64,000 nucleotides of DNA, from positions 379,501 through 443,500 of the forward strand of contig JAWPHD010000127.1 in NCBI GenBank assembly GCA_037043455.1, written 5' to 3'. The stretch's first letter is position 1. Every line of letters begins with the position of its first letter. The notes below the pieces were generated by a model, which did no database searches, was not told where the DNA came from, and saw nothing but the letters and a program-made list of their open reading frames with translations. A program made the position numbers and the translations under genes. Shown in pieces: positions 1 to 64,000 of the stretch. This DNA comes from Cyrtodaria siliqua. Its lineage: Eukaryota; Mollusca; Bivalvia; Adapedonta; Hiatellidae.

Positions 1-245
1 ACTGGGGTTCACGAGCGTGAACAGGGGTTCACGAGCGTGAACCATAGTTTACGAATGTAAACCTATGTTTACGACCGTAAACTTGGGTTTACGAGCGTAA
101 ACCTACGTTTACGACCGTGAACTATGGTTTACGGACTTTATACTATGTTTTCACTCGAAAGTATAGGTTAACATGCTTTTACGTTCGAAAAACCTAGTTT
201 ATCGATCGTTAATCCTAGTTTTTCGACCGTAACTAAACCTGGGTT
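1..245. repeat. Palindromic 20-bp satellite array
   Basis: About ten head-to-tail units of 20 bp. Each unit carries an almost perfect palindrome, GTTTACG-N2-CGTAAAC, or the variant GTTCACG-N2-CGTGAAC, followed by a 4-base spacer such as CTAT or TTGG. Units decay towards the right (from about 140 on) and the array runs off the left edge, so its true size is unknown. No coding potential is implied. Confidence 0.85.
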
Positions 246-249
246 CACG

Positions 250-900
250 TAATTATTGGACAATTGGCTTACCTCTCCCAGTTTCAATTCTAATTGGTAG
301 TATACTACAACGAAATTGGGCTTAAATAGATCGCTCACCCTTAGTAAGTGTCATTTTCATGTAATTATCGGTAACAAAGGTTTCTTTAAATAGAATATAA
401 GTCCTCAATTTCGGTAAACTTCTAGTCTTTTGTATCCAAATTCTTTCGTAATAGTCTCTTATAACGGCATTTAAAGTTAACACATTAACGGTAGTTTTAT
501 TATTAAAGTGAATAATCAAACCAAGTTCTTGCATTATGTTTTTAACACTGTTTGACCATAATTATTGCAAATGGTATAGTCACAGTTGAAACCACGTTTT
601 GTTAGACGAATGTCATCAAAAGTCACCATTCTATTCCAAAACCGTAATATCGAGGTCCAATGTCTATTAAAACTTGGTAGCCACCCTGTGTCGCCGATAA
701 TAGCTGAAACTGGAGCGAATCTATGAACGTCTAAGAAGTATATGGAGGAACGATGTTGGACATTGTCTATCGACTGACTCTGTTTGTGACCCCATATAGA
801 CGAACCGTAATCAAGAATTGGAACTATAAGCGTCTCATGGGTTCAACACAAGCTTTGAACCTTAAAATTATTGAAAGTACTTAAATAAAGACACTCCAGC
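250..900 (-). pseudogene. Non-LTR retrotransposon RT, C-terminal fragment
   Basis: On the minus strand, read through a frameshift near 540, this region encodes the connection and C-terminal part of a non-LTR (LINE) ORF2. Visible landmarks are IVPILDYGSSIWG, then QHRSSIYFL.VHRFAP, GDTGWLP, ILRFWNRMVTFDDIRLTK, KLRTYILFKE and finally AQFRC.ILPIRIETGR. These are the usual landmarks after the RT palm in CR1/L2-like elements of molluscs (known from the family; not searched). A stop interrupts the last block near 322. It probably belongs to the same family as the element at 5.65-8.28 kb, but the two do not overlap in the protein, so this is inference. It is a 5'-truncated, inactive relic. Confidence 0.75.
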
Positions 901-950
901 TCGCACTAAGCGTTCTGTAGTCTTTAATATAACCTGGAGTACTATATCTC

Positions 951-1351
951 AGATGACCTTGAGTGATCTGTTGGTTCAATACAATAATGAACCTTAGATC
1001 ATGGCGGGGATTTCTTATTTACACTGTCCTGTTTTAATGGGATGACAGTAGGGTAAGTGTGAGGTTTGGTGCACACTAGAACCGGTTTAAACCCCCAGTG
1101 GCCTACTTTGCCACTGACCGTTCCAAGGCGGTAGCCCTATTGTCAACCCTTTTTGTGTTTGTGATGTCGTTTGCATTTAGTATTGCTTTTGCCTTCTTGT
1201 TTGTCTGTTTGCGTGTTTGTTTCTGTGTTTTGTGGTTTACTGTCCTCTTTGAATGCTACTTTCCCTGTCCTATCTTTTTATATTTCTTTAGACATAAGTC
1301 TATATTTTTCAGATGACTTTAAGTGATCTGTTGTTCAATACAATAATGAAC
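951..1351 (+). mobile_element. Naiad-like 3'UTR-only insertion with ~42-bp target duplication
   Basis: Positions 994 to about 1300 match the 3'UTR of the Naiad-like copies (compare 12210-12512), including the blocks ATCATGGCGGGGATTTCTT, TTTACACTGTCCTGTTTTA and the CCACTGACCGTTCCAAGGCG block. The fragment is flanked by imperfect direct repeats at 951-993 and 1311-1351 (AGATGACYTT.AGTGATCTGTTG and on through AATAATGAAC). That is what a severely 5'-truncated retrotransposition with a long target-site duplication would leave. A 72-aa open frame across it is an accident of the T-rich UTR. Confidence 0.8.
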
Positions 1352-1359
1352 GTTGGCCG

Positions 1360-2784
1360 TAAGTATATATCATACATTGATAGTACGAAAGTATTACTAT
1401 ACTACATAGTTAGATAGTATTAACGTACTTTACCAACTAATAGGAATCAGTAATGCATTTCAAATGTTATACAAGTAACATTGTATATACGGAAAGCACA
1501 AACACGCAATAATATATAAAACAAGGTGTATGATATATTTACCCCAATAGTCACATACCCTTTATATATAAGATATAAATAATAATGGCAATATAATATA
1601 TGTTCAGTTATGGCTGAATTCTGAAATACATTTTACACATGTATCAGATCAGGTTATCTGAGAATGATGTATGAACAATATAACAATACACATTATTTGT
1701 TGTGCGTTACGGAATAAACCGTAAGATTTGTATAGTAAGGTAATAATCGAACACTGATACAATTTGAATTTAAAAGAAAGTGGATCCCTGATGAGACTGC
1801 CCTTGGAATCTACTGAATATTTCAATATCTATATATGATTTTATAGATGATATAAATGGAACATATCACTCACACAAACTGAAAATAACAAGTATATATT
1901 CCTAAAAACAGTCGAAACATTGTTTTAAACCTTGTGGGCTAGATCACAAGGGATTATTACTATTATTACTAATATCATTTCAATATTGATAAACATGAAT
2001 ATCTGTATATATTGTAATCTATTAAATAAATTTATAATTGGAAATAAAATCTCGCCAGATCATGAACTGAAGAATTGTAATAAAATAACATACACGCTCA
2101 AAGCGATTACAACACGCAGTAACTGTTACAATACAACAAATTGCAACAAACTTACAATACACTGAAAACAGAAAATGTTCGGTAGGTGATTGTAACAGCA
2201 TACACTACTCGATCGGCACATGCCAACTTCTAGTGTTCTGATACTAATTTAGTGTGAAAACGATCTAATATATACATGTAAAGATTGGAAGTGAATATAT
2301 ATATACTAATATAAAGACCACGGTAACACACGATACCACACAGTTTAACACATACTGGTAGAGAATACACACGTAAAATTCACAAGGGTGGATATATGTG
2401 TATACGGTCTAATAAACCAAATATATAAGTAACACAACGGTTCCTCTTTATGGCAGCTGACACAGGAATTTTTATTCCGAAAGATCTTTTGCATACAGGA
2501 TTATATTGTTTTCCTGTTGTCCTAGTTAAAATACTTTGTAAGAGATTTTAACATAACTTATCTAAAGTATTATACCGCCTCCGTGATTAAACACGGGGAA
2601 GGTAGTCTGTATGGTTAATACAGATACAGCTCACATATTATTGTTACACATAATATATCTGAGTACACTATACATTGTTTAGAGACAATCGCCTACTCTA
2701 ATGTGAGCCTGGTGTGAGTACAGTATTAAGGATATACTCCGTTAAAATATACTGTAATATGCATAAAAAACACTCGGGGTAAGA
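1360..2784. other. AT-rich sequence without recognised features
   Basis: Low-complexity A+T-rich DNA with many ATATA runs. No open frame with family-like residues and no clear repeat partner within the window. It lies beyond the 3' side of the minus-strand Gypsy relic and could hold its decayed tail or LTR, but no paired LTR was found. Confidence 0.4.
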
Positions 2785-2889
2785 TTCCCCAGTGGGACCT
2801 CGCTAACTGGGAAGGCGAATCCTTTGAGGTCAGTTGGGCCCTTTGCTGTGGTTAGACGCTTGCAAACCCCTTCTAACATTAAAATTAGC

Positions 2890-3449
2890 ATCGGTTAACC
2901 TTTTAAATATCTCTTACAACTTTTCTAACTGTCCCTGATATGACTTTGAATGACAGATTATATCATCAAGGTAACTAATCACTATTTTCCACAATAAACC
3001 GCCAAAAACCATTTGCATCAACCTGGTAAATGTAGCCGGACTATTACAAAGACCAAAAGCTAACCGTTTCCACTGCCATTGTTCACCACCTGGTATGAAA
3101 AATGCTGTTTTATGCCTTATCATTTTCATTTATGTCAATAACCTGATTTCATATCGAGACAAGATTTCGAACCCGATAATGCTTCAATACTGTCATCAGT
3201 TCTTGGTAAAGGTTTAGAATCCTTCACTGTCACCTCATTTAAACCACGAACATCACAGCAAATAATACCATCTGGTTTATTTATCATGACTATCGGTGCA
3301 TTCCATGTACTTTTTGGACATTTTTCAATAATTCCTTCTTTTTCCGTTTACTGTATCTCTTCCTCAGCTACTTTACGTTTTGCCAAAAGAATTCTGTATG
3401 GATATTTTTTGACCGGTTATTCATTACCTGTATCAATTGTGTGTTTCCT
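2890..3449 (-). pseudogene. Gypsy reverse transcriptase fragment
   Basis: The minus strand shows, across frameshifts, the RT fingers and palm of a Gypsy polymerase: PKSTWNAPIVMI, PDGIICCDVRGLNEVT, KPLPRTDDSIEALSG, then KTAFFIPGG..QWKRLAFGLCNSPATFTRLM and the catalytic box ISYLDDIICHS (YLDD). The best open part is 2914-3129 (71 aa). RT would copy the element RNA into DNA in cytoplasmic particles. Stops and indels between these blocks make it non-functional. After the YLDD box the sequence continues with FKRLTDANFNVR and then decays. Confidence 0.85.
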
Positions 3450-3632
3450 CAGCGGCCTTTTTTTGCCACTGACCGTTCCAAGCCGGTAGCCATCTTCTGG
3501 TGTTTGTGATGTCGTATTTGACCTTTTATTAATTTGTAATGTTGTATTCTTTTGAAATGTTGTTCTTTGTTTCTGTGTGTGTTTGTGGTTGACTGTCGTC
3601 TTTGAATGCTACTTTTCCTGTTCGATTTTTTA
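3450..3632 (+). mobile_element. Naiad-like 3'UTR fragment inserted in the Gypsy relic
   Basis: Plus-strand match to the distal part of the Naiad-like 3'UTR, beginning AGCGGCC and including CACTGACCGTTCCAAG and the terminal block TTGAATGCTACTTTTCCTG then TTCGATTTTT. Gypsy pol coding sequence lies on both sides in the opposite orientation, so the fragment inserted into an existing Gypsy copy. It belongs to the subfamily with GTTCTTTGTTTCTGTGTG. The splice point truncates the linker frame of the Gypsy element. Confidence 0.75.
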
Positions 3633-3639
3633 GTCCATA

Positions 3640-4210
3640 TTGCCAAAGTAGAATGACATATATCACTTGAACTTTTATTAAAAGCATTCTGATGTTTTAT
3701 CAAAAACTGATGTAATTGTTGAGTTTGTTCCTTATCTAATTTTTTGTTGGATTTATCAAAAGGTTCTGTCAAATGTTCTGGCAATACATCACATATTTTC
3801 GAACAACCAATATCTAATCTATTAACTGATTTACACTCAATCACCTGTACTGGCTGAATATTAGCCGTCACTGTTTCTTTAAACAGTTTCACAGGTTTAT
3901 CAGTTAAATTTGCCAACCGCAAAGGAACAACACCAGATTTTGGATCTACTAAAAATTTAGCCATTAACAACCCTGTCTTTTGAATCAAACTTTCTGTACC
4001 TTCCACCATACAACATCTATTATAATCAATATGATCTAAAATCTTTGCCCTAACAATAACCTCAGTATTTGGAAATATTTCAACATTTTCAACTAATGAC
4101 ACCCTGCAACAAGTAGGTTGAGTTCCATATTTCATATAATATGGAATGTTATCTCCCTTAACTTTCATGATATTTTTACTAATAATCAAATCACATTGGT
4201 GAGCCTTCAT
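3640..4210 (-). pseudogene. Gypsy pol linker between protease and RT
   Basis: Open minus-strand frame starting MKAHQCDLIISKN and continuing through GVVPLRLANLTDKPVKLFKE to HQNAFNKSSSDIC. This is the usual region between protease and RT in Gypsy pol: a flap-proximal segment, then a region of low conservation, then the (N)AF..S..D entry to the RT. Just upstream the stop TAA separates it from the protease frame near 4236, one substitution away from a continuous polyprotein. The final residues of the open frame (downstream of about 3632) are foreign, coming from the inserted UTR fragment. Confidence 0.7.
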
Positions 4211-4234
4211 AAAATCAATACCTAAAATTCTGTC

Positions 4235-4564
4235 TTAAACAATATCTGAAATTAGTATCTCATGATTAAAATGATGAACACCCAAACACAAATCTACATC
4301 ACATTTTCCTAAGAATGGCTTACTTTCACCAGTAACTGTTAAAAGCATTGATTTTACCGGTAATATTTTGGGTTTTGAATCTTGGGGCCAACTATCTATG
4401 ATTTTACTATTTATAATTAAAAAAATTGCACCTGAATCACATCGAAACGAAATCATATTGCCATTCACCAGAGTATCACAATAATAACCATTTTCACTTC
4501 CTGAACTGATTAAATGTATAATATCGGACCTTAGTTTGTTTGTGGTCTGGCTGTGGTCCTCCAA
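4235..4564 (-). pseudogene. Gypsy aspartic protease
   Basis: Contains the retroviral-type aspartyl protease active site as CDSGAIFLII (DSGA), preceded by GNMISFR and followed at the expected distance by LGKCDVDLCLG and HEILISDIV. The enzyme would act as a homodimer to cut the Gag-Pol polyprotein. The frame then reads stop-DRILGIDF; the GIDF step marks the C-terminal part of such proteases, so one premature stop cuts the domain just before its end. Upstream the frame runs into the gag tail. Confidence 0.8.
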
Positions 4565-4790
4565 CTTGACCCGTTTCTTTTTCCCTGAAACATTGTATTA
4601 TACTGAGTTTCTGTGTTTCTCGCATCTTGATTTCTAGATGTGTAGTTGTGAGATCTGTTTCCTTGATAATTCTTATAACCATTACCTCCAAAACCTTGTC
4701 TGTTGGCATGTTGGTTATTGGTATAATAGCTATTTTGATGGTTATGATTCTGATTTGCAGGTGTTATGAATGATGTATTTTCTTTTCTGT
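4565..4790 (-). pseudogene. Gypsy gag C-terminal tail, Asn/Arg-rich
   Basis: Minus-strand reading gives an Asn, Gln, Arg and Gly rich stretch (NNQHANRQGFGGNGYKNYQG, then NRSHNYTSRNQDARNTETQ), as in nucleocapsid-like tails of Gag that bind RNA. No CCHC zinc knuckle is visible. The assignment rests on composition and on position directly before the protease. Confidence 0.5.
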
Positions 4791-4899
4791 AGTTAGTGTT
4801 TCTGTTTGGCTATCAAGTTGTAGTGTAGCATTCGGTAATATAACTGTGTTTGTCTGTAGAGGTCTTAGGTTAAAATGTGCCTCAGGGTCAGGATTTTGT

Positions 4900-5460
4900 T
4901 ATTCTGAGATTTTGGCTCTGACAGAATATAAATCAGTCTCTAGACTTTTGCACTTTCTTTTGTAAGTGTGTATTGAGACCAGATATGCTACTGTGAATTC
5001 TACTCATATCTTTTTCAATTTCAATGTATTCCACTACTCTCTCATTATTTGCTTCCATTTCATTATTTGTAAAAGCATGTTCATATTCCTCCATGTTTTA
5101 AACTATAATTCTACTGCCAATCAGCATATACTAAAATGTTTTAATTTAAAAGAAACTGAACTGATTTTCTTCAATAGATTTCCTCCATCCAGTTTATTTA
5201 TATTCATATTTTTATTCTTTATTTTTCAGGAGACCAGAGCAGTTCAGGATAAAACTCAACGAGAATTGAACTGATGCAATTCTATGTATCTTTATTTGAA
5301 TAAAATATTGACAATGTTTGTCAATTTTATTTTAAATAAGTTCCCTTTATTCTGGCTTTACCAGAATGTTCAATAGAACTATTTTCTAAGATAAATATAT
5401 TACGATACACTGTACAGTATGACTAGCGTCTAGACTAGTGAAACGGCGAGTAGCCTACAT
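4900..5460. other. AT-rich flank of the Gypsy relic
   Basis: No recognised gene. It may include decayed gag or 5' LTR sequence of the minus-strand Gypsy element. A short inverted repeat TTGACAATGTTTGTCAA lies near 5307-5323. The 102-aa open frame at 4966-5274 has no recognisable family residues and is probably accidental. Confidence 0.35.
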
Positions 5461-5466
5461 AACAGC

Positions 5467-5590
5467 AGATATAAAAACCGAACAGGAAAAGTAGCATTCA
5501 AGGACGACAGTCAACCACAAACACATAAAGACAACTATATATAAAGATGAATAAAAGACAAGAAAAGACATCACAAACACACGACGACAT
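5467..5590 (-). mobile_element. Naiad-like 3'UTR end fragment
   Basis: Minus-strand copy of the last ~120 bp of the family UTR: ATATAAAAACCGAACAGG, then AAAAGTAGCATTCAAGGACG and ACAGTCAACCACAAACACA, which is the reverse complement of the 3' end seen at 20870-20930. Only the terminal part is present. Confidence 0.65.
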
Positions 5591-5871
5591 TACCTTTTTT
5601 TGGGAGGAACACTTAATGATTAAATTCCAGTCTCCCCTACTGAGTGTAGTGACGTAATATATGTTACCAAATATGTTGATACATGAAATGTATCCAATTC
5701 CCCCGATCGATCAGAAACAACACACGTTTCGGAAAACATTCAAATCACATTAGAATGTGCAGTTTCTGATGTTTCGGAAGAACCATCTGCTATATATACT
5801 TGTAATGCTATTGACTCTCCCGATCGTTCAGAACCAACACGTGTTTCGAAAGACCGCTATCCATACAAAGT

Positions 5872-6535
5872 GTGTTTTCTGATAGATTGGAAGCTTCTAA
5901 TACATTGTCTCGTACTTCTGACAAAACAAAGGCTTCTAACTTTGCAAATAATAATAGAATGGGTAGTAGAAAAACTATGAGCAAACAAAAAAATAAACAT
6001 TCCGATGGAAAGGGTCATGTTAACCTTTCGGAAATTATATCCACTATTGGGACCCAAAGTTATCCAAGTCAAAACTGTATACAGGTTCGAGTCACCGCAC
6101 GTGAGGCTGATTGTGATACACGTGCCCAGTATGATTATGAGGAAGATTATAGCGTATACGTGCGTAAACGAACAAAACGTTTCAACGTAGGCGGATATAA
6201 AAACACTATAAATCAAGATTGCACGATATGTGTCTCGTCGGGGTCCTAAAGTAACTAAAGTAAATTTATTTCTATCGCGCCGGTTCCCTGATGAGGTTGT
6301 TGTACAACTTAATGCTGAGGCAAACGATGACTGTACCTTATTGAAAGATACCGTTATTTGGCCCCGCCATGTTGGCTGCAAACCCTAGGTATCCAGAAAT
6401 GAGAAACATAAATTGGGCGATCGGCAGCATGGGTCCTGGTATAACCCTAATTCGCAGCCATATAGTTGGCACAATGATAGTAGATACACTTGTACACGAC
6501 AATTACTACCGGCATTTAGAAATGGATTAGTGTAG
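5872..6535 (+). pseudogene. LINE ORF1, nucleic-acid-binding-like protein
   Basis: Open from 5872 to 6249 and, after a frameshift, on to about 6535. The N-terminal part is Ser/Lys/Asn-rich (RKTMSKQKNKHSDGKGHVNL). The C-terminal part has RKRTKRFNVGGYKNTI, then RRGPKVTKVNLFLSRRFPDEVVVQ, DDCTLLKDT, and FWPRHVGC-like WPRHVGCKP. This GG...RRG.KV...FWP..V.C.PW layout is the RRM-like module in ORF1 of molluscan and other CR1/L2-like LINEs (family knowledge). It would coat the element RNA. The opposite-strand 174-aa frame is a shadow. Confidence 0.65.
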
Positions 6536-6599
6536 CCTTTACGTTGTACATAAAACATCGAAATAAAATATGCTGTATTCTAAACAATTAAACTTTTTA

Positions 6600-7310
6600 T
6601 CCTGGGACGTAACGGGTCTGATATCAAGTAGTACTTACCTTTGGAACTTACTTAAGACCCAGCTATAGACTTATGTGGGCTGTCCGAGCACTGGTTTTAC
6701 AGTCATAACTTGCATTTCATAGATCTAATAGACAGCAGTTATGAAGCTCATGCTGTTTCTGATTTTAGTTTAAATATTCCAAGTAAAAGACGGGTTGGAA
6801 AAGGCGGTGTTGCAATTATGTGGCATGTCAAAGATGACCAATTTATTACGCCATTAAGCATTGATGGTGACAGAATAGTTGGTGTGCAATTTCAAGCTGC
6901 CAAAGATCAATATATTTTTGTCTTTCAAGTGTACCTTCCGTGTCGAAACCATTCGATTAGGGCACATAAAGACTATATTGATAAATTATAAAACGGTATG
7001 GTAATATTTATAGGGTACTTTAATGCAAAAGGCCAGAGCGATAGCATTCTTGAAAGCAGAGATCTATATTTTAAGCAATTATTGACAGATACAAATTGTA
7101 TCACTATCAATACTTTAGATACATGTAAAGGCGCCAAAACATCTTTTGTGTCATAGGATGAAAGTTGCGAATAGTTGATTGATTATATTTTAATTCCTAT
7201 TGAACGCGAGTATACCGTGTCGTACTGCGAAATTGCAGATGATGACTGCTTAAATATGTCCAGGCATAGACCAATAACATGTACTTTAAACGTGCCAGTT
7301 TTACCCTTAT
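6600..7310 (+). pseudogene. LINE AP-like endonuclease
   Basis: Across several frames the endonuclease blocks appear in order: LCGLSEHW (catalytic Glu), RVGKGGVAIMWH, VFQVYLPCRN, GYFNAKGQSD (normally GDFNA; the catalytic Asp is Tyr here), LIDYILIP and SRHRPITC (normally SDHRP; Asp is Arg here). This enzyme nicks target DNA to prime reverse transcription. Loss of two catalytic residues plus stops near 6989 and 7155 make it inactive. The longest open stretch, 6710-6991, covers the first half of the domain. Confidence 0.85.
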
Positions 7311-8283
7311 GTACTGATGAGCAACATAAGAGGGACTCTGGGAATAACTGGAGAAAAGTTACGCAAAGTGAATTACGTGATTATCAACATATGTTGAATA
7401 ATTCACATGACCTTATAAAAGCACAATCTTCAACTCTTTCTAATAAAACGGATATTGATCAAATGTATAATCTTATTTTTAAGACCGTGGCCAAGCCGTC
7501 GGGGACTTGTTTTAAAACGTCACAGTTTAGGCATTTTCTCAAATCGTATCGGAATAAAATTCTCTAAGTAGCACATAAAATAATGAAATATAAGCGAATG
7601 TCATGGTTAAAAAACGGTAGGCCGAGCTCTAGTGACTCATTCAGTTACGTGTATTATAAACAAGCAAAGTGACATGTTAGGAAACTGCATAGATTATATT
7701 CTCAACAATATTTAAACAAATTATATGAAGAGATCAATACATCCGTGGAAATAGACAATGAACAATTCTGGCGATTAGTGAAAACGCGTCGAAAACAATC
7801 AAACAGTAGAGCGGGCGCTGAACTGAAATTTAACGGTGTTATTTATAGGGATCAACAGGGCATAACAGAGCAATAACAGAAATAATTTGAAGTGTTATAT
7901 ACGCCAAACGATAATCCAAAATATGACATCGAATGGAAAAAATACATAGAAACTGATGTAAATACGATTGTATCCGATTTAAAAAACACTACTTCATGTA
8001 CACAAGTAAATGACGTAGTTGTTCCTTTTGCGGATGTTACGACAGCAATACTTTCATGTAAACGTGGTAAAGCGTGTGACATTGATAATGTATATTATGA
8101 GCACTTTATATGTGGTGGCGACATTATAGTCGATGCCCAGGCCAACCTTTATACAGCCAAACATGTGTTATACACCATTGTCCATGAACAATGGTATTAT
8201 AATAACGCTTCATAAAGGTGGAAGACATCGTAAAGATGATCCTAATAATTATAGGGCAATTAATTGATCCCCAACCATACTAA
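7310..8283 (+). pseudogene. LINE ORF2 spacer and RT N-terminus
   Basis: Region between endonuclease and RT, readable as short open pieces: NNWRKVTQSELRDYQHML, LVKTRRKQSNSRAGAEL, FNGVIYRDQQG and then LYTPNDNPKYDIEWKKYIET. Towards the end come AILSCKRGKACDIDNVYYEH and KGGRHRKDDPNNYRAIN, the entry to the RT (pattern K.G...D..NYR.I). The RT palm is missing because the element stops at the junction with the Naiad-like UTR near 8290. The 7892-8215 open frame (107 aa) is the best preserved part. Confidence 0.75.
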
Positions 8284-8289
8284 AAACGA

Positions 8290-9562
8290 TTTTACTAAAG
8301 AAATATAAAAAGATCGGACAGGGAAAGTAGCATTTAAGGAGGACAGTCAACCACAAAACACAGAAACAAACACGCAAACAGACAAACAAGAAGGCAAAAA
8401 TTATAATACAAGCAAACGACACCACAAACACAAAAGTGTTGACAATAGGGCTACCGCCTTGGAACGGTCAGTGGCAAAGTAGGCCACTGGGGGTTTAAAC
8501 CGGTTCTAAGGTGCACCAAACCTCACACTTACCCTACTGCCATCCTATTAAAACAGGACAGTGTAAATAAAGAAATCCCTGCCATGATCTAATCTCTAAC
8601 CAACAAGGCCGCATCAATAGGCAATATAAGTAAAACACAAATATGCTCGTGTAAATATAATACAAAATAAAATAGCCTAGAAAGCCGCAATGAAGGTACT
8701 CAGTGACTAGGCAGAAGCCAGAGCAACAAGAGAATAAACCATTAAGGTCTCACTACAGAATTACCTCCCTTGGCTATGACGGTAGGAAGATTCCTACACC
8801 GTAAACAACTAGGGCTGTGTTAATCGGTTTGCTCTCAACTTGGAAATGTGCAATCATTCTCTTATTTCTGCCTTTAGGTGACAAGATTTGAACATGTTCA
8901 TGACTTCTGCCAAGTTTGGATGCCACTGGGTGATTTTCGAGGAAGATATAATAATTTGCAAATGGGTAGGAATGCAGTTGAATTATCAGTGAAATAGAGC
9001 TAGTTTTGAGGGGTGCTGAAAAAGACTGGAATTTAAAAAAAATTAATCTGGTCAACTTTTGATTTTTTGTGGATATTCTGAGCATCAGAGGAAGGTTTGC
9101 AGATTGAGGGGAGATTTAAAGACCAATGGACATTTTATAGTATGTTTGCAGTGGTCCATAAGTGACCGTTTCTACATATATTATATAGTGTTGATTAATT
9201 CACTAGTGAGACGAAATTTATGGTAACGGTAACCCTGATTGAGTAGCTTTTTAGTGATACAAAGATTACGAATATTAAAGTCATCAACTCGAGTACAAGC
9301 TCTTGAAAAACGAATAAGTTGAGACACATACACCCCATAAGAAGTTGCTCGGGGAACATCGCCATCCAAGTGGGGGTAAGTAACTATGTCAAAATTAAAA
9401 TCATCTCTCTTGTCATATATTTTGCTAATTATTTCCATTTTCAATCGAGAGATCTAAATCAAGAAAAGAAGCGTTATTATCAGATATATTAGCTTTGTTA
9501 AGTTGAAGTTCTTTAGGATAAATATTATTAACCATATTTGGAAAGAAAGTTTCCGTTACTCC
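8290..9562 (-). mobile_element. Naiad-like copy C (minus), RT end plus 3'UTR
   Basis: Read from right to left: RT coding sequence at 9562-9185 (MVNNIYPKELQLNK, FDIVTYPHLDGD and VPRATSYGVYVSQLIRFSRA are equivalent to 17465-17700 of copy B), then about 430 bp of unrelated DNA (8750-9180), then the complete 3'UTR at about 8745-8296 including the reverse complement of CCACTGACCGTTCCAAGGCG. It abuts copy A head to head at about 9562/9563. The copy lacks endonuclease and the RT palm. Confidence 0.8.
8750..9180. other. Unidentified 430-bp insert in copy C
   Basis: This block separates the RT and UTR portions of copy C and has no partner elsewhere in the window. The minus strand holds a 103-aa open frame (8774-9085) without recognisable motifs. 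No terminal repeats or target duplication could be made out, so it may be an insertion or filler DNA at a rearrangement. Confidence 0.4.
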
Positions 9563-9569
9563 TCTACGA

Positions 9570-10075
9570 TCACCTGTTTTGAGGAAATACCATATAAAGT
9601 CTCCTTTTAGAAATCATTTAGTTCATTCACGGCGCAGGCTGTTTCCCTCTATTAATAAGTGCAATACTAAGAGGTGCAGTTGTTGCAATTATTTCTCTTG
9701 CAAGTCCACCATTAAATCAGCTGTTAATGGTAGATTGTTTAATGTATGTCTAGCTTCAAATGTTGATTGACGTACTTCTCACGTCATTTATGTTCTGACT
9801 TGAAATGCACCAAGTTGCGGTATACAATATGTTGGACAAACAGGTCGATTCTTAAAAGTTAAAAAATTACTTGTACCAACACTTTCGTCAGTCAGGTCAT
9901 AATTTTAATAACGTAACTGTTCAACCGGTTGAATATATATTTTTTGATAATGATGTTACTAAAAGCTTTAACATAAAAGCTAGACATATTGCAGAACTTA
10001 AGTGGATAGAAAACTTACAGACACCTTATCCACTTGGCCTTAATGACAATATTTATCAAGAAGGAAATATTTCTA
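9570..10075 (+). pseudogene. GIY-YIG endonuclease domain (N-terminal, Naiad type)
   Basis: Readable as KCNTKRCSCCNYFSCKST, STIKSAVNGRLFN, then an in-frame UGA, RTSHVIYVLT, a second in-frame UGA, NAPSCGIQYVGQTGRFLK, and after a ~20-residue deletion and frameshift LYQHFRQSGHNF and ARHIAELKWIENLQTPYPLG. VIYVL is the GIY strand, QYVGQTGR the YIG strand with its Arg, and the terminal E of AELKWI is the expected metal ligand. H-x5-H (HFRQSGH) completes the CCHH zinc-binding set typical of Penelope endonucleases, with UGA at both first positions. The domain would nick chromosomal DNA for target-primed reverse transcription. The only start in frame with 9579 is a TTG, so the true N-terminus is lost. 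Confidence 0.85.
9768..9803 (+). other. Two in-frame UGA codons at the CCHH cysteine positions (candidate Sec)
   Basis: UGA at 9768-9770 and 9801-9803 enclose the ten residues RTSHVIYVLT. In the canonical Penelope-like endonuclease at 40435-41085 the corresponding stretch is C-KSTNVVYAVY-C, also with ten residues between two Cys. The spacing is therefore identical and both UGAs replace Cys. Recoding as selenocysteine is inferred; two independent nonsense mutations at exactly these sites is the alternative. Confidence 0.65.
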
Positions 10076-10139
10076 AAGATCCTAATATTGACCTAATATT
10101 TTTTCTATATTTTCTATTCGTAAGCGTAAATCTAGGTCT

Positions 10140-12007
10140 CATGGTATTAGGCGTAATGGTAACATCAAACGTAAATCGCGTGTAATTATTTCTGTCGCTG
10201 ATTTACATACTATTTTTAAACAGTCTGGAAAGCACTCTATGCTTTCACGGCTTACCTCTTTGTCCATTTCATCACTAAAGTTGATTGACGAGGAAGCCGA
10301 CAAAATTTTCATTCGTACACATTCCTTGTATAACACTGCTTCATAGTTCAAAGCTATACACAACATGTTCTCCGACCCCATATCGACAAGGAGTCTGATC
10401 ACGTCAGGCATTTTCTAAAACTACTATATATTAATAAAGGTATTGATTTCATTGACATGCCTAGTATTTTTCGAGATACTCATGTAGTTGATTCTATCCC
10501 AAATTTTTCAAAAATTCCGAAAGTCCTGTTATTTGTTATAAGTATAAACAGCCTATTAGAAAAATTACTTTCAACTAAAACAAAATAGTTTCTGACCTTG
10601 ATATAGAACATAATACTCCTAAGGAATGTGAATGCAACACATCAAAATTGTGCTTTGCTTCAGCAGGTCATGTCATCACTGGTAATTTTGATATTATTGA
10701 TAAACGTATTCGGCATTTTATCATACCTTGTCCTTTGTTTTAGTTCCTGCAGATAAAGCAGCTAATAATGTAATTATTGTTTGACGGCTACATTACGTCA
10801 ATGTTTTATCTCTGGAACTCGGCAGCACCAATTCGTATACTCCAGTTAATTCTAATGAGGCTGATGTTGTTTCCGCACATATCACTCGGTGCACCAGTTT
10901 CAAGGCTGGTGTAAACGATAAGCAAAATAAACTGCCTACCATGTACTGGATTCCTAAATTACATAAAAATCCATATAAGGCTCGCTTTATTTCTAATTCT
11001 AGTGTTTGCACCACAACAAACATCTCCAAACTTTTAACTTTTTGTCTTACTGCCATTAAAGATCACGTTAAACTATATTGTGATAAAACTTATGAAAACT
11101 CTGGGATTAATTTATTTTGGTCTATAAAAAATTCAGGAGACGTTCTGGATAAAATTTTCAATAAAGGTCAAGTTTCATCAATTAGCACTTATGACTTCTC
11201 TACACTATATACAACCTTACCACATCACCTAATTAAAGACAAGCTAATTTCTCTTATTCAAAAAACATTCGCTAGAGAAAATACTACATTTTTGGCATGT
11301 AATAATATTAAAGCGTTTTTTACTAACGGCAGTTTAGACAATTATACTATATTGACTTGCTATGAAGTTAGTGAAGCACTCATCTTCCTATTAGATAATA
11401 TTTTCGTCAGGTATGGTACCACCGTTTATAGACAAATTGTTGGTATCACTATGGGTACGAACTGTGCACCACTTGTCGCAGATCTGTTTTTATTTTGCTA
11501 TGAAAGAGATTTCATGTTGAGTCTTTCACCAGATACCCAGGCAGATGTTATTGAAGCTTTTAATGACACCTCTCTGATGGGGATGTTCCCCGAGCAACTT
11601 CTTATGGGGTGTATCTGTCTCAGCTTATTCGTTTTTCTAGAGCTTGTACTCGAGTTGAGGACTTTAATATTCGTAATCTTTGTATAACTAAAAAGTTACT
11701 CAGTCAGGGTTACCGTTACCATAAACTTCGTAAAACCTTTGCAAAATTTTATTATCGTAACCCTGATCTTCTTTTTAAATATAAGAGTAATTTAAGGACT
11801 CTTCTGCGACAAGGACTATCACAACCTGACTTCTATGGTGATGTGATTTATAAACTTCGTAAAAGTCTTGGTCATGATCACTTTCATACTATCTTTGTTA
11901 AACTTGCATGCTTGGTGGTGGACCCTTTTAGAGTTCGCCACTATGCTTTCCTCTTTACTTGTACGATGACCGGCCAGGCTATGGACCCTATGATGACGCC
12001 TACCTAA
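10140..12007 (+). pseudogene. Naiad-like reverse transcriptase, copy A
   Basis: Visible in order: RRNGNIKRKSRVIISVADLH, KECECNTSKLCFASAGHVIT (the CxC linker), VPADKAANNVIIV-UGA-RLHYV, MYWIPKLHKNPYKARFISNS, STYDFSTLYTTLPHHL (first catalytic Asp), RYGTTVYRQIVGITMGTNCA, PLVADLFLFCYERDFMLSLS. The YLDD box is deleted between 11571 and 11575; the frame then continues with FNIRNLCITKKLLSQGYRYH and ends ...TMTGQAMDPMMTPT. The open part 10941-11687 (248 aa) is the best preserved RT in the window. Penelope RTs are related to telomerase RT. It is inactive because of the deletions and frameshifts. Confidence 0.9.
10782..10784 (+). other. In-frame UGA in the RT fingers, shared with copy B
   Basis: The codon after ADKAANNVIIV is UGA, followed by RLHYVNVLS. 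Copy B has UGA at the same codon (16701-16703, ADKAAYNVIIV-UGA-RLHNV). In related Naiads I recall this residue as Cys. A shared UGA in two otherwise diverged copies argues for a source element that carried it. Confidence 0.65.
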
Positions 12008-12514
12008 AGACCATTGGGACGGTGGCGTTTGATGTTTGTCCATGATCTTTCTTGTCGTGCCTTTAATGATGTATTCTCTTACTGCTCTGGCTTCTGCCAA
12101 GTCACTGAGTACCTTCATTGTGGCTTTCTAGGTTATTGTTTTTTTGTATTATATTTACACGAGCATATTTGTGTTTTACTTATATTGCCTATTGATGCTG
12201 CCTTGTTGGTTAGAGATTAGATCATGGCGGGGATTTCTTTATTTACACTGTCCTGTTTTAATGGGATGACAGTAGAGTAAGTCTGAGGTTTGGTGCACCC
12301 TAGAACCGGTTTAAACCCCCAGTGACCTACTTTGCAACTGACCGTTCCAAGGCGGTAGCCCTATTGTCAACACTTTTGTGTTTGTGATGTCGTTTGCATT
12401 TAATATTGCCTTTGCCTTCTTGTTTGTCAGTTTGCGTGTTTGTTTCTGTGTTTTGTGGATGACTGTCCTCCTTGAATGCTACTTTCCCTGTCCGATCTTT
12501 TTGTATTTCTTTGT
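12008..12514 (+). mobile_element. Naiad-like 3'UTR of copy A
   Basis: About 500 bp of non-coding family sequence after the RT stop, used as the reference for the many UTR fragments here. Landmarks are CTCTGGCTTCTGCCAAGTCA, ATGGCGGGGATTTCTTTATT, TTTACACTGTCCTGTTTTA, a candidate stem around 12266-12304, CCGTTCCAAGGCGGTAGCC and the terminal block CTTGAATGCTACTTTCCCTG ending in a T-rich stretch. The 3' end is joined directly to a minus-strand RT piece at 12515. Confidence 0.8.
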
Positions 12515-12752
12515 CAATGTTCAATATGTCATCCAGATACCGAGAGGTGTCATTGAAAGCTTCAATAACATCTGCTTGGGTATCTGGTGAAAGAGTCAAC
12601 ATGAAATATCTTTCATAGCAAAATAAAAACAAATCTACGACAAGTGGTGCACAGTTCGTACCCATAGGGATACCAACAATTTGTCTATCAACGGTGGTTC
12701 CATACCTGACGAAAATATTATCTAATAGGAAGATGAGTGCTTCACAAACTTC
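12515..12752 (-). mobile_element. Inverted Naiad-like RT fragment
   Basis: Minus-strand coding sequence RQIVGIPMGTNCAPLVVDLF, LFCYERYFMLTLSPDTQADV and RYLDDILNIDKE, with an intact YLDD catalytic box. The reading frame then runs into the antisense UTR of copy A, so the 112-aa frame at 12327-12665 is a chimera. Its left end fuses to the 3' end of copy A within ATTGACAA and its right end meets a LINE fragment at about 12752. Confidence 0.85.
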
Positions 12753-13290
12753 AGTCGTTCGAAGTCGGAAATCTTGTCAAAAATAAGCTGTCAACGGGGG
12801 GACTTCAAGAGCAACTGGGAAGTACAATGACAGCGTTCTGTTTGAGAGAATGTATTCTATATAGTAAAGAAAATAATAGCAAAGTGTTTGCCTGTTTCTT
12901 GGATTCTAGACAAGCTTTTGATATGTTATGTCATGACGCTCTTTTCTTATAAGCGTCATGAAATGAACATAGATACTAAAACATGTTTATCTGTTGTTGA
13001 TATATACCGCAACATGAAGAGTTGCGTACGGAATCAAAGTTGTAGCTCTAAATTCAGTATCTATGTATTTTTTCCATTCGATATCATATTCTGGATTATC
13101 GTTTGGCGTATATAACACTTCAACATATTTTTCTGCCATTGCTCTGTTATGCCCTGTTGATCCCTATAAATGGTTTAATGTCTTGCAGGGTACCAGACAA
13201 GGTGGTTAGAGCTCACCTTTGTTGTATTTATTGTTTATAGATATTATAATTAAAGAGCTAGAACAAAGCGGTTATTGGTTATCAAGACCG
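12752..13290 (+). pseudogene. LINE RT fragment, internally scrambled
   Basis: Plus-strand RT palm pieces of the same LINE family: LSTGGLQEQLGSTMTAFCLR, KVFACFLDSRQAFDMLCHDA (the Asp of the F.D...AFD box is present), HEMNIDTK and IYRNMKS. At about 13099-13165 a minus-strand piece of the spacer region (equivalent to 7850-7960) is spliced in. From about 13168 the plus-strand RT resumes with WFNVLQGTRQGG and SSPLLYLLFIDIIIKELEQS. The alternation of orientations shows a rearranged, dead copy. Confidence 0.7.
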
Positions 13291-13349
13291 CATGTAGAAA
13301 ATGAAACTAACACCATGTCGTCAGCTACTGTAGGTGAACCAGCGTTTAG

Positions 13350-13735
13350 GTTAAAAATACATAACCCATAACCGCTTTGTTCTAGCTCTTTAATTATACC
13401 ATCTTTGAACAATAAATACAACAAGAGTGAGCTCTTACCACCTTACCTGGTACCCTGCAAGACATTAAACCATTTATAGGGATCAACAGGGCATAACAGA
13501 GCAATGGCAGAAATATTCTTAACTAAGTGAGCCTGATAGAACATTATTCAGTAACATTACATGTATTGCCTGATGTATATATTTTTGTTCTACATATGTA
13601 CATATATGTTGACATGTGTCTATGTTAAATTTTTGAATGTGTATTGTATGCTGTAATTATATGTATATGCTCTCCTACATCTTGGAGGAAAATAAAGAAT
13701 CTGTCTATCTATTTAGATATATATAAATATGTAAA
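13350..13735 (-). mobile_element. Inverted duplicate of the LINE RT segment and a LINE-like tail
   Basis: 13365-13520 is the reverse complement of 13135-13290 (shared blocks include AACCGCTTTGTTCTAGCTC and GGGATCAACAGGGCATAACA), making a hairpin with a loop of roughly 75-90 bases. Downstream, about 13660-13735, the sequence CTTGGAGGAAAATAAAGAAT followed by CTGTCTATCTAT looks like a LINE 3' tail in plus orientation. Confidence 0.6.
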
Positions 13736-13905
13736 CGTAAAAGACCTTCCAAAATAGAATTTGTCCCCAAGGAAAATAATAAACAACATTAAGACTGGTC
13801 GTTATGATAACTAGAGAGTAAAATGAGAACCTTGTTATTTTGATTTCGACGAGGGAACAGATAAAACGTATGTTAATGTATGACATAACATAACTGTTAT
13901 GGTTT

Positions 13906-14200
13906 AAACAAAACGAGTCTGCTGCTTTATTCTCTTAATTGTGTTTGTAGCGTTCGTTTAGTGCAGTTTGGCGGCTGTAAAAAGTCTTCCCGTGCTACGA
14001 ATCAGTAGTGTTATTTGTGTTGGACTTTTGGGACCAGCGAGCTGAATATAGGTAGCTTAAGCCGGTGCTAGTGGGCGTGAGAGGTGTTGCTTCTCATGAA
14101 CAGACTCAATGAAACCGAGTCTTCTGCTTTATTGTCTTGTGTATGTTGCTCCCAAAGGATCACTTTTATCAGTATTTATTATATATATGATTTAAGATAC
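13906..14200 (+). repeat. Dispersed repeat with AATAAA-in-loop hairpin, copy 1
   Basis: Contains AACGAGTCTGCTGCTTTATT, GGCGGCTGTAAAAAGTC, CCCGTGCTACGAATCAGTAG, GGGACCAGCGAG, AGCCGGTGCTAGTGGGCGTG and AACAGACTCAATGAAACCG with AGTCT. The same blocks occur at 29930-30440 (two units) and, partly, at 31718-31960 and 43150-43340. The AGACTC/GAGTCT arms form a short stem whose loop resembles a polyadenylation signal (AATAAA in other copies). Confidence 0.7.
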
Positions 14201-14368
14201 AGCACGTTTTGAGTATCAATTGATTTTAACAATGTTAAGTATCTATCCAGAAATATATATCCGAGATCTACAAACGGTGACGTCTTACTTGTTTAAATAA
14301 TGTATAATGCATGCAGATGCAGTGCTTATTAAAACGTATTATGAAACAACCAACACATATTTGGAAAT

Positions 14369-14648
14369 CCTTTAAAAACTATGACGATATCTCAAACACT
14401 TAAGAAAAGACTTTTAAAACTATGACGATATCTCAAACACTCAAAAAAAGACTTTGGCATCTATGACGAAATCTCACAAACACTCAAGAAAAGACTATGA
14501 CGATATCTCAAACACTCAAGAAAATACTTTGAAAACTATGACGATATTTTAAACACTCAAGAATATACTCTAAAAACTAGGGACGATATCTCAAACACTC
14601 AAGAAAATAATTTGACATCTATGACGATATCTCAAACACTCAAGACAA
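14369..14648. repeat. Minisatellite, about 37-49-bp units
   Basis: Six to seven degenerate tandem units built on the core CTATGACGATATCTCAAACA followed by CTCAAGAAAAGACTTT. Spacing between cores varies by a few bases. No gene. Confidence 0.8.
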
Positions 14649-14659
14649 GTAGATATACA

Positions 14660-15110
14660 ATCCAAAAGGAAGTAAAGAATTCAAGGACAACAGCCAACTA
14701 AAAACATGCATGGATACAAACAACAAGTACACTGATAAAGAAACAGGCAAGGTATGTTACATTTCAAGCATAAACGCGTTGACACTAGGGCTGCCGCGTT
14801 GGAACGGTCAGTGGCAACAAATGCCGCCAGGGACTTAAACCAGATCGGTTTGCAAAACCTCACCCTTTTCCTATTGTTACCCAAATACAACTGGACAGTG
14901 TAAATTAAAGAATTCCCGCCGGAATATATCTTCTAACAAACTAGGCATCATTATTTGGCAATATACAGATTGGTGGATTATATATGAATATCAAAAACAT
15001 AAAAGCCTAGAAAAGCCCCCAACGTAAGTACTCGTTGACATGGCAGAAGCCAGAGTAATAAGAGATCAAACCACTTAGGGCACGGCAAGACAAGACTGAA
15101 GACATTACCG
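14660..15110 (-). mobile_element. Naiad-like 3'UTR, minus copy
   Basis: Reverse complement of the family UTR from its end (GTAAAGAATTCAAGGACAAC) to the CTCTTATTACTCTGGCTTCT block. The segment 14900-14985 is almost perfectly inverted relative to 15676-15770 at the head of copy B. A chance 69-aa open frame lies within. Confidence 0.75.
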
Positions 15111-15675
15111 TCCTTTCAGGATTAATGTAAACTTTATAATATGGTCCACAATCTGTCATCGCACACAGACAAAACCATTGTGGCGAATTGTAAATAAAAA
15201 GATGTCAACAGACGTTAAAAAAATCAGCAATCCAGCATACGAAAATGCAGTTGCCTTCATTAACGCAAGGGAAACCGGATGCAAGCATACGAATTGTTAC
15301 TTATGACAAGCGTCATAAAGACAAGATCATCTGATTCTCCTTTATGTGTTTAACAAATCATAGACAATAGTCTCGATCACCCAGTCGCATGCACACCTCT
15401 TCTGGCGCAGATTGCAACGTGTGGGTGATCGAGACTAGACAATTCTCTAACTGATATATGTATTATCTAGTAAGATCCCTTTTACATCATTATGAAAAAT
15501 GACAAATTATATCCTGTCTAAGTAAGTGCCGATTTTAACTAGCAGATGGTGTTATTGCACCATCGGAAGCTGTTGATTCATAGCATGCCAAAATCATGTG
15601 ACGATTTAATTTAAACAATATTTTATTCAAGTACTGAATGGGATTGGACAATAGGCAATGCCTATGTAAGACCTC
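15110..15675. other. Spacer with a short palindrome
   Basis: No gene recognised. A 16-bp perfect inverted repeat, TAGTCTCGATCACCCA at 15368-15383 and its complement at 15422-15437, could fold into a stem with a 38-base loop and may be the relic of a small fold-back element. Confidence 0.45.
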
Positions 15676-15776
15676 TCCCATATATAATCCACCAATCTGT
15701 ATATTGCCAAATAATGATGCCTAGTTTGTTAGAAGATATATTCTGGCGGGAATTCTTTAATTTACACTGTCCTAAT

Positions 15777-18072
15777 AAAGATCCTAATATTGACATTTTT
15801 TCTATATTTTCTTTTCCAACACGTAACTCTGGGTCTCGTGGTCGTAGGCGTAATGGTAACATCAAACGTAAATTGCGAGTAATTATTCCAGTCGCTGATT
15901 TACATACTATTTTTAAAAAGTCTGGAAAGCACTCTATGCTTTCACGGCTTACCACTCTGTGCATTTCTTCACTTAAGTTGATCGACGAGGAAGCAGATAA
16001 AATATTCATTTGTACAGATCGCTTGTATAACACTGCTTCCATAATTCAAAGCTACACACAACATGTTCTCCGACCCTATATTGACAAGGAGTCTGATCAC
16101 GTCAGGCATTTTCTAAAAATACTATATCTTAATAAAGGTATTGATTTCATTGACATGCCTAGTATTTTTCGAGATAATCATGTAGTTGATTCTATACCTA
16201 AATATTAAAAAAAACATGAAAGTCCTGTAATTTGTTATAAAAATATAAAAAAATCTATTAGAAATATTATTTTCAACTACAACAAAATAGTTTCTGCCCT
16301 TGATATAGTAAATAACACTCCTAAGGAATGTGAATGTCAAAACATATCAACATTTTGCTATGCTCCAGCAGGTCATGTCATCACTGCTAATTTTGATAGT
16401 GTTGATAAACGTATTCGGCATCTATATTCGAAAGGTCCTAAGTATAGATTACCTTCAGCTATCGATTTTAATGCCTGTTGTGCTCAGATCGCCCAATCCA
16501 TTGAGGATTGTAGTATAAAATGGTGTCGTAAATTTTTTAAAATTATAGATACACGTATTCACTTTTATAGTGCTAACACCTCTTTATTTTCTCCGAGACC
16601 TAGGTTTTCCTTTCGTAATTTAAAATCGGGAATTCAAGAATTTCATAATAAATTTGTTTTAGTTCCTGCTGATAAAGCAGCTTATAATGTAATTATCGTT
16701 TGACGCCTACATAACGTCAATGTTTTATCTCTGGAACTCGGTAGCACTGATTAATACTCCAGTTCATTCTACTGAGGATGATGTTGTTTCCACACATATC
16801 ACTCGGTGCACTACTTTCAAGGCAGTGGTAGACGAAAAACAGAACAAACTGCCAACTATGTACTGTATTCCTAACTTACATAAAAATCCGTATACGGTCC
16901 GTTTTATTTCGACTTCTAGTGCCTGCATCACCACAAGCATCTCCAAACTTTTAACTTCTTGTCTTACTGCTTTTAAAGATCACGTTAAACATTAAAATTT
17001 GCAATAAACGTCAAGTTCCATCTATTAGCACTTATGATTTATCTACACTATATACAACCTTACCACATCACCCTATCAAAGACTAGCTTATTGCTCTTAT
17101 TCAAAAAAAACTTTCGCTGGAGAAAATACTACACTTTTGACCTGTAATAATATTAAAGCGTTTTGACTAACGGCAGTTTAGACAATTACACTATATTGAC
17201 TTGCCAAGAAGTTTGTGAAGCACTCATCTTCCTATTAAATAATATTTTCGTCAGGTATGGAACGACCGTTTATAGACAAATTATTGGTATCCCTATGGGT
17301 ACGAACTGTGCACCCCTTGTTGCAGATTTGTTTTTATATTGCTATGAAAGTGATTTCATGTTGAGTCTTTCACCAGATACACAGGAAGATGTTATTGAGG
17401 CCTTTAATGACACCTCTCGGTATCTGGGTGACATATTAATCATTGACAACCCTTTCTTTTCTACTATGGTTAATAATATATACCCTAAAGAACTTCAGCT
17501 TAACAAAGTTTATATTTCTGATACTAACACTTCTTTTCTTGATTTACATCTCTCCATTGAAAATGGTGAAATAATTAGCAAAATATATGACAAGAGACAT
17601 GATTTTAATTTTGATATTGTTAATTATCCCCATTTAGATGGGTATGTTCGCCGAGCAACTTCTTATGGGGTCTATGTCTCAACTTATTCGTTTTTCAAGA
17701 ACTTTTCTCGAAGTCTTTAATATTCATAATCTTTGTATAACTAAAAAGCTACTCCATCAGGGTTACCATTACCATAAACTTCGTAACACCTTTGCAAAAT
17801 TGTATTATCGTAACCCTGATCTTATTTCCAAATATAAAAGTAATTTACAAACTCTTCTGCGACAAGGACCATCACAACCTGACTTGTATGGCGACGTGAT
17901 CTGCAAACATCGTAAGATCCTTGGTCATGATCACTTTCATACTATCTCTGTTAAACTTGTTAAACTGTTTATCAAAAGAGGTTATGACCTTATCATTTTG
18001 CAACGCACTGCATGCTTGGGGTTGGACCCATTTACAGTTCGCACTATGCTTCCTTCTTTGATTGTGCGATGA
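15777..18072 (+). pseudogene. Naiad-like reverse transcriptase, copy B
   Basis: In order: KDPNIDIFSIFS, GRRRNGNIKRKLRVIIPVAD, LTTLCISSLKLIDEEADKIF, HVRHFLKILYLNKGIDFIDM, KECECQNIS (CxC), FCYAPAGHVITANFDSVDKR, KYRLPSAIDFNACCAQIAQS, VPADKAAYNVIIV-UGA-RLH, then a frame-shifted palm with a ~120-bp deletion near 16995, and RQIIGIPMGTNCAPLVADLF. The catalytic box reads RYLGDILIID, so YLDD has become YLGD. The end is FIKRGYDLIILQRTACLGLD then PFTVRTMLPSLIVR. Relative to copy A it keeps the 10715-type and 11571-type segments. Inactive by stops, deletion and the lost catalytic Asp. Confidence 0.9.
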
Positions 18073-18077
18073 CCGGA

Positions 18078-19887
18078 TGTAACAAATGAGTGCATATTTA
18101 CTTAGAGTTTTTAACTGTGTTTGTCGGGGCCTCATATTCCCTGATTTGAATAGGAATGTTGGTAGATTTTTGCCAAGCGCATCACTTTTAATCGATGCCT
18201 ATATCTAATAAATGATATTTTACTAGATTCATTCTATCGATAAAGAATAAGTTGTTTTGGCGTTATTTTATCAACATCCATCAACTATTAAGACAGTAAT
18301 GATTTTACAAGCTGTGTATTACGAGTAAATTTGCCAGTATTTACCAGTACGGGCCTAATAAATGTATAGAATTCTTATTACGACACAACGTGCAGTCCGA
18401 GCAGTCCGAGTAACATGACATTTGCATGGATGGCGTGTTTCACCAGGTATCCGTGTAGAGACTGTATATATGGGTGTCGAAATCGTAAGAACTTGTCACA
18501 GGATCGCAAGCCATTATCCAGAATAGTCAGTGGCCAATATTATTACGGCAAAGGGTAAGTCGAATCTATTTTATTTGTTGTAAATTGTTGTCGTATTTAA
18601 ATTGTTGTTCTGAAGTAAATATCTGCCGGTAAAAGCCGTAGATAGTTAGCAGGATATTGTCTTTAATTCGTGTACGTTTTCAAACGTCAGACTATTTTAG
18701 CAAGTATGGTCTGATAAGATTATCGGGGCATATATTTACATTATCGATAATGCCAGTTGTTCTGTAGGTAGTAAACGGAATACGCGATTCAGAGTGTAGG
18801 TACTTTTCTACGGAGGATACTAACTGTCATTACGTTATTGCATAAACGGTTATTGTTCATTGTGCAGTATAAATCTCTCTGAGGTTGGTTTTCATATTGT
18901 CATTATTATTCAATCACTCTGAGGTCGATGTACCATTATAGCCTATAATGTGTTAAAGGGGTGTAAAACCAATTATTCATTCAGTCTATGATTGAATTAT
19001 TATGTTGTATGTTTTGCGTTACATTTAGGAATGTGAGATTTCATTGTCGATAAATTACATCTGTAATTGTTTTACACGTTTTCTTAAAGTTTAGCATAAT
19101 GTATATTCGAAGAAGGTTTATAATTCGGGTTGATTCATTCTGAATAAAGATTGCTTTGCAATCAGTATTAGGTATGGTGATACCTTAGCGCTATTATAAA
19201 ATACATGTTATGATAACATTGTAAGACTGGGTATATATTTTGTAGCCGTATACGCTAGGAGCGTACGCATACGCTAGGAGCGTAGAGCATGTACAGCGTA
19301 TCGTCCGGAGCGTGGTCTACGACGTCGTCGGTTGGGAACGCAGTCATAGGACGCGGGAACGACATCATTCGCCATTTGGGCGACAGACCAGACGGTAGCC
19401 ACGGAGACGCTAGGCAAGAGGGCCTGGTTACGCAAATAACGTCACCGGATTTGTAATACCGTGACTTGGGCCATCGCCGGAGAGGATCGTGCGAGTGGGC
19501 GTCGCGTGTGGATTACGTCACCGGAAGTGTACCGGGACGAATAGCAACCGATAAGGACGGGATGCAATATAACGCGGGAGTGAAGTGTTAGTGCCGGGAA
19601 CTGTACCGGAAGGACTCAGCTAGATATAGCTTTGAGAGATAAGATAGCGTGTGATATAGTATAGATCTATCATAAATACAGATATCAGATATTCAGTCTG
19701 ATTAAAACCGAACAGTTAATCTAATGCAGTGACCATCCTTTTAAACATGATTTAAAACTTTGATATTTCTACTTCTACATTTGTATTCATTTGTATATAT
19801 ATTCATCTTGTTGTAAATAAATTTGTAAATTTATTTAGTCTTGATTCTCCCTTGGTGAGTTGTCTCCACTTGGTCCATCTTGTTACA
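18078..19887. mobile_element. Solo LTR (about 1.8 kb) inside copy B
   Basis: Starts TGTAACAA and ends TTGTTACA (perfect 8-bp terminal inverted repeat with TG...CA ends) and is flanked by the 5-bp duplication CCGGA at 18073-18077 and 19888-19892. Removing it restores the Naiad-like sequence (GACCGG.CAGGC..TGGAC in copy A near 11970). No primer-binding site, polypurine tract or pol sequence is inside, so it is an LTR left by LTR-LTR recombination, not a full element. The right part (19220-19640) is GC-richer; a TATAA-like motif lies near 19570 and AAATAAAT near 19816, which would suit promoter and polyadenylation signals. Termini and 5-bp duplication fit Gypsy or BEL elements. Confidence 0.8.
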
Positions 19888-20406
19888 CCGGACAGGCCGT
19901 GGACAATATCATGACGTCTACATAAAGCCCAAATGGACGGTGACGTTTGATGTTTGTCTGAAGTATTGTCTTAATAATAATCATGATAATAATAATAATA
20001 ATAATAACTTTATTTCAAGAAGGTAACATATTAAGACATAGCACTTACAACAAAAATGCCCTCAACACTCCCTCTTGTTACTCTGGCTTCTGCCAAGTCA
20101 CTGAGTACCTTCTTTGTGGCTTTCTAGGCTATTGTTTTTCTTTTTGTATTTGTATATACACGAGAATCTTTGTATTTTACTTATATTGCCTATTAATGTT
20201 GCCTTGTTGGTTAGAGAATAGTTCATGGCGGGGATTTCTTTATTTACACTGTCCCGTTTTATTGGGTTGACAGTAGGGTAAGTTTGAGATTTGGTGCTCC
20301 CTAGAACCTGGTTTAAACCCCAGCGGCCTTTTTTGTCACTGACCGTTACAAGGCGGTAGCCCTATTGTCAACCCTTTTGTGTTTGTGATGTCTTATTTGG
20401 CCTTTT
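19888..20406 (+). mobile_element. Naiad-like 3'UTR of copy B, proximal part
   Basis: Resumes the family UTR after the solo LTR. At about 19965-20075 there is an extra ATAATAATAATAATAATA tract followed by CTTTATTTCAAGAAGGTAAC, which copies A and D lack; it resembles an antisense LINE tail. The UTR ends at TATTTGGCCTTTT, which is duplicated at 20821. Confidence 0.75.
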
Positions 20407-20820
20407 GCCCCGTGTGGTTGCCGGGGCCCCGTTTGGTCACGGGACAAAGAATACGGCCACTGCAGATCCATTTGGAGGGGTAGGCAGAGGGATAGAATCC
20501 CCACAAATTCATGTTCGTTTTATCATTTTTTGTTCATGTTCATTAAAGGTCTTCATCATGATCCCTGCATTGTTTCAGGTGCTATCTCGCTCGCATCAAA
20601 AGAGCAGTGGGAGAAAAACAATAACGTGGCTCCAGCGTAAATGGAGTTTCTACGATAGAATTTGCAGCAACTCTGCAGTTCAGGATGAGAAGGTTCTAGG
20701 CCCATTTTCCATATTTTATCTCGATGTACATGGAAGATGAGCCTGGCATGTTCATGCCTTTTAGGCGCCATATAACCTTTTCATGTGTTGGTTCGCCTTA
20801 AAACCCCAATTCAATTCAAA
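20407..20820 (+). mobile_element. SINE-like element, copy 1 (full length)
   Basis: 414 bp, flanked by a perfect 13-bp duplication TATTTGGCCTTTT (20394-20406 and 20821-20833) within the Naiad-like UTR. Begins CCCGTGTGGTTGCCGGGG and ends CGCCTTAAAACCCCAATTCA followed by ATTCAAA. Internal landmarks: ATTAAAGGTCTTCATCATGA, GTGGCTCCAGCGTAAATG, CCATATTTTATCTCGATGTA, GGCGCCATATAACC. A GGGTAGAATCCCC-like segment could be a worn B box, but a pol III promoter is not clear. Non-coding; the 111-aa frame is accidental. Mobilised by a LINE in trans is inference from the target duplication, the simple (AATTC)n tail and 5' truncation of other copies. Confidence 0.85.
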
Positions 20821-20929
20821 TATTTGGCCTTTTATTCATCTTTAAATTTGTTCTTTGTTTCTGTGTGTGTTTGTGTTTGACTGTCGTCCTTGAATGCTGC
20901 TTTTCCTGTTCGATTGTTATATCTATATG

Positions 20930-21958
20930 TATGGACTTTTAATTCAAATAAAATGTGACACCAAATATTTCTCATATAGCTCTTCTAGCCATCGACGACC
21001 AGCAGATCTTATGGGATGCCGTGTTGTCCGTCGTCCGTTAACTCTTGCATTGTGAATACACTGAGATTAGCACCTTCATTTTTAATTTGATATTTACCAA
21101 ATCTTGTCAGGGTATTTTTATCAAAAAAGCTCGGACAAGTTCGAAAGTAAGTCAGATCGGATTAGTAGCGCCGGATTTATGGCCCGTGCTTATTAATAAA
21201 TACATGTTCAGCCTTATGAACACACTATCACCTTCATTTAGTATTTGATCTGTATCAAACTTGGCCAGATTGTTAATATATTATGAAACTCGAAATCCAA
21301 CTATATGTGACCAGGAACACCGGTGTTATGGCACTTGAATAATTAAAAATGTCATATTCGGCCTTGTGAACACTGTAGTGCCTTAATTTTGTATTTATTA
21401 GTGACATCAGAGAGTTAAGGCTCCTGATTTGCCTAACTATATTCTGCTTTATGATAAAATAATGAACGGAATACTTTGAAAACTTGATAAAAATATTTGT
21501 TTGTTCCAGTGATTTTCTATTGTTATTCTTATTGTTAAAAGCCCGAATAAACCATTGCTAAATGTTTCATACCATGTTTCATACCATAGCGCATTATACA
21601 GTAACACAACAATTTGAGACCAAAGTATAAGTAACATACCCTGATCACAAAGCCTAATTGCTCAAGTTTGTATCTTGTTTAAATTGTTACATCTTTAAAG
21701 AGGTATCCTCCTTTTATATGAAAACATAACATGTGCTGACAAAACATATAACATGAATCACAATCCGCTTAAAAATATACACTTTTTAAGATTGGTAGGA
21801 AATAATATAATCAAAGTGCTGAAGGCACTGATGGGCGGTGCTTTTGTAAGTGTTGGAATGGATGGGAAATGGAAGTGCTGTAAATATAACTTCCATGATT
21901 TGTTTTTTACATTCAGTGATGTTTCAGGTTATTGATATTCCTTACCAATTTTGTATTT
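20930..21958. other. No recognised feature
   Basis: AT-rich sequence with no family-like open frame and no partner repeat noticed inside the window. Confidence 0.4.
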
Positions 21959-22270
21959 CATGTTCATTTTATCATTTTTTGTTCATGTTCATTAAAGGTC
22001 TTCATCATGATCCCTGCATTGTTTCAGGTGCCATCTCGCTCACATCAAAACAGCAGTGGCAGAAAAACAATAAACGTGGCTCCAGCGTAAATGGCGTTTC
22101 TACGATAGAATTTGCAGCAACTCTGCAGTTCAGGGTGAGAAGGTTCTAGGCCCATTTTCCATATTTTATCTCGATTTACATGGAGGATAAGCCTGGCATG
22201 TTCATGCCTGTTAGGCGCCATATAACCTTTCATGTGTTGGTGCGCCTTAAAACCCAATTCAATTCAATTC
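21959..22270 (+). mobile_element. SINE-like element, copy 2 (5'-truncated)
   Basis: Same family as 20407-20820 from the CATGTTCATTTTATCATTTT block to the tail CCCAATTCAATTCAATTC. Flanked by GTATTT (21953-21958 and 22271-22276), a short possible target duplication. Confidence 0.8.
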
Positions 22271-23790
22271 GTATTTAAACATATTTTAGCTAACTCATAT
22301 GGCCCGAATTAGCTTCCGTAGATTGTTTTATAAGCAAGCTCTTCAGCGAGCACGGACTGTTCTATTTTTATTAACATGACACATTTTCTATAAACACAGG
22401 CCGTCTGCTTGTAGCACGATTTTAACTTGATTTATAACCTTTTAAACAGATCATAAAAAATTGAATTAGCAAAATTTTGATAAAATAGATATGTATGACC
22501 TAAATAAATAATAAATTGCCTTTATTCTGAACATTGTTTCTTATTTAGGCCATCAAATGATTAAGCGGCCTTTTGTTTACAAACACCGACTGATCGTCGT
22601 TAAATGCGTCATAATCAAAATCTTGGAGAGGCGCGTATTAATACATAAACAATCTAAGGATTTACTTAGGAGAATATGTGTTAATTAAACAGTAAGCGAA
22701 CACACAAGGACAATATTTGTAAATTACACAGTAAGCGAACACACATCATCATTTTCTGTCAGTGATCACATAATATCGAATTTATTAAAGGCATGCATGA
22801 GAGACTACTTCTTCTAGCGTAGTGTTGCATAGTGTTGCATTGTGCTGTTAGGTTTGTCACATTCCTAGAATTCCATTGAAAAACCCCATTATACCTCTGA
22901 CGGTGCTCAAGCACCGCCAACAATCTATAAAGGTTTGAACCATTTATTGCAATTGTTCCGCCTATAATAAAATGAAACATGGATAATCATTAATTACCAT
23001 CGTTTAAATTAAATACCGTTTGAAATTTAAGTAACTTAAGTATCAACGTGTTTTAGAATTAGGAACACCGAAAGCCGCATTAATTCAATGTACTAAATAC
23101 AAGGCCTACACATCCAGTTATATAACAAAAATGTTTCGTCTTGAACGCTTTAAAAGTTGTTCATGCAGTCAGAGCATACGATATTTTTGTAAGCTCAATA
23201 CTTTTCAGCTCAGCTCTATCTCTAATCAAGATTGAAATACACTCTACAATGAGAATATTATTGACATATTCTTAGGTGGGTATTTAGGAATTTTGACTAG
23301 TATATAATCAAAATAATTGTGTAAACACACATATAACCATAAACGTCGCGATTTGCCTGAAAAACAGGCATAATCCCTTTCAGGCAAATGGATTTCCGAA
23401 TATTGGATTTGTTTTGAAGGCAATATTATAAACTCACCGATTTCATGTGGCGATAAGAGACAATACATTTGGTTTAAACGTATTTATTTTTTTAATACCT
23501 TTAAACTTGCATTCAAGGAAAATAATAAACAAATCACCAATAAATCACATGGTCAGTTATGGAAAATTGAAAAAAACAAACTGTAATTGATTCATGATTA
23601 ATGAAAACAATGTTTCCTTCTCAACATTATTAAATTGTTGTTGGAGTGACATCACCGTAAGTCACTCTTGTTAGGTCTGAAACTATTTAATAAATACACA
23701 AAAATATGTGGTCCCGCAAACAACAGCCAACTTTTACTACATAATGTAAACCGTTTCTAAAGCTACTGACGACGAAGTATATATAGTTTG
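22270..23790. other. AT-rich region with a short duplication
   Basis: The only structure noticed is CAGTAAGCGAACACACA repeated at about 22690 and 22731; a related AAGTAAGCGAACACA occurs near 57340. No gene recognised. Confidence 0.4.
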
Positions 23791-24834
23791 TACGATGGCC
23801 CATTTGGCTCACATTTACTTCACTTCTATTTATTGATTTCCGCATTCCGCATTCCGAATTCCGAATTCCGCATTCCGAAAATTCCGAATTCCGCATTCCT
23901 AATTCCGCATTCCGAATTCCGCATGTCTTAGTAATGTTTGCCAGCGCTATATATCACTAGCGGCTCCAGGATGGTGTATAAACTCAGAGTGGATCTCTAG
24001 CGGATCCAGAGGGAAGCCCGTGGGGGCTGGACTGAATGAGATTTTTCTAAATTATATAATATATATTATATTAAGCCCCCCACACCACCACCACAACCCA
24101 CACCCGTGAAAAATCGCATATGTTTTGTTTTTATTGTTAAAACATTTGGTCTAAGTTGGACTCTCTCCCCACGCCTCGAGGTAAAATCCTAGATCCGCGT
24201 ACGTGGATCCTGGGATCATATCTATCAAACTCTTGAGTTAACAAACGTCTTTTTTTTTATAATTAAGTTATTTTTAACTTTCGGATATATATTAAAGCTT
24301 AATCGCACCACTTATATTTTAAGAGAAGGTAATGACTTCGCCTCAGAGAGAATAAAAAAACCGCAAAAAGGTAACGTTTATTTTTCATATTGGCACTAAT
24401 AATAAATAAGAGTATTTTTGAAAGTCTTATGTTTATAGTATGAGTATAAACAAAGGAAAAACAGATACTCAAGTAGGAGTTTGTGTATATTTATAGGGTA
24501 TAATAGCTGTGTGGGTGGTGTATATCACTAGCGGATCAAGAGGGAAGCCCATGCGGAGGGCCGGCCGGACTGAAATTTTATAAATTAAGGTATGTAAAGG
24601 TTAGACCCACTCCGGACATCCCCTGGACACCCTGTACTAATCCTGTAGATACACCATCCAGAAAAAATCGAACAAACGTGTTTGTTTTTTGTTATTGTGA
24701 AAACGTGTGCAACATATATACATGCACGTGCACGCATACATTATTATTTATTATCAGTATTATTATTATTATTATTAGTAGTAGTAGTAGTAGAAGTAGT
24801 AGTAGTAGCATTATTATTATTATTAGTAGTAGTA

Positions 24835-24876
<42 letters not shown>

Positions 24877-24925
24877 TCATTATTATTATTATTATTAGTA
24901 GTAGTAGTAGTAGTAGTAGTAGATC

Positions 24926-24975
<50 letters not shown>

Positions 24976-25090
24976 TATCTAGTAGTAGTAGTAGTAGTAG
25001 TAGTGGTAGTTAGTAGTGGTAGTTAGTAGTAGTAGTAGTAGTAGCATTAGTAGTAGTAGTAGTTAGTAGTAGTAGTAGTAGTAGTAGTAG

Positions 25091-25122
<32 letters not shown>

Positions 25123-25336
25123 TAGTAGTAGTAGTAGTAGTAGTAGTAGTAGAAGTAGTAGTTATTAGTAGTAGTAAAAGTAGTAGTAGTATACTCGTAG
25201 AATTATTAGTATTATTCTCTTACTCATGCTATTTACTTACGACCTTCTTCTAAATGCGGAATTCGGAATGCGGAATGCGGAATTCGGAAGTCAAGATACA
25301 GAAGTGAAGTAAATGTGAGCCAAATGGGCCATCGTA
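23791..25336. repeat. Inverted-repeat-bounded unit with (TTCCGMAT)n and trinucleotide arrays
   Basis: The left end (TACGATGGCCCATTTGGCTC then ACATTTACTTCACTTCT, followed by ATTCCGC/ATTCCGA repeats, 23791-23925) is repeated in inverted orientation at 25253-25336. Between them lie two copies of a TATATCACTAGCGG...AGAGGGAAGCCC segment (about 23948-24050 and 24520-24590) and a long (AGT)n/(ATT)n microsatellite. This could be one element with terminal repeats or two copies inserted in opposite orientation. Confidence 0.7.
24745..25215. repeat. Long (AGT)n / (ATT)n microsatellite
   Basis: About 470 bp of almost pure trinucleotide repeats, blocks of AGT alternating with blocks of ATT, with a few AGATCT and AGTTAGT interruptions. 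The Ser-rich, Val-rich and Leu-rich open frames across it are products of the repeat, not genes. Confidence 0.95.
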
Positions 25337-26435
25337 ATTTTGTCATGTTATGTTATTGTTGTAAATGAAATTTATTTTCATATAGTCTCTTATAATTATT
25401 TTAGAATAGCATAGTTAAAATCGTAAGTAATGTTTTATTGTATATAATATTGTTCTATGACAAGATGACGAGACTCTAATAAATGTAAAAACCTATAACA
25501 AATATTTTGAGCAACCATAGACACAATATAAACGGCTTAAATCAGTCAGACCAAACCCCAAAACTCTAGCGTCGAAATAAGCGTTACCAACTCAAAATTC
25601 ATTCTACGCATATTAAATAACGGATATTTTAAGAATCCGAGTAAAAATCTATTAATCAGCACATATACATTATTATATGACCTGAACACAGTTTGTGTAG
25701 CGTAATGTTGCCTTTATTTGGCGAGTTAGTGCCTTTAAGCTTCGATTTCAAATTTCCTCTATATTGAAATAAGCAACACATAATAATAGTTGCATGGATA
25801 ACATACAACGATCAATTGATTACATGTCGACACTGCCGTTATATTAAACTACCTCCCTCCCTCCCTCCCTCCCGTCCCTACTTAGCTAGCAAGCTTTAAT
25901 AAAACAACCGATAAATTGCTTAATGCGTTTGATTCTTTAAACATTGCGATCTTAACACTGTGTTCTGCTTCTACTGATGTGTCATTGTGAGATGTTATAA
26001 CGGAGCTTATTAGTACAGAAAACTACAGGACATTGCCATTGTTTCCGCTACAGTAACTCAAAACGTTGGAAGGTCTTCCGGTCAAACTGAAGACGGCAAA
26101 TATAAATGTATGGTTTCTAACTCACCCAAGTGCAATTCTAAACTAGACTAGTCGTCAAAATAATTTGACATCAGCAAGATAAATGACACTTCATCTCGTA
26201 AAAAAATAGCATTCGTTGCATTTATATTGCATCATTTTAGAACAAAATTCTTTATGTATGTGTTTCTGTTATTTCCCTTTCCATCTATATTGGATCTCAT
26301 CTGCATTTAAACGAACTGTGTATACTTAAGAGTTTGTGTGACTTTAAGGTGTTATTTCAAAATCACAACTGCTTTTTCTTTATAAAACATATGTGATTAC
26401 ATGACTAATTGATATGCGACTAATATTCAAATAGT
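25337..26435. other. No gene; short CCTC run
   Basis: AT-rich sequence. A (CCTC)n tract lies at about 25851-25874. No coding signal recognised. Confidence 0.4.
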
Positions 26436-26439
26436 GAAC

Positions 26440-26626
26440 GTGACCTGATAAAAGAAAGAACAGGAAATATAGCATTCACAGAACAAAGCCCACAACAATC
26501 ACGCATATAAAATAAACAAAAACAATTACAAGGAAACACAAGTAAAGTATGCGCCACCAGAGACATAAACGTGTTGACAATAGAGGTATCGCCATGGAAC
26601 GATACGTTACAAAAAAGCCGCTGGGA
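26440..26626 (-). mobile_element. Diverged Naiad-like 3'UTR fragment
   Basis: Minus-strand match with landmarks GAACAGGAAATATAGCATTC, ACGTGTTGACAATAGAGGTA and CCATGGAACG (family CCTTGGAACGGTCAGTGG). More diverged than other fragments. It is cut on the right by a MITE at about 26627. Confidence 0.6.
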
Positions 26627-27300
26627 TTTCGGCGCCGGTTTCACCAACTTACCTAGGTATATACTTAGCTACTTAAAAAAAAATATTTTAAGTTTTTCTT
26701 CTAAGTTTTTCTAAATAAGAAAAACGTGTTTCACCAAACCAACCTAAATTTAAGTAAAATACTTAAATTTCCAAGTTACCCTAATAGGTAACGCAACACT
26801 AAGTAAACAGCCAAAAATGGACAAATATGTTTAAAACATTGTTAAAATTTAAAAATAATGCAATTTGATTACACAAATCATAATTTTTCTACCATTTGGC
26901 ATCAATTTTACATGAATCTTTTCCCGTTTTAGAAATGTATTCAAATGAAGGATTTTCGTCAAACTAATATTACAATGGGAAGTCTCATAGACAGACAATC
27001 TATTTCTTATAATTGAAGGTTTTCACCTCCACATGTCCACAAACGAAATCTGCAACATTACTAAATACATAAAACAAAGGTAAAATACAGTTAACATGCT
27101 TTATGTTCTCAGAAATGAACATCAGAAAGGAAGCTGTCCTTGATTTCAGAATAAATAAATTCACTGTCTACATTTAATTAAGTTTTTAAGTTTTATACTT
27201 AGTTAAGGTTTTAAGTAGAAACTTAATTTCTGTTGATGAATCACATTTAAGCTAAGTTTTTAAGTACAACTTAAGAAGTTGTGGGTGAAATCGGCGTCAG
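26627..27300. mobile_element. MITE with GCCGRTTTCACC ends
   Basis: Left end CGGCGCCGGTTTCACCAACTT, complemented by the right end AAGTTGTGGGTGAAATCGGC (with one extra base). Subterminal regions on both sides hold many TTAAGT/ACTTAA motifs. No coding sequence. It interrupts a Naiad-like UTR fragment. Confidence 0.55.
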
Positions 27301-27785
27301 CTTTGATAAAATCTACTGTACCTTCTTAACCAATTTTACCATGAACATAACTATATTCTTTTTTCACAGACTGCAACAGTAAATCTCGTCACTTTCACGG
27401 TCATAAAACAGTCGACGACGCTTGAATACTCTTAGTGATATGTCATTATATATTCAATACACTGGCGAAAGTACCATTTTCAACAACGATACGTCCCGTC
27501 GTAAAACTTGTTAGCAAAATGGAAATTTCTCTAAGACAATGCGATCCTACTGTGTAATAAAAGAAAGAAAGACATTTCTCTTAATATATGCCACCAAAGA
27601 CGAAATTACGGTATAATGTGACTGTACAAGAGATTTAATATGATTGTCGTTCAAGTTTGATATGTTTAATGTGCATACAATACAGGTTTTCTACCGATTT
27701 GAGAACACATGTCAGAACTTATGTAAAATATAAGTCATAAAACACCAACATAACACTGGCATTTCTTTACCGGACTCGTTACTGA

Positions 27786-27912
27786 AAGAAATATAAAAAT
27801 ATCGGACAGGGAAAGCAGCATTCAAGGACGACAAGAATGTAATGCTTTAATGCCCCTATTCTTCGCTAATGTAAATATAGATATAAAAATCGAACAGGAA
27901 AAGCAAATTCCT
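27786..27912 (-). mobile_element. Two Naiad-like UTR end stubs
   Basis: GAAATATAAAAATATCGGAC then AGGGAAAGCAGCATTCAAGG at 27786-27835 and AGATATAAAAATCGAACAGG with AAAAGC at 27872-27912 are both terminal UTR pieces, from the two subfamilies. Each is only 40-50 bp. Confidence 0.55.
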
Positions 27913-28291
27913 GACCAGAATAGTAAAGTCGCTGACTTTGAAATCTTCTATCGCTGTGGATTCAAATCCTACTGGGATCGCGACTTGTAAGTGAAAAAAA
28001 TGGCGATTCTGCCGAATGACGGGAGGTATACAGTACTGGTTCTACCCAGGAAAAAGTGAGTGGTCTTCCACCACCAAGAACATAAACATGACCTAAAACA
28101 CCATTCAACCAAATAAAATAGGTTATCATAAACCAGATATGCTAGTTACCTGTCAGATCTATACAATTCCTATACCACAAAAAAACTCTCGAAAATATAA
28201 AAATGTCGAAATTCAGACAACGAATACACAGTTATATAATCAAGGGGTACATGGTACGTTATATACTGTAGCGTTTATTCGAATTAACAGA

Positions 28292-28505
28292 CAATACTAT
28301 AAATATAGACATAAAAATCGAACACGAAAAGCAGCATTCAAGGACGACAGCCAACCACAAACACACACAGAAACAAGAACAAATTTAAAGATAAGACATC
28401 ACAAACACAAAAGCGGTGACAATAGGGCTACCGCCTTGGAATGGTCAGTGGAAATAAAGCCGCTGGGGGTTTAAGCCAGGTTCTCGGGTGCACCAAACCT
28501 CTCGA
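28292..28505 (-). mobile_element. Naiad-like 3'UTR fragment (minus)
   Basis: Runs from ATAAAAATCGAACACGAAAA through GCATTCAAGGACGACAGCCA and GGGCTACCGCCTTGGAATGG to GGTGCACCAAACCTC. Distal half of the UTR only. The 111-aa frame 28139-28474 ends within it and is not a gene. Confidence 0.7.
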
Positions 28506-29629
28506 AGTCGAACACTTGCCCCCACTGACAATGTGGCCGTCTCACTTGTTTAGTTCGATTTACGGCTTTCGCTTTATACTTTCCAGGAAATAATGAAGAT
28601 ATAATTGCCCTGCAATGCTGTTATACGCATTTCATTTTATGATGAGCGTGCCCTGATAATTTTTAGCACATGACTCTGAGTGAGGAGACAAATATGATTT
28701 TGCAGTCGTCGGCGCTTTTTGTATCAAGTGCGTCCATAGAGAATAAAAGAAGTAGTCTATATTACCGTTGGGAAACCCCTTTCTATTTGTTGTGGCAAAT
28801 ATTTTGATCGTTTGATTATATTGTTTTTTGTGCAAACGCAAATAACCTGTAAAATAATATATTTGTTGTATTACGGATATTTATGTGTGTTTGTTGTTAA
28901 TTCTTTGTTTTCATTTTAGCGTTTGAAGACAAACGTAAGTTTTGTCAAAAAAAAGACAAGAAAGCTGTTCTTGATTTATGCCAGGACAGGTAGACTGATT
29001 TTCGTTGATTTTCGTTGAACTGTTTAAAGTTCGTGAGCTGTGTTCACTTTTGAAAATCATTGGATGAGTACGGTACCTGATATTCTTAAATTGTAGATGT
29101 ACCTTGGACATTCTTTAACAATTGAAAGTGCACACGATGTATCTACTAGAACAGGTTTACACACTGGTACTGAAACCACGGGTGAAAAGAAACCTGAATT
29201 TACCAAACCAACACAGACAAAAAGACTATGCCCTGCCCATAATGCCATTTGCCCCACATTTAAGAACATTTGCTCTTAAAATTGGTATTACACCAATATG
29301 TGTTTGATGCATGTTTTAAAAAACGGGAAGGACAGCCGCATAATATGGACCATTATAATTGGTTGGAAAAGAAATGGAGAATGTATTTTAGTTTATTAAG
29401 TTTAATACCACATTGTATTTATTCATATAAAAAAATCAAACTCTTGTATTTTCTTCTTTATGTCGATTAGATATTTGTTTCATTTAAATGATGAAGGTGA
29501 CAGTATACAAACTCATTGTATGCCAACCCAACCACTTTGGCAGCTTGTGTATGGAACTTTTAATGACACAGTGTTTACAATTAACCAGTTGACAGAAAAA
29601 AAGCTATTTCATTCATTTAAATGTGTGAC
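28506..29629. other. Unrecognised, slightly less AT-rich segment
   Basis: Several overlapping short frames (for example 29097-29279 and 29460-29774 plus, 29057-29269 minus) exist, but none shows residues of a family I know. One plus-strand stretch (MDHYNWLEKKWRMYFSLLSL) has a protein-like look and may be a decayed coding remnant; I cannot name it. Confidence 0.3.
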
Positions 29630-29728
29630 GAGAAAAAAGGCCGCGGTGGTGTTTAAACCAGGTTCTAGGGCGCACCAAACCTCACACTTACCTTACTGTC
29701 GACCCAATAAAACGGGACAGTGCAAACC
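29630..29728 (-). mobile_element. Naiad-like UTR fragment (minus)
   Basis: GGTGTTTAAACCAGGTTCTA, GGGCGCACCAAACCTCACAC, TTACCTTACTGTCGACCCAA and TAAAACGGGACAGTG: the middle part of the family UTR. Confidence 0.7.
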
Positions 29729-29929
29729 GGATTTGTTTAAACTATCAGATCGTTGTGATACATATGCATGTTAGTTACACATAACTGTACACTTTAAGTG
29801 TTCTGAAACAATATGTATGCTCACATTTTCACACGTCTTTAGACTACATAATAACATACGTCTTAGAACAGATAATTCATATATCGGTTTGTAATTGTAC
29901 CACAAAACTAGAAAACGTAATTATTAACA

Positions 29930-30440
29930 TCATGTTTTGGAATAGTTTAAGACAAGCTTTACTGGTACTTTGGGACCAACGAGCCCAATATAAGTGGCTT
30001 TGAGGTAAAATACTGCTTAAGCAGGTGCTAGTTGGCGTGAGAGGTGTTGCTTTCACATTACCTCTCATGAACAGACTGAAAAAACCGAGTCTGCTACTTT
30101 ACTTTATTCTCTTAGTTGTGTCTGTTGCCTCCAGTTGTTATCAGTATGTATTAACATTCACACTAGCGTTCGATTAGTGCAGTATGGCGGCTGTAAAAAT
30201 TCTCCCCGTGCTACGAATCAGTAGTGTTGTTTTTTACTGGTGCTTTGGGACCAACGAACCCAATATAGGTGGCGTTGAAGTAGAATACCGCTTAAGCCGG
30301 TATTAGGGGCATGAGAGGTGTTGCTTCTAACATTGCCGGTCATGAATAGACTCAATAAAACCGAGTCACCTGCGTTATTCTCTTAGTTGTGTTTGTTGCC
30401 TCCAAAGGATCACCTTTATCAGTAATTATTGTAGCGTTGC
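29930..30440 (+). repeat. Dispersed hairpin repeat, two tandem units
   Basis: Two direct copies of the repeat seen at 13906-14200. Shared blocks are GGGACCAACGAGCCCAATAT, GCGTGAGAGGTGTTGCTT, GAACAGACTGAAAAAACCGA / GAATAGACTCAATAAAACCG and GGCGGCTGTAAAAATTCTCC. The second unit has AATAAA in the loop between complementary GACTC/GAGTC arms. Confidence 0.75.
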
Positions 30441-30831
30441 CTTAGTAAATTGTGTTGTCAATATAAAATCAGTTTATTTATTATTGACAGATATACGTCG
30501 TTTAATAACAGTAATTTAGTGGTAAACTGAGCAAGGTCTCACTGTTAAAACTGATAGTTGAATCGCGAGAATGTCAGTTAAAGTAATAGATGTAAGCAAA
30601 ACGTTTTAAAGCAGACAGAGTTGTTCATTAGTGTATCGTTTGTTTCGTGTTTCATGGATTGTTTTATTGTGTGGATAAGGAAGATATTTGTTGTAACGTG
30701 TATATAAAGTTGTTAGGCGATATATAGGATTTTCCGAATGAGTGTACTGCAAATTTTGTTTCATTGTGACAATGTTTCCACTCTTCATTAGTCCAAAAAG
30801 CTGTATCCGTCGTAAGCGTACATCAGTAACT
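30441..30831. other. No recognised feature
   Basis: AT-rich spacer between the hairpin repeat and a MITE. Confidence 0.4.
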
Positions 30832-31113
30832 CATTACGTGGTCCCGCCTTAATTCTATTAAGCGATGGGATAGCTTATATTAGCAGGAGTTTATAGAGGC
30901 TATTATGTTGATAATAAAACACGTTTAAAAAACATTTTTACTGAAAAATGTGATAACCTGTTTAAAATTACCTGTTAAATGTTTTAATTTTACAATATGA
31001 AAACGTTTTTAGCCGAAATAAAGGTTTTAGTTCATACCACAGCCAACCACTTTTTTGCTTCTTGGGGAAGGGGTTGGATGGGGTATAAAAGTTAATACTC
31101 GGATACGTCAATG
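30832..31113 (+). mobile_element. CATTACGTGG MITE, copy 1
   Basis: 282 bp. Left end CATTACGTGGTCCCG, right end CTCGGATACGTCAATG (inverted, two mismatches). Contains TTATATTAGCAGGAGTTTAT, ATGTTTTAATTTTACAATAT and the hairpin arms CATACCACAGCCAACC / GGGTTGGATGGGGTAT. Non-coding; further copies at 45763, 47279, 51680, 56936 and 59058. Confidence 0.8.
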
Positions 31114-31717
31114 ACACTAACACTGCACGTTTAGTACTCACACTGGTCAAAATGAAGGAAAAATAATAAGAAAGGTGTCGTATATACGGTTTTATCTATC
31201 CCGTTTGCGACTAATATGGTAATCAGATTCAATAATGCCTGGTGATGAGTTGGGGAAAAAGCAATTGGAAGTATCCGGTTTACAACAATGACGTCTAGTG
31301 TTTATTTCTTACTAAACGAACACATTTAAATGCAAATGGAAAGCCATGTGCCTCATAAATATATTGTTTTTTAAGTAAAAGTATATTTTGAATGTCATAT
31401 AAATAATTCCAATGATACTTTTTAGACTATCGTTGTATACAGACGAACGGTTGCATATGTGAATCATGAGCAGAAGTGATAACTTGCCTATCCTTTTTAA
31501 ACAATGAATATATTTAACGTGCTCATATAATGGCGTTTCTATTCCCTTCTCACCTCATCAATTACTTTCACAAAACGTTGAATGTTTAACGTAATGATGG
31601 CATGCGTTTGTTAAACCCACTCGGACATTGCATCAACCCTCAGATAGTGCAATTATAAACATCTTTATTATGAGCATGATGAGGCCTGAAGTTTTGATGT
31701 GATTGATTTTAAAATGT
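31114..31717. other. No recognised feature
   Basis: AT-rich sequence without coding or repeat signals noticed. Confidence 0.4.
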
Positions 31718-31960
31718 CCGTACTGTTGACGTTTTAAATATTGAGTTTTGCTCAACCCTGGGCTAGAGGGCGTGAACGGTATCGTTCATGAACACTCTCA
31801 TTCAATTCGTGACTGCAATATTATACATTTTTTGTATTTATCGTGTTCGGCGATTTCCAAATATCTCATTTCATACTCTTTTTTATATATCAATAGTAGC
31901 GTTGCCTTTTCCGTGTGGCGCCGGTAAAACGTCTCCTCATCCTTGCAATCAGAACTATTC
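31718..31960 (+). repeat. Hairpin-repeat relative, copy 3
   Basis: GTTTTAAATATTGAGTTTTG, CTCAACCCTGGGCTAGAGGG and CGTTCATGAACACTCTCATT match 43155-43260; CGGCGATTTCCAAAT is also shared. Related at its core to the repeat at 13906 and 29930. Confidence 0.65.
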
Positions 31961-32089
31961 ATTCCAATCTTTGGAGATTGATGATCCCGATATTTATATA
32001 TAGATATCGTTGGCACATTCTCAACTACTTTTGTTTTCTTACTTTAGTTATGCACCGGTTTCGAAGAAGTTGGGGCTATATAGGAATCA

Positions 32090-32777
32090 CTTTGTACGTC
32101 GTGTCCCGTCGCGTTGCATCCCGTCCCGTCAAGTCCCTTCGCGTCCCGTCCCGTCCCGTCGCGTTTTATTATTTAACAGATAATAGTTACGTGGTTGCAT
32201 ATTTGCTTTTCATTTTTGGATGAAATACATTATGAATACCACATAAGGTTACATTCCACTAAATATATAGACTTCATAAGCTTACACTCCACTAAAGTTT
32301 TTAATTATTTGTCCTGTTATTTAACAGATAATGGTTGCATATGTTCTTTTTCTGTTTATATGACGTGAAAATACATAATGAAAACCTCATAAAGTGACAC
32401 ACTACTTATTTTAAGACCTCATAAGGTTAAAATCCACTAATGTATGCTGTGTCGCGTCCCGTCTTGCGCGTCCCGTTGCAGTATTTAACAAATAATGGTT
32501 GCATATTTGCTTTGTTTTTTTTGTATTTTGTGAAAATACATTATAAAAACCACATAAGGTTACATTCCACTAACTATACAGACTTCATAAGGTTACATTC
32601 CACTAATGTTTACACACGATTCCACTAGTTTTTAATTATGTGTCGTGTTATTTAAGAGATAATGTTTTCTTACTTTCTATTTCTTTTTATGATTTGAAAA
32701 TACATTATGAAAACCTCAATAAGTTACAAACTATGAATTTTAAGATCTCATGAGGTTACACTCCACTAATAGTCCAT
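32090..32777. repeat. CCGTC / CCTCATAAGGTTACA subrepeat array
   Basis: Runs of TCCCGTC pentamer-like units alternate with TTATTTAACAGATAATGGTT, GCATATTTGC and ACCTCATAAGGTTACATTCC blocks, repeated about four times with AT-rich spacers. The same blocks reappear at 39625-39730 and 41843-42085, on the far side of the large inverted-repeat unit. Confidence 0.7.
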
Positions 32778-33875
32778 GGGCCAGAACGATATCCGGTACC
32801 ATTTTGGTGGGCAAATTCTTACTATTGTCAATTTGGGGGCATTTTTATGGAGGTAAGGAAAATGCTTTATAGCAATTTCAAAGTTACAGCTTTACATGAT
32901 TTTAATGCGTTTTTAAACATAACCCCCTTGAAAAAAATGAAAATCACAGAATGTCATAAAATGTCACTCAATTTTTTTTTATTTTTATATTATGTATTTT
33001 CACTATTATTATTATGTAAAACAGTTAACAGCCCCGACATATGACAAGTACAATAAGTTTAAATGACCTTGTTTTCTTCTTTTAAGCCAAAAATCTCAAT
33101 TTTACATGTAAATTTACCCCATCCACTTTTAGAGATTTTATACTTAACTTACAGATTTCCTGTTTGTTACATAAGCAATACACGTATGTGTTTTTTTGAG
33201 ACAATAAAGCATATACTAAAAGAAAATAACAAGAATTCAAGTGTTTGTAATACATTTTTTAAGTAAGCAATGGATAAAAGAACCCATTGAATTCTAAAAT
33301 GAGTGCAATATTAAGAGATATTTTGGCGTTTATAAGCACATTACTTTGATATATATCACACTTGAAGTATTTTTTCTTATCTCAGTGATGAAATGTTCTA
33401 ACAACAGATAAAAGTATGTTCAGTTTATTAAATACTGTTCTATTTTAGGGTCAATTAATGACTTTTCTTTGCTAAATTGGCATATCAAATTGCCCCACCC
33501 ACTCAGGATTAAGATCAAAAACTATTCAAATGGACAAAGATGAAAATTGGTACCAGTTTTATTGTCAAATGGAAACTATTAACATGTTCTGAGTAACGGT
33601 TCAGGTAAAAAATGGAAATGAAAAATGCATGACAATAAATTCTTAATTTCATTACTTAGAGGGATTATAGCTTTGCTTGATTTCTAATGTGTTTTATACA
33701 GTGTACGTGTACAGGGGTAAAATACCGATTTTCCTCAAAAAGTATATCTTCATTTATTAGCAACGGTCAACATGACTAGAGTTTAAGTGTAAAATGTCAG
33801 ATTTCTTACAATTTCTTTATAAATAGTATTGTGGAAATTAAAAACCTTTGAAAATAAAAGGAATACTTTAATAAG
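32778..33875 (+). repeat. Left arm of the large inverted repeat
   Basis: About 1.1 kb. Mostly AT-rich and non-coding. Several CCCCACCCACT-type motifs occur in and around both arms. Identity to the right arm falls off abruptly after GGAATACTTTAATAA. Confidence 0.8.
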
Positions 33876-34780
33876 TATTTGAAAAGTTACTTCCCTTGTT
33901 AATAAATTCACCATTTATTATGCAGAGTAAAACTGTAAACAATTGCAGAAAATAACATGAAATAAAAAGAAGACAGCAAGCAAATAAGGTAAAGATGTTT
34001 CTTATTAAATTTCATAACTTTATCTTTTGTTTTTAACCCAAAGTGACCTCATAGTTTGCATATATCTGTTGTAAAGGTAAGTAAAAGCAGACCGTCCTCA
34101 TGAACATTAGCTAATGTCAATGACCTTGCAATGTTAGTATTTAAGTGTGGCAGAAAATGAAATCTAAAATAGTAGCTCTACCATATTAACAAAATTTAAT
34201 CTCAGTCTAGTATAAACTGTGTTGTACTGGTATATATCTGGCAAAGAAATTAGTCAGTGGAATAATATAGGGTAAGTCCTGCTCGATTTTTTCATCCGAG
34301 GGAGACAAGACAACCACCTGAGGAAATGGTGAAAATGGTTATCTCTTGAGATTTCCTTTTAATGATTTTGTTAACACATTATGTTTATGAAATATGATTA
34401 AACATTCATTGTGTTTCTTTTAAAAGAAAGTGTTCTTTATGATTTGATTTGATTGTTATTAGACTTTACAATAAAACGTACATAACAGAACATGTACTTC
34501 TCTGTGCAGACTACGCGAATGTTCCAACCAAGGAAATGATGATATGAACTTTGATCATAAGGTAGATTTTGATGACGAATAAATTGAAGGGGAAGACGAA
34601 ATATTTGAGTAAATGGGTAGGAAAAAGTTATTTTGAAGGATGTTGATGTGTCAATTTGAGCATTATATGACGATATTAAATATAAAACCAAGTGTGTATA
34701 CAAACGTTTATTTATACAGTTATACACAACATGTATTGATGTGTTAATGATCTGCCATACTGATCAATGAACTTTTATGG
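33876..34780. other. Interior of the inverted-repeat unit, no gene
   Basis: AT-rich. The 96-aa minus frame 34437-34727 shows no recognisable family residues. Confidence 0.35.
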
Positions 34781-34789
34781 AACGCCATC

Positions 34790-35240
34790 ACTGTCTTATG
34801 ATGTTGCCGAATAATATATGCAGTGCATTTCCCTTTATGTGTTGTAGATCTTTCATGATATGTAGTTTATTTTTAATTATATGTTTTAAATAAATCTTTA
34901 TATGTTGTAGAAAAGTATTTATATGCAGTAGATTAATCAGTATATGCGATAGATAAGTCATTGTATGTAGTAGATAAACCATTATATGCTGTCCAGTTAT
35001 TACTATATCAGTAGTTTATCTTATATATATGAGGTCCTTTGAACATTCTATGGAGTAGGTTTGTATTGATATGCAGTGCTTCTGTTGACTTTATATATGG
35101 TATATATTTTAATATACGTGGTGGATACGTCCTTATATTCGGTGGTTTCAATTGCATTATATTCGGTACAAACAGCTTTATACGTGGTGCATTTCTTATG
35201 ATATGAAGTCCTTTTTCTGTTATATGCTGTGTTTTTTTCA
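34790..35240. repeat. 21-bp minisatellite
   Basis: About twenty degenerate units of roughly 21 bp, consensus near TATATGYWGTAGATWARTCAT, some units 20 or 22 bp. Because the period is a multiple of three, the minus strand shows seven-residue periodic peptides (LQHIKIY, LKHIIKN, KLHIMKD) that mimic a heptad protein; these are products of the repeat. Confidence 0.85.
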
Positions 35241-37110
35241 TGATGATGATAATGATGATGAGATCAATAAATTTTCATAGGTTACGATTTTATAGATTGC
35301 TTCACTGCGCATGTCCCGTTTCACTCAAACAAGCAACAGTCACAGGCCGATTTTTGAAACGGTAAATACGTAATAATACGTAAAGCGCATTTCAATCACG
35401 ATGATGACCAAACGTCTGATCTGCGTTCTATAAAAAGATCTAGAAAAACAAAAATAATGTAATAACAAAACCCTCCGAACCCCACCATCTTCCCCACCCA
35501 TTCCATTTTTTGCGCACTTTTAGATTTTTTAGAATGTGAAAATGTTGTAGGATAGAAGTAATAACTGGGAGAGTACACGTAAAAGCATGTACGCACTTAT
35601 AATTTATTTCAATCACCTGGGTGGGGATGGGGTTGTGGCAGCAATGGGAGTACCCAGGGAAATAGAGAAATGTTTAATTTCTACCCTAGGAGCAACATTT
35701 TACAGGGTAGTCCCCAATGTTGGTACTGTACCGGTTCTGTCTTAAGTCAGTACCCAGGTGTAAATATCGTTGGTCTAATTGGGCTCTGCACGCAATATCC
35801 GTTCCTAACCGTTACGGGTAAAAAATAACAGGAAAGGAAGAGCAAAACCAGCAACAACAATTTTTAAATTATAATCAACAAATTTATTTAAAGTGTACAA
35901 TGAACAATATTCGCTTGCAGAATACACATAAATTATATCAAATATTTCTAAAATCTGCTATTAGAATAAAGTCCAAAATTATTGGCACATGCCCCTTTAA
36001 TCTAAATTTTACAGTGTCCCTTAAATCCAATTTTATGTTAAATCATATCAACATCATCATTATAAACACTCATTCATAGGAAACATCACCCATTAAGGGT
36101 GCGGCGGGGTAAGGTGATGGGTGTGTCCGGTTTTCGAGTTTTTTTTTGGTGAGTGGGATATTTTCGAAATTTTCCAGGGGACTGGGGTGTTGTAAAAATT
36201 TTTTTTCTATAGAAGGTGATTTTTAGGTAAATGAGGTAATGAGGTCGGCTGGTAGGGATTTTTGAGGTGTGTTGGGTGGCGGTAAAGGAAAAATGTCCAG
36301 GGAGGTATTTCCGAAATTTCAGATATTTGTTTTATATAAAAATATCCATGGGAGTATTTGTAGATTTTCTAGTGGTTCGAGGTTTGAATAAACGCTCTTT
36401 TCAGGGTAGGTTTGTTTGAGGATATGTTGAAGAAAAAAGTTTAAAGGGTATTTTGTTGACATTCTATGTGCGGGGTCTAAATCCAGAGGGTGGCGGTGGG
36501 GTGGTGGTAGTACGAATAGTTTGGCTGGAACAGCTCATTCCTTTCGACAGGATTAATTTCTGTCAAATCCTCGGTGTGTTAGTCCCACCGCCGTCGCCCC
36601 ATCCCTACATCGCAATCCCTCATTTTAAAAGTAAAAAATCAAATAGGGCAATACAGTTATATTCTATTTTCTTTTTATAATCAATTAAAAATAAATCAAA
36701 CGTAGTATTTGCTATGTCAGTTGCAAAATCATAGCTTCAATCTCAAATAAATACTCATACACATCTCCATACACATTCTATTAATACATGCAATAGACGC
36801 AGATAAATTGTATGACGTGTCTCACCCGATAATGTTTGACCAGTGAATGCCTTCTAATTTGATCACGTTTTGTGAGTGCTGACAGTCGTCAATTTAAGGC
36901 TGTGTAGCAATATAAATCCTAACATCTTAGAAAATGATACATAGATAGATTTATTTCGGCAAAAATAAAGATGTACATACATGATTAAACAAGAAATCCT
37001 CGGATTCACATGTCTCGCCTAACGAAGGTTTGTAAACATTTTAATAACTTAAAACAATGGAGCTTACGGTTTGCTGAGGCACTATGAGAAAATGATGCAA
37101 ATGTAACAAT
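35241..37110. other. Interior of the inverted-repeat unit; G-rich stretch
   Basis: No gene. 36090-36600 is unusually rich in GGG runs on the plus strand (for example GGTGCGGCGGGGTAAGGTGA and GGGTGGCGGTGGGGTGGTGG) against the AT-rich background. The 75-aa frame at 36453 lies in it and looks accidental. Confidence 0.4.
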
Positions 37111-37111
37111 T

Positions 37112-37753
37112 AAAGTTACCGGGTATCTGCCATTTGCTTGGATGGTGAAGGTCACAGCCACATTTGCTTTTTGATACGTTGTGATGTATTACCCAAGAAA
37201 CAACTATAAGCGAAGTTTGAAAGGTTTAATGCATAAAGTTTGAGAGAAAGTGACCTAAACGCAAATGTTGAATGTAAACATTATTAAGTTACCTGTCAAT
37301 TGCTTGGGGGGTCGAGGTCACATGCACATTTCTTTGTCAAGTTGCAATGTACCACTTGAAAGATCTTAGTGCATACAGTTTGTGAAAAAGTGAGCTAAAC
37401 GCAAAAGTTGAAGGTAAAAATTATAAGGTTATCTGCCCCTTTATTGGAGGGTCAAGGTCACATCCACATTTGCTTTGTCACTTTGCAATGTACCACTCAA
37501 TATACAGCTATAAGCTACGTTTGAAATGTCTAGTGCATACAGTTCGTGAAAAGGTGACCTCAACGCAAAAGTTGATGGTAAAACTTATTAAGTTATCTGT
37601 CCCTTGCTTGAAGGGTCAAGGTCACATCCACATTTGCTTTGTCACGTTGCAATTTACCACCCACGATACAACTATAAGCAAAGTTTGAAAGGTCTAGTGC
37701 ATACAGTTTGTGAAAAAATTGACCTAAACGCAAAAGTTGAACGTAAAAACATA
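37112..37753. repeat. Four tandem units (about 140-173 bp) with TCAAGGTCA motifs
   Basis: Units start at about 37115, 37288, 37428 and 37592 with GTTAYCTGYC, followed by GGAGGGTCAAGGTCACATCC, ACATTTGCTTTGTCA, GCATACAGTTTGTGAAAAAG and ACGCAAAAGTTGAA. Units 3 and 4 hold perfect TCAAGGTCA; unit 1 has GAAGGTCA and unit 2 TCGAGGTCA. Short frames across the array are not genes. Confidence 0.85.
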
Positions 37754-38502
37754 CAAAACATGGTTATTCATTTTATATTTCACAGAAAAAAATATGCGGA
37801 AGTATTTTATGTTAATAGCTGTAAAGATAATCAAATGGCAAAACAGGTTTCAAAATGTACGGTCGAATTTAAAGAAGTACAAAACACCCCATTCTATTGT
37901 AAAAGTTGCATAAAAGAAATGTCATTGTAATAGTAATAACTGACAAGGTATTCAGAATAAAGTTAATTTGTTAAAATAATGAAATTGGAAATATTTTATA
38001 ATGTATAGAAACATCTGTCATTTACATCAAAAGGAAATGATTTTGTGAAGAAAACAACTTCAATTTACCCCACCCACTTTATATTGTAATTCTAGTATAA
38101 TTTGATGTTTAATAGTGCTTAAAGATGTTAAAAAAAAAAAAAAAGAACAATTGCATCTGTAATTTAATTTGTTTAACAGAAGAATATAAATCAAATGAAT
38201 CAGTGATACACATTGACACTTACTTGAGCGTCCCCATTATAAATTGGGTGGGTGGGGTAATTCCACAGCTAGGTAAAATTACTTTTTTGAACAGCCAATA
38301 TGTTTATATAGAATAAATACATATTAAATTGTTAATCATGTTCTACCTAGAATAAATATATAAAACAAATAAACCACTTATATACATGTATACACTGGAA
38401 TGATCCTATATAAATATTATTGTGTAAATATGGAAATTGGTAGTGTCATGCCATCATCAATATATCCATGTTACCAAAAGCAAATATCCCAAAATGGTTT
38501 TA
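37754..38502. other. Interior next to the right arm, no gene
   Basis: AT-rich. Contains an A15-type run at about 38129-38143 and CCCCACCCACTTT. No coding signal. Confidence 0.4.
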
Positions 38503-39606
38503 TTAAAGTATTCCTTTTATTTTCACAGGTTCTTAATTTCCACAATACTATTTATAAAGAAATTGTAAGAAATCTGACATTTTACACTTAAACTCGAGTC
38601 ATATATTCACAGTTGCTTATAAATGAAGAAATAATTTTTGAGAAAAGTTGGTATTTTACCCCTATACATGTACACTTATAAAACACATTTGAAATCAAGT
38701 AAAGCTGTAATACCACTAAGTAATGAAATTTAGAATGTATTGTCATGCATTTTTAATTTCCATTTACCTGAACATTTACTCAGAACATGATAATAGTTTC
38801 CATTTGACACTAAAACTGGTATCAATGTTTACCTTTGTCCGTTTGAATAGTTTTTGATCTTAATCCTAAGTGGGTGGGGCAATTTGATATGCAAATTTAA
38901 CAAAGAAAAGTCATTAATTGACCATAAAACAGAACAGTATTTAATAAACTGAACATACTTTTATCTGTTGTTAGAACATTTCATCACGGAGATACGAAAA
39001 AATACTACAATTGTGATATATGTCAAAGTAATATCTTATAAATGCCAAAATATCACTTAATATTGCACCCATTTTAGAATTCAATGGGTTCTTTTATCCA
39101 TCACTTACTTAAAAAATGTATTACAAACACTTGAATTTTTGTTATTTTCTTTTAGTATATATTTTATTGTCTCAAAATAACACATATGTGTATTGCTTAT
39201 GTAACAAACAGAAAATCTGTAAGTTAAGTATAAAGTCTCTAAAAGTGTGTGGGGTAAATTTACATGTAAAATTAAAATTTTTGGCTGAAAAGAAGAAAAC
39301 AAGGTCATTTAAACTGATTGTACTTGTCATATTTCGGGGCTGTTAACTGTTTTACATAATTATTAATAGTGAAAATACAGAAATTATTAAATATAACTTT
39401 TTGAGTCACATTTTATGACATTCTGTGATTTTCATTTTTTTCAAGGGGGTTATGTTTAAAAACGCATTAAAAATCATGTAAAGCTGTAACTTTGAAATTG
39501 CTATAATGCATTTTCCTTACCTCCATAAAATTGCCCCCAAATTGACAATAGTAAGAATTTGCCCACCAAAATGGTACCGGATTGTCAAATTTTGGGGTTC
39601 TGGCCC
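38503..39606 (-). repeat. Right arm of the large inverted repeat
   Basis: Reverse complement of 32778-33875 with small indels. Its outer end has an extra TTTGGGG segment before GTTCTGGCCC that the left arm lacks. Confidence 0.8.
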
Positions 39607-40095
39607 AAGCTCTATAATTTACGTCTCGCCCCGTCCTGTCGCGTCCGTTGCATTATTTAAAGGATAATCGTTGCATGGTTGCATATTGGCTTTTTCCTTT
39701 TTTTTGATGTGAAAATACATAAAGAGTTATTATTAACTTTATTTGCCTCATCATAGGTCTATGGAGGTTCGAGGCCATCCTCCATAAACCTTACAAATGT
39801 ATATATAAAATGTTGCAGTAAGTCTGAAAGACCCTTGAGCAAATCAATTAAATACAAATATAATTTAAACTATATTTCGCGGTCATAGTGGACAGTGTGA
39901 CTGTTTTCTTTGTTACCTCATATAGATATCCTATAAATATACACTACAACACATATCTGTAGACAACATGGCAGTCAATCAAATTGTAAACATTTATCCA
40001 TTCATGAGTTGTAATTAAAATATATACCCCTACAGAAATAAACACTTAGCACTCTTTTCTTAGATTCGGTTTGTAATAACAGTGAAACATATATA
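39607..40095. repeat. CCGTC subrepeat and flank
   Basis: 39625-39730 repeats CCCGTCCTGTCGCGTCCGTT, GCATTATTTAAAGGATAATC and GTTGCATATTGGC from the array left of the large unit. The rest is AT-rich; 39735-39800 (AACTTTATTTGCCTCATCAT) resembles an antisense LINE tail but is not certain. Confidence 0.5.
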
Positions 40096-40098
40096 TAT

Positions 40099-40129
40099 AT
40101 GATGAAGGCGTAAGCCGAAAGCGCTTGGG
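40099..40129 (+). ncRNA. Hammerhead-like motif, plus strand
   Basis: TGATGAAGGC-GTAA-GCCGAAAGC: a TGATGA core, a GGC/GCC stem with GTAA loop, and GAAA. The first core base (C3 of CUGANGA) is A here, so it would be a degraded copy. Canonical Penelope-like elements are known to carry hammerhead ribozyme motifs in their pseudo-LTRs. Confidence 0.35.
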
Positions 40130-40321
40130 TTTTTATAAACTGTAGCAATGTATAAATGTTTTTTTCCCCCATCTATTAATTTATTCGAACATTTTCTAAT
40201 CCCCCGTGGATCCAGTGCTTTTTGAAAGGTATTTTGTAGATGTATGTATTTTCTCACCCTTGTATATATATATATCTATATATAAAAATATAAAGACTCT
40301 ATGTTAATTTTTTTAACTCCG

Positions 40322-40355
40322 CCAAGCTTTCGGACTTACGTCCTTCCTCAGGGCT
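40322..40355 (-). ncRNA. Hammerhead-like motif, minus strand
   Basis: Minus strand reads CCCTGAGGAAGGAC-GTAA-GTCCGAAAGC. CTGAGGA fits the CUGANGA core, GGAC/GTCC is stem II with a GTAA tetraloop, and GAAA follows. One unpaired A lies at the base of stem II and stems I and III are weak, so activity is uncertain. It lies about 80 bp after the stop codon of the endonuclease fragment on the same strand, as expected for an element 3'UTR. Confidence 0.4.
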
Positions 40356-40434
40356 AATTTACTACTCAATGAATACAAGTAAAACGAACGTGACGTCGTA
40401 GTGGGCGCGTCACAACGTCGAGTGTAATGGCGCG

Positions 40435-41230
40435 CTATTCCTTCAGTTTGACGCCATATGGCCGGTATGTTCGCAGCTTACTCTTCCATAACTGCTCAAT
40501 GGTTTTCCGGTGTTGCTCGTCCCCATTTAGTTTCTCCAAACCCATCACTCTAAAATCACTGACACTGTGTCCATCTGTATAAAAGTGTGCTGCCACCGGA
40601 TCGTTGTACTGTGTCCGTATTCGGGATAGGTTCAGCAAATGTCTCTGATACAGGGTATCGCCCGTCACTCCCACATAGATGTACCTCTGGCAACACCTAC
40701 AGTACACTGCATACACTACATTGGTTGATTTGCAGGTGATCAAGTTCCTTACTTTGTATGTATTCCCGTTAACATCGGTAAACGTGTCAGACTCCATTAT
40801 GTACGGGCATATGCAACATCGCTTGGCTCCACTTGGGCGGCATGTGTTGGACTCCTTAAAGAACTGCCTACTGTGCTTCTTGTGTACCAGTATGTCTTGC
40901 AAGTTACTGTCCCTTCGAAACACTATTATCGGTGGTTCCGGGAAGATCGCTTTCATTGTGTTGGAAGTATGAAGCGTAGGTAGGTGTTTTCGCAGAATTC
41001 GACCTATATTTGGTAATGCTCTAGAGAACGTCAGGACTAGGGGGATTCTCTTGGTTTCTTTTTTAGCGCTGTTGTACTGTAACAATTTATCCGTTGTTTT
41101 GCATCTACTTTCTTTAATTCTGTCTCAACAAACTTCCCATCATACCCTCTCCGTTGCAACTGTGTCTTAATGTCCGCTCTGTGCTTTTGACAGCATATAC
41201 ATACGGAAATAATAAAATAAATCGTCAATC
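40435..41230 (-). pseudogene. Canonical Penelope-like element, C-terminal GIY-YIG endonuclease
   Basis: Minus frame 41085-40435 (216 aa) encodes the post-RT region (PLVLTFSRALPNIGRILRKH, FPEPPIIVFRRDSNLQDILV), a Cys-rich segment (RPSGAKRCCICPYI) and the GIY-YIG nuclease: ITCKSTNVVYAVYC (GIY strand), QRYIYVGVTGDTLYQR (YIG strand), HFYTDGH (H-x5-H), RKTIEQLWKSKL (terminal Glu) and a stop after GVKLKE. CCHH is intact. Upstream in another frame are QRRGYDGKFVETELKK residues of the RT thumb, then the element is truncated. Here the nuclease follows the RT, unlike in the Naiad-like copies. The open frame suggests a younger copy. Confidence 0.9.
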
Positions 41231-41687
41231 AAACAATCATAACATTTGTGTTCATCTGCAGCTATATATCCAAGTATTGCTTGTTATACTTAGACATCAA
41301 CTCAACCATATTTATGATTTACATGCTTGGTATAATTATAAACGTAAAATACTGTACTATATCTAGACGTATACGCGCGTTATTAAAGACGGAGAAAAAA
41401 TACATGTAGATACTAGCACACAAAAAATAAAAGTGACAACAAACATAACAACATAATTATATCTATATCTTCAGGTGCCTCTCTACTGAACATATACTGA
41501 CCCATGCGAAATCGAAATTCTGGAAAATATCTATTCAGAGAGGTACCTCAAGAGCAAAGTAATAGATATAACGTTTATCTACTTTACGTGTACATCATGA
41601 CTTATTTGTAGTATATAATTCCATTGTGTTACACGTAACGTTTTACGTCTAAATGCATGCTATAATCTGTAAGTGATTCTCTAAACA
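41231..41687. other. Spacer with a short inverted repeat
   Basis: AGGTGCCTCTCTACTGAA (41474-41491) pairs with TTCAGAGAGGTACCT near 41535-41550. ACCCATGCGAAATCGAAATT in its loop reappears near 41811-41831. No gene. Confidence 0.4.
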
Positions 41688-41790
41688 GAAATATAAAAAT
41701 ATCGGACAGGGAAAGAAGCATTCAAGGAGGACAGTCAACCACAGTCAACCACAAAACACAGAAACACAGAAACAAACACGCAAACAGACA
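41688..41790 (-). mobile_element. Naiad-like UTR end fragment
   Basis: GAAATATAAAAATATCGGAC, AGGGAAAGAAGCATTCAAGG and the CAACCACA/CACAGAAACA blocks, which are each locally duplicated. Terminal piece only. Confidence 0.65.
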
Positions 41791-41842
41791 GTTCTCTAAT
41801 GAACATATATGACCCGTGCGAAATCGAAATTGAAATCGAAAT

Positions 41843-42085
41843 TGAAAACCACATAAGGCTACACTCAGCTATTTTCTTACAAAAGATTCCCCTAAGTTTT
41901 TAATTACTTGTCCTGTGCTTTAACAGATAATGGTTTCATATTTTCTTTCTCTTTTTTATGAAGAGAAACTAGATAATGAAAACCTCATAAAGCTACACAT
42001 TACGAATTTTAAGACCTCATAAGGTTACACTCAACTATTTTTTACCTAAGACTCCACATATTTTAATTATTTGTCGCGTTATTTA
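41843..42085. repeat. CCTCATAAGGTTACA subrepeat array, distal part
   Basis: AAACCACATAAGGCTACACT, TAACAGATAATGGTTTCATA, AAAACCTCATAAAGCTACAC and GACCTCATAAGGTTACACTC match the array at 32200-32760. Confidence 0.65.
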
Positions 42086-43150
42086 ACAGATAATCATATA
42101 ATCGTTTCACGTCGCACAATACAGTTTATTTTGCATTGCTCTACATATATAGCAGGACCCCTCTGGACCATTGTAGAACTGAATTTTCTTAAAAATATTT
42201 TCTTTATGAAACTTGAAGTCTGTTGATCCAGCAAATTACGGGGTTGACCAATTTGCTTTTTTAATATCAATAGTTTGAAGAGACCATCTTGAATTTGTCC
42301 ATTTCACTACATTTTCAAATATATAATATTAGATTTTCAGATCTGGACTCAGAAACATTCAGGCATATTCAAACCTGTATGAGATCATGAACTTGTCCCA
42401 TTCTTGTAACCTGCAACACAAAAAAGTGAAAATATTTGCACATTTTAAGAAATAAGCAAGAACCGAATAACACAGATCTTTTGTTTAATCCCAAGAAAGT
42501 TCCTACCGTGACTGGCAAGGAAAATAACTGTTTAGTGAGACCTTCACATTTTCCTTTTTCTTATTTAATATGTCAGACTCCACATATTTTTTAATTATTT
42601 GCAACTGAGACTCTACTCAGCACAACGTTCAGAGTATTCCCACGCATCCATATTAAGGAAATGGGAAATGATATCTATTCTAACTGGACACCAATGTGGG
42701 AGTATTAATCACCTTCAACTAATTTGCATTAAATTTGTTCTTTAGTTAATTTATATGAAAATACAGAATCAGTACCTTTTTTAAGGATACACATATTCAA
42801 ACAGGTCTCCAAGCGGAGGTATTGATCACCTTTAGTGATAGCTCTAGTTTAGAATAGGTGGTTCCACGACTCTAGCCTTGAAAAGTTCTAAGTATTTTTT
42901 TAACCACTCTTAGGATATGTTGTCTGATTTTTAATTTAGTATTTTGGCTATTACTTGTGATACGCAGGCTTCATAACCTCTGCTCCCAACTAAATTTAAT
43001 TTAATTTATTTCGCCCATTTTTTTCTTGTTTAGGGCAAAGCCTTTTGTTAGAAACTGGGACCATACGCCGCTGGCCATGGAATGGTATGAAAATACCTCA
43101 TTGAAGTTCCATGTTCACCGTCATGTGCATACCATCTTCGGGATGGCTAA
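42086..43150. other. No recognised feature
   Basis: AT-rich sequence with no coding signal or clear repeat. Confidence 0.4.
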
Positions 43151-43340
43151 ACTTTTCGTACTGCTGACATTTTAAATATTGAGTTCTGCTCAACCCGGGA
43201 CTAAAGGGCGTGAACGGGAGAAAGTATTTTTCACTACCGTTCATGAACAGTCTCAATAAAACCGTGAATGCAATTTTTGTTTATTTTGTATTTATCATGA
43301 TCGGCGATTTCCAAATTTCTCATTTCACACTCTTTTTAGA
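43151..43340 (+). repeat. Hairpin-repeat relative, copy 4
   Basis: CATTTTAAATATTGAGTTCT, GCTCAACCCGGGACTAAAGG, GTTCATGAACAGTCTCAATA with AAACCG and CGGCGATTTCCAAAT are shared with 31718-31960. Confidence 0.65.
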
Positions 43341-43704
43341 TTTGGTAATACATATCACAGTATGTAAACTCAAGTGTATCCCTTCCGGAAGCTGGAATGC
43401 TTTTATCGAGAGAGCTGCCATTTTGTACGATTTTGATGAGTTTACATTTATTCCTTTCTATCATGCTGTATAACAACGATATTTCACATTGTCGATAAAA
43501 TACCATTAGCCCTGTATATATGATTATCCGCGTACATAATTAATCATTAATTCACAGAACATTCCATGTTTTTGTAAGTAGCCTATCCGTGTTTTCTCAC
43601 TGAGGGCGAGATTATTTGCTTGTTTTAGGGTTGTTTTAATTCTGTGTATTAATGAAGGGATACACCCGAGTTCACATACTGTGATATATTATGTTGTTGT
43701 TTAT

Positions 43705-44133
43705 CCGTGTGGTTCCGGGATCCCGTTTGGTTACGGGACAAAGAATAGGGCCAATGCAGATTCCGTTCGAGGGGAAGGCAGAGGGGTAGAACCCCCCTCT
43801 CCCCTCCCCCCCCCCCCCCACAAAATTCATGTTCATTTTATCATTTTTTGTTCATTCTCATTAAAGGTCTTCATCATGACCCCTGCATTGTTGCAGGTGC
43901 CATCTCGCTCATATCACTAGAGCAGTGACAGAAAACTATAACGTGGCTCCAGCGTAAATTGAGTGTCTACAGTAGAAATTGCAGGAACACTGCAGTTTAG
44001 GGTGAGAAGGTTTTAGTCCCGTTCACCATATTTTATCTCGATTTACATGGAGGATGAGCCTGGCATGTTCATTCCTGTTAGGCGCCATATAACCGTTCAT
44101 GTGTTGGTGCGCCTTAAAACCCCAATTCAGTTC
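43705..44133 (+). mobile_element. SINE-like element, copy 3 (full length)
   Basis: Starts CCGTGTGGTTCCGGGATCCC and ends CTTAAAACCCCAATTCAGTTC. Flanked by GTTTAT at 43699-43704 and 44134-44139. Contains a C-rich run at about 43800-43820. Same family as 20407-20820. Confidence 0.85.
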
Positions 44134-44139
44134 GTTTAT

Positions 44140-44820
44140 TGTACGATGACATTTCATTAAACAGACGCGGAACGTAGGTTAGCATTTAGTTCGATAACAT
44201 TCAAAATATGTTTACGCGTTTTGATATCTTATAATGATAAACATGTTTAAATATAAAAGTATGAAAAGTATATGGTATAATTTCATAGTTTAGTTTGATC
44301 CAGTATAAGCATATATTTTATTTCTTTAATCTATTGAAGAGTCTGTAGCATATAAATGTATGTTAGTGTAGGTAACTATACTGAGCCAAAATAATTTAGC
44401 ACACAAAATGCATGATATTTCCATAGACGAGATATAACGCCGTGTATGTTCGAAGTCAATGACAAAATGTCAAAAATATGACCACTAATAATGTTTAAGT
44501 CATTTGTTAAACAAAGACGGTGATACAAATAAAGAAACTAAGATGAAACCTACTTTTATATTATCATTTCTTTTAAATGAAAACCTAGGTAATTTTAAAA
44601 CTACGAACTTTTGAATGTTTTGTTTGAGAATAACACTCGTTTGTGAACATATGTCAGCTGTGGTTTTAGGACAATAACATGATGGCCAATTATTGTCAAT
44701 GCCAAACATTAACGTTTGTTAAAAGCATTACGTTTTTATAATGAAACAAGTTGCTTTTAATATATTGGAGGTAATTCTTCGTTTAAAAATTAATAAATTA
44801 AACCATACCTACCATTTATA
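44140..44820. other. No recognised feature
   Basis: AT-rich; the 69-aa minus frame at 44500-44709 is not recognisable. Confidence 0.35.
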
Positions 44821-44821
44821 A

Positions 44822-45105
44822 AGGGAGTTCAAATTATCTCTTATCTTCCTCCAAAAAAGAAGACGGAGAGTCTGTTGCAATGCAGGTTAGTGGAAGTACA
44901 CTGTGTATACTTATCAATTTCCATTTTTAGAAGTCTAAATAATCCTGCTTTACCATTATTATTTGAGAGATTAACAGCGACAGTCCATATAGTTTTGAAG
45001 TCAATAGCCCAAGAGTTTCCTGATGTGTTACGAGGACATTTTTTAATATTTGAGCATTTGCTGAATTTGATTACTGAAGAACATCAGCAGCAAACAAAAA
45101 GTTAA
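44822..45105 (+). CDS. Possible terminal exons of a host gene (unidentified)
   Basis: A 45-base putative intron (GTTAGTGG...CATTTTTAG, about 44886-44930) would join LPPKKKTESLLQC to RSLNNPALPLLFERLTATVH and VLKSIAQEFPDVLRGHFLIF, EHLLNLITEEHQQQTKS, then TAA at 45103. The second part is amphipathic and helix-like, with few rare residues, unlike the AT-driven frames around it. No homologue is recognised. Without splicing the open frame starts MQCRLVEVHCVY at 44875. It could be a host HEAT-like tail or a chance frame. Confidence 0.3.
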
Positions 45106-45689
45106 CGGCATAGCGAAATTTGGCGATACATCATACAACGGAAAAATACAATTTTGAATAGAACCTTTTATAATTACATCTGGCTAAAAATGTAAAACAG
45201 ACGACGAATATAGCCTGCTGCCGGCTTCTGGAGACAGCCCGATTAAATGAATTATATAACTAACAACGAAATTAAGAAAAGATGAGTTTCGATAAATATG
45301 GAGTTCTTCATAACAACGTGAACAACCCCTTGGGTCTCGCGTTAATCGACTTTACATGATTATACGAGGGATTTTTCCAGTGAGAACAAAATAATAAACC
45401 AAACAGAAGACGCAATGTTTAAAACAATTACATCAAGCATAAACCAATTTGATTCCAAAAATTGGAAATTTCCATGGTTGACTTTCAATCATGTTTGAAT
45501 TCTCGATCTCAAATTGAGAAAAAAAGGCCTAGTGCCATAGGGCGAGCAAAATTAAAAACTAATCAATCGAACGAAATTGATCATCTCCGCACAAGAGGAT
45601 ATCAAAATTGAAAACGCACATTCAAAAAATTATCAATAACTGTATATCATAATAAAATCTTTTAAAGAAACTAAACCGCCAAATGTCAC
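45106..45689. other. No recognised feature
   Basis: AT-rich spacer before Naiad-like copy D. Confidence 0.35.
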
Positions 45690-46785
45690 TATAGAACCGT
45701 TCTTTCAACCTCTTGATGAACATCTCTCTATTGAAAACGGAGAAATTATATTACGTAAAAGCCATAACGTGGTCTGAGTATTAACTTTCATACCCCATCC
45801 AATCCTTCTCCAAGAAGCGAAAACGGGGTTGGCTGGGGTATGAAATAAAACCTTATTTCAGCTTAAAAAGTTTGCATATTGTAAAATTAAAACATTTATA
45901 AGTAATTTTAAGCATGTTATCGCATTTCTTCAGTAAAAAAAGTATTTTAAACGTGATTTATTGTCGAAATAGCCCTTATAAAAGAAGCTACTCCACCAGG
46001 ATTCCGTTACCATATACCTCGAAAACCCTTAGCAAAATGTTATTCTCTTCTGTGACAAGGAATATCACAACCTGACTTCTATGGTGATGTGATTTACAAA
46101 CGTCGTATGATCCTTGGTCATAATCACGTTCATACAATCTTGACTAAACTTGTTAAAGCAGTTTATCAAACGCGGTTGTGGCAATAAAATTGTACAATGC
46201 ATTGCATACTTAATTGATGACCAATTTACAGTTCTCCTTTATGCTTTCCCTTTTGACTGTGTGATGAAGTCTACCTAGATTCTCAAATGACATTAGAGTT
46301 TGATGCTTGTCTTAAATCTTGTCTTCTCGTACCTTTAATGGTTTATTCTCTTGTTGCTCTGGCTTCTGCCAAGTCATTGCGTACTTGTTTTGTGGCTTTC
46401 TAGGCTTATGACTTTTTAATATTCATTATATATACATGATTATCGATGTGTTATACTTATATTGCCTATTACTGCTGCCGTGTTTTCTTTTTAGAGAATA
46501 TAACCTGGTGGTGATATCTTAATTTACACTGTCCCGTTTTATTTGGATGACAATTTGTTAAGAGTGATGTTTGGTGCACTCTAGAATATGATTTAAACCA
46601 TCATCGGCCTGTTTTGCCACTGACTGTTCCAGTGTGGTAGCCCTATTGTCAATCATTTTATGTTTTTTATGTCATAGCTTGCCTTTTATCCATCTTTGTA
46701 ATGATTGTTTGCTTCTATGCGCGTTTTTGGTTGACTGTGGTGCTTGTATTCTACATTTCCTGTTCGACCTTTATATCTACTACAA
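45690..46785 (+). mobile_element. Naiad-like copy D, 3' part, split by a MITE
   Basis: 45690-45762 gives the DEHLSIENGEII segment of the RT end; a CATTACGTGG MITE occupies 45763-45981; the element resumes with KLLHQGFRYH-like sequence, FYGDVIYKRRMILGHNHVHT and VLLYAFPFDCVMK. From about 46270 the 3'UTR follows (CTCTGGCTTCTGCCAAGTCA, TTTACACTGTCCCGTTTTAT, CACTGACTGTTCC) to CCTGTTCGACCTTTATATCT. Diverged and frame-shifted. Confidence 0.8.
45763..45981 (-). mobile_element. CATTACGTGG MITE inside copy D
   Basis: Starts CATAACGTGGTCTGAGTATT, then CATACCCCATCCAATCCTTC and GGGGTTGGCTGGGGTATGAA (hairpin arms) and TATTGTAAAATTAAAACATT. Its far end is missing, so it is truncated against Naiad-like sequence, with loss of part of the host element. 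Confidence 0.75.
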
Positions 46786-47278
46786 TCAATGTGTTGAGGT
46801 CATACAATAATGCATAACAATATTACTGCCGATTAAATGTCTAGATTTAATGCATGTTTTTTTATCCCATTTGTATTCCGCTGTATAAACATGTTCTATC
46901 TATATTCTGTTGTATAACCATCTATTTCTGGCTCTCCAAATGGGAGGAAATAAAAGATAAACCTACTTGTAAAGTGTGCCTGTGTTGGAGGCTTTGAAGC
47001 AAAAATGCATTACTATAACTCATTATCTTTTAAAAAAAGGAATGTCTAGTACTTCAGCAAAAGGATGTCGATATAAACAATGGTAAAATGAATATTGTTT
47101 TGTTATACATATTTTAAGATTTTACCAAAAACTCATTGTTTTGTTTCATATTTTATCTGAATATGTGGCAGTTTTAAAGTTATAGTAACGTTCTTTCAGC
47201 TGCCACTGTTATCGTTATACATGAGACAAGTAAGCTGACTTGATTAACATTGTTTATGGAAAAATGACCATTTTAGTG
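46786..47278. other. LINE-like tail and AT-rich spacer
   Basis: TGGCTCTCCAAATGGGAGGA followed by AATAAAAGAT at about 46930-46960 resembles the 3' end of a LINE. Nothing else recognised. Confidence 0.4.
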
Positions 47279-47396
47279 TATGCAAACTTTGTAAGCCGAA
47301 ATTAAGGTTTTAGTTCATACCCCAGCCAACCCCGTTTTTTCTTCTTTGAGAAGGGCTTGGATGGGTTATGAAAGTTAATACTCGGACCACGTAATG
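47279..47396 (+). mobile_element. CATTACGTGG MITE, 3' half
   Basis: AGCCGAAATTAAGGTTTTAG, CATACCCCAGCCAACCCCG and the end ACTCGGACCACGTAATG. The left half is absent. Confidence 0.75.
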
Positions 47397-47706
47397 CACG
47401 TGTATTGCATTAACAATGAACGATAGTTATTTATCACATGGAACTGCTTGTATTCCGTATAATATACCCATTACGTATTTCCTTATATTAACCATGTGTA
47501 ATACAAGGCGACAGAATCGGTCGGTCGTTGAAGTGCAGTGTCAGAACACTCGTCTAGTCAATGTCCCGGAACACCCGTTTAGTCCGTGGAGTCCGTGGAT
47601 ATAGCACTGAATCGGCGATGTTGTGAGGGTAACAGTACGCCGTATGTAGATTCACCACAAGAAATAATGTGTAGTTTCTTGTCGTTTTTGAGCCATGTGA
47701 TAAAAA
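47397..47706. other. Spacer, no gene recognised
   Basis: The frames at 47416-47604 (plus) and 47554-47802 (minus) are short; the latter runs into the fold-back element and is not recognisable. Confidence 0.35.
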
Positions 47707-47858
47707 GGATCTGACACTCGTTGTCATTTCATACAATTTTTTATTAAACTCGTCCAGAAATTTGTTATTAAGCTCGCCGGCGAGAGGCTCGCTTAATAAC
47801 AAATTCCTGAACTCGTTTTATAAAAATTTGTATGAAATGACAACTCATGTAAGATCCT
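47707..47858. mobile_element. Fold-back MITE, about 152 bp
   Basis: Left arm AGGATCTGACACTCGTTGTC...AATTTGTTATTAAGCTCGCC, right arm GGCTCGCTTAATAACAAATT...GACAACTCATGTAAGATCCT. The arms are nearly complementary over their whole length with a loop of about 6-8 bases (GGCGAGA region), so the whole element is one long hairpin. Confidence 0.8.
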
Positions 47859-48399
47859 CTATATAACAGTGTCATAGAAATGCACAACGAGAATTTGATT
47901 ATATTTGACACATTGCTTTCTGCAGACAATAATATAGTATTAATATATTATTTGTAATTTTTAAAGTTACTAAATATATATTTCACATGCATATAGTATA
48001 ATGGCTTATTATATCCTATTGGTGAAAGGTCAGGATTTCTCAGTGAAATATAAATTCATAATTGCTAATATAACTAACTAACTCGGAACGAATATAACTA
48101 ACTGTGACTTAACTTATTTGATATCCCGATGGAATGCATGTGCTTTTTTTAGCTTGTCAAAATCGATTTGGTAATATAATATCTGGTCCGCAGGTTGTCT
48201 CTTAGTAGTGCTCAATTGCTGGTTTAATGGTTCAGGACCGTGCTATGCATCTTACCTAATATAATACAGATAACTACTGTCCAATACAGTTGAAGTTACA
48301 CTGCTTTTACATGGCATGCTTAACAAACCTAATTGCACATACAGTTTCCCTGAGCTCTCACACGATACGCCGTTCGGTTCCTGTATATGGCACACTTTG
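47859..48399. other. No recognised feature
   Basis: AT-rich spacer. Confidence 0.35.
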
Positions 48400-48412
48400 C
48401 CCATCACGTGTT

Positions 48413-48781
48413 TAGGGCCACTGCAGATCCCTTTGGAGGGGTAGGCAGAGGGGTAGAATCCCCAAAATTCATGTTCATTTTATCATATTTTGTTCATGTT
48501 CATTAAAGGTCTTCCTCATGATCCCTGCATTGTTTCAGGTGCTATCTCGCTCGCATCAAAAGAGCATTGGCAGAACAACAATAACGTGGCTTCAGCGTAA
48601 ATGGAGTTTCTACGATAGAATTTGCAGAAACTCTGCAGTTCAGGGTGAGAAGGTTCTAGGCCCGTTTTCCATATTTTATCTCGATGTACATGGAAGATGA
48701 GCCTGGCATGTTCATGCCTGTTAGGCGCCATATAACCTTTTCATGTGTTGGTGCGCCTTAAAACCCAAATTCAATTCAATT
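48413..48781 (+). mobile_element. SINE-like element, copy 4 (5'-truncated)
   Basis: Starts at AGGGCCACTGCAGATCCC and ends CAAATTCAATTCAATTC. Flanked by CATCACGTGTTT (left) and CATCACATGTTGTTT (right), an imperfect target duplication. Very close to copy 1. Confidence 0.85.
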
Positions 48782-48794
48782 CATCACATGTTGT

Positions 48795-50346
48795 TTTAAG
48801 GATGGTACCTAAAATGATTTGATAACAATGATCAAATGTGTTTCTTTTATATTTATATTTAAACATTGTTATTTGATCTTGAATACCAAAATCATTTTGG
48901 AAACCGATATAGTAAAATGCAAGTGGGATTCTCGATTTATATACTTACAGAAGCAAAAAATGTATCAAATTGACATAAACATGCTATGTGCGAGTGTTAA
49001 TCTGGAACAAATCGAGCTAATTTGCAAATAAAAACATAATATACAACTAATTAATTCCTAAGAAGGCAATGGTCAGAACTATTTATCAGAGGGAGCGACT
49101 GCCGAGAAGGGCACTATGCACGAGGCGGTACGTTTATTTAAAAAAGGAGATATTATAACTCTAATAACAGAAATCAGCTACCATGTTTGCACTGCCAGTA
49201 TGGATATTTTGTTTCTCTACAAGTTTCTCAATAACATGGTACTAGTAAGAATTTGGCATGGCCTATATATACATGCTATTTCTGCTGGGGGAATTGCCAT
49301 ATTACATACAAATTACTACATCCTGCAATTAGCTCATTGAGAAATGAACTTTTTATTTCATTGACAAGCCTGCAATTAAGCTATAATGTACAAGTCTCTA
49401 ATCAAATAGTCTGCTTCAATTGTTTTGCATCAGTTGTGAGAGTAACACGTTTAAAATGAAATAAACAAGTTATAATTTGCCCTCTAAACAATTTAATCAC
49501 ATGGTTGTTTGACTAGTCAATTGAGAAATGCATTTGACAAAAAAAATCAAACGTTTAACTTATCTGTTTCCTCGTACAGACTATTATCCCAACTCTACGT
49601 TCCGTAAAAGCTTATGAAAACACACACACACACAACACACAACACACAACACACACACACACAACACACACACACACACGCATATATACAGTATAATACA
49701 CACATAGCAAGGTTAGTCAACATGCGGCGCCTATGAATACTGGCAGGTTCCGTTCTATAAGTTCCAAATGTCTTTACCTTATCCTTCCTTCTTGCACAAG
49801 CATGTTGTCATTAATAAATCCCAAATGTTGTCACTTTTATAAGTTTTTGAAACTACATGTGTTGCTTCGTTTTTGTCCAGGTCAGACCATTCGATCATGA
49901 CCTGATTGGCCGAGTGGCCGCGAATGGGTCAAATTTAAATAGATCTGGTATTCCGTAAGTGAAGGCGACCTATAGTCTGTTTCAAAACATAAACTAATCC
50001 TCGGTCAAAGTAATATCCAAAGCAAATACTTTATAAATTAAAGGACCAATAATTCTTTATAGGCACCCCTCCCTCCCCCTCCCCCCTCACTCCCCACACG
50101 CAAACACACACACATTTCTCATCCCAGTCGTACATTATCGGTTAATTTATCTGATCGTAATTATATGTATTTAAGAATCACACAAAAAATCATTTTCTCA
50201 AAATTGTTCATTGCATAATGCTGTCAGAAGTCAAACAATACAAAGCCCAAACAATAAAATCAATTGGAATTTATTCCGAGACAGATTAATGCAGATTGAA
50301 ATTTAATGAAACAGTTTTGCTTTTAAGATTATCCATAGTAAACAAT
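48795..50346. repeat. AT-rich region with a CA microsatellite
   Basis: (CA)n/(ACACACA-ACACACAAC) tract at 49619-49681, and a pyrimidine-rich CCCTCCCTCCCCCTCCCCCC segment at about 50064-50090. The 68-74-aa frames at 48819, 49116 and 49253 are not recognisable. Confidence 0.6.
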
Positions 50347-50771
50347 GTTGTAGCATGGTCACTGAAAATTCTCTTTGTAATAGCACAGGTGTAAATCGTT
50401 TAATTAAAAATAACACCTGTCAGAATAAATGGTGTACTACAACAACCAGTTATTGGAAGTTAGAGTATGACAGGGAGCTGAAATGGACATGCTAAGTGAT
50501 AGATAGAGTCTGGTCTCAGCGAGTTGGCTTATTTAAACACCGAGATGGGCGTAGCCTATCGAGGTGTTTAAATAACCAACGAGCTGAGACAGACTCTATC
50601 TTTTTTGTAGCATGGTGCACTGAGTAACACTGTGACGTCATAGTGACCGTACTCTAAATTCCAATATCCGGTAGTTGTAGTACGGTAAAGCCACGCCCCT
50701 TTAGTTAACCTGAATTAAACGATTTAATGCTGTGCATTCAACAAAGGAAATGTCACTGACCATGCTACAAA
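50347..50771. mobile_element. Fold-back MITE with a second palindrome in its loop
   Basis: Outer arms 50347-50494 and 50605-50771: TTGTAGCATGGTCACTGA is complemented by CACTGACCATGCTACAA, and GTACTACAACAACCAGTTAT by the GTAGTTGTAGTAC region. The loop holds a separate palindrome, 50503-50601 (GATAGAGTCTGGTCTCAGCG and its complement, centred near 50552). Confidence 0.8.
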
Positions 50772-51679
50772 AAACAAATAGAGTATGGTTTCATCTCGTT
50801 GGTTAATTTAATCTATCTACTACATAAATGACACGGCAAATACCTTGGTACCTGCCTATACATAAACACGTATGACAGGTCAGGTATCAAGATTGAATAC
50901 GTAAAAAACAGAAAATATGAGTTTAGCAGTTTTGATCCAAATGGTTTGCGAATAATCCAACAACATCAACATACGGAGGAAAGGGTGCGTGTTTATTGAA
51001 AGTCATTATATTCTTGACCACAGACAGCCAGAATCTACAGACACAAGTTGATTCATCCTATAAATCCAGTTAATGATAGTCATGTTAAGAGGAGATCAAA
51101 TCTTGTGCAGGCGTCATGAAAATGTTGGTAGACATTTTTTCGGTCAGACTATACGTTCTTGTTGCTTTACGAAATTTGAGCCATCTTTGTATGACAAATT
51201 GGCTGTGTTCCGTGTAAAATACACTTACTCGCCGAGTTTTGTATTTACTTCTACTAAACATTGCAGCAGTATATGTTGTTATTGACAACAGTCATCGTGC
51301 ACATGACCATGCAAAAGAACAATTTAGTGCCATCTCTTTGTATTTTAAGCGATTTATTTGCCGTATCATGCGTATTTGTACTTATTGTCGCATACTCACA
51401 AGTGATATCTGTATATATGAAGAGTAACAGTAAAAATGAAATCCTAAATTAGTTTAACATATAGGTTTCTCTTACTTTTCTGACAAAACGAATTTGCGTT
51501 TTACCCGCAATCGGTGTACTGCATAATTACGTAATAATAATTGTTTTGTAATAAATATTTATCCGAAATATGAAACGCATATTTCTAACAATGCGATTAT
51601 TAAAAAGTATAATCATCTATTGAATACCACTCTCGTCTATTATTTATAATAAATGGATGTCTCTTTCCTAATGCCAGAT
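50772..51679. other. No gene; partial copy of the loop palindrome
   Basis: 50779-50815 (ATAGAGTATGGTTTCATCTC then GTTGGTTAATTTAA) resembles one arm of the palindrome at 50503. Several overlapping 60-70-aa frames at 51073-51452 are not recognisable. Confidence 0.4.
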
Positions 51680-51940
51680 TATTGCGTGGTCCATCCTAAA
51701 AGCCTATATTAGCAGGATTTTAGAACGGATATTTCGACAATAAAATATGTTGAAAAACATTTTTTACCGAATAAATGCGATAACCTTTTTAAAATTACTT
51801 ATTAAATGTTTTAATTTTACAATGTGCAAACTTTTTAAGCCGAAATTAAGGTTTTATTTCATACCCCAGCCAACCCCGTTTTCGCGTCTAAAAGAAGGGG
51901 TTGTATGGAGTAAAAAAGTTAATACTCTGACCGCGTAATG
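51680..51940 (+). mobile_element. CATTACGTGG MITE, copy 4
   Basis: From ATTGCGTGGTCCATCC to ACTCTGACCGCGTAATG. Contains TATATTAGCAGGATTTTAGA, TTTCGACAATAAAATATGTT and CATACCCCAGCCAACCCCGT. Close to copy 1 in layout. Confidence 0.8.
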
Positions 51941-52499
51941 TGAATCTCATATAGTTTTGATTGCCCCCACATGAGTTTAAGCAATTCGTCTCTGAATACT
52001 TATAGCAATCACGATATTATTTGGGCCATAGCGTATTCATTTGTTTTCATCTTCAAAGAGTTACACTAAATACAGATTTTAAATATGTTTCATTATATCT
52101 CTATATACGTAGGTGAGGGAGATAAGCTTGACCCCACTGTCGAGGAGCACATGCGCATACTGCATGCAATATATGAAAACTTTATGCATTTTCAAGTGTT
52201 TCAACGAAAACTATATTACATTGTTTCCTATACAATTCTGAAGTGACTCCTCATACGGGGCCAATTTTGAATCCTGTGACACCAGTAAAACAAACTTCAA
52301 AGACGAATAAAAGCCTGAGCAAAATGCAAACTATTAAACTGGAGCTGTTGTAGTTCTAGAGAAGACGATGTTTAAACATGTTTCTATATTATTCAAAAAA
52401 AGATTGTGGCTCAGGGGAATGCCCATCTTTTGACACCAGATGATGCTAAACATTAGAATAGGCGTCGTAATCTTATAATGCATATACCATTGGCAAGAT
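51941..52499. other. No recognised feature
   Basis: AT-rich spacer. Confidence 0.35.
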
Positions 52500-52667
52500 A
52501 TAGAGATTATTCAACTGCTGGAATCGATTATAGGGAAATCCTTCACGAGTGGTAGACGTGTGGTTTTTTTCATGAAAGAGCGCACGCGAGAGAGTGAAAA
52601 AATAAAGGACGTCTACCATCAAGTGAAGGATTACACAATAATCGATCCCAGCAGTTAAATAATCTAT
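52500..52667. mobile_element. Fold-back MITE, about 168 bp
   Basis: GATTATTCAACTGCTGGAAT...CCTTCAC...GTAGACGT on the left is complemented by ACGTCTACC...GTGAAGGATT...CCCAGCAGTTAAATAATC on the right, with inner arms TTTTTTTCATGAAAG / AGTGAAAAAATAA. A single long hairpin. Confidence 0.8.
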
Positions 52668-52689
52668 TTATTACATTTCAAATTACGTT

Positions 52690-53350
52690 TTTGCAAACAA
52701 ATATTCGCTTTATTGAACGTTATCGGCGGATGACGTCGACGTCAGCACCACTTCTTCTCCAGATGTTCACAGCGTGCACGTCGCGGAGAGGGCACAGTCA
52801 GCAATCATGTAGGATTGACCTATTGGGTCGACCCTTGCCCGCACCGGCCTCGAACGTACTGCAGGGACTGCCGGAACGGAACCGTTTTTGCTTGTAATAG
52901 ACTGCAGCATTAACGGAATGATTGCTGACTGACTGATTGTGAGGATGTCTCCTGCGTCCCATCCCAGCACACATCAACTGACGTCTACAGATCCTGGAAG
53001 TGTAGTCCGCGGGCCGGAGCCGGAGCTTAGATATCACGGGACGCAACCATAATCCCGGGTATCGACGCGAAGGTCGAGGCCTACATTCGACAGTAGACCG
53101 AAGGGGGACAAGACGTCGGGCGGTGTGTGCGACGCAGGGGTCATACTGTGATGGGTGTGGCCCCATACAGAGAACCCGACCTTGTAGCGGATGTAGGACA
53201 ACACCTTAGCGGATGTAGGCCACCTCGACCAGACCACTTCACCGCCACAGCGAAACTACATAGAGCAGCAGCGACACAACACGACTATCGACTACAGTAC
53301 ACTAAACAGCAGCACCAGATCAACCACAGGAATCGGACATATTGTAAACG
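52690..53350. other. GC-rich, CpG-containing island
   Basis: About 660 bp clearly richer in G+C and CpG than all neighbours, with open frames in several phases (longest 122 aa, minus 53166-52798; 76 aa, plus 53127-53357), none recognisable. AATAAA follows at about 53357. A duplicated TAGCGGATGTAGG is seen at about 53186 and 53208. It could be a host promoter/CpG island, a terminal exon, or part of an unknown element. Confidence 0.5.
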
Positions 53351-53420
53351 CATGTAATAAATCACATTGACTATCCACTACTAGTATATTAAAATATATT
53401 TTTATGACAGGAATGCAACG

Positions 53421-54061
53421 CGAAAATTTCAATTCCGTTTCCGACAGTTTTACCACCAAATGCTCGTCAAAAATCGATACTACAGACGTTTTTCTAACAA
53501 TCTAGAACATTATTGCCACTTACCATGTAATAAAAGCATGTTTTTAGCTACTTTTGTTTTCGGAGTGAAGATTTTGTTTGTGCCGACTTCCATGCTGTGA
53601 CGTCATCCGAATGCAGTCTTGATTATCTTCAACGCTTGATTGTTTAATAACAATCCTGAAAACAAGCAAGCATCGCAGATGATCTAGACTACCGAATGCA
53701 AGACTTATACAGAACTCAAAATTTATAATACTAATAATAACTGTCAAAATAAAGACAACGATTTGGTAAGTTATTCATTATAATTTAATGTCAAACATGG
53801 CAATGTTTTAATATTATTATTCAGCCGCTATATATTATTTAGCTAATGTAAAAGAAAAAAGATTCACTGCGGAGAATGACGTCACAGCATGGATCTCGGC
53901 ACAAAAAAGTTATTCAATTCAAAAACGAAAGTTGCTGAAAAGGTACTTATATTACACGGTAAGTGGAAAGTTATGTCCCAGATAGATAGAAAAACATCCT
54001 TAGTATCGAATTATGACGTCCGTTCGGGGATAAAACCTCCAGAAACGAAAATTGAAAATTG
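53421..54061. mobile_element. DNA-transposon relic with ~190-bp terminal inverted repeats
   Basis: Left arm about 53421-53612 (GAAAATTTCAATTCCGTTTC ... GTGCCGACTTCCATGCTGTG, ACGTCATCCG) is complementary to right arm about 53873-54061 (CGGAGAATGACGTCACAGCA ... GAAACGAAAATTGAAAATT). The 260-bp interior is non-coding. Confidence 0.75.
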
Positions 54062-54930
54062 AATGTCTACTTTTATATAAAATTATATACAAACGAGGAC
54101 CTACATATGGGGATACTTTATTTACAATACGTCCGATTCCTATGGATCAACCTACATACTCATCAAGAAAAGACCAGACTCTATTGTGCCCATCGCGTCA
54201 GGGTTACCTCGACGTGTTAGTTGGCAGACGGTCTCTAAACCTTAGAACAACACACACACACACACGTCAGCACCACTTTGTTGACGTCACGACTCAACGT
54301 CGCAACGTTAGTTATTATTGTGTTCTAAGTTAGCAACGTTAGTTATTATTGTGTTCTGAGTTAGTTATTAATATTTAGCGATTATGAATATTCTTGCACT
54401 GAGAAATCCCGATCTTTCACGGATAGTAATGTAAAAGCCGAAAATGTTATTAAACATGAGAATAAACCCAAAAATGTTATTAAAATCGAGAATAAATTGA
54501 CTGAGAATTATATCGTAAAATACATAGGTGTCAGTGTTAAAAGTATGTATATATATATTTTTATAAATGTAAATTTTCACTTTGAAATGCGTGTATCTAT
54601 GATATCACAGGATACAGGCGCTTGTCATCAACTTAACCGAAACCAGTTTTTAATTTGAGCTAAAACTGATAGAGAATGAATATCGAAATATCCACAGAAC
54701 CTGTATAAAAAGTATGCATTCCATTGAATATATCCGCTGTTATTACCCAGTTCTGCACGTTTTCAGTAATGACGCCTACGTGATTTGTAATATCATATCT
54801 CTGTCATGTTTAGCTCGAATTTAAAAATTATTTTTAGATTTTAATAATCAAAATTTATCAATTCAGCGATGTATGCATTTTAATAGTCGTGTACACATGT
54901 ATCTAGTCTATTACCTTTTTTTTAACCAGT
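54062..54930. other. Spacer with a short tandem duplication
   Basis: GCAACGTTAGTTATTATTGT followed by GTTCTRAGTTA occurs twice at 54301-54362. A short CACACACACAC run lies at about 54250. The 93-aa frame at 54052-54333 is unrecognised. Confidence 0.4.
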
Positions 54931-55345
54931 ATATGAGAGATATATGCATTGTAGTGTCAGAGAAGGCGGCTTTAATTTAGACTACTGTCAATATTTGTGG
55001 CGACTGCCATGTACGGAACTGCTAAAAGCTAAGTAACGTATTCAAACGTTAAACCTTTTTTCATGGTCTATTTCAATTTTGTATCGCGTATATGTCTCCA
55101 TATGAGAGACATATACCTTGTAGTTTCAGATAATACGGTTTTAATTTGTCTCTTTATACGTGTAATTAATGCATACATTCTGATCACGTGACTTTCTACA
55201 TAGTAAAATGGTTTAATCAATATTAGGAACAATTTTTTTGTTTCGTGCAATATTTTATAATTTAGACTACTGTCAATATTTGCGGCGATTGCCATGTATG
55301 GGATTTCTAAAAACTAAGTAATGTATTCGAACGCAGAATTTTAGT
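54930..55345. repeat. Diverged direct repeat, about 310-bp spacing
   Basis: TTTAATTTAGACTACTGTCA, ATATTTGTGGCGACTGCCAT and GCTAAGTAACGTATTC at about 54970-55045 are repeated at about 55258-55330; TATGAGAGATATATGCATTG and TATGAGAGACATATACCTTG also correspond. Confidence 0.6.
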
Positions 55346-55448
55346 GTTTTTAAGCACAAAGCACATTAGTTGTCTCAATGTATCGGGTGTACTGTACATC
55401 CTGTGAGTGTCATTGCTCTGCGTGGCAATACTCCGAGCGTAATTATAT

Positions 55449-55943
55449 TCTAAAGAAAAAAGAAACGCAACTTGGGAATTTTAGCTGTATATTGTATGTA
55501 AAGTATGCTGCTGTAAATTGAATGGTACATGGCTACATTAGACTTTTCCTTTCGGAAAAAAGACTAAAACAACACATGAAACACCAAGTATTACCGCTTC
55601 AAAATGTCATTATTGATAGAATAAGCGTTTGGCTCAAGCAGCTGAGCACACCTATGATGTAAACTTTTTCAATTTGTTTTTACTTTGAATACTGTACTGA
55701 AATGGCTCGAATTTTCAAAGCGGAATTTTAAACTTTTAGAATTTCGTGTTACAAAGTTTTCTGTTTTTTAAACAATCTACACCAGCACAATTCAGTACCT
55801 TTCTCGTTATATACATATAAGCTGAAACCCATTTTTTTACAAAACATCTTGGGAGTTCTCTGGAATATTACATGGAATTAAGTGTGCAGTATATACATTA
55901 TATAACGGAAATTACAGAGTTGCGTTTCTTTTTTCCTTTAGTA
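55449..55943. mobile_element. MITE with AAAGRAACGCAACT-type ends
   Basis: Left end TAAAGAAAAAAGAAACGCAA with CTT, right end AGTTGCGTTTCTTTTTTCCT with TTA, about 22 bp inverted. 495 bp, non-coding interior. TA dinucleotides border both ends, which would suit a Tc1/mariner-like target site but is not decisive. Confidence 0.65.
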
Positions 55944-56935
55944 TAGTTAGTATTATAGAAACTACGGATCGAAGCACTGCTGTCATTTACATCCAACCTT
56001 GGTGAGCACAATAAGAGACTGAGAAATCCACAGTTTCTCTACTTGACCAGAGCATTACTACATGCAGGCAAGTATTCGCCATGCAGTAGAAACATGTCAG
56101 GACAAGTTCTACTTAAGAACGCATTTTAAACAGTACATCCTCAATGAGACTAAGGTGCGTATTTATGTTTCACATTTTATTACAATCGTAGTAATGTCAT
56201 ATAAAGTTGTTATAGTCAATCGCACTGGGCCATGTTGTTTTTATTTCAGCCAGTTTCATATACTAATTCTAATTCAGAGACGGATATTATAGTTACAAAG
56301 CAAATACGTTTTTATGTTATGCAGATGTAAGAATAAGTGAACGTTTATTTTCTTATATGGTTTTCACTCTCATATGGTTTTCATAATTGCGCATGGTAAG
56401 GTAGCAATGAACAGTTTTTTTGAGTTTTTCACTTTGATAACTACACATGGTAGCAATGAACAGTTTATCTGTGCTGTAATGTACGATGACGCACACGCGA
56501 ACAATGGTATTTCTGTGCTGATGTGGACTTCTAGCGTGTCGTGCTACAAAGATGAACATGTATTCAATATGTAACGCATGTCAAGGATTTGACCAGAACG
56601 AAGCGAGGTCATCCACATTGATTCAAAATGTTTGGTAGGAAAAGCTGATGCTAAACATTGGGAAGAAAATGTCTGGTAAGGAAAAAACGGTCGTGGCATG
56701 TTTACGTCTTCGTGACAACATTTATATTTATTTTATGTTTCAATATTGTTTTAACACACGTGGTTTTATCAACTTTGTTCCCTGTTCCGACCCTGATATA
56801 ATGTTATTTTCTATCGGTAGCTATTTTACGCTTGCGTAAAACCTTGCTTGTGTTCATTGTAATATCTTAAGTACGGATAAAACAACGAACAAACAAAACT
56901 TTACCCGTTATCGCGACAATGCCTTCATTACGTGG
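55944..56935 (+). other. Spacer with one weak exon candidate
   Basis: 56066-56153 reads ASIRHAVETCQDKFYLRTHF then KQYILNETK, between an acceptor-like TACATGCAG and a donor-like AAG/GTGCGT. It might be an internal host exon; no homologue is recognised. Rest AT-rich. Confidence 0.2.
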
Positions 56936-57204
56936 TCCGAGTATTAATGTTCATACCCCATCCAACCCTTTCTCCAAGAAGCGAAAATGGGGTTGACTGG
57001 GTTATGAAATAAAACCTTAATTTCGGCTTAAAAAGTTCGCATATTGTAAAATTAAAACATTTAATAGGTAATTGTAAACAGGTTATCTTATTTTGTTCAG
57101 TAAAACATGTTTTTTCATGTTGTATTGTCGAAATATCCGTTACAATATCCTGCTAATATAAGCTTTCCCACGGCTTAATGGAATTAAGGCGGGACCACGT
57201 AACG
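56936..57204 (-). mobile_element. CATTACGTGG MITE, copy 5
   Basis: CATTACGTGGTCCGAGTATT at the left, TTAAGGCGGGACCACGTAACG at the right, with hairpin arms CATACCCCATCCAACC / GGGTTATGAAAT and TATTGTAAAATTAAAACATT inside. Full length, opposite to copy 1. Confidence 0.85.
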
Positions 57205-58530
57205 TGAAATCGATCGCTTTTAATAAGATATAAAACAGCACGTGGCTTTAGGAGGTATCGTTCGACAGACGCTAACTGTATTGTTTTGTGTATATGTTTT
57301 TGTTGCTGTTCAAGTTGAATTTCTGTTTATGTATTAAAGTAAGCGAACACATGCACATTCATGTTATCAATCATAGTGCTAGTATCCCTTTAACGCAGTT
57401 TATCATGCAGATATGCACTTTTCGGCCTAATAAAGGGGTGACCTATTCAATTTTACTTTATTAGGCACTGAACAAATAGAGCAAATCAATGCGGAATCCC
57501 TCGGCGTTTTTTGTACGTAACGTTATCTGACGTCATGCACGTAACGTTGCCTGACGTCATAAAACAAACAAAAAACAACAACATGGCGGCGGCCTCGATA
57601 AGCGCAACATTCGGAGAAATAGGTTATAATAGTAATTCCTACAGAAAATGTGGATAATCCACTTGGTAAATAGAAAAAGGCACTGACATAATATTCTCTA
57701 TGTCTGATACTTGATAATGATAAACCAACTTGGTTGGAACTGGTCAGATTGGTAGTCAATAAAATATACATTAATCTAGAAGAACGATGTTATTTGTTTG
57801 AAAAAGCAAACGAAATCGAAAAAGGGAAATTTTGCTTAAAACTGTAAAAGCTCGAGAATATTAACGAGTCACGAGTTAAGCAGTTTCATTTCGACGAACA
57901 TCCATAACATCGGTATGCATATAAGCCAGAAATCGATGTGTAAAGAATCAGACCTTTATCTAAAATATCTATCCTTCGTGCAGTTAACTTCGATAAATAT
58001 ACGCTTCATAATATTATTAACAATTCTAACACGACCTGAGCAGTCTTTCATATACACAAAGAAGAGAGACAACTGTATGTCATTCTACGATAAAATACAG
58101 CTGTTCCATTAATTCCTCGCGTATATTTCATCCGTTGGAAGCGTCACGTTACATAACGTCACTTGGTAAATATACGTCACGAAGACAAACTCAATAGTAA
58201 TTTTAATGAAATGTCAATTACAACAAACTTGCCATGCTTCCAAACCTTGCACACACCCGATATAAACCCATCATATGCATCAGTACAGATAACATTAATA
58301 AGCATCTTGAACACGCTGAGAACGTTTGACGTCATACAACGCAAGCTATATGACGTAAGCAACGACTTAATTTTGTCACGTGTCTACTAGTGTATTTAGC
58401 GCAGAACTTTGCATACGTGTGCGCTCAATGGAACAGCCTGTAAACATAGCAGCCAGATTGCCTTGACCTCCGAAATATATATAGTGCCCCCACAATAGCG
58501 TAAACAATGGGGTTGTTGTTGTGTTAGAAT
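57205..58530. other. No gene recognised
   Basis: TGACGTCA-type sites at 57530-57562 (CTGACGTCATGCACGTAACG duplicated with CCTGACGTCATA). The 82-aa minus frame 57523-57771 is not recognisable. Confidence 0.35.
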
Positions 58531-58531
58531 C

Positions 58532-58676
58532 GAAATAATAAATACGTACCTGTAGTCGTTCGGATGCGAGTAATTAAATCACTCGTGCTAACACACTCGT
58601 GATTTAATTACTAGGCATCCGAACTTCTAACTGTATTTTCTTCATCGATAAAACACAGGTACGTATTTATTATTTC
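58532..58676. mobile_element. Fold-back MITE with a tRNA-like neighbour
   Basis: GAAATAATAAATACGTACCT pairs with AGGTACGTATTTATTATTTC, and CGGATGCGAGTAATTAAATC with GATTTAATTACTAGGCATCC: a hairpin of 145 bp. At 58689-58727 GGCGGAGCGGGATTTGAACA then AAGGACCTTG resembles an antisense tRNA T-arm/3' part (B box). Confidence 0.75.
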
Positions 58677-58727
58677 TTAAATAAAATTTGGCGGAGCGGG
58701 ATTTGAACAAAGGACCTTGCACTACTA

Positions 58728-59057
58728 AACAATATTAGATGTATTATATGTTGCTGCATTTCTAACACTAATGAGGGATACAACTTTCAAATGTTCATCG
58801 GGTGTTTTAGGACACAATATGACCCATGACCATGCCATTTAGGTTTACAATAGCTAAACTATGACTTAAACATGTTTTATTTGAAAGATGTAAAACGTTT
58901 CGTAATTTGTTTCTTTTTCCTTTAGCATAATTTCTGAACATTAAGGTACTCTACTTTCAAATTGGATGGTGTGCATACGTGTCCTAGACGTTTATATAAT
59001 GAATTTTAGAGTTCCTTCAAAGGCATGCCGGTCTTTTGCAAAAAGGAAACTCCACAT
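58728..59057. other. No recognised feature
   Basis: AT-rich spacer. Confidence 0.35.
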
Positions 59058-59274
59058 CATTACGTAGTCACGCCTTAATACCATTAAGTGATGGGAAAGT
59101 TTATATTACCACGATTTTATAAGGAATATTTTGACAACAAATCTCGTTGAAAACATTTTAACTGAAAACATGCGATAACCATGGTGCAAAGGTTTTAAGC
59201 CGAAATTAAGGTTTATGCTTCTTGGAAAAGGGGTTCGATGGTGTATGGAAGATATTACTCGGGCCACGTAACGT
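59058..59274 (+). mobile_element. CATTACGTGG MITE, copy 6 (internal deletion)
   Basis: CATTACGTAGTCACGCCTTA at the left, ACTCGGGCCACGTAACG at the right; TTAAGCCGAAATTAAGGTTT is followed directly by TGCTTCTTGG, so the first hairpin arm is deleted. Confidence 0.8.
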
Positions 59275-60709
59275 TAACTCTGCTGTTAGCAATTCCACAA
59301 TATTACACTATATGTAAAATAGTTCAAGTGATGATTTTACGTTTGTATTGCTGTTAGCAATTATACAGTATTACACTATATGTAAAATAGTTCAAGGGAT
59401 TATTTTACGTTTGTATTCTGTGTGAAATTTTCCTGAGCTTCATTTAAATTTATTTAGGTCTACACTATCAAATCTGTTTGATTTTATTCATTTTAATCAG
59501 TTATTAATTTATTTTATTCGTAATGTTTTGGAATATATTTGATATATTGTACTCTTATATTTATAATAGCAGGTCCTGTTGTTCACATAAAGGCCTTTAA
59601 ACTTGCAACGACCTCATTATTTTATATCACATTTCCTTCTGTACATGATTCTATATATGTATGTACATTTGGGGGTTTACAAACCTGAGCATATTCTTCT
59701 ATTTAAGGATGTTGGCTGCGCAAGTTTTGACATCTTCAAGTCTAAACATTTTATTTTTTAAATCATAGTTTTATTTGACAACAGAATTGTTTCATTTTTT
59801 TCCATTCAAATAGTGGGTATGGGTAGCTCTGAGTAGAATTTATCCTTTTCCTATAAAATAAATCAGATTTTTGTTTTTCAGTAGTGGCATACATATATAA
59901 AAGTAGATACTGAGATAATTTTATTTTCGATCTCCATATCAATATTGTGTGTACAGTATTTTACATAGAAAATGTCAAAATAACTCCAAAATGGGTGTAA
60001 TTTAAAGAATTTTTAATAAAAAATCGTTAGAAGCATCGTGATCTATATATTTTTTTACTCGTTTTAAAAGAAATGTCATAGGACCTTGACATATACAAAT
60101 TTTACAAAAGTTGATCATTAGAACATAATTTTTTATCTTGAATTAATTGCTCGGTAAAAACAAAAGTGGGTGGGGTACGGTCCATATATGTTTGATTTTT
60201 AAAGTAAAAAGACAAATGAGGAGTACAATTGTTTTTGTATGACTTGAACGATATGTATATATGCAATCGAAAATTAATTGTTGTTTTTCAAGAAACGTAA
60301 TGTTATGGAAACAATTGTGAAAATATTCAATGACTATATTTTTCCTCTTTTGAGTGAAATTTTGAAGTTACAAATATGTGCCGTCTTCAATGACGTCTAG
60401 TGGGAAAACAAGTGTGGTGACCTATATTTTTTTTTATAATTTTGAATCTAAATTATACCAAAGAAGCTTTAACTATGAATTTTAAAGAAATCCCAGCACT
60501 ACGTCCTTTCCCAGCCAACCTCCTTAATATAACTTTTTTGTTTTATCAAATTCGGGTCATTTTAATGCTGGATAATTTCATCAAAATTGCTACATTGTTT
60601 CCTTTGAAGATTGGCTCATGAATCGGTTTTAGCTAAACCGATTGTAACTAAGTCAATAATCAAGAGTTTAATAATGGTTTTATGTATACGGAACTAAATT
60701 CCGTTTTAT
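59275..60709. other. AT-rich region, no gene
   Basis: A local duplication (TGTTAGCAATTCCACAATAT / TGTTAGCAATTATACAGTAT with ACACTATATGTAAAATAGTT) at 59283-59410. No coding signal. Confidence 0.45.
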
Positions 60710-60990
60710 ACGTTGGATTCTGGCTTGGTACCAGATCATATTTTTAATTATTTTACAGACGGCTGGACCAAGCTATATTTAAATCAGGTCTTAATCACAT
60801 TACAGATTGTTTAGTGTTTGGCGTGGCGCTTGGTTGTTACCAGACTATATTAAGTCAGACGTGTCATCACATTAAATTTAATTTTCTCTTCTTTCTCGTT
60901 AGTTACTTTTCCTAAAAGTAGCCTATACTAAATAGGCAGACTGAAGATGGGTTGGTACCAGACTATATTGTCAGTCGTTAATTACATTAA
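60710..60990. repeat. Three direct repeats of about 115-125 bp
   Basis: GCTTGGTACCAGATCATATT, GCTTGGTTGTTACCAGACTATATT and GGTTGGTACCAGACTATATT head three degenerate units that also share ATCACATTAAA or AATTACATTAAA. Confidence 0.55.
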
Positions 60991-61988
60991 AATAAAGTAA
61001 ACTGCCTCTTCTGTATAGATACTTCATTTCGTTTGAGTGAAACGAATTAGACAGAAATTAATTTCCCTTGATGTGATTGCTTCTCATAGAGGGCGCAAAT
61101 GTAGATTGGCGGTGAGGTAGCCAATTATATCATTCAGCCTTGGAGAGCAGACTACCTTAGACGTTATATTTTAGAAAACCTATTGCAGCAGCTCAAAAAT
61201 GTTGTATTGGTTTTCATCGATCATTGAAACTTTTGATAGTTTGAGATCGAGTTCGAGATCTTATCCTGATAGATACTAAAAATAAAAATGTTAATCGGAT
61301 ACACGTTTCCCACAGGGGTTTTCGTGGACGGCCTGGTATCACTTTGATGGTGCTCTGTTAAAAGTGCGAATGTGATTAATAGAACTAATGAAATAGAGTG
61401 GACATGTAATATGGAGAAATGATGGCCCAAAATGTTCGAGGATCTGTTGGCTTGAATTCGGTTTGAGTCAGGATTTCAAATTTCTCTGAATTTCTTAGAA
61501 ATGAAAATCTTTCAGCCTTGGAGTATCTAAAAGCTTCCTGTTCAGAAAAAACGGAAATTATATACATCTTATAGTAAAAAAAAAAATTCATGAGAAAATG
61601 AAATTGGAAGGTTTTCCCTAACCGAAGGATCGGTTACCCGATTTTTGAAAAACTGAGCTTATATCATTATCAGCATTGATATGTGCCATAAGTCGAACAA
61701 AAAAATTTCAGGTAAGGGGGATACTGTATTCCATGTATGATTTAAGAATATCTCTCTTGGTTATGCAGTCATGAACAGTTATTAGGTAAAGTACATGCTG
61801 TATAAAGATTCTTTTAGTGATTTAGGCACTGTTTAGTATGAACTAATGTGGTGATGTTTTGTGTCGTAATGTCGTCTGCGGTCATCCAATGGCTTATACC
61901 AAGAAATAATAAATATATATTTATTACTTTGTGTTGTAGTTGTTACTTCTATGAGAAGGGGGAGTGTCAGTGGAATGTTATTGGTTAT
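60991..61988. other. No recognised feature
   Basis: AT-rich; 68-69-aa minus frames at 61221-61591 are not recognisable. Confidence 0.35.
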
Positions 61989-62507
61989 GTTCTTAAAGGG
62001 ACACTGTCCGTAACTTTTAGCTTATAAAACACCCAATAATTATGTTCGCAAACATTATACACTAAACATTTTTCAATATTTACTAATTAAAAGCAAGATT
62101 GTTTAACGGAATTCAATCGCGGTACAAAAAAAAAGCAAATCCACTTCATGGGTTTGAACTCACAGCCCAAACTCGCAGTAAAAATAAGTGTGCGTGAGCG
62201 TAAAGTCGTCGGAACTCGCTCCCGATTGAGCTAAGCGGGCTATACATATTTGCAATACATACTATGGTCATAACCTAGTGCGCTATGGAAGTCACGTGAA
62301 CGCATAAAAGGTAAATATTGTGGGTCCCACTTTATTTACATTTAATAATTAAAATTATTTTTTTTTCAAACTCACGAATGTATTCCTACATACTTCTTAG
62401 AGTCTATCCTCATGTTTTCATGTATACATTTCAATGAATAAAAGTCAGACAGTTATTTGGTTATGCTCAATATTTGCTTTACTTACGGACAGTGTCCCTT
62501 TAAGAAC
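61989..62507. mobile_element. piggyBac-like MITE (TTAA ends)
   Basis: Perfect 25-bp inverted ends: TTCTTAAAGGGACACTGTCC...GTAA at 61989-62013 and TTACGGACAGTGTCCCTTTA...AGAAC at 62483-62507. TTAA borders AGGG/CCCT on both sides, the target used by piggyBac transposases. 511 bp, no coding sequence. Confidence 0.75.
62143..62240 (-). other. tRNA-like segment inside the MITE
   Basis: Minus strand reads GCCCGCTTAGCTCAATCGGG with AGCG (A-box-like) and, downstream, GTGAGTTCAAACCCATGAAG (B-box-like). The acceptor ends do not pair well and the middle is longer than in a tRNA, so it is a tRNA-derived relic, not a working gene. Confidence 0.6.
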
Positions 62508-62799
62508 TATGTCTTTCAATTTTGTAAATGTTTGAGAACGGATTACGTCCCTTGGACAAACAATGTATGTCAAAACATGTCATTCTGCGTGCCATAGAGT
62601 GACAGTGGCATCTCTGACGCGTGCATCTCTGTTGAAAGTACGTATACATTTAAAAAAAAACTTACTCTGGAAGTCCTTATTGGCCTGCCATAGCTTGTAC
62701 ATGCAACTTCTAGGCTCACTTGATAAGCGAGTAACGTTGTGTGTTGATACAGGTTGGCTGCAATAATCATAACAATAGTCATACTAGACTTTGATCAGA

Positions 62800-64000
62800 A
62801 CCTGATCAAAAACGGGCTTTCAAAATTGGATGTCATGACGTCACAAAGGTTAGCGATGTCTAAGATGATGACACTGATTTGATTCTTAATAAAATAATTC
62901 TGAACATGCAATCAGTAACACTTTTTTTTAATATTCTAACGTCAAAGACGTCATGACGTCGGGGATTTTATTTGACGTTCCTAAACAACCGGACCCTGAC
63001 CTCTACAGTCTCTGAAAGTTTTGTTCAAATCTGATCATAAATGTAGAAGATATAACGATAACAAAATGTCCATTATGACGTCACTGGCGATCATCTTTGA
63101 TGACGTCATGGCAAACGTTGACATTCTTGCACAACTACACATTGAATATAGACTTCCTGTGAAAGTTTTATAAAATTCCGATCATAAGTGAAGGAGATAT
63201 AGCGATCACAATATTTCTTAAATGACGTCATTTTCGGCCATTTTGATAAAGTCATGACGTTAAGTCTGTCATACTTTGATGTAGAGACACGTTTTTACAT
63301 TCCTGCAGACCCTGAACTCTATAATCTATGAAAGTTTCATTCAAATCCGACAATAGATTTTTAAAATCCAGCGATAACAGTATTTTTATCATGACGTCAC
63401 TAACGGTCATCTTAGATGACGTCATGACAACTTTTGACGTTCTTGCATAACTGCGTTATTCTCTACATGCTGTGAAAGATGTATTAAAAACGAATAAAAA
63501 ATGAAGTCAATATAACGATTACAATATTTCTTTAATGATGTCACTGGCGGCCATTTCGGATGACGTCATGACGTTCAAGCTGTTAGCATTAACTTAGACA
63601 ATGACATCAAATGATTGTTCAATGAAATAAATTTAAAAAACGCTATCAATGAAAAACATTACCTTTTTAATAACACTGTGACGTCACTGATGTCATGACG
63701 TCAAGACCTAGAGATACCGTTTGACATTCTTGTACAGCTAGTCCCTGAATTATACAATCGGTGAAATTTCATTCAAATCCGAACAGAAGTTTTTTGAGAT
63801 CTAGTGATGACAGCATTTTCATCATGATGTCAGTGGCGGCCATCTTGGATGACGTCATGACAGACTTAGACGTTGTTCTCTACAGGCTGTTAAAGTTGTA
63901 TCAAAATCATATCATAAAAAAAGAAGATATAGCGATTACAATATTTCTTTAATGAAGTCACTTGCGGCCATTTTGGATGACGTCATGGCGTGAAAATTGT
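62800..64000. repeat. CRE-rich satellite-like array
   Basis: Degenerate units with the order GGCGGCCATYTTGGATGACG-TCATGAC, a TTGACATTCTTGCA block, CTGTGAAAGTTTTAT, TCCGATCATAAGTGAAGGAG and ATAGCGATTACAATATTTCT, repeating about every 150-160 bp in two alternating half-unit types (a ~310-bp higher unit). At least ten TGACGTCA palindromes are present. The array runs off the right edge. Confidence 0.8.

Follow-up and report, generated by a model that had tools for sequence, protein, structure and literature searches.

An apparent selenoprotein retrotransposon in the bivalve Cyrtodaria siliqua: Naiad-type Penelope-like elements with conserved in-frame UGA codons and a SECIS overlapping the end of the reading frame

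The window, that is, the whole stretch of 64,000 nucleotides analysed here (Cyrtodaria siliqua, contig JAWPHD010000127.1, positions 379,501 to 443,500), holds two broken copies of a Penelope-like element, called copy A and copy B, which were located by tblastn with the reading frame of their family, called family 1, as the query. Copy A, at 9540..12007 (+), comprises an N-terminal endonuclease part, a CxC linker and a reverse transcriptase (RT), with matches running from query residues 86-193 to 936-1095, and direct reading of the sequence gives UAA at 12005-12007 as its terminator. Copy B, at 15774..18042 (+; tblastn and alignment), is a related copy with ca 89% DNA identity to copy A and is without the endonuclease part. 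Both copies are interrupted by further stops, and some of their codons are missing or shifted. Upstream of copy A, at 8297..9547 (-), fragments of the element's 3' part lie in inverted orientation, recognised from inverted repeats and minus-strand tblastn; the matches lie at 8297-8670 and 9205-9547, and the stretch between them gave no match.

The translation of copy A from position 9600 includes VCLASNVD*RTSHVIYVLT*NAPSCGIQYVGQTGRFLK, and the UGA codons at 9768..9770 (+) and 9801..9803 (+), called sites 1 and 2, lie in one frame and 11 codons apart around RTSHVIYVLT, as the initial annotation had claimed. They correspond to columns 162 and 173 of the family alignment, where relatives have Cys. 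Site 3, at 10782..10784 (+), is found in the RT region (column 599), 3' of ADKAANNVIIV. The earlier claim that this codon is common to copy B also holds, in that tblastn places the UGA at 16701..16703 (+) in the same codon column.

Elsewhere in the window, a 216-codon open stretch at 40435-41085 (-) encodes a different Penelope-like endonuclease, in which both sites are occupied by Cys; the Cys-x10-Cys that had been noticed here is indeed read on the minus strand as C-KSTNVVYAVY-C. A Pfam scan of this endonuclease gave no GIY-YIG match. There is also an inverted repeat pair, 33008-33609 and 38763-39363, whose arms are 93-94% complementary and ca 5.2-5.7 kb apart, which suggests another element or a composite.

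The assembly that was searched (2.88 Gb in 26,948 contigs) contains many close copies of the element. A codon alignment of 20 fetched genomic copies (L009-L028) together with copies A and B shows TGA in 21 of 21 informative rows at column 162, in 21 of 21 at column 173 and in 22 of 22 at column 599, that is, in all 64 informative codons of the three columns. In the remaining reading frame, the 22 rows have 39 stops in ca 21,800 codons (5 TGA, 25 TAA and 9 TAG), and among the ca 1,095 codon columns there is, upstream of the UAA terminator, no majority stop except at the three UGA columns. At the terminator itself, 17 of the 18 rows have TAA. If UGA codons mutated like the average codon, and with the copies assumed to be independent, the probability of 0 changes in 64 would be ca 0.014. 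The conservation of these codons is demonstrated, and the pattern is far beyond chance. At each of the three sites, the codon typical of the family is thus UGA; neither a consensus of TGC/TGT, CGA or TGG nor UGA confined to a few decayed copies was seen in the aligned copies.

Genome-wide counts made by eye, which give the number of TGA codons and not their positions, point in the same direction for the endonuclease half. Among 150 matches scored out of 6,993 candidates, 130 have two TGA codons, 8 have one, 11 have three and 1 has none, so that 9 of the 150 have fewer than two and the UGA has been lost in some copies. When the relative P0125 is used as the query, the number of TGA is two in 77 of the 83 matches listed, three in 5 and four in 1, likewise counted by eye and as numbers only. 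One long match (G000:C7281:20737-23487) has an open frame of 1,099 codons with two TGA only, and here one UGA, probably the third, seems to have been swapped for a sense codon.

The initial annotation regarded the element as a fossil. This is correct for copies A and B, which are broken, but not for the family as a whole. With P0043, a relative with Cys at the UGA sites, as the query, 48 long matches out of 65,161 candidates were scored by eye, and 12 of them have exactly three TGA and zero TAA or TAG. Three of the 12 were fetched (L040-L042), and in each the frame runs without a break from column 1 or 2 to column 1,094 or 1,095; the only stops inside it are those at columns 162, 173 and 599. 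Family 1 is therefore not only a decayed fossil. None of the 48 scored matches (of the 65,161) is without TGA, and no Cys-only Naiad family was met among them.

Purifying selection across the whole frame is demonstrated by the variants that are common to at least three copies. These were handled as independent and assumed to come mostly from active lineages, and their ratio of non-synonymous to synonymous changes (N/S) is 0.60, vs 2.87 expected under neutrality (p 6e-11). The shared variants before UGA 1 comprise 2 non-synonymous and 7 synonymous ones (p 0.0025), those between UGA 2 and UGA 3 comprise 11 and 13 (p 0.0022), and those past UGA 3 comprise 14 and 24 (p 1.3e-6). Since selection is seen before, between and past the UGA codons, ribosomes seem to have crossed all three of them during the active period of the family. 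When each distinct variant is counted once, most of them being rare, N/S is 2.5 vs 2.9, that is, near neutral, as expected from later decay.

A protein search gave 325 relatives, of which 120 were listed and used for the residue tallies. At column 162, Cys is found in 36 of 36 listed relatives, and at column 173 in 37 of 38, the exception being one Ile at the edge of the alignment. Of the 116 relatives aligned at column 599, 103 have Cys and 13 have Trp. The initial annotation expected Cys in sister families, and this homology of the UGA sites to Cys positions is demonstrated. A second protein search, with the endonuclease part as the query, gave one relative only, P0125, which has W at both endonuclease Cys columns and at the CxC Cys.

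Both halves of the family frame itself gave no Pfam match up to E 1, and the domain assignment comes from the relatives. All six relatives scanned have GIY-YIG near the N-terminus, five of them at or above the Pfam cut-off, and five of the six have RVT_1 in the C-terminal half with E <= 0.01, one above the cut-off and four below. These relatives align with the family frame over most of its length. In the CxC motif, column 462 is TGT in 21 of 22 family 1 matches; among the listed relatives, 82 of 90 have Cys in this column, the others having W (7) or V (1), and 89 of 90 have Cys in column 464. For the AlphaFold2 model of P0043 (pLDDT 84), the best 14 PDB matches are all telomerase RTs, with a best E of 3.7e-10 and low TM-scores of 0.25-0.34 by query. 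Repeated 3' ends are found in L011, L019, L023, L024, L026 and L027, and together with the inverted fragments upstream of copy A they show that the tandem or inverted partial copies of Naiads (the pseudo-LTR arrangement) are seen in this family as well. An N-terminal GIY-YIG endonuclease, a CxC linker and a telomerase-like RT make up what we take to be the Naiad architecture. By homology, the element would have the endonuclease N-terminal to the RT in one reading frame, and by way of the model of P0043 the RT is predicted to be telomerase-related.

In a tree of the RT columns, whose branching order is not firm (support along the path to the query 0.21 to 1.0), family 1 groups with relatives that have W at column 599 or that start just past this column, and there is a nested group with Cys at column 599. 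This group (P0004, P0009-P0011, P0014 and others) lies among the UGA-like relatives, and it could possibly represent a reversal from Sec to Cys, at this one site only. Several of its members have predicted proteins that start past column 462.

At the 3' end of copy A there is a candidate SECIS, at 11982..12042 (+), that spans the end of the reading frame (Rfam RF00031, SECIS_1, 32.7 bits, E 0.013). The score is below the gathering score of 35 bits; a scan of the window at the gathering threshold gave no match, and the hit appears in E-value mode only, where it is the better of two Rfam matches with E up to 1 in the 64 kb and the only one with E < 0.1. The UAA terminator, 12005..12007 (+), falls within the conserved AAA segment of the apical loop. 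A diverged SECIS-like relic lies at 19900..19960 (+), at the 3' end of a related copy (alignment; RF00031 18.6 bits, E 0.77, a weak match), and according to the pair counts one of its helix II pairs has changed from C-G to U-A.

SECIS_1 is found in 18 of the 20 fetched loci of family 1, at or above the gathering score in 12 of them and with up to 39.4 bits. L009, L011 (scanned over bases 5000-6600 only), L014, L021, L022 and L025 score below it (29.5-32.9 bits), the Rfam scan gave no SECIS_1 match in L018 and L020, and the match for L012 sits in an adjacent tandem unit. Folded alone, the SECIS of L013 adopts the expected shape, at -20.9 kcal/mol with a z of -2.76. The reading frame ends within the SECIS as ATG ATG ACG CCT ACC TAA AG, with the core AUGA inside the last codons. 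In the three open copies mentioned above, L040-L042 (G000 contigs C550, C7445 and C1622), the first of these Met codons is GTG, which turns the core from AUGA into GUGA; these copies form a subgroup in which the first core base differs, and L040 and L042 have further alterations of the core. The initial annotation had pointed to the 3'UTR; a SECIS is present, but as predicted from the sequence it is not wholly in the 3'UTR and overlaps the end of the reading frame, which is an atypical location. A C-terminal MMxxT is found at the end of 19 of the 120 listed relatives, and going by this ending the arrangement of a SECIS over the stop may be old.

The search with P0043 also revealed a second family, with four or five TGA per copy, which was not singled out among the matches listed when P0125 was the query. 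The sample consists of four copies (L036-L039) that are 94-98% identical to each other and have 58-62% protein identity to family 1. TGA is found in 19 of the 20 codons at columns 162, 173, 462, 599 and 686, the one exception being AGA at column 173 of L039. All five columns are UGA or Cys in family 1: column 462 is the first Cys of the CxC motif, and column 686 is less strict, with Cys in 51 of 119 listed relatives. The four copies also have one to three TAA each, in scattered columns. SECIS_1 scores are 36.5 bits in L036, 36.5 in L038 and 32.1 in L037, and the Rfam scan reported none in L039.

When the SECIS of copy A is set against that of L036, 16 of the 18 pairs are kept in both elements; the changes are double in four cases and single in two. 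The SECIS is demonstrated by its sequence and by a fold with compensatory changes. In the second family, the codon at the end of the reading frame is UGA and coincides with the AUGA core. We have taken this codon as a probable terminator, given that the frame of family 1 closes at nearly the same position. A UGA inside a SECIS would be expected to terminate, being too close to the SECIS under the spacing rule.

A tRNA-Sec model gave seven matches over the cut-off in the genome, the best with 79.7 bits. The model alone is not specific, because it also finds matches in each of the 14 control genomes, five of which have matches that exceed the cut-off. Of the seven matches in the host, ARAGORN calls five as tRNA-Sec, with TCA as the anticodon, which demonstrates that the host has tRNA-Sec and answers the expectation that its gene should be found. 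The five genes are near-identical (L029-L033, on G000 contigs C8885, C19544, C22663, C8930 and C12464). Five is more than the one or two usually found in animals, and the number may include haplotype duplication in the assembly. Among the matches to GPx that cover the first part of the domain, 10 of 11 have exactly one TGA. Going by the tRNA-Sec genes and by GPx with TGA, the host would possess the machinery for Sec decoding.

Several readings of the UGA codons have to be weighed. They could be ordinary decay mutations, or the result of passive amplification of a founder copy that carried stops, and the damage in copies A and B and the 39 scattered stops of the 22 rows show that decay does occur. 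However, decay stops are scattered and mostly TAA or TAG, whereas the three columns are TGA in every informative codon and fall on Cys columns of the relatives. Neither the purifying selection downstream of all three UGAs, nor a family at ca 60% amino acid identity with the same three UGA sites and two more, nor the presence of a SECIS agrees with decay, to which we assign next to no probability; random decay of a Cys-type element is rejected on the codon tallies and the selection test. That the UGAs are recoded as another amino acid such as Trp, through readthrough or a reassigned code, would fit the relatives with W at column 599, which are known as protein sequences and not as DNA. But W also occurs on the CxC Cys column 462 and, in P0125, at both endonuclease Cys columns, a pattern consistent with gene callers having used table 4 for TGA, and column 462 is indeed TGA in L036-L039 of the sister family. 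On these grounds we reject reassignment to Trp, and as other relatives have Cys and a SECIS is present, recoding of this general kind is very improbable.

The UGAs might instead be true stops, with a separate endonuclease and an RT made by reinitiation, and with a hairpin that is coincidental or serves reverse transcription. The proteins P0024, P0027 and P0029, which begin just past column 599, would be in line with this. On the other hand, UGA 1 and UGA 2 are 11 codons apart within one domain that is continuous in the Cys relatives, the frame is constrained throughout, and the hairpin matches a SECIS in sequence as well as in structure, the two families differing by compensatory changes. This reading is as improbable as that of Trp.

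The explanation that we favour, with a probability of roughly 95%, is that family 1 is a Naiad-type Penelope-like element that encodes a single-ORF selenoprotein, in which the three UGA codons would be read as Sec and one SECIS at the 3' end would decode all of them. The suggestion of the initial annotation that the source element used UGA as Sec is in this way supported by the family codon, the Cys relatives, the SECIS and the tRNA-Sec genes. From these sequence data, we infer actual insertion of Sec into the protein of the element. The reading frame, which counts ca 1,075 codons if the likely start Met is used, would give one selenoprotein with Sec in place of the two paired cysteines next to the core of the GIY-YIG endonuclease (UGA 1 and 2) and in the RT region (UGA 3), and selenium would most likely stand in for the thiolate of cysteines with a structural or metal-binding role. 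The single SECIS over the last codons and the UAA would recruit the SECIS-binding protein, eEFSec and tRNA-Sec of the host and, by the ordinary eukaryotic Sec pathway, most likely serve all three (or five) UGAs, each more than 1 kb upstream. The second family in the same genome would use the same decoding with five UGAs.

A further proposal, which we regard as tentative and somewhat less probable than its opposite, is that the SECIS is built into the stop. The same RNA would then supply the coding end (MMxPT) and the terminator, by way of the UAA in the apical-loop segment in family 1 and of the UGA in the core in the second family. Terminating ribosomes would unfold the SECIS, Sec decoding would become physically tied to termination, and the coupling could make the retrotransposon self-limiting.

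Naiad elements reportedly encode selenoproteins with several Sec residues in clams and spiders. Those elements and the present one have in common an N-terminal GIY-YIG endonuclease, a CxC linker, a TERT-like RT, several Sec residues (predicted in the present element) and a very high copy number. Cys-type Naiad-like proteins (P0043, P0055, P0068 and others) have the same domain order and 35-36% blastp identity over most of the reading frame; P0043, P0055 and P0068 differ in having Cys at all three sites and a C-terminal end that is not MMxxT. The mRNA of fowlpox GPx4 is said to have its SECIS within the coding sequence. There, as here, the SECIS overlaps translated sequence, but in fowlpox it lies within a viral reading frame, while the present one straddles the terminator of a retrotransposon ORF. 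The fowlpox case is described as an exception, cellular SECIS elements being in the 3'UTR (PMC8310308, PMC7409322), and one of these sources also lists a SECIS predicted inside coding sequence of a ciliate (PMC7409322). A selenoprotein retrotransposon was not found in the titles and abstract openings searched, a result that applies to those texts and not to the literature as a whole. With selenoprotein Naiads already reported, the SECIS that overlaps the stop is most likely the new part.

If these readings are correct, gene annotation is affected, as gene callers appear to truncate these reading frames at UGA or to read the codon as Trp. A SECIS over a stop codon is relevant to the question of how one RNA accommodates both this element and a ribosome that terminates. 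The copies of the element amount to many natural experiments with Sec and Cys codons, in two families with three and five UGAs in one genome. Finally, an abundant parasite gene seems here to depend on the selenium translation machinery of its host, and its activity could track selenium status.
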